A stretch of 64,000 nt of DNA from an uncultured Saprospiraceae bacterium (GTDB lineage Bacteria; Bacteroidota; Bacteroidia; Chitinophagales; Saprospiraceae). Shown one piece after another: positions 1-64,000 of this stretch. Position numbers and translations under genes: made by a program. Within the stretch, counting starts at the first letter, position 1. Each line of letters starts with the position of its first letter. The notes beneath the pieces were generated by a model, which saw nothing but the letters and a program-made list of their open reading frames with translations, was not told the origin of the DNA and did not search any database. The stretch lies in the NCBI GenBank assembly GCA_938003955.1, contig CALKXE010000002.1:1-64000 (forward strand). Reading direction: 5' to 3'.

Positions 1-71
1 AATATCAAATGCACTGTTAACCAACTTGTACTATGACTATTTTTCCTAACCTTTGACATCCCTTTTTGTTA

Positions 72-683
72 TCAAAGATAGTAATGAAATTTATCGCTCT
101 GAAAGAGCGAGGATTTAAACCTAAAAAATGAGACCATTAAAAATGCTACTAATATAATTCCTAGTAATGCGCAAATAGTATAATTTGGATAGCCTTTCTT
201 ATCCTTCAATCCTATTCGGTTAGGAAAGTTCCTCGTCAAAAGTAGAATTTCATCTTTTATTTCTTCATTATTAGTTTTATTGATTTCAGTGGTTCTTGAA
301 CAAGCTTCTGGTGTCATTTGCCCTAAATTCCTAATTGATTCAATATCTTTAAGACGCCAACCATTGAATTTATTATTCGCATAAACTAAATAATCGCTAT
401 TATGATTGCTGAAGTGATTATCACACGAGTTTCCTCCGATTAACAATTCTAGTTGTTCTTGATTTTTTCCTTTCCACTTTTCAACTACTCTAAAAGTTAC
501 CTTAGTAATATTTAAATCTCTGCTGTTTGAGTTTTTCAATATTTCAGACTTAATAACTTTTCCTAAAAATATTTCGTCGGCCGATTCAATCGCTGTTTCA
601 AACTCTTTAGTAACACAAGTGCAAGCGGAAAAATAATTCCACATGGTTACACAAAATATAAAGACAATTAACTTCTTTAGCAT
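72..683 (-). CDS. Secreted CxC protein with C-terminal membrane anchor (NTR/TIMP-like)
   Basis: No firm family is recognised. The start chosen is the ATG at 683; an in-frame GTG at 692 would add three residues. From the ATG, a hydrophobic signal segment ends in ACTC, so the mature protein would begin with a Cys-x-Cys pair followed by a stretch (FLGKVIKSE) like the N-terminal strand of netrin/TIMP-like domains, where the first cysteine sits at or near the mature N-terminus. Two further cysteines lie near the middle. One membrane segment of about 22 residues is near the C-terminus, followed by a short basic tail. A surface or periplasmic protein anchored by its C-terminus is inferred. Function is unknown; similarity to NTR/TIMP is by motif only. 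Confidence 0.7.
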   Translation of the reverse strand: MLKKLIVFIFCVTMWNYFSACTCVTKEFETAIESADEIFLGKVIKSEILKNSNSRDLNITKVTFRVVEKWKGKNQEQLELLIGGNSCDNHFSNHNSDYLVYANNKFNGWRLKDIESIRNLGQMTPEACSRTTEINKTNNEEIKDEILLLTRNFPNRIGLKDKKGYPNYTICALLGIILVAFLMVSFFRFKSSLFQSDKFHYYL

Positions 684-1000
684 TGAATTCACTTTTTCAT
701 TTTGCCTATCAGAGAATTGAAGATTGAAACACTATTGTTTTTATTCGCTCTATAATTATCACTAAATTACCTATAAACGCACCTCTTTTTTATAAAATTT
801 CCCACTTTTCCTTTTTCCATAGTGCAAAACTAAAACATTATCTCTACCATAGTTTTCACCAAATACTCCCTAATAACCATCAATCTAATCACTTTCTCAG
901 CCAAAGGATCTCACCAAAGACAAATAACACAACAATTTATCAACTAAAATAAATAAAGCCAACATAACTCCCTATCTTGATTTTCATAAAATAATATCAA
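684..1000. other. Intergenic region between divergent genes
   Basis: About 317 bases of AT-rich DNA between two divergently transcribed genes, so promoters for both are expected here. I found no perfect TAnnTTTG box, no hairpin with a T-run and no short gene I would defend. Confidence 0.5.
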
Positions 1001-3535
1001 ATGAAATCCACAATAAAAACCAAATACAATCTTACAACTGCAACTACACTTGTAACTCTATTACTTATTACTGTAATTTCATGTAATCAAATAGAGTCCA
1101 CTACCCCACCTCAAGGCCCAGATAAAGCCCCAGAATCATGGATGTATAATCAACGAGCATTTCCCAACGGAATCAACAGAGATGCCAAAGCACTCGCCAT
1201 CAAACAATACAATACGATGGCTAAGTCCACTGATTCTAGATTCGATAAGGAATGGAAACCAGTGGGTCCTGTGAACATCGGAGGAAGAATCACTGATATA
1301 TCACTTCATCCAACTGACAAAGACATAATGTATGCTGGCTCAGCCGTCGGTGGTGTTTGGAAATCAACCGATAGAGGCTATGAATGGGAACTCATCTTCG
1401 AAGAACAAGGTGGTATGTCCATCGGGAATATAGAAGTATCTAGCAATGACCCAAACATTATATATGTAGGAACTGGAGAAGCTAATGGTTCTGCAACTTC
1501 TGGAGCTTTCTTTGGAAACGGGATGTACAAATCTATAGATGCAGGTGCTACATGGGAAAACATTGGTCTTCCCTACTCTGATCATATAGGAAGGATATTA
1601 GTACATCCAGAAGATAGTGATGTGGTCTATGTCGCTGTAGCCGGAAAACTATATGGTAAGAATATCGAACGAGGAGTCTATAAAACAACTAACGGAGGTA
1701 CATCATGGGAACAAGCGTTATTCATATCTGACTCTACAGCAGTGATCGATATCAGCATGAGTCCGCTAGAGCCGGATGTATTATTCGCCGCAACATGGGA
1801 AAGAACAAGATTTGCTATAGGTAGAACATATGGTGGAGTCACTTCTGGGATACATAGATCAAAGGATGGCGGAGCGACTTGGGAATTAATGTCGAATGGA
1901 TTACCAGAACCCAATGTATCGACAGGAAGAATTGGTGTGTCCGTATCAGCATCTGATCCTAACACTGTATATGCAAGTTATACTAGTAATCCAATAACAA
2001 ATAACTTTTCGGCCGTATATTCTTCTTCCGACCAAGGAGAAACATGGACAGAACAAAATGGAGAAGAATTATTTAATATATATGCATCATTTGGATGGTA
2101 CTTTGGTAATGTACGAGTCAACCCAATCAATCCCGATGAAGCATATCTGATGGGACTGAATACCTATCAAACAAGGGACGGTGGGGCCACTTGGAATCAA
2201 TGGACATCTGGAGTCCATGTAGACCAACATGGTATGGAATTCCATTCCACAGATCCCGACTTCATTGTCATAGGTAACGATGGCGGAATATACATCACAG
2301 AAGATGCCGGACTTACATTCCGACATGTAGAAACCATAGCCAACAATCAACTTTATGAAGGTGTGATCCACCCCACGCTGCCAGATACATATTTCGGTGG
2401 TGCTCAAGACAATGGAACATTAATGACTACTGCCAACGGAGAGGCAGGATATCAAAGAATCAGTGGTGGAGATGGGTTCACGATTAAGTTCGATTACATA
2501 AACCCTGAATTACATTACGTAACGAGCCAATTCGGTGGCATCAATAGAAGAACAACACTAGTGCCTTATCAAAATACATATATAAGACCCGATATTGATT
2601 TAGTAAGTCGACTCAATTGGAATACACCATTCGTTACTATCCCAAATGAAGAGAATGGGATTTTATATGGCGGAGAGCACTTACTTTACTCGTCTGATGC
2701 AGGAGATAACTGGGAGATCATAAGCCCTGACCTTACGAATGGGCCATATGGCAGTGTTACTAGTTTTGGTACCATATCCGCAATTGCAATCTCAGAAATA
2801 AATCAAGATGTAATAGTAGTAGGAACTGATGATGGAAACGTACAAATCACTACAGATCGAGGTCTAGAATGGACCAAAATATCTGACAACTTACCAGTAC
2901 TTTCTGTCTCTAGTGTAGCGACTGACCCTAATGATGAAGCGACTTTATATGTAACGTATTCTGGATATAGATTTAACAATTACCTTCCTCACGTACTGAG
3001 GTCATCTGACTATGGTGATACATGGACAGATATAGGAACTAGTCTTCCTGAATCGCCTATCAATGAGATAGTAATAGATCCTACTTTGCCCGATTATTAC
3101 TATATAGCGTCCGACGAAAGTGTCTATTTCACTCCTGATGGTGGAGAATCGTGGGAGATATTAGGTGATGCATTACCGCCGACCGTATTTGCAGATCTGG
3201 ATCTTCATGATGAGAATCGAGAACTCTTAGCTGCTTCTTATGGTAGATCTATGCTTACGTATGACCTACCGTCAGAGCCTATTTCAGCTACAGCAAATGA
3301 AGTAACCAAATCAATAAACATATATCCTAATCCAACTTCTGACTATATCAATATCGAATTATTGGACGACTATACTCTTATCGAAATAACGCTATTGGAC
3401 ATCTCGGGTAGAGTCATAAAGCAAGTCTCAATTAATGATAAAAAAATCGACATTTCCTCTTTGGCAAAAGGTAATTATATCCTAAGAGTAGTTACAGAAA
3501 ACGGCATTAGTTCAAAACAGATTTCTAAAATTTGA
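1001..3535 (+). CDS. Asp-box (BNR/sortilin-like) beta-propeller protein with T9SS sorting domain
   Basis: A secreted protein of 844 residues. Around eleven Asp-box motifs of the form S/T-x-D-x-G-x-T-W (for example SIDAGATWEN, TTNGGTSWEQ, SKDGGATWEL, TRDGGATWNQ, SSDYGDTWTD) run from about residue 120 to 735, which is the signature of sialidase/sortilin-type beta-propellers. The last 75-80 residues, beginning around IYPNPTSDYI and ending in a basic KQISKI, form a T9SS type A sorting domain, so export across the outer membrane is expected. The N-terminus has an apparent lipobox (TVISC, Cys28), an uncommon combination with a T9SS tail. Such proteins are often annotated as glycosyl hydrolases, but the Asp-box is structural and no catalytic residues can be assigned; adhesion or glycan binding is equally possible. 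It converges on the next gene with a 16-bp gap. Confidence 0.9.
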   Translation: MKSTIKTKYNLTTATTLVTLLLITVISCNQIESTTPPQGPDKAPESWMYNQRAFPNGINRDAKALAIKQYNTMAKSTDSRFDKEWKPVGPVNIGGRITDISLHPTDKDIMYAGSAVGGVWKSTDRGYEWELIFEEQGGMSIGNIEVSSNDPNIIYVGTGEANGSATSGAFFGNGMYKSIDAGATWENIGLPYSDHIGRILVHPEDSDVVYVAVAGKLYGKNIERGVYKTTNGGTSWEQALFISDSTAVIDISMSPLEPDVLFAATWERTRFAIGRTYGGVTSGIHRSKDGGATWELMSNGLPEPNVSTGRIGVSVSASDPNTVYASYTSNPITNNFSAVYSSSDQGETWTEQNGEELFNIYASFGWYFGNVRVNPINPDEAYLMGLNTYQTRDGGATWNQWTSGVHVDQHGMEFHSTDPDFIVIGNDGGIYITEDAGLTFRHVETIANNQLYEGVIHPTLPDTYFGGAQDNGTLMTTANGEAGYQRISGGDGFTIKFDYINPELHYVTSQFGGINRRTTLVPYQNTYIRPDIDLVSRLNWNTPFVTIPNEENGILYGGEHLLYSSDAGDNWEIISPDLTNGPYGSVTSFGTISAIAISEINQDVIVVGTDDGNVQITTDRGLEWTKISDNLPVLSVSSVATDPNDEATLYVTYSGYRFNNYLPHVLRSSDYGDTWTDIGTSLPESPINEIVIDPTLPDYYYIASDESVYFTPDGGESWEILGDALPPTVFADLDLHDENRELLAASYGRSMLTYDLPSEPISATANEVTKSINIYPNPTSDYINIELLDDYTLIEITLLDISGRVIKQVSINDKKIDISSLAKGNYILRVVTENGISSKQISKI

Positions 3536-3551
3536 TGCGAGATCATTGGTA

Positions 3552-4415
3552 TTAGACATATAAATCTAAAATCAAAAATAAACCAAAAATCACACTGGCG
3601 ACTCCATTGGTTGTGAAGAAAGCCATATTTACTTTTGAGAGATCATTCGCTTTCACAAGGGTATGTTGATATATCAACAACCCAATAAATATGGCCGCTC
3701 CCACAAAATGTAAGACTCCAATATTAGTGTATTCTATCGAAACATAATATGCAGCTAGTGAAATCATACTCGCAGTAACGATGTGAAACACTGTACTTAA
3801 AATCAAAGCCTTATCCTTCCCTAACCATACAGGTGTAGAATGGAGGTCTAGAGATTTATCAAATTCAAAATCCTGCAATGCATAGATAATATCAAATCCA
3901 GCAACCCAAAACAGAACTGCAGTTCCTAATAATACTGGCACTAGACCAAACTCCCCTGTCACAGCCATATACGCTCCTACTGGCGCCAAAGCCAATCCAA
4001 GACCAAGAACCATATGACAGAGTGCGGTAAACCTCTTCGTGAAACTATAGCCTAAGGTAATAACCAATGCCACCGGGCTCAAATAAAAGCAGATTGTATT
4101 GATAAAATAGGTAGTTATAACGAGTGCCGCACAATTAAATATCACAAACCAAAGAACTGACTTTTCTGGTATTATCCCAGCTGGGATCTCTCTCACTGCA
4201 GTCCTTGGATTCTTACCATCTATATCTCTGTCTTGCCATCTATTGAATGCCATAGCAGCATTTCTAGCAAAGACCATACAAAGAACAACAAGCCCCAATA
4301 TCTTCCAATCAAAGGAAAACCCTTGTTTATTTACACCGAGAAAATAGCCCACCATAGCAAACGGTAGCGCAAAAATAGTGTGTGAAAATTTTACAAGGTT
4401 TAAATAGTTCTTCAT
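3552..4415 (-). CDS. mqnP: UbiA-family prenyltransferase, probably MqnP of the futalosine menaquinone pathway
   Basis: An integral membrane aromatic prenyltransferase of 287 residues, the usual length. Two Asp-rich Mg-diphosphate motifs are visible: N58-RWQ-D62-RDID and, around residues 178-186, YALQDFEFD. They are embedded in about eight or nine hydrophobic segments. The GKNPRTAVREIPAG stretch is characteristic of the UbiA-like branch found outside proteobacterial ubiquinone synthesis. Bacteroidota make menaquinone, and this branch acts as MqnP in organisms using the futalosine route, prenylating the naphthoate precursor. That assignment is inferred, as no mqnA-D genes are in the window. A TACTTTTG promoter box precedes the gene, and a 7-bp tandem repeat lies just upstream of it. 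Confidence 0.85.
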   Translation of the reverse strand: MKNYLNLVKFSHTIFALPFAMVGYFLGVNKQGFSFDWKILGLVVLCMVFARNAAMAFNRWQDRDIDGKNPRTAVREIPAGIIPEKSVLWFVIFNCAALVITTYFINTICFYLSPVALVITLGYSFTKRFTALCHMVLGLGLALAPVGAYMAVTGEFGLVPVLLGTAVLFWVAGFDIIYALQDFEFDKSLDLHSTPVWLGKDKALILSTVFHIVTASMISLAAYYVSIEYTNIGVLHFVGAAIFIGLLIYQHTLVKANDLSKVNMAFFTTNGVASVIFGLFLILDLYV

Positions 4416-4451
4416 TTCTCAAATAAACTGATGGAAAGTTTTTAAGTTCGA

Positions 4452-4459
4452 CAAAAGTA
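4452..4459 (-). promoter_or_regulatory. Bacteroidota -7 promoter box for the UbiA-like gene
   Basis: The minus strand reads TACTTTTG, a perfect TAnnTTTG box, about 37 bases upstream of the start codon. The expected -33 TTG lies where the AATTGAT heptamer repeat begins, and no good TTTG is seen there. Confidence 0.5.
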
Positions 4460-4471
4460 ACGAAAAATGGG

Positions 4472-4510
4472 AATTGATAATTGATAATTGATAATTGATA
4501 ATTGATAATT
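4472..4510. repeat. Heptamer tandem repeat (AATTGAT)5.6
   Basis: Five perfect copies of AATTGAT followed by AATT. It lies 13-51 bases upstream of the -7 box of the UbiA-like gene, so a change of copy number would shift the sequence at and above the -33 position. Perfect identity between copies suggests slippage is recent or continuing. Confidence 0.95.
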
Positions 4511-4710
4511 TGTCATGGCTCGGGCAGATATGATATCATAACACCAAAATATCAGATCTATATCCAGTTAATTTACCATCTTTCTTTTTAAAAGAGAAAG
4601 ATGGAAGAATGAGTTCAACACAACTAATCCACACACCATTTCCAAATTAAAACCTATCTTAGTACTTTACTTATGCAAGCCAAAGACTGCTAACAATATC
4701 TAAAATTCTT

Positions 4711-6999
4711 ATGAGGTTCTTTTTTCTATTTCTGATTCTATTACCACTAGATATATTATGCCAATCGAGTATAATTCAAGTGATAGATCAATCTTTAAAC
4801 GAACCCCTAATTGGCGCAACCGTCCAGTATACAGGCGGAAGCACAGTCACTGACTTGGATGGTAAATTTGAATACCTTCCAGATCGTTATCCAGATGAAA
4901 TTACAATTACTTTTATAGGATATAATGACAAGTCTCTTTTTGTAGACTCATATGAAGACACACCAAAAAAGATCTATTTATCAGACAACCTAGTACTGGA
5001 GACAATGACGGTCACCGCATCAAAGTATGAGCGCAGATTGAGCGAATCTACAGTATCCGTAGATGTACTTAAACCAGAACTGATAGCAAATACAAATGCA
5101 ATCACAATAGATGATGCACTGGATAAAGTCTCAGGCGTACAAATGGTCGATGGACAAGCCAATATTCGTGGAGGTAGCGGTTATTCCTATGGAGCGGGCT
5201 CGAGAGTAATGTTATTAGTAGATGATATGCCAGCATTACAGACGGATGCAGGGTTTCCTAATTGGGGAGATATGCCAGTTGAGAATATAGATCAAGTAGA
5301 GATTGTGAAGGGCGCGTCTTCCAGTCTTTATGGGTCTGCAGCACTGAATGGCATCATAAACATAAGGACAGGCACGCCGACTAATGTGCCTCAAACAAAA
5401 ATCACAACGGCCTACACTCTATTTGATAACTATCAGGACTCTACTAAAAACTGGTCTGGAGACACCGCACGATATTCATATATGCTGAGTGCAGTCCATA
5501 AACAGAAATTCGGCAAATTGGATGTTGTTGGTAATGCATTCTACTATAAAGAAGAAAGTTATTTAAACGACAATTTTGACGATAGATTTAGGCTAGGTCT
5601 AAAGCTAAAATATAGAATATCTGACAAGGCATTTATAGGCCTAAACACACTAGTAAATAAAGGACAAGACAGTGATTATTTCATCTGGGAGAATGGTGAT
5701 GGTAGAGCTGTGAATGCATTCCCAGGCAGTGTAGCGGAGAGTGAAGTTTTGCGATATTTTATTGATCCTTCTTTTACAATCGAAGACAATTATGATAATA
5801 ATCATAGATTTCTTACTAGATATCATAGAATAGAAAATAACAACAGTGGAAATCAGTCCAACTTCTCAACCACTCGATATGGAGAATATCAGTTTCAAAG
5901 AAATCTAGATTCACTCGACATCTTACTTACGACTGGACTTGTAGGCTCTCTCTCTTCGACAGATGCTGAGCTATTTGGAGATACTACATTCACAACTAAA
6001 GTCTTTGCATACTATGCTCAATTAGAGAAGAAACTGGGCAAGTTAAATTTATCAGCTGGACTGAGATATGAATATAATGAGCAAAACACGCCCGAGGAGT
6101 TTAATGGACTGACTATCCCAGATGGTAAAATATCAGGTGGAAGATGGATTGGTCGACTTGGTGCAAGTTATGAATACATGGAATACAGTTCCATAAGAGC
6201 ATCGTGGGGACAAGGATATAGATTTCCGACCATTACTGAGAGATTTATCACCACTAGGTTTGGTATCTTTCAAATAGAAGCAAATCCCGATTTGATTCCG
6301 GAAGCAGGATGGACCGCGGAAATTGGTATAAAACAAGGATTCAAAATTGGTGGATTCAAAGGATTTGTTGATGGAGCCATTTTTACTAGTGCATATCAAG
6401 ATATGATGGAATTCACATTTGGTTTCCAAGGTTTCAATCCAACTTTCACTTCCAAAAACGTAGGTGACACAAAAATCAATGGCTTAGAAGTTAGTCTTTT
6501 AGGAACTGTAGATATAGGTCCATTATCCATAAGTGGCTTTGGTGGATACACCTATATAAATCCAACTTACACAAACTTTGAAAACAATGATAGTCTTCAG
6601 AATGGACTTTCTGCAGATGTCAATGTACTAAAATATAGATCTAAACACAATGGTAAGCTTGACCTTCAAACAGACTATAAAAATTTCTCTTTTGGAGTGT
6701 CATATATTAAGTCAAGTCATGTTATAAATATTGATGCTGTGCTAGAAGGTAGAGGATTTGAGTTTGCAGAATTCCCTGACATTCTAGGCGTTAAAGATTA
6801 CCGTGAACGCAACAACAGTGGTTGGGATCGATGGGATGTAAGAGCATCATATAAATATCGAGGATTCAAATTCAGCTTCCTAATTGCTAACTTAGCCAAT
6901 AGAGAATATACACTAAGGCCGGCATTACTTGAAGCGCCAAGAAGCTTTACGCTTAGGTTGGATTATGTAATTGACTGGAAAAATACGTCTACATACTAA
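4711..6999 (+). CDS. TonB-dependent outer-membrane receptor
   Basis: A receptor of 762 residues. It has a signal peptide (about residues 1-18, ending LCQ), an N-terminal carboxypeptidase-regulatory-like beta-sandwich (about 21-100, with GATVQYTGGSTVTDLDGKFEY), a plug domain (about 108-220, with IRGGSGYSYGAGSRVMLLVDD and VKGASSSLYGSAALNGIINI), and a beta-barrel to the C-terminus, ending in an aromatic-rich strand. It imports a siderophore, cofactor or similar ligand using TonB energy. No SusD partner follows, so it is not a typical polysaccharide-utilisation pair; the substrate cannot be read from the sequence. The DUF547 lipoprotein gene follows 64 bp downstream on the same strand and may be co-transcribed. 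Confidence 0.93.
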   Translation: MRFFFLFLILLPLDILCQSSIIQVIDQSLNEPLIGATVQYTGGSTVTDLDGKFEYLPDRYPDEITITFIGYNDKSLFVDSYEDTPKKIYLSDNLVLETMTVTASKYERRLSESTVSVDVLKPELIANTNAITIDDALDKVSGVQMVDGQANIRGGSGYSYGAGSRVMLLVDDMPALQTDAGFPNWGDMPVENIDQVEIVKGASSSLYGSAALNGIINIRTGTPTNVPQTKITTAYTLFDNYQDSTKNWSGDTARYSYMLSAVHKQKFGKLDVVGNAFYYKEESYLNDNFDDRFRLGLKLKYRISDKAFIGLNTLVNKGQDSDYFIWENGDGRAVNAFPGSVAESEVLRYFIDPSFTIEDNYDNNHRFLTRYHRIENNNSGNQSNFSTTRYGEYQFQRNLDSLDILLTTGLVGSLSSTDAELFGDTTFTTKVFAYYAQLEKKLGKLNLSAGLRYEYNEQNTPEEFNGLTIPDGKISGGRWIGRLGASYEYMEYSSIRASWGQGYRFPTITERFITTRFGIFQIEANPDLIPEAGWTAEIGIKQGFKIGGFKGFVDGAIFTSAYQDMMEFTFGFQGFNPTFTSKNVGDTKINGLEVSLLGTVDIGPLSISGFGGYTYINPTYTNFENNDSLQNGLSADVNVLKYRSKHNGKLDLQTDYKNFSFGVSYIKSSHVINIDAVLEGRGFEFAEFPDILGVKDYRERNNSGWDRWDVRASYKYRGFKFSFLIANLANREYTLRPALLEAPRSFTLRLDYVIDWKNTSTY

Positions 7000-7063
7000 A
7001 AACAGAACGTAGCGAACAAAATCAACAGTGTAAAACGTTACTTCAAAACAAAACAGATAAAAA

Positions 7064-8230
7064 ATGAAATCTAGATTAATATACATTCTATTCGGTGGCT
7101 TACTATTTATAGTCGCATCGTGTCAATCTAAGAATAAACCTTCGGCTCCAATAGAAACAGATAAAGAAGTATCAATACTTGGTTCAGACAATGACGAAAT
7201 CGTAATAGAAGAAATCATAGAAGAACCATCCATAACTGAAGACATAATTGTTGATGCCATGGAAGAAACTAATCCCCGGAATGTAGAGAACAAAATAGAA
7301 TCAAGCACTAAATCTAACGCGCCAAAACCTCTAGACACAAAGGCAAAAGATGTTGTTGAAACTGTAAAGAAGACCACTTCAAAGACTGTAACCAAGCCAA
7401 AAGTGACGAAACCAGAAACAAACATATCTACACCTAAACCCACCAATACTAATACTAAACCGACTAAACCTGCTACCGATCCTATCATCAAAACGGATAA
7501 AGTAAAAGAGGTTATTGAGGACAAAGCTAAAGAAACAGTCGACACAAAACCAGAGAAACCAATCAAAGTAGATGTGCCTATTGGCTACCCAAACCATAAA
7601 CTATTTGATGGTTTTCTAAGGAAATATGTTTCTAATACTGGCAATGTAAATTATGCAGGAATCAAGAAGAATGAAGCATCACTTGATGCCTACTTAACTA
7701 CACTTGAAAACACAAAATTTAATACCACTTGGTCTCGAGAAGACAAGCTAGCCTTTTGGATCAATGCTTATAATGCATATACAATCAAACTCATATTGAA
7801 TAGCTATCCTGTAGCGAAAATCACAGATCTACATGGCGGAAAACCATGGGACCATAAATGGATTAAGTTAACAGGAAAAACGCTCTCCCTAAACAATATT
7901 GAGAATGACATCATCAGGCCTGAGTTTAAAGAACCAAGGATACACTTTGCTGTGAATTGTGCAGCTAAGTCTTGTCCTCCATTGCTAAATGCAGCCTACA
8001 CAGCTGGCAATCTAGATTCAAAACTTGAAAGTCAAACAAAGAAATTTGTAAACAACTCAGCCTTCAATACTTTAGGAAAAAGCGAAATTACTATCTCAAA
8101 GATATTTGACTGGTACGGCGAAGATTTTGGTGATGTAACTTCATACATTGCTAGATATGCAGATACTGCTGTAAAGCCAAAAGCAAAAATTAAATTCAAA
8201 GAATACGATTGGAATTTGAATGGGAAGTAG
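7064..8230 (+). CDS. DUF547-domain lipoprotein with long Lys/Thr/Pro linker
   Basis: A 388-residue protein with a signal peptide and lipobox (FIVASC, Cys20). A low-complexity, charged and Thr/Pro/Lys-rich linker fills roughly residues 30-180. A DUF547 domain occupies about 185-385, recognised by FWINAYNAYTIKLIL and HFAVNCAAKSCPPL. DUF547 has no firmly established activity; the conserved His/Cys/Asn residues and its distant link to papain-like or transglutaminase-like folds are only suggestive. It probably sits in the periplasm or on the outer membrane. Its position behind a TonB receptor suggests an envelope function linked to uptake, which is inference. Confidence 0.88.
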   Translation: MKSRLIYILFGGLLFIVASCQSKNKPSAPIETDKEVSILGSDNDEIVIEEIIEEPSITEDIIVDAMEETNPRNVENKIESSTKSNAPKPLDTKAKDVVETVKKTTSKTVTKPKVTKPETNISTPKPTNTNTKPTKPATDPIIKTDKVKEVIEDKAKETVDTKPEKPIKVDVPIGYPNHKLFDGFLRKYVSNTGNVNYAGIKKNEASLDAYLTTLENTKFNTTWSREDKLAFWINAYNAYTIKLILNSYPVAKITDLHGGKPWDHKWIKLTGKTLSLNNIENDIIRPEFKEPRIHFAVNCAAKSCPPLLNAAYTAGNLDSKLESQTKKFVNNSAFNTLGKSEITISKIFDWYGEDFGDVTSYIARYADTAVKPKAKIKFKEYDWNLNGK

Positions 8231-8247
8231 GGAAAATGGAAACAAAT

Positions 8248-8280
8248 ATGTCTGGCACCTCCAAGATGTATGACATTCAT
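8248..8280. repeat. Decayed single copy of the TGTC dispersed repeat core
   Basis: The segment reads as TGTCTG-GCACCT-CCAAGA-TGTATGACA, which matches the core GTGTCTG-CACACCT-ACAAGG-TGTCTGACAC of the tandem arrays at 27.9 and 49.1 kb with several substitutions. It lies just after the DUF547 gene stop. Identification rests on my alignment by eye. Confidence 0.45.
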
Positions 8281-8403
8281 TTTTCCATGAATATAAAGTG
8301 GATCTAAGGAGTCGTATAGCTTGATTTGGCTGCGCCAAGACTTCTTTCGGCTTACAATGAATTAAAAGCGACATTAGCGATGGTGCCTAAAATAATTAAC
8401 ACC

Positions 8404-8955
8404 TCACTTCTCCCACTTATTCAACTTAAAGAGATATTCATCGACATCTTTCACTATTCCTCGCATACCTAGTTCTATAACATTCAAGTCAGTGATCTTA
8501 CCTTCAGAGATATTGAACGTGAGCATAGTACGCATCTTATGAAAACCATGGTGCCCATAAGCCCCAGGGTTCATATGAATTAAGTTATTTGTTTTATCTC
8601 TGGATACTTTCAGAATATGCGAATGACCACAGATATACAAATCAGGTTTGTGTTCTTTGATAAGATCTTTCACCCTTGTTTTATATCTACCAGGGTAACC
8701 GCCGATATGTGTCATTAGTACTTTTATACCCTCGACTTCAAATACTTGATTTAAAGGATGGACTTCTCTGGTCTCTACGGTATCAATATTTCCATAGACC
8801 GCTCTAAATACCGGTGTTTTCTCTATAATTGGCGCAATAGATTCTAGTTTGCCGATGTCTCCAGCATGCCAGATTTCATCTTTACCATTTAAGTTTTTCA
8901 ATATATCTTCTCCGATATAGCTATGGTTATCTGATATAAGTGCGATTGATTTCAT
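8404..8955 (-). CDS. YfcE/MJ0936-type metallophosphoesterase
   Basis: A cytosolic phosphodiesterase of 183 residues, typical for the family. The metal-binding motifs are in order: SDNH at residues 8-11 (D9, H11), HAGDIG around 31-36, VYGNID, MTHIGGYPG and ICGHSH. The first motif has Asn where many relatives have Thr, which is seen in other members. Members hydrolyse phosphodiester bonds in model substrates or small cyclic nucleotides; the natural substrate here is unknown. The gene stands alone on the minus strand, and no promoter box is evident. Confidence 0.9.
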   Translation of the reverse strand: MKSIALISDNHSYIGEDILKNLNGKDEIWHAGDIGKLESIAPIIEKTPVFRAVYGNIDTVETREVHPLNQVFEVEGIKVLMTHIGGYPGRYKTRVKDLIKEHKPDLYICGHSHILKVSRDKTNNLIHMNPGAYGHHGFHKMRTMLTFNISEGKITDLNVIELGMRGIVKDVDEYLFKLNKWEK

Positions 8956-9040
8956 GCATTAAAAATTTTATTTAGATAAGAAAACTGACACTTTTAATCT
9001 ATTCCTCGGGCCTCTAAAGCTCAGTCACGGAGTTTCATTA

Positions 9041-9994
9041 TTAGTGTTTTAGTACTATTTTTCCAAACTGAGCACCAGCCTCCATTCTTTCAAAAGCCAG
9101 TCTCCCCTCTTCTAATGAGAATACTTGATCGACAATAGGCTTGATTTTATGATCAGTTACGAATGCTAACATATCTCTAAAGTCTTGATCACTCCCCATC
9201 GTAGAACCCAAAATAGATATCTGCCTCCAGAACAACAACTGAGGATTAAGATTTTGGTATTTCCCAAGAGTAGCTCCATAGAAACCTATCCTAGCCCCTG
9301 GCTTACAGATCTTAATCAGATGTTGGAATGACTCGCCGCCTGCACTGTCAATGATTACATCAAAATCCGTTTCTACATCTTTATACCATGATTCATTCTT
9401 ATAATTGTATCCACCTTTGGCACCCATTGAAATAGCTTTTGATATCTTTTCCTCAGATCCACTGGTAACGTACACATCACACCCTAGAGCTACTGCAAAC
9501 TGAACAGCAAACAAAGCTACTCCTCCGCCTGTTCCCGTAACGAGCACCTTATCTCTAGATTTGGCTTGACATCGTGACATTAAGACTCTATAGGCCGTAA
9601 GCCCAGCCAAAGGCAATGCAGCCGCTTCTTCAATACTTAGATGATCCGGCTTATCATATATATTTTCATTGGCAATCGATATATACTCTGCAAATGTTCC
9701 ATCAGTAGGCATGCCCAGCACCTCAAAATCATCAGACTGAACAGCTTCATTCTCTCCCCAAGCAAGGCTAGGGTTAATAATAACGTTTCTACCATCTAGT
9801 TCTCCCACACCATCAGAGCCTAAGATTGCTCCTTCTTTGATTCCCGGGTACATTCCTTTCGTTATCCAAATATCTCTATGATTAAGAGCTGATGCTAACA
9901 ATTTTACGATTGAATGTCCTACTGATGCAATAGGCTTGTCTGCATCCATCAGATTCACTGGACTTCCTATCTTTCCTATGGTCAATGCCTTCAT
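9041..9994 (-). CDS. Zinc-independent MDR-family NAD(P)H oxidoreductase (quinone oxidoreductase-like)
   Basis: A medium-chain dehydrogenase/reductase of 317 residues. A GroES-like N-terminal half includes ALNHRDIWITKGMYPG. The Rossmann segment begins near residue 151 with VTGTGGGVALFAVQFA, and DVIIDSAGG follows. The structural and catalytic zinc cysteines of alcohol dehydrogenases are not seen, placing it with quinone oxidoreductase/enoyl reductase-like members. It likely reduces a carbonyl or quinone using NAD(P)H in the cytosol. The substrate is unknown and the neighbours do not clarify it. Confidence 0.87.
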   Translation of the reverse strand: MKALTIGKIGSPVNLMDADKPIASVGHSIVKLLASALNHRDIWITKGMYPGIKEGAILGSDGVGELDGRNVIINPSLAWGENEAVQSDDFEVLGMPTDGTFAEYISIANENIYDKPDHLSIEEAAALPLAGLTAYRVLMSRCQAKSRDKVLVTGTGGGVALFAVQFAVALGCDVYVTSGSEEKISKAISMGAKGGYNYKNESWYKDVETDFDVIIDSAGGESFQHLIKICKPGARIGFYGATLGKYQNLNPQLLFWRQISILGSTMGSDQDFRDMLAFVTDHKIKPIVDQVFSLEEGRLAFERMEAGAQFGKIVLKH

Positions 9995-10224
9995 ATCATT
10001 TCTATTATAAGCATAAAGATATTAATTGAAAATTACTTCGTTATAATAATTCACATTACAATTAAACATTATATGTTATCTTCACTTTGAAGTAATGTAA
10101 AAACTCCGAATCATACCTAGCTGTAAGGCTTATAGCAATTGACAAAGCTCATTTTTCTTTTCATAGCATTATATATCGGAGGAAAAATAGCTACTGTCCA
10201 ATTGCTACAATGTTTGCAGTAATA

Positions 10225-10257
10225 GGTGATGCGCGAGCTTTTAACTACTTCATCACC
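10225..10257 (+). promoter_or_regulatory. Hairpin just upstream of rmuC
   Basis: A perfect 7-bp inverted repeat, GGTGATG at 10225-10231 and CATCACC at 10251-10257, ends 13 bases before the rmuC start codon. It has no T-run, so it is not a normal terminator. If transcribed it would sit against the ribosome entry site. A second inverted repeat (TAGCAATTG 10133-10141, CAATTGCTA 10199-10207) lies further upstream. Confidence 0.35.
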
Positions 10258-10270
10258 AAATACTTAATGA

Positions 10271-11560
10271 ATGAATAGTTCCCTTATCATATTATCAATC
10301 ATAATCGTTTTCTTAATCGTACTTGCTGTAGTGTATGCTTCGATGCGTAATGCGACAGCCGAAAAAGATAATACCATAAAACGACTTGAAGATCAGATAA
10401 CATTTGTGACAGGAGAGCTCAATCAAGAGCGGAACTTACTTGCTGAATCAAAACAAAATATCAATGAGTTATCAAAAGACAACTCTACCCTCTCAGCCAA
10501 CCTATATAACCTCCAAGAACGATATCAAGAGGTATTATTAGATGAAAAAGGCAAGCAAGAAAAGTTTGAACTCCTTGCTAATAGAATTCTGGACGAAAAG
10601 ACAAAACGATTTGACGAGCAGCACAAAGAAGGAATCAAGGAAATATTAAATCCGCTAAAAGAAAGAATAAATAGATTCGAAGAGAAAGTCGATCTAACCA
10701 ATAAAGAAACGATATCTCGACACTCCGCCCTGAATGCTCAACTCAATCATCTCAAAGAGCTCAACAATCAGATTACAAAGGAAACAACTAACTTAACCAA
10801 AGCATTAAAAGGTGATAATAAAACACAAGGGAACTGGGGTGAGATAATCTTAGAATCTATACTCCAAAAATCAGGTCTTGTAAAAGATAGAGAGTATGTA
10901 GTCCAACCCACATTTAGAAATGAACATGGAAAAATGATCAGACCAGATGTGGTCATCAATCTTCCAGACAATAAAAAGATCATTATTGATTCTAAGGTGA
11001 GTCTAAAGGCTTATGACAGCTTCCTGTCAAGTGACGATGACCTGGATCAAAAAACGGCATTAAAGGCACTCTCATTATCCGTAAAGACACATATCGATGG
11101 CCTTTCTGCCAAGAACTATCATGAGGTCTATAATATTGACAGTCCAGACTTCGTCTTGATGTTCATTCCGATCGACACCGCTTTTGCAGCAGCCTTATCA
11201 CACAACCCGGATTTGTATAATTATGCCTTTGATAAGAATATAGTAATAGTCACTTCATCTACTCTACTCGCCACATTAAAAACAGTAGACTCAATGTGGA
11301 AAAATGAAAAACAGCAAAAAAATGCATTAGAAATTGCTGAAGAAGCGGGAAAGATGTACGATAAGTTTACCAACCTAGTTGAGGATTTCGTCAAAATAGG
11401 AGAACGATTAGATATGACTAAGAATGTCTATGAAGAATCAATGAAGAAATTATCTACAGGAAAAGGCAGTCTTATATCAAAAGCTGAAAAAATGAAGTCA
11501 TTAGGTGCTAAAGCTAATAAAAGTATCCGTCAATCATTAATCGATCGATCAGCAGAATGA
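10271..11560 (+). CDS. rmuC: RmuC family DNA recombination-associated protein
   Basis: A protein of 429 residues: one N-terminal membrane helix (about residues 5-24), a long coiled-coil (about 30-180) and the RmuC domain, with recognisable GNWGEIILESILQKSGL, RPDVVINLPDNKKIIIDSKVS and FIPIDTAFAAAL. The family is related to restriction-endonuclease folds and is linked by genetics to limiting inversions between short repeats; its biochemical activity is not firmly settled. The stretch with D and DSK residues resembles the PD-(D/E)XK core. It converges on the MATE gene with a 7-bp gap. The start is the second of two close ATGs; the first is followed by a stop after three codons. Confidence 0.93.
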   Translation: MNSSLIILSIIIVFLIVLAVVYASMRNATAEKDNTIKRLEDQITFVTGELNQERNLLAESKQNINELSKDNSTLSANLYNLQERYQEVLLDEKGKQEKFELLANRILDEKTKRFDEQHKEGIKEILNPLKERINRFEEKVDLTNKETISRHSALNAQLNHLKELNNQITKETTNLTKALKGDNKTQGNWGEIILESILQKSGLVKDREYVVQPTFRNEHGKMIRPDVVINLPDNKKIIIDSKVSLKAYDSFLSSDDDLDQKTALKALSLSVKTHIDGLSAKNYHEVYNIDSPDFVLMFIPIDTAFAAALSHNPDLYNYAFDKNIVIVTSSTLLATLKTVDSMWKNEKQQKNALEIAEEAGKMYDKFTNLVEDFVKIGERLDMTKNVYEESMKKLSTGKGSLISKAEKMKSLGAKANKSIRQSLIDRSAE

Positions 11561-11567
11561 GGCCTTT

Positions 11568-12905
11568 TTAAAATCTCTTAACATGCCACTTCTTGCTTCT
11601 CAGATACCAATAAACTACTGCAGTGATACCTATCCAATAGAAGACTTCTACACCCCAAGCCCAATGCAAGCTAAGATTCATGTACTTGATTACAATTACT
11701 GAATAAACAATATAAAACACAACAAACAAGGATTGAATCCATAAAGCTGTTTTAGTGTGCCCTGTACCCGTAAGTGCATTCATAAAAGTAGACCCAATCG
11801 AAAATATAGCTAGAATCAGTACTAATAACGGAAGCAATGATTTCGCCTCATTAACCAATGACATATCTTCCCCTCCAAATAAAGGGTAGAGGAAAAATTC
11901 TGGAAAAATAGCTACCGGCACAGCCAAGATCAAAGTAGAAAACAAATTCAACTTCGCTGTTTTGAAGGCTATTGGGATAACTGCTTGTCTTTTCTTATTG
12001 CCTATAAAATTACTAACAAGTGTATTGATACCCGCTGAATACCCCCAGCATGGAATCGATAGAATCAGATAGATATTCCTGATCAAATTGGAAATTTCTA
12101 ATGGACGACTGCCCATATTTTCTATTAAAGTAAAAAATATAAACCATGATCCTAAACCTACTATCGACTGCCAAACTATAGGTGCTGAGATATCATAAGT
12201 CTGCTTGATTAATGGAACATTAAATTTCTCAAATCCTGTAATCTTATACGCCTTGTTCGTTTTATCAAAAAGCATGTAAAGGACAAATGCCCCGAATGCA
12301 ACAACCTCGGCTAATGTAGAAGCTAATCCAGCGCCTGCGATGCCCATAGGCTCGAATCCAAACTTACCATAGATGAACACATAGTTGAGCACAATATTGA
12401 CAACAATCAAAATAATGGTATCATAGATGATAATCCTCGTCTTGGCAACTCCAGTATAAAAGGCAACAAACGATACGCCTATATAACTAAAGAACACTCC
12501 AAAACTTCTAGGAATTATATACTCTAAGCACTTCTCATATATGACTGGATTGTCTATGAATAGACTAAAGAACCATGCTGAACCAAAATACAAAAAGAGA
12601 AAAATAGCAATCGCCATTGCCAATTCAAACATGACGAGCGCTTTAAAATAATCACCAGCTGCGGCATAATCACGTTCTCCGTGTCTACGAGCTATTAATA
12701 TCTGCCCACCTCTAGAGAAACCGTACCCTATTGATGCGATAAGTAGGTAAAATACGCCAACCAAGCCTACAGCTGCGAAATCTACTTCACTTACGTGATA
12801 TAAAAATACATTATCACATAATACTATAATATTCTGCGCAGCACTGCCCAGCATAATGGGGACAGAGATTGCAAGTATTTGTTTGTAAGAGGTGTTTAGC
12901 CGCAT
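11568..12905 (-). CDS. MATE family multidrug/toxin exporter
   Basis: An inner-membrane transporter of 445 residues with about twelve hydrophobic helices in two homologous halves, the normal MATE (NorM/DinF-like) architecture. Features include the early SVPIMLGSAAQNIIVLCDNVFL and an SRGGQILIARRHGERD cytoplasmic loop. MATE proteins export cationic drugs or metabolites using Na+ or H+ gradients. The substrate cannot be inferred. It is last in a same-strand series with the M48 peptidase gene 79 bp upstream. Confidence 0.92.
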   Translation of the reverse strand: MRLNTSYKQILAISVPIMLGSAAQNIIVLCDNVFLYHVSEVDFAAVGLVGVFYLLIASIGYGFSRGGQILIARRHGERDYAAAGDYFKALVMFELAMAIAIFLFLYFGSAWFFSLFIDNPVIYEKCLEYIIPRSFGVFFSYIGVSFVAFYTGVAKTRIIIYDTIILIVVNIVLNYVFIYGKFGFEPMGIAGAGLASTLAEVVAFGAFVLYMLFDKTNKAYKITGFEKFNVPLIKQTYDISAPIVWQSIVGLGSWFIFFTLIENMGSRPLEISNLIRNIYLILSIPCWGYSAGINTLVSNFIGNKKRQAVIPIAFKTAKLNLFSTLILAVPVAIFPEFFLYPLFGGEDMSLVNEAKSLLPLLVLILAIFSIGSTFMNALTGTGHTKTALWIQSLFVVFYIVYSVIVIKYMNLSLHWAWGVEVFYWIGITAVVYWYLRSKKWHVKRF

Positions 12906-12984
12906 TGTAGTCTGCTCGATACTTATTCTAAAACAATAAATTCAATTTAAAATATAAAGGTAAAAGTAAGTTAGTCAAAATAAC

Positions 12985-13827
12985 TTACTGAGGGCCGTCA
13001 TACCTTTCAATTGATTCCAATATTTTCTGCCTTCTATTTTCTGGGCTAGGATGCGATGATTGAAATTCTGGAGTTTTTGCTCCACCACTTGCTTCTTCGA
13101 GTATATCCATAACACCAATCAAATTCTTTGCATCATATCCAGCTTCTAACATCAGCCTAACTCCAAAATCATCAGATTCTAACTCTTGATCTCTACCGTA
13201 ACTCATGCTACTGTAATTCCCAACGACGCTAGCCACTTGTGCGACAGAACCGTTACCACCAGAGCCTATCATTACACTCTGTATTAATCCCTGGATAAAT
13301 CCTTGACTTGCCATACGTTCAGCTCCATGCCTGTGTATTACATGACCAATTTCATGACCTAATACACCAGCCAATTGATCTTCATTTTCGAATTTTGCAT
13401 ATAGTGCTGCGGTAATAAATACTTGACCTCCGGGCAATGCAAATGCATTTACCGTACGATCGTCCCGTAACAAATGAAACTCGAATGGATATTGAGATCG
13501 CCTAACGATGCTATTGTTCACCAATCGTTTACCAACTCCAGCAACTTGTTCTCTTGCTCTTTCGTCAGGATGTAATCCTCCATGCTGTTGAGCCATCTGA
13601 GGTCTAGATTGTAAACCTATAGCTACTTCCTCTTCAGTAGTCCATTGAACGCGTTGTTCTTCACCAGTAATAGGATTCTTTTGTGTATTTGTATAAAATT
13701 TAAATGCTTGAAAAGCTGCCATTGCTAGCCCGATAATCAGCATTAATTTGAATCTACTTGTTCCTCCTCCTCTACCTTGTCGACTGTATGGATCTCCAGT
13801 ACCGCCATAATATCTTCCGTTTGCCAT
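12985..13827 (-). CDS. M48 family zinc metallopeptidase
   Basis: A 280-residue peptidase. A short glycine/arginine-rich N-terminus is followed by one membrane helix (about 27-44), then a periplasmic M48 domain. The zinc site is H158-E159-I-G-H162 with the ExxxD helix ELESD at 215-219, whose first Glu is the expected third ligand. It is related to LoiP/BepA-type enzymes that clear misfolded envelope proteins, but the TPR domain of BepA is absent. It starts 21 bp after the stop of the small membrane-protein gene, so the two are probably one transcript. Confidence 0.92.
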   Translation of the reverse strand: MANGRYYGGTGDPYSRQGRGGGTSRFKLMLIIGLAMAAFQAFKFYTNTQKNPITGEEQRVQWTTEEEVAIGLQSRPQMAQQHGGLHPDERAREQVAGVGKRLVNNSIVRRSQYPFEFHLLRDDRTVNAFALPGGQVFITAALYAKFENEDQLAGVLGHEIGHVIHRHGAERMASQGFIQGLIQSVMIGSGGNGSVAQVASVVGNYSSMSYGRDQELESDDFGVRLMLEAGYDAKNLIGVMDILEEASGGAKTPEFQSSHPSPENRRQKILESIERYDGPQ

Positions 13828-13848
13828 AGTTATCTATTTCCGCTTATT

Positions 13849-14130
13849 TTAAAATATAAAATTAGAAATAATTCCAATTACCGTAACTGCAAAAGCTGCT
13901 CTTATAGAATAATCTATATCTGGAATCATTTTCACTACAAAACAATAAATAACTACTGGTATGCACATAATAGCAACCAATGCAATCATTGCTGCAACTG
14001 AAAATCCAATTGCTTGCAGATATCCTGCCATCGGCATTCCTCCACCCGCTCCTTCTAATATTAAAAACATAAAAGCAGCAATCATGAATATAAGCATTGC
14101 CCAGCTACTTTTGTCCATTCTAAAATCCAT
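13849..14130 (-). CDS. Small three-helix membrane protein of unknown function
   Basis: Ninety-three residues with three hydrophobic segments (roughly 9-27, 32-62 and 72-92) and few charges outside them. No family is recognised. It lies between the subunit-3-like gene (20 bp upstream) and the M48 peptidase gene (21 bp downstream) on the same strand, so it is probably expressed with them. A role as partner of the membrane-anchored peptidase is possible but speculative. Confidence 0.7.
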   Translation of the reverse strand: MDFRMDKSSWAMLIFMIAAFMFLILEGAGGGMPMAGYLQAIGFSVAAMIALVAIMCIPVVIYCFVVKMIPDIDYSIRAAFAVTVIGIISNFIF

Positions 14131-14150
14131 AATATATATTTTCGTTTCTT

Positions 14151-14717
14151 TTAGTTAAGTGCATATGTTCCACCAACATCACCAACGGGTATACAACCTT
14201 GGTAAGGTCCTGGTACTGGCAAATATACTAAAGCTTGAGTAGCTCCAACCTCTGATGTAAAAAAACCTGCAGCAACCATTCCTTTTATTTGGGAAAATAA
14301 CTGTTGATCATCGCCATCATAAGCTTTGGCATCGTCCGCAGTTTGTTGTATTACTGCATCCATTTCGTCGGGACTCAATTTAACAAACTTCTTTTTATAC
14401 TTAGACTGAGACAATTCATTAAAGACACTAATTCCTTCTTTAATTTTATTCTTTTCTTCATCATTAAAATTAAAAGAAACAGCTTCGTCCAGGTATCTGT
14501 GCACAAGTGCATCTTTAGCTCCAGGTGTATCCGTCTTAGGTATTATCCTTTCAGACACCTCGGCAAGCATGTCTATCTCATCTTGTGAGAAGAAGGAAGG
14601 CTTCCAACCATCACTAGTGTCTGCTTTACAACCATTCAATACAGCTATCGAAGTTCCTCCGACTAATCCATAGCCTAAAAATATCGCTGATGCTTTTAAT
14701 ATATCTCTTCTTTCCAT
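14151..14717 (-). CDS. Gluconate 2-dehydrogenase subunit 3 family protein (partner of GMC oxidoreductase)
   Basis: The start chosen is the ATG at 14717 because it gives MERRDILK, a twin-arginine motif, right at the N-terminus; the upstream ATG at 14756 would place it at residue 14 and abut the GMC stop. From 14717 the protein has 188 residues, with a Tat-like signal and a possible lipobox Cys30 (VLNGC). The remainder matches the gluconate_2-dh3 family (SERIIPKTDTPGA). Such small subunits accompany flavin-dependent GMC subunits and often carry them through the Tat system. The gene follows the GMC gene directly on the same strand, so together they probably form a periplasmic sugar dehydrogenase. 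Confidence 0.9.
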   Translation of the reverse strand: MERRDILKASAIFLGYGLVGGTSIAVLNGCKADTSDGWKPSFFSQDEIDMLAEVSERIIPKTDTPGAKDALVHRYLDEAVSFNFNDEEKNKIKEGISVFNELSQSKYKKKFVKLSPDEMDAVIQQTADDAKAYDGDDQQLFSQIKGMVAAGFFTSEVGATQALVYLPVPGPYQGCIPVGDVGGTYALN

Positions 14718-14755
14718 TACATTTCTTTTGTTTGATTCAATAACAACAATACCCA

Positions 14756-16459
14756 CTACCCGTTTTTCTTTAGATCATTTACAGCATGTTCTACTGCTCG
14801 AGCTGTTAATGCCATATAAGTCAATGATGGATTTACACAAGCCGCACTTGTCATTGCAGCTCCATCAGTAACATATACATTGGTCGCTGCATGTACTTGA
14901 TTATTTCCATTCAGTACAGATGTCTTAGGATCTCTACCCATTCTCGCAGTCCCCATTTCGTGAATTCCAAGACCTGGATTACAACCACTATCGTATTCTT
15001 CCACATCCTTGAGTCCGGCTCTTTCTAACATTTCAGCTGCGGCCGACATCATTTCTTTTCTCATCGCATATTCATTGTCTTTCCACTCTGCATCCATTGT
15101 AAGTGTAGGGAGACCATGTATGTCTTTTACATCTTCATTTAAGTAGATACGGTTTTCATGGTATGGCAGACATTCTCCAAATCCCATCAATCCCATAGAC
15201 CAATCTCCTGGACTATTTGTGATTGCATTCTTATAATCAGCTCCAAAATCAGCTTCAGCAACATTCTGCCACCATCCTGCTCTAGATCCACCTCCCTGAT
15301 AACCAAAACCTCTCAGATAATCTTTTCGTTTTGTTTTATCATTTAAATTTTGAAATCTAGGAACATAAATACCATTTGGTCTACGCCCTTTATAGTATTG
15401 ATCAGCAAACTTCTCAGACTTTCCACTTGCGCCTAACTTGAAGTGATGATCCATTACATTGTGGCCTAACTCACCACTGTCATTTCCAAAACCATTCGGA
15501 AACCGCTCTGACTTACTATTCATCATGATCCAAGTAGATCCGAAAGATGATGCGCATAGGAAAATTACTTTTGCAAAATATTCCTTGATCTCTCCTGATT
15601 CTGCATCTTTAATTCTTACGCCTTTTGCTTTTTGCGTTTTATCATCATAGATCAATTCCATTACGATAGACCATGGTCGTATCGTTAGATTCCCCGTAGC
15701 TTCTGCCGCGGGAAGCGTTGATGAATTACTACTAAAGTATGCACCATAAGGACAACCTCTCATACATCTATTCCTAGATTGACATGAACCTCTGGTTCCT
15801 ATAGGCTCAGTAAGATTAGCAGCTCTGCCGATCATCATCATACGATCATTGTAATTTTCCTTTATCCGTTCTGCTACTTCTTTTTCTATACAGTTAAGCT
15901 CCATTGGTTTTTGGAATATTCCATCAGGTAGATGAGGCAATCCAGCTTTCCTTCCACTTACACCAATAAACTTTTCTACCTTATCATACCAAGGTGCTAT
16001 ATCTTTATATCTAATAGGCCAATCTACAGCAACACCCTCTTTAGCATTGGCTTCAAAATCAAGATCACTCCATCTATATGATTGTCTACCCCATAGAAGT
16101 GAACGACCTCCTACTTGATAAGACCTGATCCAATCGAATGGTTTCTCTTCCGTATATGGATGCTCTGTATCTTTTGGCCATTGATGAATATATGCCCTGT
16201 TAGTCGTATATCCAGTACGATTATTCTTTTCATAATCCTTAAGCTCTTCTTTGGTTAGTTTCCCCCTATTTTTCATTTCCCAATCATCTAGATTGGCAGT
16301 AGGATAATCACCATGTTTGACCATACGTCCTCTTTCGAGTACCATCGTCTTCATGCCTTTTTCGCATAGCTCTTTGGCAGCCCAGCCACCACTAATACCT
16401 GAACCAACGACAATTGCATCATAGGTTACCTCATCTTCTCCATTAGTGTTAAAATACAT
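14756..16459 (-). CDS. GMC family FAD-dependent sugar oxidoreductase (glucoside 3-dehydrogenase-like)
   Basis: A flavoprotein of 567 residues. The FAD dinucleotide motif GSGISGG is at residues 19-25, and the C-terminal GMC signatures include GIHEMGTARMG and ACVNPSLTYMALTARAVEHA, the latter carrying the Asn and following His region near the active site. The RGCPYGAYF segment with its cysteines is typical of the branch that works with a gluconate_2-dh3 subunit. Members include glucoside 3-dehydrogenases and gluconate/sorbitol dehydrogenases that pass electrons to a membrane acceptor. It has no signal peptide of its own; export with the Tat-signal partner encoded next is inferred. The upstream isomerase-like gene supports carbohydrate oxidation, but the substrate is not known. 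Confidence 0.92.
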   Translation of the reverse strand: MYFNTNGEDEVTYDAIVVGSGISGGWAAKELCEKGMKTMVLERGRMVKHGDYPTANLDDWEMKNRGKLTKEELKDYEKNNRTGYTTNRAYIHQWPKDTEHPYTEEKPFDWIRSYQVGGRSLLWGRQSYRWSDLDFEANAKEGVAVDWPIRYKDIAPWYDKVEKFIGVSGRKAGLPHLPDGIFQKPMELNCIEKEVAERIKENYNDRMMMIGRAANLTEPIGTRGSCQSRNRCMRGCPYGAYFSSNSSTLPAAEATGNLTIRPWSIVMELIYDDKTQKAKGVRIKDAESGEIKEYFAKVIFLCASSFGSTWIMMNSKSERFPNGFGNDSGELGHNVMDHHFKLGASGKSEKFADQYYKGRRPNGIYVPRFQNLNDKTKRKDYLRGFGYQGGGSRAGWWQNVAEADFGADYKNAITNSPGDWSMGLMGFGECLPYHENRIYLNEDVKDIHGLPTLTMDAEWKDNEYAMRKEMMSAAAEMLERAGLKDVEEYDSGCNPGLGIHEMGTARMGRDPKTSVLNGNNQVHAATNVYVTDGAAMTSAACVNPSLTYMALTARAVEHAVNDLKKNG

Positions 16460-16602
16460 ATCTATTTAAGGTTTTTGCAAGTAAAAGAAGCATGATGCTA
16501 CTGGTACTTATATTTTATATTTACTTTAATAAAGCTGTGAAAGCCATATTGTATATTTTTCGAAATCTACTTATTTTATGTCACTTAAGTATCTCCAACT
16601 TG
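16460..16602. other. Upstream region of the GMC gene
   Basis: About 140 AT-rich bases between the GMC start codon and the 92-bp repeats. The promoter of the GMC operon is expected here, but no perfect TAnnTTTG box is visible on the minus strand. An apparent 63-codon plus-strand frame runs into the repeat and is not supported. Confidence 0.4.
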
Positions 16603-16990
16603 CCCCATGAACATTTTCATCTCAAGTCACACTCAAAATCTTCGGAAGTTAAAGTTCATAGAAGATTATTTATGCATAATTAAAATAAATAGTGCCCCAT
16701 GAACATTTTTATATCTAAGGCAACACCCAAACTTCAGAAATTAAAGTTCATGCAAAATTTGTTATACATAATCCTTTAGATATCCCCCATGAACATTTTC
16801 ATCTCAAGTCACACTCAAAATCTTCGGAAGTTAAAGTTCATAGAAGATTATTTATGCATAATTAAAATAAATAGTGCCCCATGAACATTTTCATATCTAA
16901 GGCAACACCCAAACTTCAGAAATTAAAGTTCATAGAAGATTATTTATGCATAATTAAAATAAATAGTGCCACATGAACATTTTCATATAT
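16603..16990. repeat. 92-bp tandem repeat, 4.2 copies, organised as a 182-bp duplicated pair
   Basis: Units start at 16603, 16695, 16785, 16877 and a partial at 16969 (spacings 92, 90, 92, 92), each beginning CCCCATGAACATTTT (CCACATGAAC in the last). There are two subtypes: units 1 and 3 read TCTCAAGTCACACTC, units 2 and 4 read TATCTAAGGCAACACC. Units 1+2 and 3+4 are therefore a duplicated pair, almost identical for about 150 bases. ATGAAC near the start and GTTCAT near the middle of each unit are inverted, so each unit can form a hairpin. The last partial unit contains the stop codon of the isomerase-like gene. Confidence 0.95.
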
Positions 16991-17861
16991 CACATATCTT
17001 AACTCCTTCTCTTAGTGACTCCAATGGATCTTGACGCGTAGGGATAAACTCCTGAGCTACATACCCATCAAACCCGCCTTCATGGATTGCTCGCATTATG
17101 GCTTTATAGTTTAGTTCTTGCGTTTCATTAATTTCATTCCTGCCTGGTACTCCGCCTGTATGAAAGTGAGAAATATAAGTTTTATTCTTTTTGATCGTAT
17201 CAATCACATTACCTTCCATGACCTGCATATGATAGATGTCGTACAATAGTTTAAATTCAGTGGACCCAAGTTTACGAGCAAGATTAACACCCCACTCCGT
17301 ATGATCGCACATATAATCTACATGTCCACCACTTTTACTATTTAGTAATTCCATTACTATTTTCACATTGTACCTCTCTGCAATTTTCATAATTGGATCT
17401 AGACCAACTGCACAGTTTTCTAATCCTAGTTCGTCAGACATTCCATTCCTATTTCCTGAGAAGCATATGATCTGTGAAATACCCTTATCGGCAGCTCTTG
17501 GAATTAGATCAGTATAGTCCGCTAATAACTTTGCATGATTATTCAGATCATTAAATCCTTTTTCTATTCCTAGTTCACTCCCGTTTGAAATAGCACAAGT
17601 AAGTCCACGCTTTATCATTATATCCCATTCATTAGGACTAAGCAGTTCAATGGATTTCATTCCTAGCTCTTGAGCTGTCTCAGCAAGTTGCTCCAAAGGT
17701 ATCTTAGAGTAACACCATCTGCATGCAGAGTGCTTTACCTTTCCTTTTAATGAAAAAGGTACTTCGACAACCGGCGTATCTTTAGGAGAACAGGAAGTAG
17801 ATGCTACAGCAATCGCAGAAGCCGCTAAAACTGAGTTCTTTATTAATTTACGTCTTTTCAA
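16983..17861 (-). CDS. Tat-exported hydroxypyruvate isomerase-like TIM-barrel protein
   Basis: A sugar phosphate isomerase/epimerase-family (AP endonuclease 2 TIM barrel) protein of 292 residues starting at TTG. The N-terminus MKRRKLIKN is a twin-arginine signal, and ASTSC (Cys24) could be a lipobox. HFHTGGVPGRNEINETQELNY resembles the conserved segment of hydroxypyruvate isomerases, and metal-binding Glu/His residues appear in VMELLNS, LYDIYHMQ and AQEFIP. Exported relatives are common in Bacteroidota next to GMC dehydrogenases and are thought to act on oxidised sugars. The reaction here is unproven. The stop codon lies within the flanking 92-bp repeat, so the C-terminal codons may have been remodelled by it. 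Confidence 0.87.
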   Translation of the reverse strand: MKRRKLIKNSVLAASAIAVASTSCSPKDTPVVEVPFSLKGKVKHSACRWCYSKIPLEQLAETAQELGMKSIELLSPNEWDIMIKRGLTCAISNGSELGIEKGFNDLNNHAKLLADYTDLIPRAADKGISQIICFSGNRNGMSDELGLENCAVGLDPIMKIAERYNVKIVMELLNSKSGGHVDYMCDHTEWGVNLARKLGSTEFKLLYDIYHMQVMEGNVIDTIKKNKTYISHFHTGGVPGRNEINETQELNYKAIMRAIHEGGFDGYVAQEFIPTRQDPLESLREGVKICDI

Positions 17862-18116
17862 AAGTATTTCTTTTAGCCAAAGCTTAATAATTGAATCAAG
17901 CTATCAATTTCTCATTCTGTCCCAAAGTAAAAATATTATTGATGAATTTCAACTTAATACCATTGACTTATTCTGAATAAGAAGAATAAATCAAATCAAA
18001 AAACTATTCCCTCAATAGAATACATAACTCTTGGGACGGAATAAAGACTAACTTATTATATAAAAATAGTATATATATAATCTTAGTGCATATCTTTATT
18101 GTAGAATAGCGAACTT

Positions 18117-20336
18117 ATGAAAAGCCGATTAAAAATCCGACCTGTATATATCATCATTTTTATTTTATCAATTTCATTTTCTTCAGTTGCTCAGCCTGAC
18201 GTTGCTGACTTTAAGGAAATATTCCAACTCAAAATAAAGGAAACAAAAACGCCGATAATAATAGATGGTATTCTCGATGATCCAAGTTGGGAAACAGCAA
18301 ACATTGGTGGCAATTTCTGGCAGAAAGTACCGTTTTTCGCAGAAGGAGCAGACCCCAAAACAGAAGTCAAATTGACATATGACGATGACAATCTTTATGT
18401 TGCAGCGAAATGCTATCAGAAAGAAAAGATAATTGTACAATCTCTCAAAAGAGATGAGTATTGGGATAATGATGGAATAGCAATCATTCTAGACCCATTA
18501 AATACTCGAACAAATGCCTTCTTATTCGGAGTAACTGCAGCCGGGGCTCAATGGGATGGACTGAGAGCATCTGGAGATATAAATAGTGACTGGAGTAATA
18601 AGTGGTACAGTGAAGTAAATGTTACTGAGGAGTATTGGTCTATGGAAATGGCAATCCCTCTGAGAATATTACGGTTTAGTCCAGATTCAGACTCATGGGG
18701 TATGAACTTCGTAAGAAACCATAGAAATGAAAACGAATATCACAATTGGACTGCCGTTCCTGAATCATTTTGGCCACCAGATCCTGCTTTTGCCGGTAGT
18801 CTAATATTCGAAACACCACCAAAACCAAAAAAAGGAAATTACAATATTATTCCGTTTGTTACTTCATCAGTTACCAAATTGAAAGGAGCAAATGCGAAAC
18901 TAGATGCTGACTTGGGACTCGATGCTAGAGTTTCGATAACACCTACATTAAATCTCGACCTTACCTTCAATCCTGACTTCTCGCAAATAGAAGTAGATGA
19001 ATTGGTTACTAATTTGACTAGATTTTCAATATTCCTACCAGAGAAGCGAACATTTTTTCTAGAAAACAATGATTTATTCTCTGCTTATGGATACGCCGAT
19101 GTTCGTCCTTTTTTCTCTCGAAGAATTGGTTTAGATAGCAAAAGACAAGCCGTTCCTATTTTATATGGTGCAAGATTAACAGGAAACTTGACCAAAACCC
19201 TAAGGCTCGGTGTAATGAATATACATTCTTTAGCTAGCGAAAACTCGAATGCCCAGAATCAAAGTGCCCTTAGTATGCAGCAACAATTCGGTAGATCGTT
19301 TGTAAAAGGAATGTTTTTAAATAGACAAGGATTTGATGATTTTTCCTCTGTAGATGGAGACTATGGCAGAAACACCAGCGTAGAAGCAGCATATGTCAGA
19401 GATGATGGACAATTATCGACTTGGATTGGTATTCACCATTCATATAAACCAGAGATTTCTGGTAATACTGGATTTTATACCGCTGGTGTGGAATTTAATA
19501 ATCCAAATTGGGAGGGAATACTAGCTAGTGCGATAACACAGGAAAATTATTATGCCGATATGGGGTTTGTTGCTAGAATACAAAACTATGATGCGGCAAG
19601 AGATACTGTGATAAGAATCGGTTTCAATGATAACATTGCTAACCTTACTTACAGAATCAGACCAAAAGAAGGAATAATAACTAGACATAATATTGGTGTA
19701 AACAATCAGGCTATTTTCAATCCTGACTGGACACTAAACGAAAGAACCAATGAGCTTAACTATTCGATTGCTTTTAGATCAACCGCTCAGTTTGAGTTTG
19801 GATACACATCTACTGGCATAGATCTATTATTTCCATTTAGTTTCGTGTCCGAAGGTCTTCCTTTACCAGCTGAGCAATATGATTTTTCATTTGTCTCCGC
19901 AGGATTTAGTTCTGACGAGAGAAAATTAATATCATTTGGAATCGATGGAAGAACAGGTGGCTTTTACAATGGAAAATTAAATCAAGCAAGTGGAGATATT
20001 AATTTTCGAGTTCAACCATGGGGAAATCTTGGATTTGGATATCAATGGAACAAGCTAGATTTTCCAGACGAATATGGAGAAGAAACAATAACAGCTCTTT
20101 TGTCAAAACTTGAAATCGGGTTCAATAAAAATCTACTTTGGACTACCCTCTTTCAGTTCCTAGATCAGTCAGAGTTCATGGGCATAAATAGTAGATTACA
20201 GTGGAGATTTGCTCCTATGTCTGACATATTTCTAGTCTATGTGGATAATTACGATGTCTTTAACGGTATCGGTGGGCCAAAGGATATACAAAGTAATAAT
20301 AGGGCCCTTGTGTTTAAGATTAATTATTGGTATTGA
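18117..20336 (+). CDS. DUF5916 outer-membrane protein with CBM9-like N-terminal domain
   Basis: A secreted protein of 739 residues. The signal peptide covers about residues 1-25 (ending SSVAQ). A CBM9-like domain follows (about 38-210), beginning IKETKTPIIIDGILDDPSW and including DDDNLYVAAKCYQ. The rest is the DUF5916 region, rich in alternating hydrophobic/aromatic strands and predicted to form an outer-membrane beta-barrel, with FSIFLPEKRTFFLENNDLF as a typical landmark. The function of DUF5916 is unknown; the CBM9 fold suggests carbohydrate binding. An imperfect promoter box TATCTTTA lies at 18091-18098. The gene ends shortly before the convergent AlkB-like gene. Confidence 0.9.
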   Translation: MKSRLKIRPVYIIIFILSISFSSVAQPDVADFKEIFQLKIKETKTPIIIDGILDDPSWETANIGGNFWQKVPFFAEGADPKTEVKLTYDDDNLYVAAKCYQKEKIIVQSLKRDEYWDNDGIAIILDPLNTRTNAFLFGVTAAGAQWDGLRASGDINSDWSNKWYSEVNVTEEYWSMEMAIPLRILRFSPDSDSWGMNFVRNHRNENEYHNWTAVPESFWPPDPAFAGSLIFETPPKPKKGNYNIIPFVTSSVTKLKGANAKLDADLGLDARVSITPTLNLDLTFNPDFSQIEVDELVTNLTRFSIFLPEKRTFFLENNDLFSAYGYADVRPFFSRRIGLDSKRQAVPILYGARLTGNLTKTLRLGVMNIHSLASENSNAQNQSALSMQQQFGRSFVKGMFLNRQGFDDFSSVDGDYGRNTSVEAAYVRDDGQLSTWIGIHHSYKPEISGNTGFYTAGVEFNNPNWEGILASAITQENYYADMGFVARIQNYDAARDTVIRIGFNDNIANLTYRIRPKEGIITRHNIGVNNQAIFNPDWTLNERTNELNYSIAFRSTAQFEFGYTSTGIDLLFPFSFVSEGLPLPAEQYDFSFVSAGFSSDERKLISFGIDGRTGGFYNGKLNQASGDINFRVQPWGNLGFGYQWNKLDFPDEYGEETITALLSKLEIGFNKNLLWTTLFQFLDQSEFMGINSRLQWRFAPMSDIFLVYVDNYDVFNGIGGPKDIQSNNRALVFKINYWY

Positions 20337-20389
20337 TATTTAGTAGGCTTCTGGGAACGAATAATAAATAGCATTAGAATTTAAATGTA

Positions 20390-21424
20390 TCAGATCTCAC
20401 TTAGCTTTTTGTTCATAATATAAAACCAAAGTGGAGGTATGAAAGACAACAGCATACTCCCTGGATAACCTAGCGGTAATTGAGGGCTCTCGTCGTGATG
20501 TCTAAGTACTTGATATTTTCTATTGGCCTTGAAGTGATGATCAGAATGACGAGTCAGTTCGTATAATACAATTCTTCCTAATTCGTGATTAGAGTTCCAA
20601 GAATGACGCATGTCTACCCTCTCGTATCGTCCATTGGGCAACTTAGATCTGACTAGTCCGTAGTGCTCAATATAATTGATAGTCTCTAGCAAGAGAAATC
20701 CAACTACCGCTATTCCTATCGCGCACAACATAATCTTAAAGCCAAAAAACACAAATACCAAACTCAAATAGAATATCTGAATCAACTGAAAAACAACCAT
20801 CTCATTACTGAAACTGAAGACTGACTTATTGACTCTTCTTAATCGTTTTGCTTCTAATCTCCACGCACTGATGTAGCTAAAAACAGATGACCTTAACCAG
20901 AACATGTACAACATCTCTCCTTTTCTTGATGTTGCTGGATCTTCTGGTGTGGCTATATTTACATGGTGCCCTCTATTATGCTCAATGATAAAATGCATAT
21001 AAAGATTAGGGAGCAGAATCAATTTAGCTATTGTTTGCTCCAATAATCCATTCTTATGACCAAGCTCATGAGCTACATTGATACCAGCCCCTAACACTAT
21101 ACCTACTGAAAGCATCATTCCTACCTGTTCGTATGTTTCAAAACTTCCATTCGCCAATGAATAGAAATAAAACCCTATGAGAGCATAAAGCAAAGGTAAG
21201 TTCGCATAAAGCAACAAATCAAAAAATGAATTACTCAGTCTTTCAGCTTCCTCAATATCCGAAAGATTCTTAGTTGACCTCGAAACAAAGAATTCCGCAG
21301 CTGGTATTATAAAAAATGCAAAAATAACTGTAGCCCAAGTCCAATAACCAGACATCAAAACTGCCATGAATCCAGTCACTGGAATAAGATATGCTACAAG
21401 ATATTTCAGATTAGAAAACTTCAT
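20390..21424 (-). CDS. alkB: AlkB-like membrane di-iron alkane/fatty acid hydroxylase
   Basis: An integral membrane non-haem di-iron monooxygenase. The ATG at 21424 gives 344 residues; a GTG at 21436 would add four. The histidine clusters are HELGH (119-123), HNRGHH (149-154), NYIEHYG (250-256) and HSDHH (293-297), the pattern of alkane 1-monooxygenase rather than of fatty-acid desaturases or xylene oxygenase. About six hydrophobic helices lie between them. The enzyme would insert oxygen at the terminal carbon of an alkane or a similar lipid. No rubredoxin or rubredoxin reductase gene is nearby, so the electron donor must come from elsewhere; a lipid-modifying role is also possible. Confidence 0.9.
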   Translation of the reverse strand: MKFSNLKYLVAYLIPVTGFMAVLMSGYWTWATVIFAFFIIPAAEFFVSRSTKNLSDIEEAERLSNSFFDLLLYANLPLLYALIGFYFYSLANGSFETYEQVGMMLSVGIVLGAGINVAHELGHKNGLLEQTIAKLILLPNLYMHFIIEHNRGHHVNIATPEDPATSRKGEMLYMFWLRSSVFSYISAWRLEAKRLRRVNKSVFSFSNEMVVFQLIQIFYLSLVFVFFGFKIMLCAIGIAVVGFLLLETINYIEHYGLVRSKLPNGRYERVDMRHSWNSNHELGRIVLYELTRHSDHHFKANRKYQVLRHHDESPQLPLGYPGSMLLSFIPPLWFYIMNKKLSEI

Positions 21425-21521
21425 TGTAATTTTCACAAATTTAACTCAAAGTATAAATTTATAAAAACGCGACGAAATTACATACAAGAACCTGATATAA
21501 TTAGAATTGGATGAATTTCAA

Positions 21522-22886
21522 TTACAGATTTTTCGCCTCAACAAAGGCCTCCATCTTCTTAAAGAAGTTGCTTAAGTCGTCGTGACTATTACTTGCATTT
21601 ACAGTAACTAATCTAATAAATTCTTGGTCTCTAAACTTACCATACCCTACCATAATTTCTGCATCGTCGTATAACGCATTGCATATCAATTTAGGATCAA
21701 TGTCCTTATAATTAAAGCAAACAGCAACCGAATCACCAGTATTGTATAGCGTATAATTTGGATTATCAGCAACATAATCTCTAGCCTTCTGAGCTAAGTC
21801 AAACTGATGATCAACAATATCTTCTAACCCATTAGTCCCGACAGACTTCCAAAGAGTCCATAGCTTAAGTGTGTCATTTCTTCTACCACACTGCATAGAT
21901 ATTTTCCCAGGATTATATTCATCGTTATCCGTTTGGTACAAGTAACTTGCTTTATTCGCAAACGTATCGTACAAATGCTTCTTATCTTTCACTACGATAA
22001 TACTACATGACAAAGGCGTAGAAAGCATTTTATGTGCATTCAAAGTAAAAGAATCCGCTAATTCTGACCCATCAATATGATGTCTTAGTTTGTCAGAAAA
22101 TATAACTGATCCACAATAAGCACCGTCCACATGAAACCATACATCATATTTTTTACAGATCTCACCAATAGGTCTTAGTGGATCGAATGCACCAAGAACA
22201 GTAGTCCCGGCAGTTGCATTTACGAATGTAGGCACATAACCTTTAGCTATATCTTCTTTAATAGCTATTTCTAATAGATCTGGTCTCATTCGACCATGGT
22301 CATCGGCTTCGATAAATCTAATGTTGTCTCGTCCCATGCCTGCAAATGCAACATTCTTAGGCAATGAATAATGAGATTCCGCAGATGAATAAGAAATCAT
22401 CCGTTTAGACATGCCATCAGTACTAGCATTAGGATCTTTGGCATCTCTACCCATAAGCAAGCCCATAAGGTTAGTCATAGATCCACCAGGGGCTAATGTA
22501 CCTTCAGCAGTATCAGGATCATATCCGACTAATTTAGATATTTTTCTGATTATTGTTTTTTCAACACCTATTTGCGGACCACCTACTTTATAGGTATACA
22601 TACTATTGTTCATTATGACAGATAGCAGTTCACCTAAAATTGCTTTACTATTTCTTCCACCAAAAAGTTGATTGAAGAAAAGCTTACTTGCTGTTTTGGG
22701 TGTATTAAGAACAAGCTTCCTAAGAACAGGAACAAAATCTTGATCGATCATAGGCTCATCATTGAGTTGTATGTCGATTTCGTCATACAGGTCCTCTATT
22801 GGAATAGGAGCAACAACTGGATTTGCCACCTCATCTTCTAGCATCTCATTTACCAACTTCACGAATATATCAAGATCTTTTTGCAT
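21522..22886 (-). CDS. Group II pyridoxal-phosphate-dependent decarboxylase
   Basis: A cytosolic PLP enzyme of 454 residues in the glutamate/aromatic-amino-acid decarboxylase family. Key features are His172 in SSAESHYS (stacks on PLP), HVDGAY (252-257, with the Asp that binds the pyridine N) and NAHK with Lys286, the Schiff-base lysine. Length and motifs resemble glutamate, cysteine-sulfinate or 2,4-diaminobutyrate decarboxylases, and the sequence alone does not decide among these. The divergent gene is a cysteine dioxygenase, whose product is cysteine sulfinate, so cysteine-sulfinate decarboxylation (to hypotaurine) is an attractive inference. Confidence 0.9.
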   Translation of the reverse strand: MQKDLDIFVKLVNEMLEDEVANPVVAPIPIEDLYDEIDIQLNDEPMIDQDFVPVLRKLVLNTPKTASKLFFNQLFGGRNSKAILGELLSVIMNNSMYTYKVGGPQIGVEKTIIRKISKLVGYDPDTAEGTLAPGGSMTNLMGLLMGRDAKDPNASTDGMSKRMISYSSAESHYSLPKNVAFAGMGRDNIRFIEADDHGRMRPDLLEIAIKEDIAKGYVPTFVNATAGTTVLGAFDPLRPIGEICKKYDVWFHVDGAYCGSVIFSDKLRHHIDGSELADSFTLNAHKMLSTPLSCSIIVVKDKKHLYDTFANKASYLYQTDNDEYNPGKISMQCGRRNDTLKLWTLWKSVGTNGLEDIVDHQFDLAQKARDYVADNPNYTLYNTGDSVAVCFNYKDIDPKLICNALYDDAEIMVGYGKFRDQEFIRLVTVNASNSHDDLSNFFKKMEAFVEAKNL

Positions 22887-22907
22887 GTTTTTTTTCTATT
22901 TAGGCTA

Positions 22908-22915
22908 CAAAAGTA
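22908..22915 (-). promoter_or_regulatory. Possible -7 promoter box for the PLP decarboxylase
   Basis: TACTTTTG on the minus strand, about 20 bases upstream of the decarboxylase start. No -33 TTTG is found at the normal distance. Confidence 0.4.
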
Positions 22916-23014
22916 TAATCATTATTGACAATAGTACTAGTGAACAAATCTTTATTTCAAAACTTAGCTAAGATTGAAATGATATGACATTCATCTTAGA
23001 TTTAGGACATTCGA

Positions 23015-23045
23015 TTTGCGTAAGTCCTTAATTTTCTTACCTTTG
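23015..23045 (+). promoter_or_regulatory. Bacteroidota promoter for cysteine dioxygenase/yggS
   Basis: TTTG at 23015-23018 and TACCTTTG at 23038-23045 with a 19-nt gap, a full match to the Bacteroidota consensus. Transcription would begin near 23052, only about 14 bases before the TTG start codon of the dioxygenase. Confidence 0.7.
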
Positions 23046-23065
23046 CACTTCACCAACACAAAGGT

Positions 23066-23599
23066 TTGAAGATTATAAACAATTTATCCGAGCTATTATC
23101 AGAACTAAATAATTCATCGAAAGACGATTATGCCGCCATCGGGGCTAGACTCGAAATACCGATAGCCCAACTCAAATCTTACTCTCACTGGAATTCCAAT
23201 TTTTACACTAGAAACTGTATTGAACGTACTGATCACTATGAACTAATCCTACTTTGTTGGGAAGCGGGACAAGATACTCCTGTCCACTGTCATGGAGGAG
23301 AAGAGTGTTGGGTATATGTCATGGATGGCAAACTCCAAGAAACTCATATTCAATGTGAAGAAAATGAATTAATCACAGAGAGTGTAGACATCTTAGACAA
23401 AGGAGAAAAATCGTTTATGTGTGATGATTTAGGATATCACAAGCTAGAAAACATATCTGATCAAAGATCAATGAGCTTGCATCTATATATGGATCCTATT
23501 GATTCTTGCACAAAATTTGATGAAAAACTGAATACTTTTGAACAAGTTGACCTAACTTACTATTCTTATAAAGGACAGTTGGAAAAAGCATTAGTATAA
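23066..23599 (+). CDS. Cysteine dioxygenase type I family protein
   Basis: A cupin of 177 residues beginning at TTG; the promoter position leaves room for this start. The iron site is H74-C-H76 within TPVHCHGGEECW, with C81 in the position of the Cys of the Cys-Tyr crosslink in mammalian-type enzymes; the third His is in DLGYHKL. The enzyme would oxidise L-cysteine to cysteine sulfinate using O2, in the cytosol. A decarboxylase that could use this product is encoded divergently about 180 bp away. The yggS gene follows 36 bp downstream and is probably in the same transcript. Confidence 0.88.
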   Translation: MKIINNLSELLSELNNSSKDDYAAIGARLEIPIAQLKSYSHWNSNFYTRNCIERTDHYELILLCWEAGQDTPVHCHGGEECWVYVMDGKLQETHIQCEENELITESVDILDKGEKSFMCDDLGYHKLENISDQRSMSLHLYMDPIDSCTKFDEKLNTFEQVDLTYYSYKGQLEKALV

Positions 23600-23635
23600 T
23601 TACGTTATCATGAAAATTTATCTTTAGTCTTTCTT

Positions 23636-24295
23636 ATGAATACTTATCAATCATTAGTTGAGTACTGTGGAGAACACAATACTACTTTAGTGGCCGTTTC
23701 TAAAACTAAGCCCAACAGTGCTATAGAAGAACTCTACAATCAAGGTCAGAGAATATTTGGAGAAAATCGTGTTCAAGAATTAGTGGACAAGGCGGCTACA
23801 TTACCAAATGATATCTCATGGCATATGATCGGGCATCTACAAACGAACAAAGTGAAGTACATCACTCCTTTTGTAGATATGATACATTCTGGCGATAGAA
23901 CACCTCTCTTAAAAGAAATCAATAAAGAAGCCATAAAATCTGACCGGAAAATCGATGTCTTATTACAGATAAAAATAGCCGAAGAAGAAAGTAAACATGG
24001 TTGGGATTATCACCAATTACAGGATCAGCTATCTAATAATTTAGTTGGAAAATTTGAGAATATAAACTTCCGAGGAGTAATGGGCATGGCGACCTTTACT
24101 GATAATGAAACACAGGTAAGTCAAGAATTCAAAAGTCTCAGATTATATTTTGATGAAATTAAAACAAACTACTTTTCTGAAACAGCTTCTTTCGATACTA
24201 TAAGTATGGGTATGTCTGGAGATTACAAACTTGCTGTAGATGCGGGAAGTAATATGATTAGAGTCGGTTCTTTATTATTTGGCAAAAGAAACTAA
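23636..24295 (+). CDS. yggS: YggS/PLPBP family pyridoxal-phosphate homeostasis protein
   Basis: A single-domain PLP-binding TIM barrel of 219 residues, the usual length. The PLP-binding lysine is Lys23 in AVSKTKP; further family landmarks are FGENRVQEL, WHMIGHLQTNK, GVMGMATF and SMGMSGDY. The protein buffers or delivers PLP to other enzymes and affects amino-acid pools; no catalysis is known. It sits 36 bp downstream of the cysteine dioxygenase gene, near a PLP decarboxylase and PLP-dependent threonine aldolase. TATCTTTA, a near-match promoter box, occurs just upstream, so independent expression is possible. Confidence 0.93.
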   Translation: MNTYQSLVEYCGEHNTTLVAVSKTKPNSAIEELYNQGQRIFGENRVQELVDKAATLPNDISWHMIGHLQTNKVKYITPFVDMIHSGDRTPLLKEINKEAIKSDRKIDVLLQIKIAEEESKHGWDYHQLQDQLSNNLVGKFENINFRGVMGMATFTDNETQVSQEFKSLRLYFDEIKTNYFSETASFDTISMGMSGDYKLAVDAGSNMIRVGSLLFGKRN

Positions 24296-24357
24296 AAGTA
24301 ATAAACCATTCCTTCTCACGACTTGTTATAACACAACACAAACAAAATACACTACAG

Positions 24358-24561
24358 ATGTTCGGATGGTTATTTAAGAAAAAGACAGACAGAGAAAAAC
24401 TCGATCTACAATACAAAAAGCTTAAAGTCAAAGCTTATGAATTATCAAAAACAGATCGTAAAGCAAGTGATGCTATGAATGCAGAAGCTGAAGGCGTAGC
24501 AAATATGATCGAAGAGCTAGACATGCTTGAGGCAAAAGCTAGAAATGAGGCTAAAAATTAA
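24358..24561 (+). CDS. Lacal_2735 family small protein
   Basis: Sixty-seven residues, hydrophilic and helical (MFGWLFKKKTDREKLDLQYK, then KVKAYELSKTDRKASDAMNAE). It resembles a short family seen widely in Bacteroidota and named after a Lacinutrix protein. An initial aromatic/basic FGWLFKK patch could sit at a membrane surface. Function is unknown. It overlaps the convergent Nudix gene by four bases at the stop codons. Confidence 0.8.
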   Translation: MFGWLFKKKTDREKLDLQYKKLKVKAYELSKTDRKASDAMNAEAEGVANMIEELDMLEAKARNEAKN

Positions 24562-25247
24562 ACTTCGAAGTTAAATCCTTTTGCTTTAAACTCTTCATAC
24601 TTTGAAGTTTCGAACTTATATAACTTTGCTGGTCTATGGGCTACTCCTGTTTGATATTCTTTGACATCTACAAGAATCCCCATTGATAAGAATTTCTTTC
24701 TAAAATTTCGTTTATCTAATTGTTTGTGAAGAACAGCTTCGTAAAGTTCTTGTACGTCTGATAATGTGAACTTTTCTGGTAGCAACTCAAATCCGATAGG
24801 CATCTCTCTTACACTATTCTGAAGTCTCTTTATGCACTTCTTTAATATTTCGAAATGATCAAACGGTAGTTCTTCTAGATCAAAAACATTAAACCACTTC
24901 ACCTTCGAAGCGATGGATGATGCCCTTGGTTTCACATTATCGATATTGACCAATGAATAGTAACCTACTGTAACAACCCTTCCTAAAGGGTGTCTATCTA
25001 CCTTACCGAACGTATGTACTTGTTCTAAATAAACATCTTGGAGTCCTGTAATTTCCCTTAATATCCTCTTGGGAGCATCCCTAAGGTTTTCATCTGTACG
25101 GACCAAATCACCAGGTAAAGCCCATTCATTAATAAATGGTACTTCTGATCGCTTGATAAGTAGTACTTTGAGTTTGGATTCTTGCAATCCGAAAATGACG
25201 TTGTCAACTGAAAAAGCTGACTTGAAAAAAGAATTTCTAAATGGCAT
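24558..25247 (-). CDS. Nudix-domain transcription regulator, NrtR-like
   Basis: 229 residues: a Nudix fold (about 10-140) followed by a winged-helix-like C-terminus (about 150-229, including FTLSDVQELYEAV and DKRNFRKKFLSMGIL). This is the arrangement of NrtR-type regulators, which sense ADP-ribose or sugar nucleotides. The Nudix box (46-68) is degenerate: where the consensus has REUXEEXGU the protein has RILREITGL, lacking two of the metal-binding glutamates, so hydrolysis is unlikely. Bacteroidota relatives often regulate sugar catabolism or NAD genes; the target here is unknown. CAAAATTA at 25381-25388 (TAATTTTG on the minus strand) could be its promoter box. Confidence 0.88.
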   Translation of the reverse strand: MPFRNSFFKSAFSVDNVIFGLQESKLKVLLIKRSEVPFINEWALPGDLVRTDENLRDAPKRILREITGLQDVYLEQVHTFGKVDRHPLGRVVTVGYYSLVNIDNVKPRASSIASKVKWFNVFDLEELPFDHFEILKKCIKRLQNSVREMPIGFELLPEKFTLSDVQELYEAVLHKQLDKRNFRKKFLSMGILVDVKEYQTGVAHRPAKLYKFETSKYEEFKAKGFNFEV

Positions 25248-25479
25248 AATATATCTGTCTTCTCCTGAGGGGAATAACTCCCCTATCTAAGAAATGTTTA
25301 ATCACTAAGCTTATGCTAAAATGAGAATTAATTATCTAATCTATTGCGGTTAGGAACAAACTTTAGAACCTAATCTAAAGCAAAATTAGTTTTTTAAAAT
25401 TAGAAAAAAAATTATCTCTATTTTATTTAGTGTATAACGTACGTTAAGTCAATTCATCTCAAGTTTACTATCCAGAAGA

Positions 25480-25509
25480 TTGTATTAAACAACTGAATAA
25501 TTATCTTGC
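25480..25509 (+). promoter_or_regulatory. Probable promoter for threonine aldolase
   Basis: TTG at 25480-25482 and TATCTTGC at 25502-25509, spaced by 19 nt; the -7 box differs from TAnnTTTG at two positions. It overlaps the in-frame TTG at 25506, which argues that translation begins at the ATG at 25527. Confidence 0.4.
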
Positions 25510-25526
25510 TTTCAAAATATATAAAT

Positions 25527-26540
25527 ATGATCAACTTGATTAGTGATACAGTTACAAAACCTACTCCTCAGATGCTTGACTTTATGATGAAAGCCGAAGT
25601 TGGAGACGACGTTTTTGGTCAAGATCCAACGATAAACGAGTTAGAAAGTTATGTAGCTGAAATGTTTGGAAAGGAGAAGGCGATCTTCTGTCCTTCTGGA
25701 ACAATGACCAACCAGATTGCAATCAAATGCCATACACAACCATTAGACGAGGTTATATGTGATCATTACTCCCATGTATATCAATATGAAACAGGAGGCT
25801 ATGCATTCAACAGTGGTGTGGCAGTGAACCTAATACAAGGAACAAATGGGAAGATAACCGCCGAACAAATAGAAGCCGCTATCAAGCCTGTCTATGACTG
25901 GTTACCTATCAGTAAGTTAGTCGTCTTGGAAAACTCTTGTAATAAAGGAGGCGGAAGTTACTATACATTAGATGAAATAAGGCCCATTACTACCCTATGC
26001 AAAGACCGAGGTTTGAAACTACACCTTGATGGTGCTCGTTTATTTAATGTACTTGTCGAAACAGGAGAAAACACAGTAGATATTGGCAATCATTTTGATT
26101 CAGTTTCGATCTGTATATCAAAAGGGCTTGGTGCGCCTGTTGGTTCTCTATTAATCGGAGACGCAGATCTTATCAAGCAAGCAAGAAGGTATAGAAAAGT
26201 AATGGGAGGAGGAATGAGACAGGCTGGCTATTTGGCTGCTGCGTGTCTTTTTGCTCTGAAAAATCAAAGAACAAGACTCAAAATCGATAACGACAAAGCG
26301 AAAGAAATTGGTCTATTATTAGAGAAGCAACCATATGTAAAAGTAGTACGTCCCGTAAAAACTAACATTGTTATATTCGATCTTGCAGATGGACAGAAGG
26401 CTGATCCGTTTTTAGAAAAATTAAAATCTAAAGGAATACTAGCTACTGCATTCGGGCCAGAAACAGTCCGTTTTGTTACTCACCTTGATTATACTGATGA
26501 GATGCATGTTGAAGTGATGAATGTATTAAAGAGAATGTAA
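25527..26540 (+). CDS. ltaE: Low-specificity L-threonine aldolase
   Basis: A PLP-dependent aldolase of 337 residues from the ATG at 25527 (MINLISDTVTKPT is the family's normal N-terminus; an upstream TTG would add seven residues of no similarity). PLP-binding Lys199 is in SISKGLGAPVGS; other landmarks are LDGARLFN, VFGQDPT and FCPSGTMTNQ. It cleaves L-threonine or allo-threonine into glycine and acetaldehyde in the cytosol. The gene stands alone. Confidence 0.92.
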   Translation: MINLISDTVTKPTPQMLDFMMKAEVGDDVFGQDPTINELESYVAEMFGKEKAIFCPSGTMTNQIAIKCHTQPLDEVICDHYSHVYQYETGGYAFNSGVAVNLIQGTNGKITAEQIEAAIKPVYDWLPISKLVVLENSCNKGGGSYYTLDEIRPITTLCKDRGLKLHLDGARLFNVLVETGENTVDIGNHFDSVSICISKGLGAPVGSLLIGDADLIKQARRYRKVMGGGMRQAGYLAAACLFALKNQRTRLKIDNDKAKEIGLLLEKQPYVKVVRPVKTNIVIFDLADGQKADPFLEKLKSKGILATAFGPETVRFVTHLDYTDEMHVEVMNVLKRM

Positions 26541-26548
26541 ACAACATT

Positions 26549-26590
26549 GTTTTTAGCAATATTGTCTGCATTCCTACAAGGTGACTGCAA
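26549..26590. repeat. Decayed single copy of the TGTC dispersed repeat
   Basis: GTTTTTAGCAATATTGTCTG followed by CATTCCTACAAGGTGACTGC corresponds to GTTTTTGCAATAGTGTCTG-CACACCTACAAGGTGTCTGAC of the tandem array at 27.9 kb, with an insertion and several substitutions. It begins eight bases after the threonine aldolase stop codon. Confidence 0.6.
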
Positions 26591-26700
26591 TAAAAATCAA
26601 TTTGGAAAATATAGATGAATTAGCAAACGCCCAATAAAACTTATTTATTTGCAACTTAGATTATGTTAATAAATATTTCACGATGCTAAAATTATTAAAT

Positions 26701-27597
26701 ATGAAAAAAACACTCTTTGTAACAGCGATCTCTTTTCTTTTTGTGATTTCAAGTTGCAATTCACCTGATAAAGGCATAGACCCTTCGTTTAATCAATATG
26801 TTGATCTTTTTATTGAAGAAGCGGCTAAGCATGATGTTACATTCAACTACGCAGATGTAAGAGGCATACAGTTTGGGGATCTTGATGGCTCTATTGGTGG
26901 CACATGCAATTTCAGAAATTCTGATATCACTATTCGTGAGGATGGTTGGAATAATGCATCAGATGACTATAAGACTAGAGTAATCTTTCACGAGTTAGGG
27001 CATTGCTTTCTTGATCGGCGACATCTAAACTCTGAATTACCGAGCGGACATTGTTTGAGCCTTATGGCTGGTGAAAATATGACATGTAGGAATCCTTATT
27101 CTATTGGAAGTATATGGTACGATTATTATAATGATGAACTTTTTGACGATAATACTCCGATTCCTGATTGGTATATCACAGAGTTTGATAAACCAATTCT
27201 AGAAACACTGATCGATACAACTGCTACGTCAACAACTCTAGATTTAAACGTGATTGGAATAGACTTAAATCAAAACTTTGAAATTAGAGCGTCCTTTATT
27301 AATTGGCAGTACAATGATAACTTAGAACTAAGTTTAGGGACTCAAAAATTAGTTATTTCTAATAGTATCATCTTTCTTACCTCAATTTATCTCTTACAAG
27401 ATCCTATATTATCCGCAACAACAACACTTCGGTTTGTCCAATATCAAGGACTGGACTACTTTTTTGTAGATGACAAAATATTTCATATTGATAACTTGGA
27501 TCTAGATTTTTCCAACTTAAGTATTTCTACCAAAAAAAACATAGGTCAAGCAGCAGATATTGGCATGCAGTTCCAATTAAATCTCTTAGGAGACTGA
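26701..27597 (+). CDS. Putative zinc metallopeptidase lipoprotein
   Basis: The start at 26701 (MKKTLFVTAIS) gives a standard lipoprotein signal with lipobox ISSC (Cys19); an ATG at 26683 would add six residues. Of 298 residues, about 40-150 resemble a small metallopeptidase with H97-E98-L-G-H101 and a following His108, GHCFLDRRH. In metzincins the third His is ten residues after the first; here it is eleven, so the fold assignment is uncertain. A later part (about 170-298) looks like a separate beta-rich domain. It probably acts at the cell envelope; its substrate is unknown. A possible intron remnant begins a few bases after its stop codon. Confidence 0.8.
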   Translation: MKKTLFVTAISFLFVISSCNSPDKGIDPSFNQYVDLFIEEAAKHDVTFNYADVRGIQFGDLDGSIGGTCNFRNSDITIREDGWNNASDDYKTRVIFHELGHCFLDRRHLNSELPSGHCLSLMAGENMTCRNPYSIGSIWYDYYNDELFDDNTPIPDWYITEFDKPILETLIDTTATSTTLDLNVIGIDLNQNFEIRASFINWQYNDNLELSLGTQKLVISNSIIFLTSIYLLQDPILSATTTLRFVQYQGLDYFFVDDKIFHIDNLDLDFSNLSISTKKNIGQAADIGMQFQLNLLGD

Positions 27598-27599
27598 AA

Positions 27600-27908
27600 A
27601 CCAGTCAATGATGTGCTTGCTCACCCAACTCTATTGGCCTCGGTATCAAGTTCCTGTTTAATTTATCCTGAGCTTTCCGAAGGATTAGAACCGACTTTTG
27701 TTGTTGTTAACGCATGAGTTCTTATCAATTCATCCATATCCAGAATATGGAATCGAGAAGCAGAAAAACAGCATAGTTCCGACCTGCTTTCTTCAGACCA
27801 TGGGACACTCCAAAGGCCCTTGAATCTTACTAACATTCCGAGCCGTCAAACTAAGGGTCTTGCACCCTCTAAAACATATCTTGCAGGATAGCTGTCCATG
27901 CTGGGCAC
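27600..27908 (-). ncRNA. Possible degraded 5' fragment of a group II intron
   Basis: Read on the minus strand, the segment starts GTGCCCAGCATGG at 27908, resembling the 5' end of many bacterial group II introns. It continues with the short hairpin GAGGGTGCAAGACCCTT and GGTCTGAAGAAAGCAGG, which recall domain I of such introns. There is no reverse transcriptase gene and no domain V or 3' end; it stops at the preceding gene. Its first base directly follows CTCAAAGA of a TGTC repeat unit. Identification is by motif memory and could be wrong; the segment is in any case non-coding on both strands. Confidence 0.4.
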
Positions 27909-28295
27909 TCTTTGAGATCTCAGACATATCGGTTTTTGTAATAGTGTCTGCACATCTACAAGGTGTCTGATACTTTCTTGGATATCAGCTGAAACTATTA
28001 ATGTGCAGTCAACTAATAAATGTCAGATACTCTTTTAGATGTCAGACATATCGGTTTTTGCAATAGTGTCTGCACACCTACAAGGTGTCTGACACTTTCT
28101 CGGATATTAGCAGAAACTATTAATATGCCGTCAACTAATAAATGTCAGACACTCTTTGAGATCTCAGACATATCGGTTTTTGCAATAGTGTCTGCACACC
28201 TACAAGATGTCTGACACTTTCTAGTGTATGCAGATACTAATACAGTGCCCTATAATAAATGTCAGACACTCTTTGAGATGTCAGACATATCGGCA
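27907..28295. repeat. TGTC dispersed repeat, tandem array A (about 120-bp unit, 3+ copies)
   Basis: ACTCTTTGAGAT or close variants recur at 27907, 28029, 28151 and 28268 (periods 122, 122 and 117). Each unit holds four related 9-mers of the form TGTCWGACA in two conserved blocks: AATAAATGTCAGACACTC...GATGTCAGACAT, and GTGTCTGCACACCT-ACAAGG-TGTCTGACAC, which is an imperfect palindrome. Between the blocks the sequence varies. The same unit, reversed, makes up the array at 49073-49421. A spurious 64-codon reading frame runs through it. Confidence 0.93.
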
Positions 28296-28302
28296 TAAAC
28301 TT

Positions 28303-28340
28303 AAAAAAGGACTCATGAATAATTCATGAGTCCTTTTTTT
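28303..28340 (-). terminator. Rho-independent terminator (bidirectional) after the M1 peptidase gene
   Basis: A perfect 11-bp stem, GGACTCATGAA at 28309-28319 and TTCATGAGTCC at 28323-28333, flanked by six A's on one side and eight T's on the other. It lies 18 bases after the M1 peptidase stop and could also stop transcripts coming from the left. Confidence 0.9.
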
Positions 28341-28357
28341 TCTATTTTCCAAGCTAT

Positions 28358-30214
28358 CTATTTCTCAATCTCTGTTTCTCTTGGCCAGACATTATTACTT
28401 CTGTTTAGGTCAATGAAATTAACAGTTGGATTGATTTCTATCTTTTCTATTTTATCAACTGGGCAATCTAATTCCAAGTTATATGTAGGATTAGTCCAAG
28501 GCCAATCCGCCATTAAAGATACATTCTCGTCTTTAGTCCAATCGTCTTTTTTCTCTCCTCGCATTATGACTAAAGGAATATAATAAGTTTCCGTTTTACC
28601 TTTAGTCGTTGTTACTACCACTTCGACTGGCATAGGCATCTCACCATACTGATGAAGAACCAAGGTATTATCATAAGCAGTATCGATTGCATAATCAGGA
28701 TACTTTATTGTATTAACCATGTATTCCTTGTACCAATCTAATTCTAGACCAGACTCTTTTTCCATAACTCGGATAAAATCATTTGGATTAGGATGTTTAA
28801 ATTTCCATTCGTCAAAATATCTCAACATTCCTTTAGCAAATGCGTCTTTGCCGATAATGTACTGCATCTGCTCTAAGAAGATTGATCCTTTCGTATATGC
28901 TCCAATACTGTATGATCGATTAGTCGAGAAATGGTCAGAATGTGTACTTACTGGCTCATCCAAATCAGTACCAGCATGATTCGCTTCATAACCTTTTACA
29001 GATCCTGCCATAGGGTTAGAAGTTACCTCCCCATTGATCAGTCCTTTTTCACGAAGTACGTTCATTGTCTCTGCAGAACCAAAAGAAGTAAACCCTTCAT
29101 CCATCCACGGATATAGCGACTCGTTAGTACCTATTATCATCTGAAACCATGAGTGCATCCATTCGTGAACAGAAACACCAACAAGACTACCAAAAGTTCT
29201 CTCACCAGTAATCAGCGTTGCCATAGGGTACTCCATACCGCCATCACCACCTTGGATAAATGAATATACCGGATAAGGATATTTTCCGAACCTTCCGTTA
29301 ATATAACGAAGAGCTTCGTCCATTACCTTTGGTAGATTAGTCCAATTTTCAGTAGTTCTCTCACCTGGTTGGTAGAGAAAGTGCATAGTCGATCCATCAT
29401 GTGCCTTATGTACAATGTGCTCATAATCAGGATCAGCTGCCCATACAAAGTCATGCACATTCTCCGCTATAAAGTGCCATTCTAATTCGTCACTCATATC
29501 AGTACCGGGACCATCGCTGTATCCTTTTCCGATTTGTTTTGCATTTTGCAGTACACCAGAAGCTCCTATCGTGTACTTTCTATCCATCTTGATTATAACA
29601 TCAAAGTCTCCCCATACACCATGAAACTCTCTAGCAATATATGGATTCGAATGCCATCCTTGATAATCATATTCACTTAATTTAGGATACCATTGAGCCA
29701 TCGAATAGTCGATTCCCTCTTTGTTGTCTCTACCAGATCTTCTTACTTGAAGTGGAACTTGCCCTTCAAACTTCATTTCAAGACTGACAGTCTCACCAGG
29801 CATTATCTTTCTCTTACTAAGATCTACTTCTAGTACAGTTCCGACAATTTTAAATTTCACTTTTTTGCCATCAACTTTAAGACTTTTTACTTTCTGATAG
29901 CCATACTCCTCTTTGCTCAGTTTAGATATCCTATCACCTACCCTTCTATCTGGATCTGGGATAGTAAGAGATCTTACATCCATCATACTTCCAGGCTGGA
30001 AAGCATTAAAGTATAAATGATAGAAAGCTTTATCAAGTACATCAGGTGAATTGTTAGTGTATTTGATCACTTGCTCACCTTTGAATTGATGCTTTTCAGA
30101 ATCGAAATCAATAGACATAGTATAATCAGCCTTTTGCTGCCAATAGCCTTTTTGACCATGTACGCTAAATGCGAACACTACAAGAATAAGAGTTGATACA
30201 ATATTTTTAAACAT
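28358..30214 (-). CDS. M1 family aminopeptidase (gluzincin)
   Basis: A secreted zinc aminopeptidase of 618 residues. The signal peptide covers about residues 1-20 (VHGQ). The N-terminal beta domain includes MDFDSE-type strands. The exopeptidase motif GGMEY is at 325-329, the zinc site is H350-E351-WM-H354, and the third ligand is Glu373 in WMDEGF. A periplasmic or secreted location fits the signal. It would trim N-terminal residues from peptides. The CPBP gene lies 32 bp upstream on the same strand, so the two are probably co-transcribed. Confidence 0.93.
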   Translation of the reverse strand: MFKNIVSTLILVVFAFSVHGQKGYWQQKADYTMSIDFDSEKHQFKGEQVIKYTNNSPDVLDKAFYHLYFNAFQPGSMMDVRSLTIPDPDRRVGDRISKLSKEEYGYQKVKSLKVDGKKVKFKIVGTVLEVDLSKRKIMPGETVSLEMKFEGQVPLQVRRSGRDNKEGIDYSMAQWYPKLSEYDYQGWHSNPYIAREFHGVWGDFDVIIKMDRKYTIGASGVLQNAKQIGKGYSDGPGTDMSDELEWHFIAENVHDFVWAADPDYEHIVHKAHDGSTMHFLYQPGERTTENWTNLPKVMDEALRYINGRFGKYPYPVYSFIQGGDGGMEYPMATLITGERTFGSLVGVSVHEWMHSWFQMIIGTNESLYPWMDEGFTSFGSAETMNVLREKGLINGEVTSNPMAGSVKGYEANHAGTDLDEPVSTHSDHFSTNRSYSIGAYTKGSIFLEQMQYIIGKDAFAKGMLRYFDEWKFKHPNPNDFIRVMEKESGLELDWYKEYMVNTIKYPDYAIDTAYDNTLVLHQYGEMPMPVEVVVTTTKGKTETYYIPLVIMRGEKKDDWTKDENVSLMADWPWTNPTYNLELDCPVDKIEKIEINPTVNFIDLNRSNNVWPRETEIEK

Positions 30215-30246
30215 GATATTTAGTATTATTTATTTCTAATTATTAT

Positions 30247-31227
30247 TTAATCTAACGTCTTAAATGATTGATCTTTAAAGGCGACATTTGACTTATAGGA
30301 TCCTATGGGTTCGAATAACATTTTAAATCCTCCCCAATTATACTTCTTATTGCATATCACTATAAATAGAATAGCACCAAGTAAAAAGGTCAAGATCATA
30401 ATATGTGGATTAATATTATTTGCTTTGATCAAACTATCAGTTTGAAGGACACTGCCATCAAAAGAAAAGAAAGCTGCACCAAAAACATTAGTTGCTGCAT
30501 GTACTCCAAGTGCTAATTCTAGACTATCATCAAGTATTGTAATAAGCCCCAAAAATAAACCTGCACCGACATAATAGAGCTGCATCGTCCAAAAACCAAA
30601 TCGTTCTACTTCAGGGTTTGCACCATGGATCAATCCAAAAATTACACTTGTGATCACCCATGGTATCCACTTGTTATTGGTCAATAGAGAAATGCCAGGC
30701 ATCATGTATCCCCTGATAACTAATTCCTCTAAACTAGTCTGTATGGGCATTAAGAAAATACAAATCAGTAATAGGAATATCCAACTTATTGGTTTGAAAT
30801 TGAAGTAGTATGTCTCTGGATATATTAAAACTACAATGACTTCGAATACCAAGGCAATAAGAAACCATAGTCCAAAACCAAAGAATATCTTTTTCCAATT
30901 GATTGATTTATCAGGTGTTATCAATCGCTTTAAAGGAAGCTTATGTAAATATTTGATCGCAAGCATGAAAGCCATCATAGCAAATATAAATATAGTTATC
31001 ATTAAGATCAAACCAACATTGCTTGGTAGATTCAAGATCGAAAAATCCATTGTTTCAAAAAATAGATCAACATCTTTTGTCATAATAGTAGGATCGTTTT
31101 CAACCTGAAAATTTTGAACCATAATAAGTGGTTCAATCCCCAACCTGTAGCCAAGCACAACTATACACACGGTTGCTATATAAAACAAAAAATCATTCCT
31201 TCCGCTCGTCGCCTTCTCAAAAAACAT
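30247..31227 (-). CDS. CPBP family intramembrane glutamic endopeptidase
   Basis: A 326-residue membrane protein with about eight hydrophobic segments. The three catalytic motifs of the CPBP/Abi (Rce1-like) family are visible in order: EELVIRGYMMP (Glu-Glu and Arg), SVIFGLIHG (His) and ALGVHAATN (His/Asn). Members cleave near membranes, and in some bacteria they process bacteriocins or prenylated-like substrates. It is encoded directly before the M1 peptidase, so the two proteases are probably made together, but no substrate gene is nearby. Confidence 0.88.
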   Translation of the reverse strand: MFFEKATSGRNDFLFYIATVCIVVLGYRLGIEPLIMVQNFQVENDPTIMTKDVDLFFETMDFSILNLPSNVGLILMITIFIFAMMAFMLAIKYLHKLPLKRLITPDKSINWKKIFFGFGLWFLIALVFEVIVVLIYPETYYFNFKPISWIFLLLICIFLMPIQTSLEELVIRGYMMPGISLLTNNKWIPWVITSVIFGLIHGANPEVERFGFWTMQLYYVGAGLFLGLITILDDSLELALGVHAATNVFGAAFFSFDGSVLQTDSLIKANNINPHIMILTFLLGAILFIVICNKKYNWGGFKMLFEPIGSYKSNVAFKDQSFKTLD

Positions 31228-31318
31228 AGATTCTATTTAATGAACGCACAAAATACCATTCCATATCAAAGAATGGATACATATATGGATTTATTATAGT
31301 CAACCATATTAGATTTAT

Positions 31319-31326
31319 TACTTTTG
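31319..31326 (+). promoter_or_regulatory. Bacteroidota -7 promoter box for galE
   Basis: TACTTTTG, a perfect TAnnTTTG match, 35 bases before the TTG start of galE. No clear -33 element at the usual spacing. Confidence 0.4.
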
Positions 31327-31361
31327 ATATTTAATATTATCAGTAAACAAAACAGGATCTC

Positions 31362-32384
31362 TTGAAAAAAATAATAGTAACAGGTGGTACAGGATATATA
31401 GGATCTCATACAGTTATTGAATTACTGAATAATAATTATAAGGTACATATCATTGATAATTTATCCAATAGCGACATTTCAATGTTAGACAGAATTGAAA
31501 AAATAGCTAAAAAGCGGCCATCATTTACCCAATTGAATCTTTGTGACAAAACGAAATTGAATGATTTTTTTAGGTCTTTAAGTGATATTGATGGTGTCAT
31601 TCATTTTGCAGCACTAAAAAGTGTCGGAGAGAGTGTAAAAATGCCTATCAAATACTATGAAAACAATGTAGTAGGTTTATGCAACTTGCTCGAAGCTATA
31701 AAATCAAATAGTATTCCAAATCTTGTATTTTCGTCATCCGCCACTGTATATGGATCTCCTGAAATACTGCCCGTTACAGAAGATGCTCCAATTGGATATA
31801 CGCCTTCGCCGTATGGGGCGACAAAACAAATGTGTGAGAGAATTATAGAAGACTTTACGCACTCTGGCACTCATTTTACTGCGATGTCTCTCAGATACTT
31901 CAATCCTATAGGCGCGCATGATAGTGGATTGATAGGAGAACTGCCAACCGGTGTGCCTAATAACTTAATGCCGTACATCACACAAACGGGCGCAGGAATC
32001 AGAGAAGAGCTGTCAGTATTTGGTACTGATTATAATACACAAGACGGGACAGCAATCAGAGACTACATTCACGTATCTGACGTAGCTACGGCACACGTAA
32101 GTGCGATAGACTATCTTATTTCTAACGCTAAAAACCAACATTATAAAGTCAACATAGGCACTGGTATAGGTCTCAGTGTTCTTGACGTTATCAAGTCATT
32201 TGAGAAGATGTCGGGAATAAATCTAAACTACAAACTATCTGATAGAAGAAAAGGAGATGTAGAAGCAGTCTACGCCAATGTAAATCATGCTGAGAAAATA
32301 CTAAACTGGAAAGCTAAATATGGAATCGATGATATGACTAAATCCGCTTGGTTATGGGAAAAATCAATGAGAGGTATAGATTAA
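31362..32384 (+). CDS. galE: UDP-glucose 4-epimerase
   Basis: An extended short-chain dehydrogenase/reductase of 340 residues, the standard GalE length, starting at TTG. The NAD motif GGTGYIG is at residues 8-14, and the catalytic Tyr151-xxx-Lys155 is in SPYGATK, preceded by SSSATVYG. It interconverts UDP-glucose and UDP-galactose for polysaccharide or glycoconjugate synthesis in the cytosol. Substrate range (GlcNAc/GalNAc included or not) is undetermined. Confidence 0.95.
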   Translation: MKKIIVTGGTGYIGSHTVIELLNNNYKVHIIDNLSNSDISMLDRIEKIAKKRPSFTQLNLCDKTKLNDFFRSLSDIDGVIHFAALKSVGESVKMPIKYYENNVVGLCNLLEAIKSNSIPNLVFSSSATVYGSPEILPVTEDAPIGYTPSPYGATKQMCERIIEDFTHSGTHFTAMSLRYFNPIGAHDSGLIGELPTGVPNNLMPYITQTGAGIREELSVFGTDYNTQDGTAIRDYIHVSDVATAHVSAIDYLISNAKNQHYKVNIGTGIGLSVLDVIKSFEKMSGINLNYKLSDRRKGDVEAVYANVNHAEKILNWKAKYGIDDMTKSAWLWEKSMRGID

Positions 32385-32541
32385 GTTATACCAATCAACT
32401 GTCTGATCGTCAATAAGATCGCTTAATACATTATCTATTAAAATTAAATTAACGATGTTGTAGTTACTAAATAAACACACCAATCTAAAACAACTTATAT
32501 CTAGTTAGTTGGAATAAATTTAATGAAATTACAACTTCAAA

Positions 32542-34809
32542 TCATCTTATTAAGGTAACATGTCCTTTTAACTCGTTTACTTGTCCCCTTGGCCCAGTGT
32601 ATTCAATCGTATATACATATACACCTACAGGACTGTTCGTTCCATCATTCTCTTTTTGACCATTCCATCCAATATCTGGATCAGATGTTTCATACACTTT
32701 CTCTCCCCATCTATTCCAAATATTCATCTGGTAATTCTGAAAGCCATCAAAGAATCCTTTTCCTTTAAAAGAGTCGTTCAATCCATCATTATTGGGTGTA
32801 AAAGCATTCGGCATGTGTAATGTAACCAAAGGCTCAATATCTAAAAATATACCAAGAGAATCAGTACAACCAGAAGGATGACTAACGACTTGTAGTACAT
32901 ACACAATTCCAGTATCTGGAAAAGTATGGGAAACATTTGGATCTAAGTATCCCGTTCCATCTATGTTATAAAACCATGAATCTGCACCAGATGACTCATC
33001 AATAAAGTCAACTGTTTTATTAAAAATAGAAGGCATTTCTGGTGTATAAGTAAATCCAGCTACTGGACTTTCCAGCACACTAATCAGATTCTCAAATGAC
33101 TTATCCGTTTGACATTCCAGAGGAGAAGTAATATCCACTGATATAGAATAGGTACCAATCTCATCATATATATGTGTTGGACTGATTTCATTTACAATCG
33201 TGCCATCACCAAAATCCCAAATAACATCATATGTAGAATCAATAGGCGATGATAAGTTATTAAAACTTATAGTCGCAGGAAGACAACCTATAAATATACT
33301 CGGCTCTACAATAATCAATGGTGGCACCGGATACCATGTCAAATCCTTTACAAGGCTGTCTTTACATTCATTCTTATCTTCTACAACCAATTTTATAGGC
33401 TTCACTCCTGGTGTGCTGTAGCTATGTGTTGGATTCTGCACATCACTTGTTTCGTTCGGTTCGAATGTCCACTCATGACCTAATACATTTCCCGCGCCCG
33501 TAGTTGAAAGGTCTACAAAATCCACAGGGCCTGCAGTACAGGTATCATACGCAAAATCAAAATCCGCTTCTATTTCAGGATAAATATTTACAGTGATATA
33601 TGCTGTATCCTTACAGTTTGCGAAGTCACCTTCATTATTTAATAATAAGAGACCTTCATATCTTCCTGTATCCGGAAATGTATATGACAACTCCCTTGTA
33701 TCAAATTCTACTAAATCACCATTTATATCAAACTGCCAATCGTAAGAAAAGATCTTTGTTTGATCAGTACTCAAATTCACAAAATCAACGCTATAATCAC
33801 CGCAAGAGTTAACTATAAACTGATCACCATTATTTATATCATCTGCACCAATACTTGCTTGTACAGCGATCTCACAATTCGTAACATTAAATTGAAAATC
33901 TCTACTCAATCTACCTATTTCAACACCATTCCTATATGTAGTTGCACATACACCTACAACAAATTGACCAAGAACTTGAGGAATTCCAGATATTAAACCT
34001 GTACTTTGTTCTATACTAACTCCATTGCCAAGTGGGTCATCAAATCGATATTCAGGAAGTCTAAAACTTACTTCTGTGAATGGTGGTGGACAGTTGTTCG
34101 GAAGAGGCGTAATACCTGTACAATCATCTGCATTCCCTCCATTTACTCCATCGGTACCCCCAGCTGATAGCGGTGTACAAAATGAATATACGATCTGATC
34201 TCCATCTACGTCCGTTGCAGAGTGGTCAAAGTTCAATAAAGAATTAGCACATATTACAACGGGTGGGAAATCATTAAAAGTTGGACTATTGTCTCCTTCT
34301 GCTTGAGCAAAAGGGGTAATTGTAGCTGAAAATACAGCTCCTGTATCCTCAGGACTTATAATGTTAAAAATAGAATTATTTCTACAACACCTTTGATATG
34401 CTATCATATAAGAGTCTGTAGTGCTTTGAGCAAAAGTAATTTCAAATTGATATACCCCACTCTGCACACCGATTCCTGTTGGCACCTCTAAACAAGGGTT
34501 TCCAGTATCTATATCTATTGTTGTCAAATTTTTAGGATTGGCCGGATAAGTATCTACATAACTCCAATTATTACCACTTCCTCTAAAAAGGCCGAATCTA
34601 CCATTGTTATCAAATTGAGCACCGCCCCCTTGACTATCTCTATACATTGTAAACGTGACCTCAAATGTCACGTTATTTCCCTGTCGGCTAACAAATCTGT
34701 ATGTAACATCTCCCCCTACAATATGCTTTGCAAAAGATTCAAATGGTATCACCAAAAATGAAAGCACAAATAAGAGAATACTTAATTTAAAATATTTTTT
34801 TTTCATCAT
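32542..34809 (-). CDS. PKD-domain adhesin with gliding-motility-associated C-terminal domain
   Basis: A secreted protein of 755 residues. The signal peptide (about 1-27, ending ESFA) is followed by an Ig-like N-terminal region (KHIVGGDVTYRF) and a second beta-sandwich. From about residue 320 to 650 there are several PKD-like repeats, each with a loop like YDWQFD, GHEWTFEP or VIWDFGDGT followed by THIYDEIGTYSI-type strands. The C-terminal 90 residues (MPNAFTPNNDGLNDSF, then WNRWGEKVYE, GVYVYTIEY) are the type B gliding-associated sorting domain. It is expected at the cell surface via T9SS, in adhesion or matrix formation. Confidence 0.93.
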   Translation of the reverse strand: MMKKKYFKLSILLFVLSFLVIPFESFAKHIVGGDVTYRFVSRQGNNVTFEVTFTMYRDSQGGGAQFDNNGRFGLFRGSGNNWSYVDTYPANPKNLTTIDIDTGNPCLEVPTGIGVQSGVYQFEITFAQSTTDSYMIAYQRCCRNNSIFNIISPEDTGAVFSATITPFAQAEGDNSPTFNDFPPVVICANSLLNFDHSATDVDGDQIVYSFCTPLSAGGTDGVNGGNADDCTGITPLPNNCPPPFTEVSFRLPEYRFDDPLGNGVSIEQSTGLISGIPQVLGQFVVGVCATTYRNGVEIGRLSRDFQFNVTNCEIAVQASIGADDINNGDQFIVNSCGDYSVDFVNLSTDQTKIFSYDWQFDINGDLVEFDTRELSYTFPDTGRYEGLLLLNNEGDFANCKDTAYITVNIYPEIEADFDFAYDTCTAGPVDFVDLSTTGAGNVLGHEWTFEPNETSDVQNPTHSYSTPGVKPIKLVVEDKNECKDSLVKDLTWYPVPPLIIVEPSIFIGCLPATISFNNLSSPIDSTYDVIWDFGDGTIVNEISPTHIYDEIGTYSISVDITSPLECQTDKSFENLISVLESPVAGFTYTPEMPSIFNKTVDFIDESSGADSWFYNIDGTGYLDPNVSHTFPDTGIVYVLQVVSHPSGCTDSLGIFLDIEPLVTLHMPNAFTPNNDGLNDSFKGKGFFDGFQNYQMNIWNRWGEKVYETSDPDIGWNGQKENDGTNSPVGVYVYTIEYTGPRGQVNELKGHVTLIR

Positions 34810-34935
34810 TCTTCATTTTGAAAAATTAATCTCAAGAACTTAACGTTAGTTATCTTTCTTTGAGTATTCTAAGAACGTTCATTTATTAGTGATTGTTCTT
34901 AGCCAATTATAAACAATACAAATTTATATTAAAAT

Positions 34936-35505
34936 ATGTTATTTGTTGATAAGCTAAGTGACATTATAAGGACTTTAGAAAATGATGGAGTGCTGCTTCA
35001 TGCTACAGACACAGTCTGGGGTCTTGCCTGCTCTGCACTTTCAGAGCAAGGAATCAATAAAATCTACGAAATAAAAAGAAGAGAAAGACATAAGCCGATA
35101 CTTATGTTAGCCGATTCTGTGGCAATGGTCAAGAAATATGTGCCTCATATCCATCCTAGGATAGAAACACTACTTCATTTCCATAAGAAACCGCTTACAA
35201 TTGTTTATCCTGATGTTATAAAACTCCCAGAGTATTCGCTTGCCGAAAATGGAAGCGCCGCAATAAGGATCACATCTGATCCTTATACGAATCGAATTAT
35301 AAATTTATTAGGCTGCCCATTAATGTCGACATCAGCAAATATTAATAATGAGCCTTTTGCGCAAGAATTCATCAATGTATCGCAGATAATTAAAGATAAA
35401 GTAGATTTTGTATCAAAACACAGAATTCTTGAGGATCTAAATGGAAAACCATCAGTAATGATCGACTACAATGCAGAAGGCGAGATCAATTTTCTTCGAT
35501 TGTAG
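34936..35505 (+). CDS. tsaC: L-threonylcarbamoyladenylate synthase (YrdC/Sua5 family)
   Basis: A protein of 189 residues with only the YrdC domain, lacking the Sua5 C-terminal extension. Typical features are the KRRERHKPI basic stretch, HATDTVWGL near the N-terminus and STSANINNEPF. It makes the threonylcarbamoyl-AMP intermediate for the t6A modification of tRNAs reading ANN codons. It is in the cytosol and is essential in most bacteria. It ends 38 bp from the convergent S41 protease gene. Confidence 0.93.
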   Translation: MLFVDKLSDIIRTLENDGVLLHATDTVWGLACSALSEQGINKIYEIKRRERHKPILMLADSVAMVKKYVPHIHPRIETLLHFHKKPLTIVYPDVIKLPEYSLAENGSAAIRITSDPYTNRIINLLGCPLMSTSANINNEPFAQEFINVSQIIKDKVDFVSKHRILEDLNGKPSVMIDYNAEGEINFLRL

Positions 35506-35543
35506 TTATTGGATTGTCTAAAATATGAATTGGATTTTAAAGA

Positions 35544-37163
35544 TCACTTTTTTATCAAATCTGTTAATTTGCTAGAAGAGTTAAAATATTCTAGAGATCT
35601 AATTACAAATTCATCCAATGGCAGTTCGAAATTAAATACAGCTTCTTCATCTTCTAAGTTCTTTATTAAAGATGAAGTTATTTTATTACGAATATCCTCG
35701 CTATATACATTAAAGTAGGTTGCGTTTTCTGCCGATTTGTTTTCATTTAGGTAATCCAAATAGATCTCTTTGGAAACAGGTAATATTTCAGACTTAGTTA
35801 CTTCGCTCTTTCTCTCTGCCAGTGCTTTGAAGACATATTGAGGTATTGCATTGATAATATCACCATAAATGGGTTCAAACCTTACAGAGTCAATTGGAAT
35901 AAAGATATCTGGTGTGATCCCTCCCCCACCAAAAACGGGTCTTTTCAATCTCATTGTTTCATATAACTTAGAACCGCCTTCAGCTATTGAATCTTCAGAG
36001 AAAAACTCTCCACTATAATATCTTTCTTCGTAATCAGAATAATAGTTTTCTTTATCATCATAAGTCCTCTGAATACTTCGTCCTGACGGAGTGTAATACC
36101 GGGCTACTGTAAGCCTAAGTGCTCCTCCATTATTAAGATCATATTGTTCCTGAACTAGCCCTTTACCAAAAGATCTACGGCCAATTATCACGCCTCTGTC
36201 CCAATCTTGAATTGCGCCAGCCATTATTTCAGATCCTGATGCAGAATTTTCATCAATCAACACAGATATCTTATCAACTCTAAAAAATGACTTACCTGTT
36301 GAGTTATATTCTTGCTTCTTATCACTATTACCTTGAGTATAAACCATGAGGTTACCCTTATTCTTGAATAACTGGCTCAAAATATTAGTTGCTTGAGGAA
36401 GATAACCTCCTGGATTATCTCTCAGATCAATGATGACATTCTTCATCCCATGATTCTCAGTCAAGTCTTGAATATAATCCATAAACTCTCTATAAGTATT
36501 GGCCCCAAATCTATCAACTTTAATATATCCGGTTTCTTCATCTACCATAACTCCCCCTTTAACTGAACTTACAGGTATATCATCTATTAATATATTGGCT
36601 ATCTTTTCTTGATTCTCGCTTGTGATCAATTTTAATTCTAACTCATCTCCTATATCTCCTCTTAGCATTTTTCTGATATCAGAAAATTTTAGTCCTTGGC
36701 CAGCTACTATTGAATCATTAATACTTATTAATTTATCAAATGATTTTATTCCGGCTCTTGAGGCTGGACCTTCCGGAATAGCATTAATAATATTAACAGT
36801 ATCGTCAAGGTAAAATATCTCTACTCCTATTCCTCGAAAACGCCCCTCCATCTCATTATTGACTCTTGCAATTTGATCTGGAGTAATATATACAGAATGA
36901 GGATCTAAATCAGCTAAGACAGCTTCTATAGCCTTATCTGTCAAAATTTCTCTATCTATACTATCAACATATCTAGTTTCGATGAATCTTATCAGCTCCT
37001 CAACTGGCCCAACAGCGCCCAAAGCTTCATCATCAACGAAGGAGATCAAGCTACTCTGGTCCTGATTATTCATCTTGTAACCAAATAGCATTCCTAAAGC
37101 CAGCATTATCGATAATGCCAACGGTTGCCAAATTTTGTATGTATCTTTCTCTTTAGACTCCAC
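35544..37163 (-). CDS. S41 family C-terminal processing protease
   Basis: A 539-residue protease beginning at GTG. One N-terminal membrane segment (about 11-30), a PDZ domain (about 105-190, with FRGIGVEIFYLDD and PEGPASRAGIKSFDKLIS) and a peptidase domain with IDLRDNPGGYL, SASGSE (307-312, containing the catalytic Ser) and Lys334 in FGKGLVQ form the Ser/Lys dyad typical of CtpA/Tsp enzymes. It likely processes or degrades envelope proteins in the periplasm. It has no stand-out neighbours. Confidence 0.94.
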   Translation of the reverse strand: MESKEKDTYKIWQPLALSIMLALGMLFGYKMNNQDQSSLISFVDDEALGAVGPVEELIRFIETRYVDSIDREILTDKAIEAVLADLDPHSVYITPDQIARVNNEMEGRFRGIGVEIFYLDDTVNIINAIPEGPASRAGIKSFDKLISINDSIVAGQGLKFSDIRKMLRGDIGDELELKLITSENQEKIANILIDDIPVSSVKGGVMVDEETGYIKVDRFGANTYREFMDYIQDLTENHGMKNVIIDLRDNPGGYLPQATNILSQLFKNKGNLMVYTQGNSDKKQEYNSTGKSFFRVDKISVLIDENSASGSEIMAGAIQDWDRGVIIGRRSFGKGLVQEQYDLNNGGALRLTVARYYTPSGRSIQRTYDDKENYYSDYEERYYSGEFFSEDSIAEGGSKLYETMRLKRPVFGGGGITPDIFIPIDSVRFEPIYGDIINAIPQYVFKALAERKSEVTKSEILPVSKEIYLDYLNENKSAENATYFNVYSEDIRNKITSSLIKNLEDEEAVFNFELPLDEFVIRSLEYFNSSSKLTDLIKK

Positions 37164-37499
37164 TCTATTCCAAATTATTTAACAAAACAATGAATATATC
37201 ATATATATGTTCACTTCTATCGCTTAAACCATGTAATAGTAATTATTACCATTTATCTTTACGCATATTTCTTGCCAAGAATCTATTAATAGTCCTAGAA
37301 CAACTCGAATCCCGAATTAATAAATATAAAACTAAGTTAACAATGCTTTAGAGACCACAGGAAAATAACTGATGTCTTTGTTATACTTTGACTGCCATTA
37401 AACTTTTCTTTTATTATTGGTATTAAAAGAGCTTTGACATCAAATAAGACTTGGATTAGAATAATAAATGATTTCTACTGAATAGAAAATTTTAAATTT
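37164..37499. other. Intergenic region upstream of the Lrp-type regulator
   Basis: 336 AT-rich bases between two divergent genes. Promoters for both are expected. TATACTTTG near 37382-37390 has one base too many to match TAnnTTTG. No repeat or hairpin with a T-run was seen. Confidence 0.4.
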
Positions 37500-37979
37500 A
37501 TGAAAAACACTGAAGTTAAACTTGACAAAACAGATCACGGCATACTATCTATTTTAATGATGGATGCAAAAACACCGTATGCTGAAATCGGCTCACAGTT
37601 ATCTGTATCTACCGGTACTGTCCATGCTAGATTAAAAAAAATGATAGATTTAGGGGTAATTAATGGCACCCACCTTTCGGTAGACTACAAAAGAATAGGA
37701 TTTGATGTCATCGCTTTTTTAGGAATCTATCTTGAAAAAAGTGATTTATATTCTACAGTAAGTAATGAGCTAAAAAAAATCCCAGAAGTGGTAAGTGCAC
37801 ATTATACAACTGGAGTGTATAGCATATTTGCCAAAGTAGTTTGTAGAGATACTGATCACCTGAGATCAGTATTATCTAATTCTATACAAAGTGTACAAGG
37901 CATTCAGAGAACAGAGACATTCATCTCATTACAAGAAAGTATAAATAGACCCTTGATAATTGATAACATCAAAATATAA
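37500..37979 (+). CDS. Lrp/AsnC family transcriptional regulator
   Basis: A regulator of 159 residues, the standard length. The N-terminal half is a winged helix-turn-helix (ILSILMMDAKTPYAEIGSQL, then SVSTGTVHARLKKMIDLGVI). The C-terminal half is the RAM ligand-binding domain (VSAHYTTGVYSIFAKVVCRD). It binds DNA as an oligomer and responds to an amino acid or similar small molecule. Its regulon is not evident; rpoD lies convergently downstream. Confidence 0.93.
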   Translation: MKNTEVKLDKTDHGILSILMMDAKTPYAEIGSQLSVSTGTVHARLKKMIDLGVINGTHLSVDYKRIGFDVIAFLGIYLEKSDLYSTVSNELKKIPEVVSAHYTTGVYSIFAKVVCRDTDHLRSVLSNSIQSVQGIQRTETFISLQESINRPLIIDNIKI

Positions 37980-38052
37980 CAAGATATTCTATCCAAATTA
38001 AAGTTACAATTTGAGATTAAGAATAATGTTTGGAGTCACTAAAAACTAAAGT

Positions 38053-38092
38053 AAAAAAAGAAGGGCCCTCCGTAGAAAAATGGAGAAGCCCT
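38053..38092 (-). terminator. Terminator of the primary sigma factor gene
   Basis: On the minus strand AGGGC (38092-38088) pairs with GCCCT (38066-38062), extended by four CTCC/GGAG pairs inside, and is followed by CTTCTTTTTTTAC. It lies 66 bases after the rpoD stop codon. Confidence 0.8.
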
Positions 38093-38157
38093 ATATTAAG
38101 GTGTTAAGATCGATGCAAATATAGATAAATTATATTAGTTTATAAAATCTATTTTTA

Positions 38158-39027
38158 CTAAGCTCCTAAGTAATGCTTTAACAATTTACTTCTTGAAGCT
38201 GATCTTAATTTATTTATTGCTTTGTCTTTAATCTGTCTTACTCTCTCTCTCGTAAGCCCAAACTTGTCACCTATATCTTCTAGAGACATAGGATGCTCTA
38301 CTCCTATTCCAAAATACAATTTGATAACGTCACATTGTCTTTCAGTTAATGTACCTAATGATCTTTCTATCTCTGTTCTTAATGAATGTGTGTATTCTAG
38401 AGATTGATCTGTTTTTGCTGTTTGATTATTTTCCAATACATCAAGTAATGAATTGTCCTCACCATCTACAAACGGAGCATCCATGGATACATGCCTTGCA
38501 GCTACACCTAATGTAGTTTCTACCTCTTCTGTAGAGATCTCAAGTAATGTAGCTAATTCTTCCGGAGAAGGCTCTCTTTCAAATTCTTGTTCTAATTGAG
38601 AAAACGCTCTATTAATCTTATTAAGAGATCCTACCTTGTTAAGTGGAAGTCTAACAATTCTTGATTGCTCGGCAAGTGCTTGTAGGATAGACTGTCTAAT
38701 CCACCAAACTGCATATGAGATAAATTTGAATCCTCTCGTCTCATCAAACCTTTGAGCGGCTTTGATTAATCCTAGATTTCCTTCATTGATCAAATCACTT
38801 AATGATAGACCTTGATTTTGATATTGCTTAGCAACTGAAACTACGAATCTGAGGTTTGCTTTTGTGAGCTTCTCAAGTGCTTCTTGATCATCCTGTTTAA
38901 TTCTCTGAGCTAAATCAACCTCCTCTTCTGGAGTAAGTAGATCAACCTTTCCTATTTCTTGAAGGTATTTCTCTAAAGATTGACTTTCTCGATTTGTGAT
39001 CGACTTCGTAATTTTTAGTTGTCTCAT
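38158..39027 (-). CDS. rpoD: RNA polymerase primary sigma factor
   Basis: A short group 1 sigma factor of 289 residues, typical of Bacteroidota, which lack region 1.1 and the long non-conserved insert. Region 1.2 is around [19 protein letters not shown]. Region 2 contains [20 protein letters not shown] and [13 protein letters not shown]. Region 3 follows. Region 4 ends with [20 protein letters not shown], the -35 element recognition helix region. It directs RNA polymerase to TAnnTTTG promoters. A TACTTTTG box lies just upstream, and a strong terminator follows. Confidence 0.96.
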
Positions 39028-39063
39028 ATATATATTTTATCTTATTTTTCTACTAAAGGAGTG

Positions 39064-39071
39064 CAAAAGTA
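39064..39071 (-). promoter_or_regulatory. Bacteroidota -7 promoter box for rpoD
   Basis: TACTTTTG on the minus strand, about 37 bases before the rpoD start, matching TAnnTTTG. No -33 TTTG at the expected distance. Confidence 0.5.
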
Positions 39072-39291
39072 CGGGTTATATTGGGATTATTCACCCTAAA
39101 TATAAAACTAAGTTATTAAACTTTATGTAATACAATTAGTTTGCCACGATTCCCCTTCTATAAATTAAAGTTTAACGAAAAAAGTTCATTTCTTTTGATA
39201 AATGGATTATTTATTTTTATTTGCGGCGTAAGACTTAATATCTTACATTATATTATTATTAAATAATGATTTACATAAAGCATTTTTTATA

Positions 39292-39672
39292 ATGGGAAGA
39301 AAAAAAATTGAAATAGAATTTATCTTCAGAGCGTCACCAGCGATACTCTATAGTTTCTTAACCGATCCTGCCACTTTGGTAAGATGGTTCTGTGACGAAG
39401 TAGATATCCAAGATGATGTTTTCACCTTTAGTTGGGATGGATCTGAGGAAATTGCCACAATGGTTGATGATATAGAAGAAGAAAGAGTAAAATTCAAATG
39501 GGAAGATGCAGATGATCCAGAAGAATATCTAGAATTCTATATGTACAAATCAAATATTACAAACGAAACAGTTATGGAATTAACTGACTATTGTGATGAT
39601 GATGAAGTACAAGAACAAAAAGACCTTTGGGAATCACAAATGAAAAAGCTTAAAGTTGAGTGTGGTGGTTAA
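39292..39672 (+). CDS. START-like domain protein (SRPBCC superfamily)
   Basis: An acidic 126-residue protein beginning KKIEIEFIFRASPAILYSFL, the first strands of the AHA1/START-like fold, with LVRWFCDEVDIQDDVFTFSW and TVMELTDYCDDDE after it. It matches the START-like family common in Bacteroidota, a single domain with a hydrophobic pocket. Whether it binds a lipid or acts as a chaperone cofactor is unknown. It is divergent from rpoD and is followed by a strong terminator. Confidence 0.88.
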   Translation: MGRKKIEIEFIFRASPAILYSFLTDPATLVRWFCDEVDIQDDVFTFSWDGSEEIATMVDDIEEERVKFKWEDADDPEEYLEFYMYKSNITNETVMELTDYCDDDEVQEQKDLWESQMKKLKVECGG

Positions 39673-39694
39673 TATAACTGCTCTTTTCTTGTAG

Positions 39695-39734
39695 AATAAT
39701 AAAGGCTTTGAGAAATCGAAGCCTTTATTATTTT
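39695..39734 (+). terminator. Terminator of the START-like gene
   Basis: A perfect 14-bp stem, AATAATAAAGGCTT at 39695-39708 and AAGCCTTTATTATT at 39719-39732, with a 10-base loop, followed by TTTATTTAA. It starts 22 bases after the stop codon. Confidence 0.85.
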
Positions 39735-39976
39735 ATTTAATCATCACTTAATAGTATGATTTTGATAGTTGCTTATGCTATGTCATTACTATTTTAGTTT
39801 GAATCTTAAGACTATGGTGTAGTGCCGAGGTGAGAGAAATACTCTGAGTGATGAGAAATACATCTCGATGAAAAATACTCTCTACCTAGCAAAAATTCTA
39901 AATTTGAATATTGCTTTTAAAACACGCGACATCTTGTATCGTAATCAGTATTCTTTAACCTATTACCACACCCCTC
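39735..39976. other. Intergenic region with a possible long hairpin
   Basis: Non-coding DNA between convergent genes. AGGTGAGAG near 39830 and CTCTCTACCT near 39880 are nearly complementary, with further short pairings between them (GAGAAATAC and its relatives), so a folded structure is possible. No T-run follows. Nothing else was seen. Confidence 0.35.
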
Positions 39977-42900
39977 TTAATTTTTCATTGTATAGCTCTT
40001 TGCCTTACCATTATTGAAAAAGGCTAAAAGCTCAACATTGTTTCCATTTTTCACAACCTCCAAAGATCGTCCATCTCCAGGCAACCAAATTCCGCTGTTG
40101 TACGCAGATACATATTGCAGCTTACCACTCTTACTCCCTAATAATACCCAGCCATAGCCAGCGTCATATCTAGCTGTTTCCACTTCCGCTCCATAGTGAT
40201 TCCCTATACCAACAACATCCTTTATACCATCATTATTAATATCTATAATCGACATTGATTTGAGAGGGGAAATCTGACATTCCGAAGGCAAATCATCTGA
40301 CGTCCAACCTGTTGCACTATTCCAAAGCACTTTATGGCTCATGCCGGTTATCTTTTTGTGAACACTTTTCTTGATATTATCTGCACCTAATATATCCTCG
40401 ATACCGGCTAAAGCAAATTCATTAAACGTAGGAAATTTATCTTTTATATCAGGAATTTGTTGGCTACTGCATTCTCTTCCACGGGTAGGCACTACCTTAT
40501 CATTATAGTGCTTAGCCAATACGATATCATTTGTTCCTGAACCATCAAAATCCCGCCCAAATATCTCCAATGGCTTTTCCTCACTTGGATGAAATTTATT
40601 ATTAGTTCCAAACGACCCCAGAATTAGATCCATCCGTCCATCGCCATTCAAGTCACCTGTCTCAATTGTATTCCACCAACTTGAAAGACTTTCCATTTCA
40701 GCGGGCATATCTAACTTAAGCTTACTTCCATCAGATATAATAACGTGCGGTATAGACCACTCTCCTACTGTAACTATATCTAATTTTCCATCATCATTAT
40801 AATCTATCTCAACAGCATCAGAGACTAAACCTATTTCTTCAAGTCCAATTCCTAATTCATTGTTTATTACAAATTCAGCATTTTTATTCTCTAATATATA
40901 TGTGGAATAACTCTCTGGATATGATCCTATTTTATGCCCACCAAAAACAATTAAATCTTGATCACCGTCTGAATCTATATCTTTAGCTATTGCTTTCGAT
41001 GTATTCTTTCCTATTTTGGGAAGTCTAATATCTTCTGAAAAATTCCCTTTGCCATCATTTATCAACAATTGATCAACTAGCCATCCATTTCCATTTTCAG
41101 CAGATTCATTTCCACCATTTACGAGATAAATATCTTGATCACCATCACCATCTGCATCAAAAAACGTAAAACCTCTATTTTCTTTAGATTTGATTGATTC
41201 CCAAAACGTAGTATTAATACGCTCCCATTTCCCATATTTAAAGACCATCTGCTGAGCTGCTTGATCAATACTACCTCCTATGAACAATTCTACTCGACTA
41301 TCTCCATCTACATCAGCTGTGGATGTTGCAGGGCCATTCTCAGACAGTTTATGAGGCAGTAGGACTTCAACTTTGTAGTCATTGAATTCATTCTCTACGT
41401 GGGTATAATCTATCTTATTAGATTCCGAAAAGAATTTTGATTTTCCAGAATTCCTTTTAGATATAACTAGCTCTAAGCTCTCTTTCGACAATTCAATCAA
41501 GTTATCAGCTTGATCCAGTGGTAAAACATAGGTTTTATCATAAATAGTAGTTATCGTCCCTCCATATATTTCACAACCTTCTGGAACCGCAAATATTATA
41601 TGATCCCAACTCGACGAATTATATCCTCTTGTAGGAACAATATCTTTCCTTTGAGTACCACAATTTGTTTCGATTATAAATTTGGCATTCAAGAATTCAT
41701 TCCAAATATCAGACTTAAGGCTATATCTAAATATCCTACTTGATCTAACAGTCTGATTTTCTATTATCTTACTTGGCCCCTCAGATACAGAAGCTACAAT
41801 ATCAAGATCACCATCTCGATCAAGGTCAGCAACAGCAGACCCTGTAGAGAAATCAGGAGAATAAGTCCCACTTTTCTTAGTAGCATCTTCGAATTTTAGA
41901 CCACCTTTATTTTCATAATAATAATTTGAAATAGGATTAGAAGGCACCTGATTCAAAAGATCCATAGCCTGAAACTCTCTATTCCCACTTGATATTTTTG
42001 ATGTCAACTTTTGTATAAAATCATTATTTCTGACATCTTTCTCAATACCATTCGTTACATACGCATCCTTAAGTCCATCCATATTGAAGTCTTCTAAAAT
42101 AACACTCCAACTCCAATCGGTCTGAGCTATACCTCCCATATGTGCTATTTCACTATAATGTCCTTCTCCTTGATTTAAGTGCATTGCGTTGAACATATAT
42201 TGGTAGTAATTACCTTGGCCCACACTCTTCCAAAAAGCTTCTTCATTCATGGCGCCCATATTTGTTTTGGACTTATAATGATCACTCGCAGACATATCTA
42301 ACGTCATGATATCATTCAATCCATCATTGTTAATATCAGCGACATCACTTCCCATTGAGAAATTTGAAATGTGCCCTACTCTGTCTTCTAACTCATTTTT
42401 AAATCCTTTCCCTTCCTGGTTTATATAAATGTAATCAGGTTTATCATAATCATTAGTAACATATAGATCGAGCCAACCATCTTCATTGATATCATTTACT
42501 AAGACATTTAAGCCATATGCAAGATTATCAATTCCGAATTCTTTTGATTTATCTAAATACCTACCGCTCTTCTTTCTTATATATAACTTATCATTATAAT
42601 CGAAGCTACTGTCTGGTAATTGTATACTACTTGCTTGCGCCAGTTTAGCATCCATTGGCTGATTTACAAGATACATATCCTTGTCGCCATCTTTATCAAC
42701 ATCAAAAAAGGCTGCCATAATAGAAAATCCTTTTGCATCTAAACCATACTCTTTAGCCTCATCCTTAAATGTATTGTTTTTCTGATTTACAAGCAATCTA
42801 TTCTTTCTATCATCTGGATTAGTTGATGGACCAAAAGAACATACATAAATATCCATCCATCCATCATTATTAATATCAACTACAGTCACTCCTGTTGTCC

Positions 42901-43288
42901 ATTGTAAGTTAGCCGGTAAAGCCTTAGCTGAAATCTCTTCAAATTTCATATTCCCCTCATTGATATACAATTTATCTTGGGTCATGTTCTGTCCCATATA
43001 TATATCAGGTAAGCCATCATTATTGAAATCCGCGATGCCCACACCAGATCCCATATAAAAAGATGCCCAAAGAAAATAATTGAAATTAGCGGTAGATTCT
43101 ATATGATTATCTGCATCCACTCCAGTGGATTTAGGATCTAATATTTTAAATTTTGTAGCTTCTTTCTTTATCGTATCAAAATCAACCAAACTTATTGAGT
43201 TCGAACTCGTATTATCGTCAGTTCCACATCCCAAAACAAATAAAGTGGCAATCACTATAAAACATGTAAAAAACTTATTCATCGACAT
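39977..43288 (-). CDS. FG-GAP/VCBS repeat lipoprotein with ASPIC/UnbV-like segment
   Basis: The ATG at 43288 is chosen (43282 is also possible; the TTG at 43309 overlaps a promoter box), giving 1103 residues. A lipobox (VLGC) follows the signal segment. About ten FG-GAP/VCBS calcium-binding repeats are visible as DxNxDGxxD loops (DFNNDGLPDIY, DINNDGWMDIY, DVDKDGDKDMY, DLDRDGDLDI, DIDSDGDQDL and others), forming one or two beta-propellers. In the middle, GTQRKDIVPTRGYNSS resembles the UnbV/ASPIC domain of CRTAC1-like proteins, which is usually C-terminal. A surface-exposed binding or adhesion role is likely; there is no T9SS tail, so it is probably lipid-anchored. Confidence 0.9.
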   Translation of the reverse strand: MSMNKFFTCFIVIATLFVLGCGTDDNTSSNSISLVDFDTIKKEATKFKILDPKSTGVDADNHIESTANFNYFLWASFYMGSGVGIADFNNDGLPDIYMGQNMTQDKLYINEGNMKFEEISAKALPANLQWTTGVTVVDINNDGWMDIYVCSFGPSTNPDDRKNRLLVNQKNNTFKDEAKEYGLDAKGFSIMAAFFDVDKDGDKDMYLVNQPMDAKLAQASSIQLPDSSFDYNDKLYIRKKSGRYLDKSKEFGIDNLAYGLNVLVNDINEDGWLDLYVTNDYDKPDYIYINQEGKGFKNELEDRVGHISNFSMGSDVADINNDGLNDIMTLDMSASDHYKSKTNMGAMNEEAFWKSVGQGNYYQYMFNAMHLNQGEGHYSEIAHMGGIAQTDWSWSVILEDFNMDGLKDAYVTNGIEKDVRNNDFIQKLTSKISSGNREFQAMDLLNQVPSNPISNYYYENKGGLKFEDATKKSGTYSPDFSTGSAVADLDRDGDLDIVASVSEGPSKIIENQTVRSSRIFRYSLKSDIWNEFLNAKFIIETNCGTQRKDIVPTRGYNSSSWDHIIFAVPEGCEIYGGTITTIYDKTYVLPLDQADNLIELSKESLELVISKRNSGKSKFFSESNKIDYTHVENEFNDYKVEVLLPHKLSENGPATSTADVDGDSRVELFIGGSIDQAAQQMVFKYGKWERINTTFWESIKSKENRGFTFFDADGDGDQDIYLVNGGNESAENGNGWLVDQLLINDGKGNFSEDIRLPKIGKNTSKAIAKDIDSDGDQDLIVFGGHKIGSYPESYSTYILENKNAEFVINNELGIGLEEIGLVSDAVEIDYNDDGKLDIVTVGEWSIPHVIISDGSKLKLDMPAEMESLSSWWNTIETGDLNGDGRMDLILGSFGTNNKFHPSEEKPLEIFGRDFDGSGTNDIVLAKHYNDKVVPTRGRECSSQQIPDIKDKFPTFNEFALAGIEDILGADNIKKSVHKKITGMSHKVLWNSATGWTSDDLPSECQISPLKSMSIIDINNDGIKDVVGIGNHYGAEVETARYDAGYGWVLLGSKSGKLQYVSAYNSGIWLPGDGRSLEVVKNGNNVELLAFFNNGKAKSYTMKN

Positions 43289-43306
43289 TTCTTTATAATT
43301 ATAATA

Positions 43307-43314
43307 CAAAACTA
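43307..43314 (-). promoter_or_regulatory. -7 promoter box for the VCBS gene
   Basis: TAGTTTTG on the minus strand, a match to TAnnTTTG. It puts the transcription start at about 43300, so translation from the TTG at 43309 is unlikely. Confidence 0.4.
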
Positions 43315-43326
43315 ATAATACTAATA

Positions 43327-43360
43327 CAAAAAAGAGCCTAACTCAAAAGAATTAGGCTCT
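43327..43360 (-). terminator. Terminator of the T9SS protein gene
   Basis: On the minus strand AGAGCCTAA (43360-43352) pairs with TTAGGCTCT (43341-43333) across a 10-base loop and is followed by a T-run. It lies 36 bases after the stop of the 992-residue protein gene. Confidence 0.85.
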
Positions 43361-43395
43361 CATTATAAAGTTCAGTTATAATTAACTGATTTGCA

Positions 43396-46374
43396 TTATT
43401 GTTTTATAATCTTTTCTACTTGCACACCATCTTCTGTTCTCAAAGAGAAAAGATAGATACCCGAATTGAGATTATCAAGATTGATTGAGAATGTATTTAA
43501 TCCGTTTTTCAGAATTACATTTTCATTTTGTACAATCTTGCCTGTCATATCATGAATGAGAATAGTACCACTCATATCAGCATTAGAAACCGTCTGCAGA
43601 GACATATTAGAACTAGTAGGATTAGGTGATAGTGACATTTTACCCATCTCGTCATCACGTCTTACTTTCACTGAATGAGACATTTCCGATTTTCCATCTT
43701 TGTCTACCGCATTCAATCTGTAATAAGTAACTGCATATGGATTATTATCAAACACTTCATAATCAAGTCTTGATAGACTCTCCCCTTTCGTTTGAACTTC
43801 ATCAACAGTCTCCCATTTAGTTGAACCATTTGGAGAACTTTGCACCTCTACAAAGTCACTGTTAATTTCAGATAATGTCGTCCATTCTATCATGTTACCT
43901 CTCTTTTCTGCCTTCGCATCAAAACTACCAAGAACAATAGGAAGTGCCGCCCCTTGAGCACCAATTTCAAATGGTTCTCCAGATGTAACTTTTTCATATA
44001 CTCTTACAAAATAATTAGCATCTCTAGTTGTGCTGGAGTTTCCTTTTTCATCTTGAAAAAGAGCTGTGAAGTTAATAGTCTCAACACCTCCGTTTCCGCC
44101 TAAATCTACGCATTGTTCAGGAATGGCTGATCCACACCCATTATAAATTGCTACTACCATATCACTATTTGGACCTGGCTCCACTACTATTATAAGGTTA
44201 CCACCATCCGCATCAGTATCTATTGAATACCATATATCCGCTGGAGTTGGTGTAGCAGATACATCACACGCTTCCGCTCCCATTCCTGAAGCCTCAGCAC
44301 CAGCAAAATATTGATTAATAAGAGATCCTGTTGTATTCATAGCCAACACTGCAGCTGTCGCGCAGTCATCATTCGCAGGTGCTAATTCATTTACTTGAAT
44401 TTCGAAACCTCCTACAGATGTTCCATATCCATCAACTTGCACATAGTATGTATCGCCTCCAGTCAATGGAGCTCCTGATGTTTCTATATAAGACATCCAA
44501 CCGCTGCCTGTTAATCCACCGTCTTCATCACAATCTATTTCACTTGCTGTTGTTAAATCAGCACAATCAGTAACAGTGTATAATGCTATTTGTGAATCCG
44601 TCAATCCAGTCGCAAAATCAGTAGTTATCTCTACTAAACCAGATCCTGGAGCTACAAATGAATACCAAACTGAATTAGATCCTGTAGTTGATGCCCAACA
44701 TGAACCAGAAACTTCACTCGTCTCAAATGTAGAATAAGCATTAGTTCCAGAGATTTGTGGCGCATCTACTGTAATTGCTTCTGCATCGCATGCAGCATCA
44801 TTTACTGGTGGACAATTCAATAGAAATGGTCCTAAAACTACATTGCATGTAGGATTAGACTCATGTGCAATGATTATAGACCAACTAGTCTGTGGTACTG
44901 AAACACCAGTAACTATAAAAACACCTGTAGCACTAACCATTCCACCTGTACCTGTAGGATTACCCATATCATCTTCAGCGGTAATTGTTAATGTTCCTGA
45001 ATCTCCTAAATCATCTATAGATATAGAAACATCTACTGTTGCAGGACAATTCGTATTGTCAATTGGATCTGCTGGAATAGTTACAGTAGGTGCAGTACAA
45101 GAAAGCTCATATGCACAGAAACTGAAATCTCCTGGACCATCATCGTTTAAAGAATCCCAAGCTCTTATCCAAATAGTTGCACCTGGAGTTTGTCCAGTAA
45201 GAGCTGTCTCAAATGTAGATGGATCATTTCCACCTGTTGCTGAACATTGTAATGTAGTTAAGGCAGAACAATCTGTTCCTGTATATAATTCATACCATAA
45301 AAAAGAACAACAATCCGAAGCTGCGCCTGAGATTGTAACATTCCCACTCGCTGGCACTGCCAATTTAAACCAAATATCTCCACCTCCATATGAAGAACAA
45401 GTAGCTGCTGGAGGAGCGGGCACATCATTATCAGAATCAGTTGAGCCCAAGTTATTTCCTGTAGTTTGTCCAGTACACATATCTACTGTTACTGGTATTG
45501 TTATTGCTCCCATACAATTATCCTCTACCGGTGGAGGTGGTAAACACGAACCATCATCGCAATTTGCGGATGGATCATAGTTAGGAGCTAGTGGGTCCGT
45601 ACATCCAAAAATTGGACATTGCGCACTTCCTAATGAAAAGCTTTCCGCTCCAGTGGTTCCAGTTATTACTGAAACATTATTATTCAAAATTTCCCAAGAA
45701 ACTTCACCTGGGTAACTCCCATCTGTAACAATTACAGAGTAACACGCATCAGGAACACAAATAGATTCAGTCCCAGTCGAACCTCCAGTTATTGTAAATG
45801 GACCATATGATGCTCCATCAGCACAACCATTTTTTTCAACAATTGTCATCTCCGCACCATTCCATCCATCTCCGTATGAATCCGTAAGAATTATTGTCAA
45901 AGGATTATCAGAACAGGCAGGAATGCAAGAACCATCATCACATGTCGCAGCAGGATCAAAATTTAAAGCCGTAGGGTCAGTACATCCCGGAATAAAACAA
46001 GTCGCTCCACCAAGTGTGAAATCAAAAGGTGTATTAACTGTGGCTGTGCCCGTAGTTATAGAGACAGAATTTGTAGCATCAAAGATTTCCCAACTCACTT
46101 CACCCGGATAACTTCCTTGATTATCGATTGTGAATGTATAACATCCATCTGCAAGCGTATAAGCATCAGTTACAGTAGAGCCAGAGGCAAGTGTACCAGA
46201 AGCTACACTCGCAATTGTACAATTGGTTCCATCAGAACCATTTAGGTCTATATTATAAGTTGCACCATTCCATCCATCGCCATAAGAATCAGTCAAGATA
46301 ATTTGAATATCAGTCTGAGCGAAAAAAATGTTCGTAAAAAAAAGACATAAAAATAATAGTAAAAGTTTTTTCAT
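43396..46374 (-). CDS. Large T9SS type A sorted protein with duplicated YGDGWNG/DDGSC modules
   Basis: A secreted protein of 992 residues. The signal peptide covers about 1-19 (NIFFAQ). Two tandem modules follow (about 20-150 and 155-280), each with ILTDSYGDGWNGA, GSYPGEVSWEI and a terminal GCTDP...NYDP...CDDGSC cysteine motif. Later there are two CUB/PPC-like beta-sandwiches (ACDAEAITVDAPQISG and NDDCATAAVLAMNTTG types), a fibronectin-like segment (IEWTTLSEINSDFVEVQSS) and a type A T9SS domain in the last 75 residues (LSPNPTSSNMSLQ to GVQVEKIIKQ). It is probably a surface adhesin or binding protein; no catalytic site was found. Confidence 0.9.
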   Translation of the reverse strand: MKKLLLLFLCLFFTNIFFAQTDIQIILTDSYGDGWNGATYNIDLNGSDGTNCTIASVASGTLASGSTVTDAYTLADGCYTFTIDNQGSYPGEVSWEIFDATNSVSITTGTATVNTPFDFTLGGATCFIPGCTDPTALNFDPAATCDDGSCIPACSDNPLTIILTDSYGDGWNGAEMTIVEKNGCADGASYGPFTITGGSTGTESICVPDACYSVIVTDGSYPGEVSWEILNNNVSVITGTTGAESFSLGSAQCPIFGCTDPLAPNYDPSANCDDGSCLPPPPVEDNCMGAITIPVTVDMCTGQTTGNNLGSTDSDNDVPAPPAATCSSYGGGDIWFKLAVPASGNVTISGAASDCCSFLWYELYTGTDCSALTTLQCSATGGNDPSTFETALTGQTPGATIWIRAWDSLNDDGPGDFSFCAYELSCTAPTVTIPADPIDNTNCPATVDVSISIDDLGDSGTLTITAEDDMGNPTGTGGMVSATGVFIVTGVSVPQTSWSIIIAHESNPTCNVVLGPFLLNCPPVNDAACDAEAITVDAPQISGTNAYSTFETSEVSGSCWASTTGSNSVWYSFVAPGSGLVEITTDFATGLTDSQIALYTVTDCADLTTASEIDCDEDGGLTGSGWMSYIETSGAPLTGGDTYYVQVDGYGTSVGGFEIQVNELAPANDDCATAAVLAMNTTGSLINQYFAGAEASGMGAEACDVSATPTPADIWYSIDTDADGGNLIIVVEPGPNSDMVVAIYNGCGSAIPEQCVDLGGNGGVETINFTALFQDEKGNSSTTRDANYFVRVYEKVTSGEPFEIGAQGAALPIVLGSFDAKAEKRGNMIEWTTLSEINSDFVEVQSSPNGSTKWETVDEVQTKGESLSRLDYEVFDNNPYAVTYYRLNAVDKDGKSEMSHSVKVRRDDEMGKMSLSPNPTSSNMSLQTVSNADMSGTILIHDMTGKIVQNENVILKNGLNTFSINLDNLNSGIYLFSLRTEDGVQVEKIIKQ

Positions 46375-46820
46375 AGTTAGTAAGTTTATTAAAAAATCTA
46401 ATTAAAAAAAATAAGCGATCGCAACTAGAAAAAATAGTCAATGACCAAATAATCTAATATACGACAAATGCCGATTAACTGATAAAATTGGGGTTGTTTG
46501 TAAAAACGTAAAAACTGTCAAGAATATGACACTTGATAAGAAAGACATAAATTATAAAATTCAACCATATATAAATGATTGAAATAGATATAATTATACT
46601 AGCCTCGCGGACTCAAATATAAAATTCCCTGGTTAATTGTTTGTTAATTATTAGCCAAAGTATTCTTTTTTGTTGAAAATCAAAAAATATAAGCGTTAAA
46701 ACACAATAAATATATCATTTTGACATATTATCAAAATTCAAAATATTTGACTACATTTCCAGAATTAAGCAATACTCAACAAAGAGAACTGGGCAAACCA
46801 GATTGAGTGAGCCAAAAAAA
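46375..46820. other. Long AT-rich intergenic region
   Basis: About 450 bases upstream of the T9SS gene. CAAATATA at 46614-46621 reads TATATTTG on the minus strand, a possible -7 box with a long leader of about 240 bases. GTCAAGAATATGACAC near 46518-46533 is a short imperfect palindrome. No gene is supported here. Confidence 0.35.
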
Positions 46821-46847
46821 AAGCAGATACAGTTACTGTATCGGCTT
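46821..46847 (-). terminator. Terminator of the crotonase/sterol desaturase operon
   Basis: GATACAG and CTGTATC form a 7-bp stem with a 3-base loop, extended by AAGC/GCTT across one mismatch. On the minus strand it is followed by a run of nine T's. It lies 110 bases after the crotonase stop codon. Confidence 0.75.
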
Positions 46848-46956
46848 AAATTTAACTTTAGAAATAATTGAATTGAAATGTCTATTTAAACTTCTTTATT
46901 TTTTTGAAACATAAAATTGAACGACAAAATGCCACTACTCAATCAAAAATAGTATT

Positions 46957-47727
46957 CTAAAAATTTGCCTTCCTCTTCTCAATAAACGCACTAACACCTT
47001 CTTTACATTCATCACTTACCAACAGATCACCAAACGTAGAGTATTCAGTTTCGTAACCATTTTTTGCATTATCGTAATATGCATTAATCGCAGCTATTGC
47101 TTTTGAAACAGCCAGAGGCCCTTTACTTTTTGTTTTCTTGAATATCCCCATACATGTATCGATCAATTCATCTTTCTCTACAGCATAGTTCACCAATCCA
47201 ATATCATGAGCTTCTTCCGCTGTAACCATTCCTCCAGTTAATGTTAACTCCATTGCTTTAGCCTTTCCTACTAATTGTGGAAGTCTTTGGGTACCTCCAT
47301 AGCCAGGAATAAGTCCTAAGGAAACTTCTGGTAAACCAAATTTTGCATTCATCGAAGCTACTCGCATGTGACATGACATAGCTAACTCACAACCTCCACC
47401 AAGTGCAAATCCATTAACTGCTGCAATGACTGGCACATGAAAATTCTCTATCAAAAAAAATGTTTCCTGGCCAAACTTTGACACCTTACTCCCCGACTCT
47501 ACTGTGAGATTAGTAAAACCTTTGATATCAGCTCCAGCTACAAATGCCTTTTCTCCACTCCCAGTAACTATCACTCCTTTTAGTCCTTCTATAGTTTTAT
47601 ACTCTTTGCCAAACCAATCATTCAGTGCTTGCATAACATCTGCATTGATAGCATTTAGTGCTTTAGGTCTATTTATAGTAACAGTCGCGATTCCCCCTTC
47701 TGAAGAAATTAATACAGTTTCATTCAT
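46957..47727 (-). CDS. Enoyl-CoA hydratase/isomerase family protein (crotonase)
   Basis: A crotonase-fold protein of 256 residues. The oxyanion-hole segments are FVAGADIKGF and NGFALGGGCELAMSCHM, followed by FGLPEVSLGLIPGYGGTQRLPQLVG with the catalytic Glu region. This is the short enoyl-CoA hydratase subfamily; hydration of 2-enoyl-CoA in fatty-acid breakdown or a related step is the likely reaction. It follows the sterol-desaturase-like gene by nine bases on the same strand, so the two are almost certainly co-transcribed. Confidence 0.92.
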   Translation of the reverse strand: MNETVLISSEGGIATVTINRPKALNAINADVMQALNDWFGKEYKTIEGLKGVIVTGSGEKAFVAGADIKGFTNLTVESGSKVSKFGQETFFLIENFHVPVIAAVNGFALGGGCELAMSCHMRVASMNAKFGLPEVSLGLIPGYGGTQRLPQLVGKAKAMELTLTGGMVTAEEAHDIGLVNYAVEKDELIDTCMGIFKKTKSKGPLAVSKAIAAINAYYDNAKNGYETEYSTFGDLLVSDECKEGVSAFIEKRKANF

Positions 47728-47736
47728 ATTATATAT

Positions 47737-49008
47737 TTAAGTGCTTATTGTAAGGTTAGGTTTTATTCCTGCATCTTCATTCAAGAAGTACACATTTAGA
47801 GACAGCGAAATAATCAAATAAAAGACAAATAATGTAGTCCCGTGAGGAATAATTTCATCCAAACCATACCAACCGCCCAATTGACGAATCAAAACGAGCG
47901 CTAAAATTATTTTCATTACTTCAAATAGTGTAGAAAGTCTGGACCGATCCATAAGACTAGTATAACTATATATACTGAGTGCCAGAAACAAACCATACAG
48001 CAAAATCCATAAAAAAGAAGTATCCGCAAAAGATTGAAACATATGGATCATCAAAGTCAAGTTGATAACCAACTGCATCCATATCCATATATGCATAGTC
48101 ACTGATCCTGGTGTTTCATACTTTACTTGATCACTGGCGACTACGGTATATGGTATTGGGTCTTCTTGTTCTCTATCGTTTGGCCTCCAACCTGTCGGCA
48201 TAATGAATACTTTCATTTTATCTATCCATGATCTTGTAAACCAAGCATCTTTCACCAATATCCATAAATGCTGGAAGTTGATCAGAAAAGGATTCCATGT
48301 ATTTGCTTGCCTCTTCACTCCATATACTGGAATTTCGTCAACCAACTCCTCTTGAAATGTTCCAAATAACCTGTCCCATATTATAAAAACTTGACTGAAA
48401 TTCCGATCCATATAGACGTCATTTATTGCATGATGAACTCTATGGTGTGACGGAGTGACAATAATGCTTTCTAAAAAACCCATCTTATTAATCAATCTAG
48501 TGTGATACCAGAACTGAGCGAACAAATGCAATGGGGCAACGATAGCTATAACCTCTGCTGGAACCCCTAATACAGCAAGTGGAATAAGTAGAAAGAAAAA
48601 TACGCCAAAAACAGCGGATATATTTTGTCTCAATGCACATGCAAGATTGAATTCCTCACTACTATGATGGATGATATGACGGTTCCATAGGATATTGATC
48701 TCATGCTCAAATCTATGTGCCCAATACCCCGCAAAGTCCAAACCAATAAATGTAATTAGATATAGCCAAAGCTTAGACTCTATTTCTATTAAACCAATAT
48801 GATCCACCATCCAGCTATAGCTAATAATTATTACGGCCAAGCCTAAAACTTCCTTCAAAGAATTAGTAAGACCAGAACTCAGACTCGAAACTGTGTCAAA
48901 ACTCCTAATAACTGACATTCCCTTCACCTTAGATATACCCAATTCTATAAGAATTAGGACCATAAAAAAAGGTATAGCATATGTTAAAACTTCTGCGTAG
49001 GTCTGCAT
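47737..49008 (-). CDS. Sterol desaturase/fatty acid hydroxylase superfamily membrane protein
   Basis: A membrane di-iron protein of 423 residues with about seven or eight hydrophobic segments. The histidine clusters of the superfamily are GYWAHRFEHE, IIHHSSEEFN and SHHRVHHAINDVYMDRNF. The C-terminal part (about 270-423) carries additional membrane helices, a longer form than the minimal enzyme. Relatives hydroxylate or desaturate sterols, carotenoids or fatty acids, and the long form resembles alkylglycerol monooxygenase-like proteins. The natural lipid is unknown. A crotonase gene follows in the same operon, consistent with lipid metabolism. Confidence 0.9.
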   Translation of the reverse strand: MQTYAEVLTYAIPFFMVLILIELGISKVKGMSVIRSFDTVSSLSSGLTNSLKEVLGLAVIIISYSWMVDHIGLIEIESKLWLYLITFIGLDFAGYWAHRFEHEINILWNRHIIHHSSEEFNLACALRQNISAVFGVFFFLLIPLAVLGVPAEVIAIVAPLHLFAQFWYHTRLINKMGFLESIIVTPSHHRVHHAINDVYMDRNFSQVFIIWDRLFGTFQEELVDEIPVYGVKRQANTWNPFLINFQHLWILVKDAWFTRSWIDKMKVFIMPTGWRPNDREQEDPIPYTVVASDQVKYETPGSVTMHIWIWMQLVINLTLMIHMFQSFADTSFLWILLYGLFLALSIYSYTSLMDRSRLSTLFEVMKIILALVLIRQLGGWYGLDEIIPHGTTLFVFYLIISLSLNVYFLNEDAGIKPNLTIST

Positions 49009-49072
49009 TGTTTAATATTGATTAGAAGGTAAATATAAGGTATTGTAAAAGAATTTATGAATTAATTCCAAT

Positions 49073-49421
49073 ATGTCTGACATCTCAAAGAGTGTCTGAC
49101 ATTTATTTGTTTTGAATCCGATAATCTGTCTGTGGATCCATGCAAGTGTCAGACACCTGTTAGGTGTGCAGACACTAGTGTTAATCCGAAATGTCTGACA
49201 TCTCAAAGAGTGTCTGACATTTATTTGTCCAGAATCCGATAGTCTGTCTGTGGATCCTTTTAAGTGTCAGACACCTGTTAGGTGTCTGACACTAGTGTTA
49301 ATCCGACATGTCTGACATCTCAAAGAATGACTGACATTTATTTGTCCAGAATCCGTTAGTCTGTCTGTGGATCCATGTAAGCGTCAGACACCTGATTGGT
49401 GTGCAGACACTGGTGATAAAA
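49073..49421. repeat. TGTC dispersed repeat, tandem array B (about 118-bp unit, 2.9 copies)
   Basis: ATGTCTGACATCTCAAAGAR begins units at 49073, 49191 and 49308 (periods 118 and 117). The reverse complement of the unit matches array A at 27.9-28.3 kb in both conserved blocks; the segment between the blocks (GGATCCACAGACAGACTATC in reversed orientation) is unrelated to that of array A. It lies directly upstream of the sterol-desaturase gene and encodes only a spurious 64-codon frame. Confidence 0.93.
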
Positions 49422-49612
49422 AAAATTATTATGAGAAAAGAATCAAAATGAATGGAGCAGCCAATTTGAATCAACTACTCCATCCAAAACGCTAATACTA
49501 CGTCTTTATAAAATCATATTTTCACTCTTTTTTTCAACTTTATCCACTCAAATGACAGCGAATTCATACAATGGTTGCTCTATTAAATAGAATTAATTAA
49601 ATTATGAATTAC
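49422..49612. other. Intergenic region between repeat array and giant adhesin gene
   Basis: About 190 AT-rich bases after the repeat array; includes no gene and no hairpin with a T-run that I can support. The promoter of the adhesin gene follows. Confidence 0.35.
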
Positions 49613-49640
49613 TTGCTTACATTTGAATTAGTTACTTTTG
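49613..49640 (+). promoter_or_regulatory. Bacteroidota promoter for the giant adhesin gene
   Basis: TTG at 49613-49615 and TACTTTTG at 49633-49640 with a 17-nt gap. Transcription would begin near 49647, about 14 bases before the ATG at 49661. Confidence 0.6.
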
Positions 49641-49660
49641 TAATAACAATTTGAGAAATA

Positions 49661-52600
49661 ATGGGAAGGATATTTTTAACTATGTGCATCTGCACGCTTA
49701 TTACTATTTACGGAACATCACAATGTCCTGACCTCCCAAACAACGTTGAAGTCAATGGAACCAATGATCTTGACTTCCCACTTTGTGGCGCTCAATCAGT
49801 AACATTTACTGTGGATGATCCGAATTTACCTAATGGAACCATCGATTGGTATTCGAGTAATACATCGGGATTTGATCCATTAATTAGTGGAACGCTCATA
49901 GGCAGTTCTGCAATAAGCAGTTCCGTAACACCTCTTTGTCCAGCAATAGAATCCATATATATTGATGCATGTGACGATGAAGGTGGAAATGAATTTATGA
50001 TTGTTAGTTCTGGCTCTGGTGTTGCAGTAAATGATTTAACGTTTACTTTTGACGTAGCAAACACAGGAGGTTCCGCCGCCAATGGAAACATCAATTTTGG
50101 AGGGGTGTGTGGATGGACAACAGGAAACTTAGCTTTAGTTTTTGGATGTACAACAATGATCAGTGTTGGCCCAGGAGACTTCGTACCACCTAACAGTACC
50201 ATGATAATACAAACCAGTTCTGGTGGAATCACTTCTTATGATGTGTCTGGTATATGTGGAACATCAGATTGTATATATGTATTGCGTAGTTCTTGTGAAC
50301 GAATTATTGGTGGTTTTTCAAATTCTGATGCAGGAACAGGCGCATCGAATGTCAGAATAAATATTTTAGGAATAGCTGGCTGTCCAGATGACGTTCTGAT
50401 ATATGATCTTTTAGACCCAACTTTTGATGCAACTGATGGAGCACATGTGTATAAAGATTTGACATTTGCTAATTTTGGCTGTAATGTTGGACCTAGTATA
50501 TCAACTATACCTCAAGCAACACTTTCAGCTAGTACAGATCCATTTAACCATATATTCAATTGCGACGATGAACTATTTGTCGTTGGAGTTTTAAACTCAA
50601 CTGAGTATAATGAAGACTGTTGTGGTGAACAAATCACCAATGAGTACTCTTTCAATGTTGCCTGTCCCGAAGCCGAGCTAAGTGGCGGTGGCGTTATTTG
50701 CACAGGAGAATGTACTGATATAAATGTAACATTTTCAGGTGGCGTATCTCCTTATGATTTAAATTTGGAAGTAACAGGTTCATTATTCCCTATCCCATTT
50801 TCATTGACGAATTTTGATGTAGGAGAAACAATTACGATCTGTTATGATAGTCTAGGACCACCTCTAGATCCAGGAACTAACACAGTTAATGTTCCCGCTC
50901 TTTTTGGAGACTTTAATGGATTTGTGGAACTACTTAGTTTTCAAGATGACAACGGCTGTGCTGGTATCGTTACTGGCCTTCCCGTAAATATAGACTTCAA
51001 TGATGCACCAGATATAATTACTCCTCCCCCATTTACAGAATGTGACATGGGAGATGGAACCGCTTTTTTTATACTGTCTGATTATGATATTATTATTAAC
51101 GATGGTACTGGACTAACAGTTAATTATTTCTCTGACGCAATGGGGACTATCCCTATCTCAAACCCATATCAATCTTCTGGAACAACAACTATATATGCTC
51201 AAGTAGAGGACAATCCTTGTAGTAGTGAGATTGTTCCTGTTATATTAGAGGTAATAGCAAATGGTGATGCAGGAATCGTAAGTATGTTCTGTAATATAGG
51301 TGGAACAAATAGTCTAGAATGTACAATTTGTGACAACGACAATGTACCAGGAGAAGAAGTAACCATTACTATTGTTTTTCAGGAAGTTACTGTAGTGTAT
51401 AATTTTGATGTATTGGTATCTCCTATGGGAGGAGCACCTTTTACAATCAGTGGAGTTTCAAACGCTGGAACAGGAACAATTACATTGGATATATTTGAGA
51501 CTACGACATTCCAAGTAACATTGGTTGATCCAGACAATGACTGCCCCGACATGACTGATCTTGGCGATGCAGTTACAATAATATATGGAATGACACCCGA
51601 TATGGACGACCCAGGAGATCTTTCAAACTGCGGAGATATTGTACTTCCGGCTATAACAGGAAATAGCATACCCGCTAATGCTGGTTACTATACTATGCCC
51701 GGAGGAATGGGGACGATGTCTATGCCCGGCGATTTAATTTCAGCGAGTACTACCCTTTACTTATATGGTGGGTTTACAGGCTGTGATCAAGAAATAGAAA
51801 TAGAATTAACCATAGTAACCGCTGGAACGATTGATGACCCTGGTACAATCAATGCTTGTGGATCATATATTCTACCTGCAATTACAGGCACTAACGTTGA
51901 CAATGCTAATTACTATACAGAAACCAATGCTGGCGGAATGATCCTTCCAGTTGGACAAAACATAACAGCGAGTACCACAATATTCATTTTTGACCCTATA
52001 TGTACTGGCGCAGAAGTATCATTCATGGTCATCATTACACCAGGAAGTGTAATCACAACTGGTCCTGATACACTTGTTTGTGACACTTTCTTTGTAGAAG
52101 CTATAGAAGGTATGGACTTAACTGGCTTAGAATCATACTACGAGTTAACGGGGGGAACGGGTCAAGAAATCTCAGTGGGTGACACAATTACGCAAGATAC
52201 GACGATATACATTTATGATAACACGCCTGGTTGCGTCCAAGAAATTCCGTTTGTAATTTCAATTGCGCAGCCTCTTTTCCCTGGTCTAGATTCCTCTATT
52301 GTAATATGCGAAAGTGACCCTGTACTATATAATATCAACCAATTACTTGCGGGAAGCGCTCCAGATCCATCTGGTTTCTGGATAGAGTCTGGTACAAATA
52401 TTATTAATGATAGCACTCAAGTTGACTTTTCATCATTAACAGTAGGTCCGTATTCGTTTGATTACATGATCAATGATACAATCTGTCAAGAATCATCTGC
52501 AACATTAAGCGTAAGTATTGTAGGCGCTGTAGATGCTGGAATCGATACACTTTATGCTGTATGCGAAAACATAACTGGAGTTAATGTTTATGAACTATTA

Positions 52601-55153
52601 GGAAATCCTGTTGAAGGAGGGGTATTTGTAGATAACGGCGGCACGCCCGCTACATTTGACCCTAGCAATGCTACTTTCACTACCGATATTCCTGGTCTTT
52701 TGGTTTATAGTTATATAGTTGGTGATCCACAATCTTCTTGTGGTGCAGACACTTCAATATTTTCAATTATCACTGGAGCGGAAATAAATGCTGGAGATGA
52801 TGCTTCTAGAACTATATGTGTTGGTGAAACATTATTAGTGTCTACTCTTTTAACAAATAACACTGCACTTGGAATCTACTCTGAACCGGTTACTAGTGGA
52901 GCCCTAGATATTATAGGAAACTTCAATAGTGTAGGTTTAACTGATGGAGATGAATATATCATATACCATATACTTGCCGGTAGTGGTACATGCCCTGATG
53001 ATACTGCAACTATAACCATCACCTTAGTAGATGGGCCTAGTGCTGGAGACGAACAAGATTATGAAGTCTGCGGAGACGATTTGGTTGTGAATTTGGAAGA
53101 CATTTTAGATCCAGATGCAGATTCAAATGGTAGTTTCTATCTAGGTAGCGTTGAGATAACAGATCCGATGATTGACTTTACAGGAATATCAGGAGATCTG
53201 GAATACTTATATATTGTTGGAAATGGAATTGGTTGTCCATTTGACACGGCAATTTTATCGATATCAATACCCTTGACTCCTGTTTTTGCTTTATCCTTTG
53301 ATAATGCATCTATTTGTCCAGAAGATTGTGCCACATTAACTATTACTGCAGGTGCAAATAATGCGCAACAAATGACAGCCTTTTACAACATCTCAGATAA
53401 TAACGGATTCATAGAAAATAGAACAGCAATCATAGAAATGCTATCCTCTCCGCACACATTAGAACTTTGTGAAGGAGATGGTAGTCAAATGAATAATTTC
53501 TTAATGCCTGGTAATACATATACCGTGACATTAGATAGTCTATACCTTGATGGTTCTGACTGTATTTATTTCCCAGGCGCTATATCTTCTATAGAAGTAC
53601 TTAACATTAGTACATTCCTTCTAGAAGACACTTATTGCGTGGGAGAAGAGCCTATGCTAGGTGCAGATACATACACTGCAATCATGCCGAATGGCGTAAC
53701 TACTATTCCGTCTGCAAATGGATGTGATAGTATCATTACTGTTGACTTTGAGTTTTTGGAATCAGTAGAAGGCGAATACACTGAATCATTCTGTGATGGA
53801 GCTTCTATAGAGGTACTGGGTACAATATACACTTCTGATTATATCGGAGACTCATTACTTGTAGGCGCGAGTGCAGGAGGATGCGACAGTCTAGTCAAGA
53901 TAGACATATCATTTTCAGATGTTATCATAGAAGACTATCCACTTATAAGATGTGAAGGAGAAATTGATACTATAGCTGGTGTAATATTTAATGATACAAA
54001 TTCAACAGCTCAAGTACCTATACCTGGAGGCAGTGCAAATGGATGTGATAGCATTCTTAATGTATCCATCACTTATCTAACTGAATCAGACGGTATATTT
54101 GATCCTATGGTATGCGGTACGTTTAGTGTTGACATTGGAACTGAAACATTCGACATTACTAATCCTTCTGGAATGGTAATCCTAGAAGGTCAGAATATGA
54201 ATGGCTGTGATAGTGTATTGATGATTGATCTAGATTTTTCTGGATCAGGTGTTGATTCTATGTTTGCTTTGTCAACGTGTGACGAAGATTACTCTATTGA
54301 TATTGGAACCGAGACTTTCGACTTCAGTAATCAGAGTGGTTCAGCTATATCAGCTGGAGTTAATGGTGAATGCGACACCATATTTACAGTTAATCTTACT
54401 TTTGGACAGACCAATATTGAATTCGAAAATATTAATGCCGGATGTGAAGTTGTAGACTCAGGTTCTGTGATTATTACTCTTGACAATGGTGAACTTCCAT
54501 ATAACATTACGTATAACGGAAACAATACAATTGGATTTGTCATACCGATTGAGATACCTCTCCCAGTAGGTGCTGGTGAATTACAAATTACTGATAACTC
54601 AGGATGCCAGACTACAATATCCTATGAAATACTCGAAGGCAATGAGGAAGAAGATTTCAATATAGTAGCGAATGGAAATCAACTCTCTATTGTGGGTGGC
54701 ATAATTGATTCAGTGCTTTGGGCACCTAACGATTCTATAAGCTGCATAGATTGTATTAACCCTATTGTGAATCCTCAATCTACAACGATATACACAGCTA
54801 CAGTCTATTATGGTGGAAGCTGTATGGTAGATCTAGAATATGTTTTCAATGTAATAGATGAACTTCCTGACTATATACTTCCTAGTGGATTTAGTCCTAA
54901 TAGAGACGGCACAAATGATAATTTCTTTCTTACCGTAACAAATGGAGCTATCGGTATTCCTCTAAGGATGGAAATATATGACAGATGGGGAAACAGAGTA
55001 TTTGTTACCACTGGTGAAGATATAACTCAGACCGGATGGGATGGTACTTGGAATAACAATGAGGTTACATCAGGAGTATATGTATATAGAGTACAAATAC
55101 AGGAATTAGATAAAACCATTTCACTATATGGAGACGTGACCGTAGTAAGGTAG
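49661..55153 (+). CDS. Giant surface protein with GCDS repeats and gliding-motility-associated C-terminal domain
   Basis: An 1830-residue secreted protein. The signal peptide is about residues 1-20 (YGTSQ). The N-terminal 250 residues contain a segment like a lamin-tail domain (IYIDACDDEGGNEFMIV). The middle is a series of Ig-like and SprB-like beta domains rich in Gly/Thr/Asp. Between about 1320 and 1600 are five related 50-60 residue repeats ending in NGCDS or ECDT (SANGCDSIITVDFEF, SAGGCDSLVKIDISF, SANGCDSILNVSITY, NMNGCDSVLMIDLDF, NGECDTIFTVNLTF). The C-terminus (LPSGFSPNRDGTNDNFF, then YDRWGNRVFV, GVYVYRVQIQ) is the type B gliding-associated sorting domain. A cell-surface adhesin or gliding-related protein is likely. 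It has its own promoter. Confidence 0.92.
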   Translation: MGRIFLTMCICTLITIYGTSQCPDLPNNVEVNGTNDLDFPLCGAQSVTFTVDDPNLPNGTIDWYSSNTSGFDPLISGTLIGSSAISSSVTPLCPAIESIYIDACDDEGGNEFMIVSSGSGVAVNDLTFTFDVANTGGSAANGNINFGGVCGWTTGNLALVFGCTTMISVGPGDFVPPNSTMIIQTSSGGITSYDVSGICGTSDCIYVLRSSCERIIGGFSNSDAGTGASNVRINILGIAGCPDDVLIYDLLDPTFDATDGAHVYKDLTFANFGCNVGPSISTIPQATLSASTDPFNHIFNCDDELFVVGVLNSTEYNEDCCGEQITNEYSFNVACPEAELSGGGVICTGECTDINVTFSGGVSPYDLNLEVTGSLFPIPFSLTNFDVGETITICYDSLGPPLDPGTNTVNVPALFGDFNGFVELLSFQDDNGCAGIVTGLPVNIDFNDAPDIITPPPFTECDMGDGTAFFILSDYDIIINDGTGLTVNYFSDAMGTIPISNPYQSSGTTTIYAQVEDNPCSSEIVPVILEVIANGDAGIVSMFCNIGGTNSLECTICDNDNVPGEEVTITIVFQEVTVVYNFDVLVSPMGGAPFTISGVSNAGTGTITLDIFETTTFQVTLVDPDNDCPDMTDLGDAVTIIYGMTPDMDDPGDLSNCGDIVLPAITGNSIPANAGYYTMPGGMGTMSMPGDLISASTTLYLYGGFTGCDQEIEIELTIVTAGTIDDPGTINACGSYILPAITGTNVDNANYYTETNAGGMILPVGQNITASTTIFIFDPICTGAEVSFMVIITPGSVITTGPDTLVCDTFFVEAIEGMDLTGLESYYELTGGTGQEISVGDTITQDTTIYIYDNTPGCVQEIPFVISIAQPLFPGLDSSIVICESDPVLYNINQLLAGSAPDPSGFWIESGTNIINDSTQVDFSSLTVGPYSFDYMINDTICQESSATLSVSIVGAVDAGIDTLYAVCENITGVNVYELLGNPVEGGVFVDNGGTPATFDPSNATFTTDIPGLLVYSYIVGDPQSSCGADTSIFSIITGAEINAGDDASRTICVGETLLVSTLLTNNTALGIYSEPVTSGALDIIGNFNSVGLTDGDEYIIYHILAGSGTCPDDTATITITLVDGPSAGDEQDYEVCGDDLVVNLEDILDPDADSNGSFYLGSVEITDPMIDFTGISGDLEYLYIVGNGIGCPFDTAILSISIPLTPVFALSFDNASICPEDCATLTITAGANNAQQMTAFYNISDNNGFIENRTAIIEMLSSPHTLELCEGDGSQMNNFLMPGNTYTVTLDSLYLDGSDCIYFPGAISSIEVLNISTFLLEDTYCVGEEPMLGADTYTAIMPNGVTTIPSANGCDSIITVDFEFLESVEGEYTESFCDGASIEVLGTIYTSDYIGDSLLVGASAGGCDSLVKIDISFSDVIIEDYPLIRCEGEIDTIAGVIFNDTNSTAQVPIPGGSANGCDSILNVSITYLTESDGIFDPMVCGTFSVDIGTETFDITNPSGMVILEGQNMNGCDSVLMIDLDFSGSGVDSMFALSTCDEDYSIDIGTETFDFSNQSGSAISAGVNGECDTIFTVNLTFGQTNIEFENINAGCEVVDSGSVIITLDNGELPYNITYNGNNTIGFVIPIEIPLPVGAGELQITDNSGCQTTISYEILEGNEEEDFNIVANGNQLSIVGGIIDSVLWAPNDSISCIDCINPIVNPQSTTIYTATVYYGGSCMVDLEYVFNVIDELPDYILPSGFSPNRDGTNDNFFLTVTNGAIGIPLRMEIYDRWGNRVFVTTGEDITQTGWDGTWNNNEVTSGVYVYRVQIQELDKTISLYGDVTVVR

Positions 55154-55232
55154 AAAGGTCCAATTATGTTTTTGATGGTAGACATCAGCTACCTTCCTAG
55201 CTTATTATCACCTTAGTACTTTATTCGTTTCA

Positions 55233-56135
55233 ATGATAAAAATAGCATACTCGCCAATCTACAAATATGAATTGCCAGATGGTCATAGGTTTCCTATGAT
55301 CAAGTATGAATTGATTCCTGAGCAGTTGTTGTATGAAGGATCTGTAACTGATGAGCACTTTTTCCATCCAGATAAGTTGACTGATGAACAGATATTGTTG
55401 ACACATACATCAGAGTATCTTAACAAGCTAAATAACCTAACATTAGATAGAAAAGAGGTAAGAAATATTGGATTCCCTGTAGCCAAATCACTTATTGATA
55501 GAGGCAAGTATATAGCTAATGGCACTCTCCAATGTGCTCGATATGCAATAGAGCATGGTTGCGCGATGAATATTGCTGGTGGCACCCATCATAGTTTTGC
55601 CGACCGAGGAGAAGGTTTCTGTATCTACAATGATATCGCGATCAGTTCAAACATATTACTCAAAGAAGGTACATCTAAACAAATACTTGTGATAGATTTA
55701 GATGTACATCAAGGCAACGGTACAGCTAAAATCTTCGAAAACGATGATAGAGTATTTACTTTTAGTATGCACGGCGAACGAAACTACCCTACCCGCAAAG
55801 AAGTTTCTAATCTCGACATAGGACTTCCGGACAAGACCGAAGATTCATTATTTCTATCTGAACTGAAGAAAACGCTACCAAGATTGATTGATACTGTAGA
55901 ACCGGATATGATTTTCTATTTGTCTGGTGTTGACATCATCGAAAGTGACAAACTAGGCAGGCTATCTGTGTCAAAACAAGGATGTAAAGAACGTGACCGT
56001 TTTGTATTCCAAACCTGTAAATCTAATGATATACCAGTAGCTGTAAGTATGGGAGGTGGTTACAGTCCTAAGATATCAGACATTGTGGACGCACATTCTA
56101 ACACCTTTAGAGAAGCGTTGGATCTTTATGAATAA
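55233..56135 (+). CDS. Histone deacetylase family hydrolase (AcuC/HDAC-like)
   Basis: An arginase/deacetylase-fold zinc enzyme of 300 residues. Key residues are the tandem His119-His120 in GGTHHSF, and Asp155-x-Asp157-x-His159 in VIDLDVHQGNGTAKIF, with VAVSMGGGYSPKISDIV near the C-terminus carrying the usual Gly-rich loop. The short length and N-terminus fit the class IV (HDAC11-like) bacterial branch. Relatives remove acyl groups from lysine, polyamines or small metabolites. The substrate is unknown. It lies 79 bp downstream of the adhesin gene on the same strand but is probably independently expressed. Confidence 0.9.
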   Translation: MIKIAYSPIYKYELPDGHRFPMIKYELIPEQLLYEGSVTDEHFFHPDKLTDEQILLTHTSEYLNKLNNLTLDRKEVRNIGFPVAKSLIDRGKYIANGTLQCARYAIEHGCAMNIAGGTHHSFADRGEGFCIYNDIAISSNILLKEGTSKQILVIDLDVHQGNGTAKIFENDDRVFTFSMHGERNYPTRKEVSNLDIGLPDKTEDSLFLSELKKTLPRLIDTVEPDMIFYLSGVDIIESDKLGRLSVSKQGCKERDRFVFQTCKSNDIPVAVSMGGGYSPKISDIVDAHSNTFREALDLYE

Positions 56136-56166
56136 CAGAGTTTTATTTTTCAAAAACGTTAAGTCT

Positions 56167-57246
56167 CTATGCCTTCTCAAGTGTAAAACCAAAAATAGAT
56201 CCTTCACCAACCGTGCTCCTTACATGGATTGTTTGTTTGTGAGCTTCAACTAGATGTTTCACAATAGATAAACCAAGGCCTGAACCTCCCTTAAGTCTGC
56301 TTCGACTTCGATCCACCCTATAGAATCTATCAAATACGTGTTCTAGATGTTTCTCTTCAATACCAATACCGTCATCAGAAATTTCTATGAGTATATTTTT
56401 ATCGACGTCAAAAGTAGAAATGACGGTTGTTCCGCCTTCATCACCATACTTTAAGGTATTGGTCACTAAATTATTAAGTATTTGACGAACGGCTTCTACA
56501 TCTCCCTTCACCATCAATGGAAAATCTCCTTTTGTCTCTAAATTTAGTTTCACTTTTTGTTTATCGGCCATCCTCTTTTGATCTTGAAAAACATCTTTGA
56601 TCAATTTGTAGATATCAAATTCTTCAATATCAAGCTCCAGTCTTCCAGACTCCATTTCACCAATGGATTCAAGATCCTCAACGATATGTTGTAATCTGTC
56701 TGCATTATCAGCCGCTCTTTTTATATATTTTAAGTTGATGGACTCATCGTATATTCCTCCATCTAATAGCGTATGCAGATACCCTTGTAGAGAGAAGATC
56801 GGAGTTTTTAATTCATGCGATACATTCCCTACAAAATTCTTCCTGTACTTGGCTAATGTTTGCAGAGATTCTATTCTCTTTTCAGTATCAGAAGCCCATT
56901 TGAGTACATCTTTATTTACATTATCTATACTTACTACATCTTCGGGTATATCTTTCTTAGAATCCTTAGACTTAGAGTTATGAATAAACTTATATATGAC
57001 CTTTAGCTTATTGTAAACGTATTTTTCTAACAATAAAAGAACACAGAAATACAATAGGACGAGCCCAATAATGAGACTTATAAAGAATGGAAGCAAATTG
57101 ATATTTAATTCCTGGAAAAAATATGTAATTCCAAATACGGCAAGAGCAACTACACCAAAAAGGAGTGTAATAGCTGCCGAAAGATTTTTTATAGATAATT
57201 TATCAAACACAAATAATAGATTGGAATAAGTAATACTATTGATCAA
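56167..57246 (-). CDS. PhoR-like sensor histidine kinase
   Basis: A 359-residue kinase. The TTG at 57246 overlaps the response-regulator stop by eleven bases, suggesting coupled translation; a GTG twelve codons in is an alternative. Two membrane helices (about 22-45 and 50-75) are followed by a coiled segment without an obvious HAMP or PAS domain. The dimerisation/phosphoacceptor box has His144 in NVSHELKTPIF. The ATPase domain includes ILNNLVTNTLKYG, ISDDGIGIEE, FDRFYRVDRSR and GGSGLGLSIVKHLV. It phosphorylates the regulator encoded directly upstream. Its signal is unknown. Confidence 0.93.
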   Translation of the reverse strand: MINSITYSNLLFVFDKLSIKNLSAAITLLFGVVALAVFGITYFFQELNINLLPFFISLIIGLVLLYFCVLLLLEKYVYNKLKVIYKFIHNSKSKDSKKDIPEDVVSIDNVNKDVLKWASDTEKRIESLQTLAKYRKNFVGNVSHELKTPIFSLQGYLHTLLDGGIYDESINLKYIKRAADNADRLQHIVEDLESIGEMESGRLELDIEEFDIYKLIKDVFQDQKRMADKQKVKLNLETKGDFPLMVKGDVEAVRQILNNLVTNTLKYGDEGGTTVISTFDVDKNILIEISDDGIGIEEKHLEHVFDRFYRVDRSRSRLKGGSGLGLSIVKHLVEAHKQTIHVRSTVGEGSIFGFTLEKA

Positions 57247-57922
57247 ACTTATATCCTACACCTTTCAAAGTATGGATATAATGACTACCAAGTTTTTCTC
57301 TGAGCTTTCTGATATGCACATCTATCGTCCTGTCACCAACGATAACTTCACTGCCCCAAACCTTATTCATGATCTCAGCTCGTTTAAAAACCTTCCCTGG
57401 TTTAGAGGTCAATAAAGCTAATAAATCAAACTCCTTCTTGGCTAAATTAATGGTCACTCCGTCAACGGTTAATTTATAGTGTTCAAAATTAATCTCCAGA
57501 TTGCCGAATACTCTGGTCGCGTTGTCAGATGAATTGACTAAATCAGGATGCCTTCTGAGCAAAGCCTTTATTCTAGACTTAAACACATTTGGCTTTATAG
57601 GTTTATTAATAAAGTCATCTCCACCAGTTTCCAAGGCCGTTACTTGTGTAAACGACTCGTTCCTTGCAGTAAGAAAAGCTATGATAGTATTGTTAAATTT
57701 CTCTTCTGATCGCAAGATCTCGCATACTTCAATACCGTCATACTCGGGCATCATAATATCCAATACAATTAAATGGGGATTAAACGATTTAGCAATTCTT
57801 ATTGCCTCCTTACCATCGAACGCTGTTTCTACATTATAGCCTTCTTTCTTTAAGTTATAGCTTAAGAACTCCACTATATCCTCTTCATCATCAACTATAA
57901 GTACTCTTATATCTGTATTCAT
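57236..57922 (-). CDS. OmpR/PhoB family response regulator
   Basis: The ATG at 57922 gives 228 residues; a TTG at 57931 would add three. The receiver domain has the acidic pair Asp11-Asp12, phosphoacceptor Asp55 in LIVLDIMMPEY and the conserved lysine in NKPIKP. The C-terminal winged helix is of the OmpR type (LAKKEFDLLALLTSKPGKVF, VGDRTIDVHIRKLREKL). It is the partner of the kinase encoded next. Bacteroidota relatives respond to phosphate or to envelope stress; which applies here is unknown. A complete promoter lies just upstream. Confidence 0.94.
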   Translation of the reverse strand: MNTDIRVLIVDDEEDIVEFLSYNLKKEGYNVETAFDGKEAIRIAKSFNPHLIVLDIMMPEYDGIEVCEILRSEEKFNNTIIAFLTARNESFTQVTALETGGDDFINKPIKPNVFKSRIKALLRRHPDLVNSSDNATRVFGNLEINFEHYKLTVDGVTINLAKKEFDLLALLTSKPGKVFKRAEIMNKVWGSEVIVGDRTIDVHIRKLREKLGSHYIHTLKGVGYKFDQ

Positions 57923-57942
57923 GTTTGTCAATTCGTATTATG

Positions 57943-57971
57943 CAAATATACTGAGCTTAATCACGATTCAA
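57943..57971 (-). promoter_or_regulatory. Promoter of the two-component operon
   Basis: On the minus strand TTG at 57971-57969 and TATATTTG at 57950-57943 with 18 nt between. It predicts transcription from about 57936, 14 bases before the ATG at 57922. Confidence 0.6.
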
Positions 57972-58016
57972 TGTTCATCAAGGTTATCATAACGTTATCT
58001 TTAAGATAAGTAAAAT

Positions 58017-58349
58017 TTAATCTTCCTTAAGTTCTTTGATTTTCAAGTGTATTTTTTGTTCTATGCTATAGAATGTTTCCAAATTTGACTCTAAGTATGT
58101 CATTAAGCTTTCCAATTGAACGCTATCAATTTTATGGATTTCTAAGACCTGCTTAGTATAAACACTTAATAGACTATCATGATTTATATTTCTTGTAATT
58201 CTTGAAGCTTCTCCAGCGTAGTGCATATCAATAAGTACATCAATTATTTTCTCTTCTGACATAGGAAGCTCCTCACTTACTTTTGCCTTAGAAGAACATC
58301 CTATACAGAGCAATAGAACAATCAAGAATGTGAAATTGAAAATCCGCAT
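58017..58349 (-). CDS. DUF4296 lipoprotein
   Basis: A 110-residue lipoprotein with lipobox LCIGC (Cys18) followed by a charged, helical domain (MSEEKIIDVLIDMHYAGEAS) typical of DUF4296, a family confined largely to Bacteroidota. Function is unknown; it should face the periplasm or the cell surface. Its ATG overlaps the stop of the SixA-like gene by one base (TAATG), so the two are translationally coupled. Confidence 0.9.
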   Translation of the reverse strand: MRIFNFTFLIVLLLCIGCSSKAKVSEELPMSEEKIIDVLIDMHYAGEASRITRNINHDSLLSVYTKQVLEIHKIDSVQLESLMTYLESNLETFYSIEQKIHLKIKELKED

Positions 58350-58840
58350 TAATACATTTTTGGATAAATAAAATTAATCAACTTAGAATTCATCGGATCT
58401 ATATCAACCCATGAACTAGCCGTACTTGTTATTATTAGAACGCCACAAGTTGGTACATTGTCTATGTATTTGTCGCTGACATTATTCGCCAAGTAAGTGA
58501 TCCCAGGATTATGACCAAACATCATAGCTGAGGCTATACTATCATCTATCAATTGTGCTTCTTCAAAATAAGTATCTTCAGGAGCATGATATAATTTTCC
58601 ATTTACCTCAGTTTGAGATTGTCTCAACCCAAACTTTTCGATAAAACAATCAGCGGTCTCTTGAGCCCGCTTGGCATTACTCGTAATTATTAATTCTGGA
58701 ATATATTTGAGTTCTATACACTTAGAACTCATAATCGGTGCATCCCTCTTACCTCTTTGGTTTAGTGGTCTATCAATATCCTGCATAGATAAATCTGCCC
58801 ATGATGACTTTGCATGCCTAACTATATATAGCGTTTTCAT
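58349..58840 (-). CDS. SixA-type histidine phosphatase
   Basis: The ATG at 58840 gives MKTLYIVRHAKSSW, the standard start with the RH motif at residues 8-9; an upstream ATG at 58873 would add eleven residues of no similarity. The 163 residues match the short histidine-phosphatase branch including SixA, with SNAKRAQETAD, the GHNPGI second-His motif and a proton-donor acidic residue. It removes phosphate from phosphohistidine in phosphorelay proteins or from small substrates. It is coupled to the DUF4296 gene. Confidence 0.9.
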   Translation of the reverse strand: MKTLYIVRHAKSSWADLSMQDIDRPLNQRGKRDAPIMSSKCIELKYIPELIITSNAKRAQETADCFIEKFGLRQSQTEVNGKLYHAPEDTYFEEAQLIDDSIASAMMFGHNPGITYLANNVSDKYIDNVPTCGVLIITSTASSWVDIDPMNSKLINFIYPKMY

Positions 58841-59057
58841 CCTTCTTTTACTTTTTAGCTTCAAAATTGGCAAAATGAAATTTACTAAAGAAAATTAGAC
58901 TCTAAGAAAGATAAAAGAAAATATTAGTGGCAACAAAACCATTTTCAGGTCAATACCCACTTCTACCCTAAATCAATATCTAATTACGTTTTTAGAATAA
59001 AATTCCTAATAATTGACATTTAACCAAATACATATTACTTTTTTAAATAATATGTTA
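58841..59057. other. Intergenic region upstream of the SixA-like gene
   Basis: About 215 AT-rich bases. The promoter of the SixA/DUF4296 pair must be here, but no perfect box is seen on the minus strand. Confidence 0.3.
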
Positions 59058-59136
59058 TATATTTGTATTGTGTAAGTTTTGGTTATTTTTATAAATAATT
59101 CGTTTTTGCTCCGAAACCGTTCGGAGCATTTTTTAT
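59058..59136 (+). ncRNA. Candidate small RNA: promoter box plus terminator without an ORF
   Basis: TATATTTG at 59058-59065 matches the -7 box on the plus strand. A strong terminator follows at 59107-59135: TGCTCCGAA (59107-59115) and TTCGGAGCA (59120-59128) form a 9-bp stem with a 4-base loop, followed by TTTTTTATTT. The intended transcript, starting near 59072, would be about 60-65 nt and contains no ORF. No -33 element is evident. Both flanking genes are on the minus strand, so a plus-strand terminator here has no other gene to serve. The sRNA interpretation is inference. Confidence 0.4.
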
Positions 59137-59173
59137 TTATAGAATTACATCTAAAACATTTGTCTTATCGTGA

Positions 59174-60232
59174 CTACCATCTTAACAAGCCACTTCCCCA
59201 CGTAAAACCACTTCCAAAAGCAGCGACACATACTAGATCTCCATCTTTGATTTTACCTTCTTCCCATGCTTCACACATAGCAATCGGAATCGATGCAGCT
59301 GTAGTATTCCCATACTTTTGAATATTATTGAACACCTTCTCATCTGGAAGCCCTAATCGTTTTTGGACGAATTGACTGATTCTTAAGTTGGCTTGGTGTG
59401 GGATAAACATATCAATATCATCAGTCGTGTGTCCAGTAGAATCTAAGGCTTCTTTGATTACTTCAGGAAACTTAGTAACAGCATGCTTGAAAACTAGCTT
59501 ACCATTCATATGTGGTGATAACATATAGTCGTCTATCATCTTTTGCGTAACGAAGACTCCACCAAACTTATCAGTATCTCCATATCCAAACTGTTCAGTA
59601 CCTACATGATATCCACCATGTGACCCAGGATTCAGCAAGGACAGTTCCTCTGCATAAGTACCATCACTGTGGACATGAGTTGTCAATATGCCACTATTTT
59701 CATCTTCAGTAGGTTGCAATACAAGTGCTGCCGCTCCATCACCAAATATAACTGAAACATCCCTGCCTTCTGTACGAAAGTCCATTCCCATAGAATGCAT
59801 TTCCGAACAAACAAATAGAATATTCTTATACTTCCCCGCTTTGATAAACTGATCAACTACTTCAAGCCCATAGACAAATCCAGAACATTGATTTCTAATA
59901 TCTAATGCGCCAACAGCACCTTTAGTTATGCCTAATTCTCTCTGAACAAGAACTCCACAACCGGGAAAATAATAATCTGAACTAATGGTTGCAAATACGA
60001 TGTAATCGATATCTTCTTTAGTAATACCGGCCCGCTCTATTGCTTGTCTAGCTGCAGCGGCACCCATAGTTGTGGTGGTCTCATGGTGTTTCTTAGCAAA
60101 TCTCCTTTCCTTGATTCCAGTTCGTTCTTGGATCCACTCATCTGAGGTATCCATATATTGAGCTAAATCGTCGTTAGTAACTACTTGTTCAGGAAGATAT
60201 TTTCCTATACCTGCAATTTTAGTTCTAATCAT
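59174..60232 (-). CDS. fabH: Beta-ketoacyl-ACP synthase III
   Basis: A thiolase-fold enzyme of 352 residues. Catalytic Cys116 is in RNQCSGFVYG; the His is in FIPHQANLRISQF and the Asn in KYGNTTAASIPIAM, completing the Cys-His-Asn triad. It condenses acetyl-CoA (or a branched acyl-CoA) with malonyl-ACP to start fatty-acid synthesis in the cytosol. Its length is slightly above the usual 310-330 residues. It starts 36 bp after the HU-SPOR gene on the same strand. Some paralogues make other acyl products, and a strict FabH role is not certain. Confidence 0.92.
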   Translation of the reverse strand: MIRTKIAGIGKYLPEQVVTNDDLAQYMDTSDEWIQERTGIKERRFAKKHHETTTTMGAAAARQAIERAGITKEDIDYIVFATISSDYYFPGCGVLVQRELGITKGAVGALDIRNQCSGFVYGLEVVDQFIKAGKYKNILFVCSEMHSMGMDFRTEGRDVSVIFGDGAAALVLQPTEDENSGILTTHVHSDGTYAEELSLLNPGSHGGYHVGTEQFGYGDTDKFGGVFVTQKMIDDYMLSPHMNGKLVFKHAVTKFPEVIKEALDSTGHTTDDIDMFIPHQANLRISQFVQKRLGLPDEKVFNNIQKYGNTTAASIPIAMCEAWEEGKIKDGDLVCVAAFGSGFTWGSGLLRW

Positions 60233-60268
60233 GTCTTTGAAGATTTGAGAAGATGTAAATAAATATGA

Positions 60269-61468
60269 TTATTTATAAGGTATTGATACAGTTGGGTCCA
60301 AATACCATGCTTTCGAAGAAAGACGCTTTCTAATATCTGTGAGATAAACATCTAAATCTACGTTAGAGCATTCAAAAGTGAAACCTACTCTAGTTATTCC
60401 TTTGTACTGACTAGTATACGCCTGTTTACCATCTCTTTCGATCACACTAATCATTCGTGTAATATTGGTTGCCTTTTTTAATGAGGCCAAAATAATAATA
60501 CATTTTCCAGATTGCGGGATAATGGCTTCGTATTTACTTCTAGGAATTTCAGGTGTCTTTTCTACTACTACCTCATCAATAGTCGATTTTGGAATTTCCT
60601 TTACCTCTTCAATAGGCTTAGTCTCAACTTCAGCGATTGCATCTATATCTGATTTAGTATTATCCACTAATTCTTCTAATTCTTCATCAAGTTTAGCCTC
60701 GGGTTCCTCAGCCTTTACTGGCTCATCAGATGTTGGAACTTCATCAAGCATCTTATCCACCTCTTTATACTTAGCATCTAAGGTTACATCTTTTTTAGTG
60801 TCCGCTTCGTCAAAAAACGTATCTGTAACAGCGTTAGTATTGTCTTCTTCAAGCACTTCAGATGTTTCATCAGGATTATTATACAACATAGAATCCTTAT
60901 CCGAATATATCGTCCATACTAAAACCACTAAAGCTGCTATCATAATACCGGCAATAATCGGTTGAAGCCATCTGTATTTACTTTCGGCTCTGACAACTTG
61001 ATCTTGAGTATCTACAACATGATTAATTGCTATATTCTCTTTTATCCTATCAATTGGATGTATTGATAAAGGCTTCAGGTTCTTATATTCTTTGGTAAAC
61101 AGGTCGAGCGTTGGCTCAAATGTAACTTTGTCTAACTCTTCATTGCGTAAAAGAGCCCCTACTCCATCAATTTTATTTACTTTAAGATTGATCAGATTGT
61201 TATATACAGCCTGGCTATATTCAGTAATTGCAGAATTTATCTTCTTATTTGAAAATTCACCAGTGTCCTGAATGTATCTTTTTAGAGATATGTCATCAGA
61301 CAAACCGTCTTTAAACTCAATATCTAAGGTAGGAGGATATATTCTTGATTTATCATCAGAAATACGTGCAGGAGCCTGTAGCATATTAAAAGTACCAACC
61401 TCAGGTATGTATACTTTTCTCTGCTCTCTCAGGACTTGTCTAATATAGTATGGAATGTCTATTTTCAT
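60269..61468 (-). CDS. CCDC81-like HU-domain membrane protein with SPOR domain
   Basis: The ATG at 61468 (MKIDIPYYIRQVLREQRKVY) is chosen; an ATG at 61540 would add 24 residues not seen in relatives. The 399-residue protein begins with two CCDC81-type HU-like DNA-binding modules (about 1-80 and 85-145). A membrane helix follows (about 170-190, with GIMIAALVVLVWTIY), then an acidic linker rich in Glu/Asp/Lys (about 200-310). The C-terminal 75 residues are a SPOR-like domain (IIILASLKKATNITRM) that could bind denuded peptidoglycan. It would connect DNA on the cytoplasmic side with the wall. This arrangement is common in Bacteroidota but its role is little studied. Confidence 0.87.
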   Translation of the reverse strand: MKIDIPYYIRQVLREQRKVYIPEVGTFNMLQAPARISDDKSRIYPPTLDIEFKDGLSDDISLKRYIQDTGEFSNKKINSAITEYSQAVYNNLINLKVNKIDGVGALLRNEELDKVTFEPTLDLFTKEYKNLKPLSIHPIDRIKENIAINHVVDTQDQVVRAESKYRWLQPIIAGIMIAALVVLVWTIYSDKDSMLYNNPDETSEVLEEDNTNAVTDTFFDEADTKKDVTLDAKYKEVDKMLDEVPTSDEPVKAEEPEAKLDEELEELVDNTKSDIDAIAEVETKPIEEVKEIPKSTIDEVVVEKTPEIPRSKYEAIIPQSGKCIIILASLKKATNITRMISVIERDGKQAYTSQYKGITRVGFTFECSNVDLDVYLTDIRKRLSSKAWYLDPTVSIPYK

Positions 61469-61710
61469 ATATGGCATTCGACCGACGGCGAAGATAACAA
61501 GTTTTGCTTTACTTAAAATTATTTGTTCAACATTTAACAACTTTATCTACTAAGGCAATAATAATGCCCAAGCATCAATATCGTCGAACAAAAATATAAA
61601 GATTTCGTTTTTACAGATATGTGACCTCAATATAACTACGAGTATGTAAATTTGCTTACAATTGTGAAGTTTGAAGATCACTAACTAAATATAATAATAA
61701 ATCAAGCATT

Positions 61711-61718
61711 TATCTTTG
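61711..61718 (+). promoter_or_regulatory. -7 promoter box for hemL
   Basis: TATCTTTG, a perfect TAnnTTTG match, 70 bases before the hemL start. No -33 TTTG at the usual spacing. Confidence 0.45.
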
Positions 61719-61788
61719 TCTAAGCCGATAAAAGATGAAATATGGTTTCTAACATTATTGATTTATTAATATCAAAAATAAATAAAGC

Positions 61789-63078
61789 ATGAAAAGAGAT
61801 AAGTCCCAAGCGTTGTTTGATGAAGCAAAAACATTATTTCCAGGTGGAGTTAATTCTCCCGTAAGAGCATTTAAGTCTGTTTCTGGTCCTCCATTGTTTA
61901 TTAAAGAAGGAAAAGGTTGCCGATTCATAGATGAGGATGATAATACATATCTCGATTTTTGCTGTTCTTGGGGCCCACTTATAATGGGACACAATAATGA
62001 TAAAATCCGTAATGCAATAACAGAAACTGTTGCGAAAGGAACATCATTCGGTACGCCAACCAAGCTCGGAAATGAAATAGGAAAGCTGATTATTGAGAAT
62101 CACAGATATCTTGAGAAAATTAGATTCGTAAGTTCAGGTACTGAGGCTGTAATGTCGGCAATCAGATTAGCTAGAGGTTATAGTGGTAAGAATAAAATTG
62201 TAAAATTTGAAGGATGCTATCACGGGCATGTGGATTCTCTGTTAGTAAAGGCAGGATCGGGACTAGCTACATTTGGAGAAAGCACTTCGGCTGGTATTCC
62301 AAAAAGTTTTGTTGAAGAAACACTGGTTCTATCATTGAATGACTTAGTGGGCTTCGAAAAATTACTGGAAGCACAATCTGACGATATTGCAGCGGTGATC
62401 ATAGAGCCCATCCCAGCAAATAATGGTCTTCTTTTACAAGATCAAAACTACCTAGTATGGTTAAGAACATTATGTGATAAATACGGCGTATTGTTAATAT
62501 TTGATGAAGTTATCTCTGGATTCAGAGTCGGTTTCGAAGGGGCTTCAGGATATTACACTATCGAGCCAGACATTATTACATTTGGTAAGATCGTAGGAGG
62601 AGGAATGCCTGTAGGCGCATATGGAGGCCGAGCAGAGATAATGAGTCACGTAGCACCAGATGGACCGGTATACCAAGCGGGAACACTATCTGCTAACCCT
62701 GTTGCAATGGCGGCAGGCATTGCTGTACTTAAGCAATTATTAAAACCTGGATTCTACGAGGGCATGGCAGAAAAGACAAAGAACTTCTGCGACAAATTAC
62801 AATCGCACATTGATGCCAAAGGACATAAAATGCATATGGTCCATATCGGCAGTATATTTTGGTTTGCACTATCTGATAAAAGGATAATAAGCGCAGACGA
62901 AATAGACCCAAGCACTATGGATATCTTCAGAAAGATGCACCATTATCTATTAGAAAACAATGTATACTTGGGACCAAGTGGATATGAAGTAGGTTTCATA
63001 TCTGCAGCACATACTGAAGCTGATTTAGATGAAGCTGTAGTGAAAATCTGCAAGGCTATAGATTTAGCTTTTGCATAG
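61789..63078 (+). CDS. hemL: Glutamate-1-semialdehyde 2,1-aminomutase
   Basis: A class III aminotransferase-fold enzyme of 429 residues, the usual length. The PLP lysine is Lys267 in ITFGKIVGGGMPVGA; FPGGVNSPVRAFK near the N-terminus and IFDEVISGFRVG are typical of the family. It converts glutamate-1-semialdehyde to 5-aminolevulinate, an early step of haem synthesis by the C5 route. The histidine-kinase gene follows eleven bases downstream and may be co-transcribed. Confidence 0.95.
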   Translation: MKRDKSQALFDEAKTLFPGGVNSPVRAFKSVSGPPLFIKEGKGCRFIDEDDNTYLDFCCSWGPLIMGHNNDKIRNAITETVAKGTSFGTPTKLGNEIGKLIIENHRYLEKIRFVSSGTEAVMSAIRLARGYSGKNKIVKFEGCYHGHVDSLLVKAGSGLATFGESTSAGIPKSFVEETLVLSLNDLVGFEKLLEAQSDDIAAVIIEPIPANNGLLLQDQNYLVWLRTLCDKYGVLLIFDEVISGFRVGFEGASGYYTIEPDIITFGKIVGGGMPVGAYGGRAEIMSHVAPDGPVYQAGTLSANPVAMAAGIAVLKQLLKPGFYEGMAEKTKNFCDKLQSHIDAKGHKMHMVHIGSIFWFALSDKRIISADEIDPSTMDIFRKMHHYLLENNVYLGPSGYEVGFISAAHTEADLDEAVVKICKAIDLAFA

Positions 63079-63088
63079 TTAACAGAAA

Positions 63089-64000
63089 ATGAAAAAAAAC
63101 AAACGTCTTCGAGTTCTTTCTTTCATAGTTATAGGCTATATGCTCATGGCTCTGCTATGGTGGGCTATACTACTGCATAGAAAGAACACTGAAGTCTTTG
63201 TCTTGAAGTCAGATTTACTGAAGGAACAGTTTATGAACACAGCTGGAGTCGCGAATGTAGATGTAACGACTATGCCTGAGTTCAAAGAATTAAAATCTGA
63301 ATACGAAAGACAGATGTACATGATCTTTGGTGAAGCCGTTGTATTCGGCATTACACTAATATTAGGTATTTACTTCATCAATAGAGCCTACGTGAGAGAA
63401 CTTTCCGCTGCGGATAAACAAAAGAATTTCCTTTTGTCTATAACGCATGAACTTAAGTCTCCCCTAGCCTCTATCAATTTGATTTTGAGTACATTTATCA
63501 AGAGAGATTTACCTAGTGATAAAATCAAAGAGTTAAGTTCAGATGGACTAAAAGAAAGTACTCGTTTAGAAGAATTATTTAATAAAATACTAATAAGTAC
63601 ACGATTAGACCAAGCCTACCCTTTCAACTTTGAAAGTGTAAATATTTCTAATCTCATCTCTACCTGTGCTAATCGGTTCCAAAACCTGCATCCGGAAGCA
63701 AAATTGATTTATAATATTGAACCGGAAATAATTCATAGTGTTGATCAGGAAAGCATGGTTTCGGTTATTAAAAATCTTCTAGAAAATGCGCTTAAGTACA
63801 GCCCTGATGAGAAAGAAATAACTATTGATTTAAGAAGACCTGGAAATCAAACCATTATTGAGGTTTCAGATCATGGTATAGGTATACCAAAAGAAGAGAA
63901 GGCAAAAATATTTGATCAGTTCTACAGGATAGGAAGTGAAGACACTCGAGCTTCTCAGGGTACTGGATTAGGATTATATATAGTAAAGCAGATTGTGCAT
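63089..64000 (+). CDS. Sensor histidine kinase (partial, cut by the window end)
   Basis: The first 304 residues are visible from the ATG at 63089. Two membrane helices (about 9-28 and 79-98) enclose a short periplasmic segment. The phosphoacceptor is His120 in LLSITHELKSPLASI. The N-box (VIKNLLENALKYSPDE), D-box (VSDHGIGIPKE), F-box (FDQFYRIG) and first part of the G2 box (TGLGLYIVKQIVH) follow, so only the end of the ATPase domain is missing. It follows hemL by ten bases. The partner regulator is probably beyond the window edge. Confidence 0.92.
   Translation, partial: MKKNKRLRVLSFIVIGYMLMALLWWAILLHRKNTEVFVLKSDLLKEQFMNTAGVANVDVTTMPEFKELKSEYERQMYMIFGEAVVFGITLILGIYFINRAYVRELSAADKQKNFLLSITHELKSPLASINLILSTFIKRDLPSDKIKELSSDGLKESTRLEELFNKILISTRLDQAYPFNFESVNISNLISTCANRFQNLHPEAKLIYNIEPEIIHSVDQESMVSVIKNLLENALKYSPDEKEITIDLRRPGNQTIIEVSDHGIGIPKEEKAKIFDQFYRIGSEDTRASQGTGLGLYIVKQIVH

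Follow-up and report, generated by a model that had tools for sequence, protein, structure and literature searches.

Intergenic minisatellites and VNTR loci are a known general kind of repeat in bacteria, and VNTR loci are defined by variation in their copy number. BrickBuilt of Porphyromonas gingivalis is a minisatellite located within a MITE, with a 23-nt unit and 19 copies in one genome, and its leader and tail have inverted ends (PMC4596501). Two further papers provide general context on bacterial intergenic minisatellites and VNTR loci (PMC3899988, PMC12817950).

The array considered here is found in an uncultured Saprospiraceae bacterium, within a window of 64,000 nt, i.e., the whole stretch of DNA that was analysed (contig CALKXE010000002.1, positions 1 to 64,000). 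Like bacterial minisatellites and VNTR loci, it consists of head-to-tail, non-coding, near-identical copies at one place. In contrast to them, it is a mosaic with one divergent module. It shares with BrickBuilt the nature of an intergenic tandem repeat with small inverted motifs; it differs from BrickBuilt by its 92-bp unit, its occurrence at one place, and the lack of bounding inverted repeats. The array is an ordinary, young, local tandem repeat. We are confident that it represents a lineage-specific intergenic tandem repeat of the minisatellite kind, most likely without a selected function. Its importance is small, as local tandem repeats in spacers are already a known kind.

Structure of the array

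Tandem Repeats Finder (TRF) returned one row of period 92 with 4.2 copies (score 530, 16601-16988) and a second of period 182 with 1.9 copies (score 655, 16603-16954). No TRF row was obtained in any of 200 order-1 Markov resamples of 16401-17100. The head-to-tail copies exceed chance and place the array in the class of minisatellite-like tandem arrays. It is composed of four full units of 92, 90, 92, and 92 bp (16604-16969), followed by the 17-bp start of a fifth (16970-16986); no strand is assigned to the units. Each unit is built from two modules, B of 56 bp and the smaller A of 34-36 bp. Unit 1 (16604-16695, 92 bp) combines a second-type B module with module A, and unit 3 (16786-16877, 92 bp) is identical to it over all 92 bp. 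Unit 2 (16696-16785, 90 bp) joins a first-type B module to a divergent module A', while unit 4 (16878-16969, 92 bp) joins a first-type B module to module A.

The comparison of units and modules bears out the two alternating subtypes described in the original prediction. The B modules show no difference between units 1 and 3 (56 of 56 positions) and a single one between units 2 and 4 (55 of 56), whereas 48-49 of 58 columns match between the two types. Units 1, 3, and 4 have identical A modules, and these match A' of unit 2 in no more than 23 of 38 columns. The near-identity of the two unit pairs over about 150 bp was also recovered. When the pairs were compared without gaps, 18 differences were counted over 182 positions, with one in the first 149 positions (16603-16751) and 17 in the last 33 (16752-16784).

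A recent 182-bp duplication had been proposed to account for this pattern. Recent copying inside the array holds, given the identity of units 1 and 3, but the proposal is too simple, as the pairs diverge over their last 33 positions. A single recent duplication of 182 bp would copy both modules alike, and therefore exchange between units or a longer history would be needed. Replication slippage or unequal recombination may have generated the tandem copies from a segment of about 92 bp next to the stop codon of the neighbouring isomerase-like gene. The mosaic of identical and divergent modules suggests that the two modules were mixed through exchange between units, which would make the locus a small example of such exchange in a young array. 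The array lengthens the spacer between the two co-oriented genes. Copy number may differ among strains; if it does, the array could serve as a strain marker.

The inverted motif ATGAAC...GTTCAT, which had been placed at the ends of each unit, is indeed present in all four full units. It spans 53 bp, however, and brackets an inner segment rather than the 92-bp unit. The four occurrences descend from a single ancestral feature and do not count as independent observations.

Neighbouring genes and the stop codon

The array is located between two genes of the minus strand, as originally described. The first encodes a xylose isomerase-like TIM barrel protein of 292 aa (16983-17861, PF01261), for which the ORF list gives a TTG start. 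The second, downstream of the array, encodes a GMC oxidoreductase (14756-16459, PF00732, PF05199). The isomerase-like gene ends in a TGA stop codon (minus strand, 16983-16985) that falls inside the 17-bp partial unit, and the reported overlap of the last unit with this codon is correct. The array had further been considered to supply the stop codon and to shape the C-terminus of the protein. This role was rejected after comparison with 22 related isomerase loci, i.e., all those returned at E <= 1e-40, which come from 21 other genomes (L061 is a second, distant locus of genome G017). In 19 of the 22, translation stops right after the position that aligns with the final residue of the present protein, although the array is absent, so the protein end is independent of the array. 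As for the remaining loci, L050 and L054 are two residues longer and L055 is one residue shorter. A repeat touching a stop codon need not shift the end of a protein.

The gene order varies among these related loci. The isomerase gene precedes the GMC gene in nine (L040-L045, L055-L057) and follows it in four (L047, L051, L058, L059); no GMC match was found within about 1.5 kb on each side in the other nine. Three other members of the genus returned by the search (L040-L042) have kept the isomerase-then-GMC order. Calculated from the locus coordinates, the spacer between the two genes measures 523 nt here versus 125, 239, and 66 nt in these three loci, in which TRF found no tandem repeat. Tandem repeats of other kinds than the present array were detected by TRF in three of the 22 loci (L048, L049, L060). 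Those of L048 and L060 are upstream of the gene, as is one in L049. Locus L049 also has an array of 8-bp period with 14.9 copies (L049:2441-2559), about 150 nt beyond the stop codon of the isomerase gene at that locus.

The whole spacers of four relatives were compared with the array in eight comparisons, and no clear similarity was found. The closest results were those of G003 in the gene sense, with 15 of 300 resamples reaching the same level, and of G002 in antisense, with 30 of 300. The G002 spacer contains a weak, AT-rich match of 25 nt to module A (80%, E 0.055) on the opposite strand. This match counts against the favoured reading, as part of the unit could be older.

Search for related sequences

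In its own draft genome (5.24 Mb, 304 contigs, 94.44% completeness), the array was found at one place only at E <= 0.001; at E <= 1, two further weak matches to it appeared. The original prediction had called for a search for dispersed copies and held that finding no others in the genome, along with no copy-number variation in any strain, would argue for a local accident. None was found in the draft genome at E <= 0.001, which by that measure argues for a local accident.

Short matches apart, the array was not found in 59 relatives or in 395 genomes drawn from the order (best two candidates at most per genome). These two sets overlap, and each species is represented by one genome in the collection. 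Short matches at E <= 1 occur in at least 48 of the 59 relatives, the own genome excluded (best 11 candidates at most per genome). At E <= 0.001, they occur in at least one of the 59 relatives (G014, 36 bp) and at least six of the 395 genomes of the order. TRF was run on the seven loci with matches at E <= 0.001 (L010, L100-L105) and on a weaker pair (L011, L012); its only rows were doublets of 22 bp in L011 and of 21 bp in L105. The short matches in relatives are probably chance matches in AT-rich DNA. A search of 84,980 species genomes with the 18-bp core brought up 11 stretches, each with a single match, from diverse bacteria, among them a Bacteroidales MAG and a Flavobacterium. By our own estimate, which assumes equal base frequencies, about 7.5 matches to an 18-base sequence would be expected by chance in 257 Gb. 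In viral contigs, four stretches match a 17-bp core.

Alternative explanations

The number or order of the units could be wrong in the assembly. The genome is a draft of many contigs, and the longest exact repeat inside the array, 107 bp, can trouble short-read assembly. The units nonetheless differ at recognisable places, so some array is present and the exact number and order alone are at risk; an assembly artefact is regarded as very unlikely. Still less credit is given to a mobile or dispersed element, be it a MITE, a REP, or a BrickBuilt-like minisatellite carried by a MITE. Such an element would be in keeping with the short inverted motifs of every full unit, with three Y1 transposase matches in the genome, and with a different, dispersed repeat family that forms arrays within the same window. 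Against it stands the single genomic place at E <= 0.001, and searches with short motifs brought up no dispersed copies either. The 18-bp core has five further genomic sites, all with three mismatches, versus three in a backward control, and the pattern ATGAACN{35,45}GTTCAT has two sites outside the array versus ten in the backward control. Terminal inverted repeats around the whole element, as expected of a MITE, were not found: none of the longest 25 of 28 inverted pairs bounds the array. They connect positions in one unit or in different units, or pair an AT-rich flank with module A.

The repeated hairpins could also act as a regulatory spacer in an isomerase-GMC messenger, where the number of copies would tune the expression of GMC or the decay of the mRNA. 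The two genes share a strand and occur in this order in the nine related loci mentioned above. A 406-nt region of the minus strand folds with a z-score of -2.7 against dinucleotide shuffles, of which one in 100 was as good, and two promoter-like sites lie on the minus strand between the array and the GMC gene. Repeated inverted motifs are expected to fold well jointly, however, and the 406-nt fold is therefore not taken as evidence of selection. Compared with mononucleotide shuffles, the fold of a single unit is hardly better on either strand (z 0.0 to -1.2), and five hairpin sites range from -0.5 to -2.4, three of them at -1.8 to -2.4. No terminator-like site was found, promoter-like sites number two versus a shuffle mean of 3.9, and a search of the whole window with 4227 Rfam families at gathering score gave no match to a known structured RNA. 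Moreover, the array was found in no other genome searched. A regulatory spacer is considered unlikely. The more specific proposal of a young, expanding set of hairpins that starts at the gene's stop codon, adjusts the downstream GMC oxidoreductase through its copy number, and keeps its two alternating subtypes through unit exchange is more doubtful again. Nothing found here shows the array to have an effect, and the minisatellite-like array is probably neutral.

Other tandem repeats in the genome

The window and 20 further stretches of the same genome, 444.7 kb altogether, were scanned with TRF, and rows of period >= 30 were obtained at ten places. Half of these places, two each in L080 and L091 and one in L097, are fully enclosed by an open frame of 100 codons or more. 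The remaining five are outside such frames: the present array, counted there save for three bases at its edge, the two window arrays of the dispersed family, L092:17418-17553, and L098:7921-8194. Non-coding arrays are therefore not exceptional in this genome. The array at L098:7921-8194 has a 130-bp unit in 2.1 copies with 97% matches and lies between two convergent ORFs. The one at L092:17418-17553, on the window's own contig, has a 48-bp unit in 2.9 copies and is located shortly 5' of an ATG. The dispersed family, rich in TGTCTGACA/TGTCAGACA, forms intergenic arrays at 27906-28293 and 49073-49419, with units of about 122 and 117 bp, respectively. It is REP-like in look, in a genome with the Y1 transposase matches noted above, and its array at 49073-49419 has whole or partial matches at E <= 0.001 on 12 further contigs of the genome.
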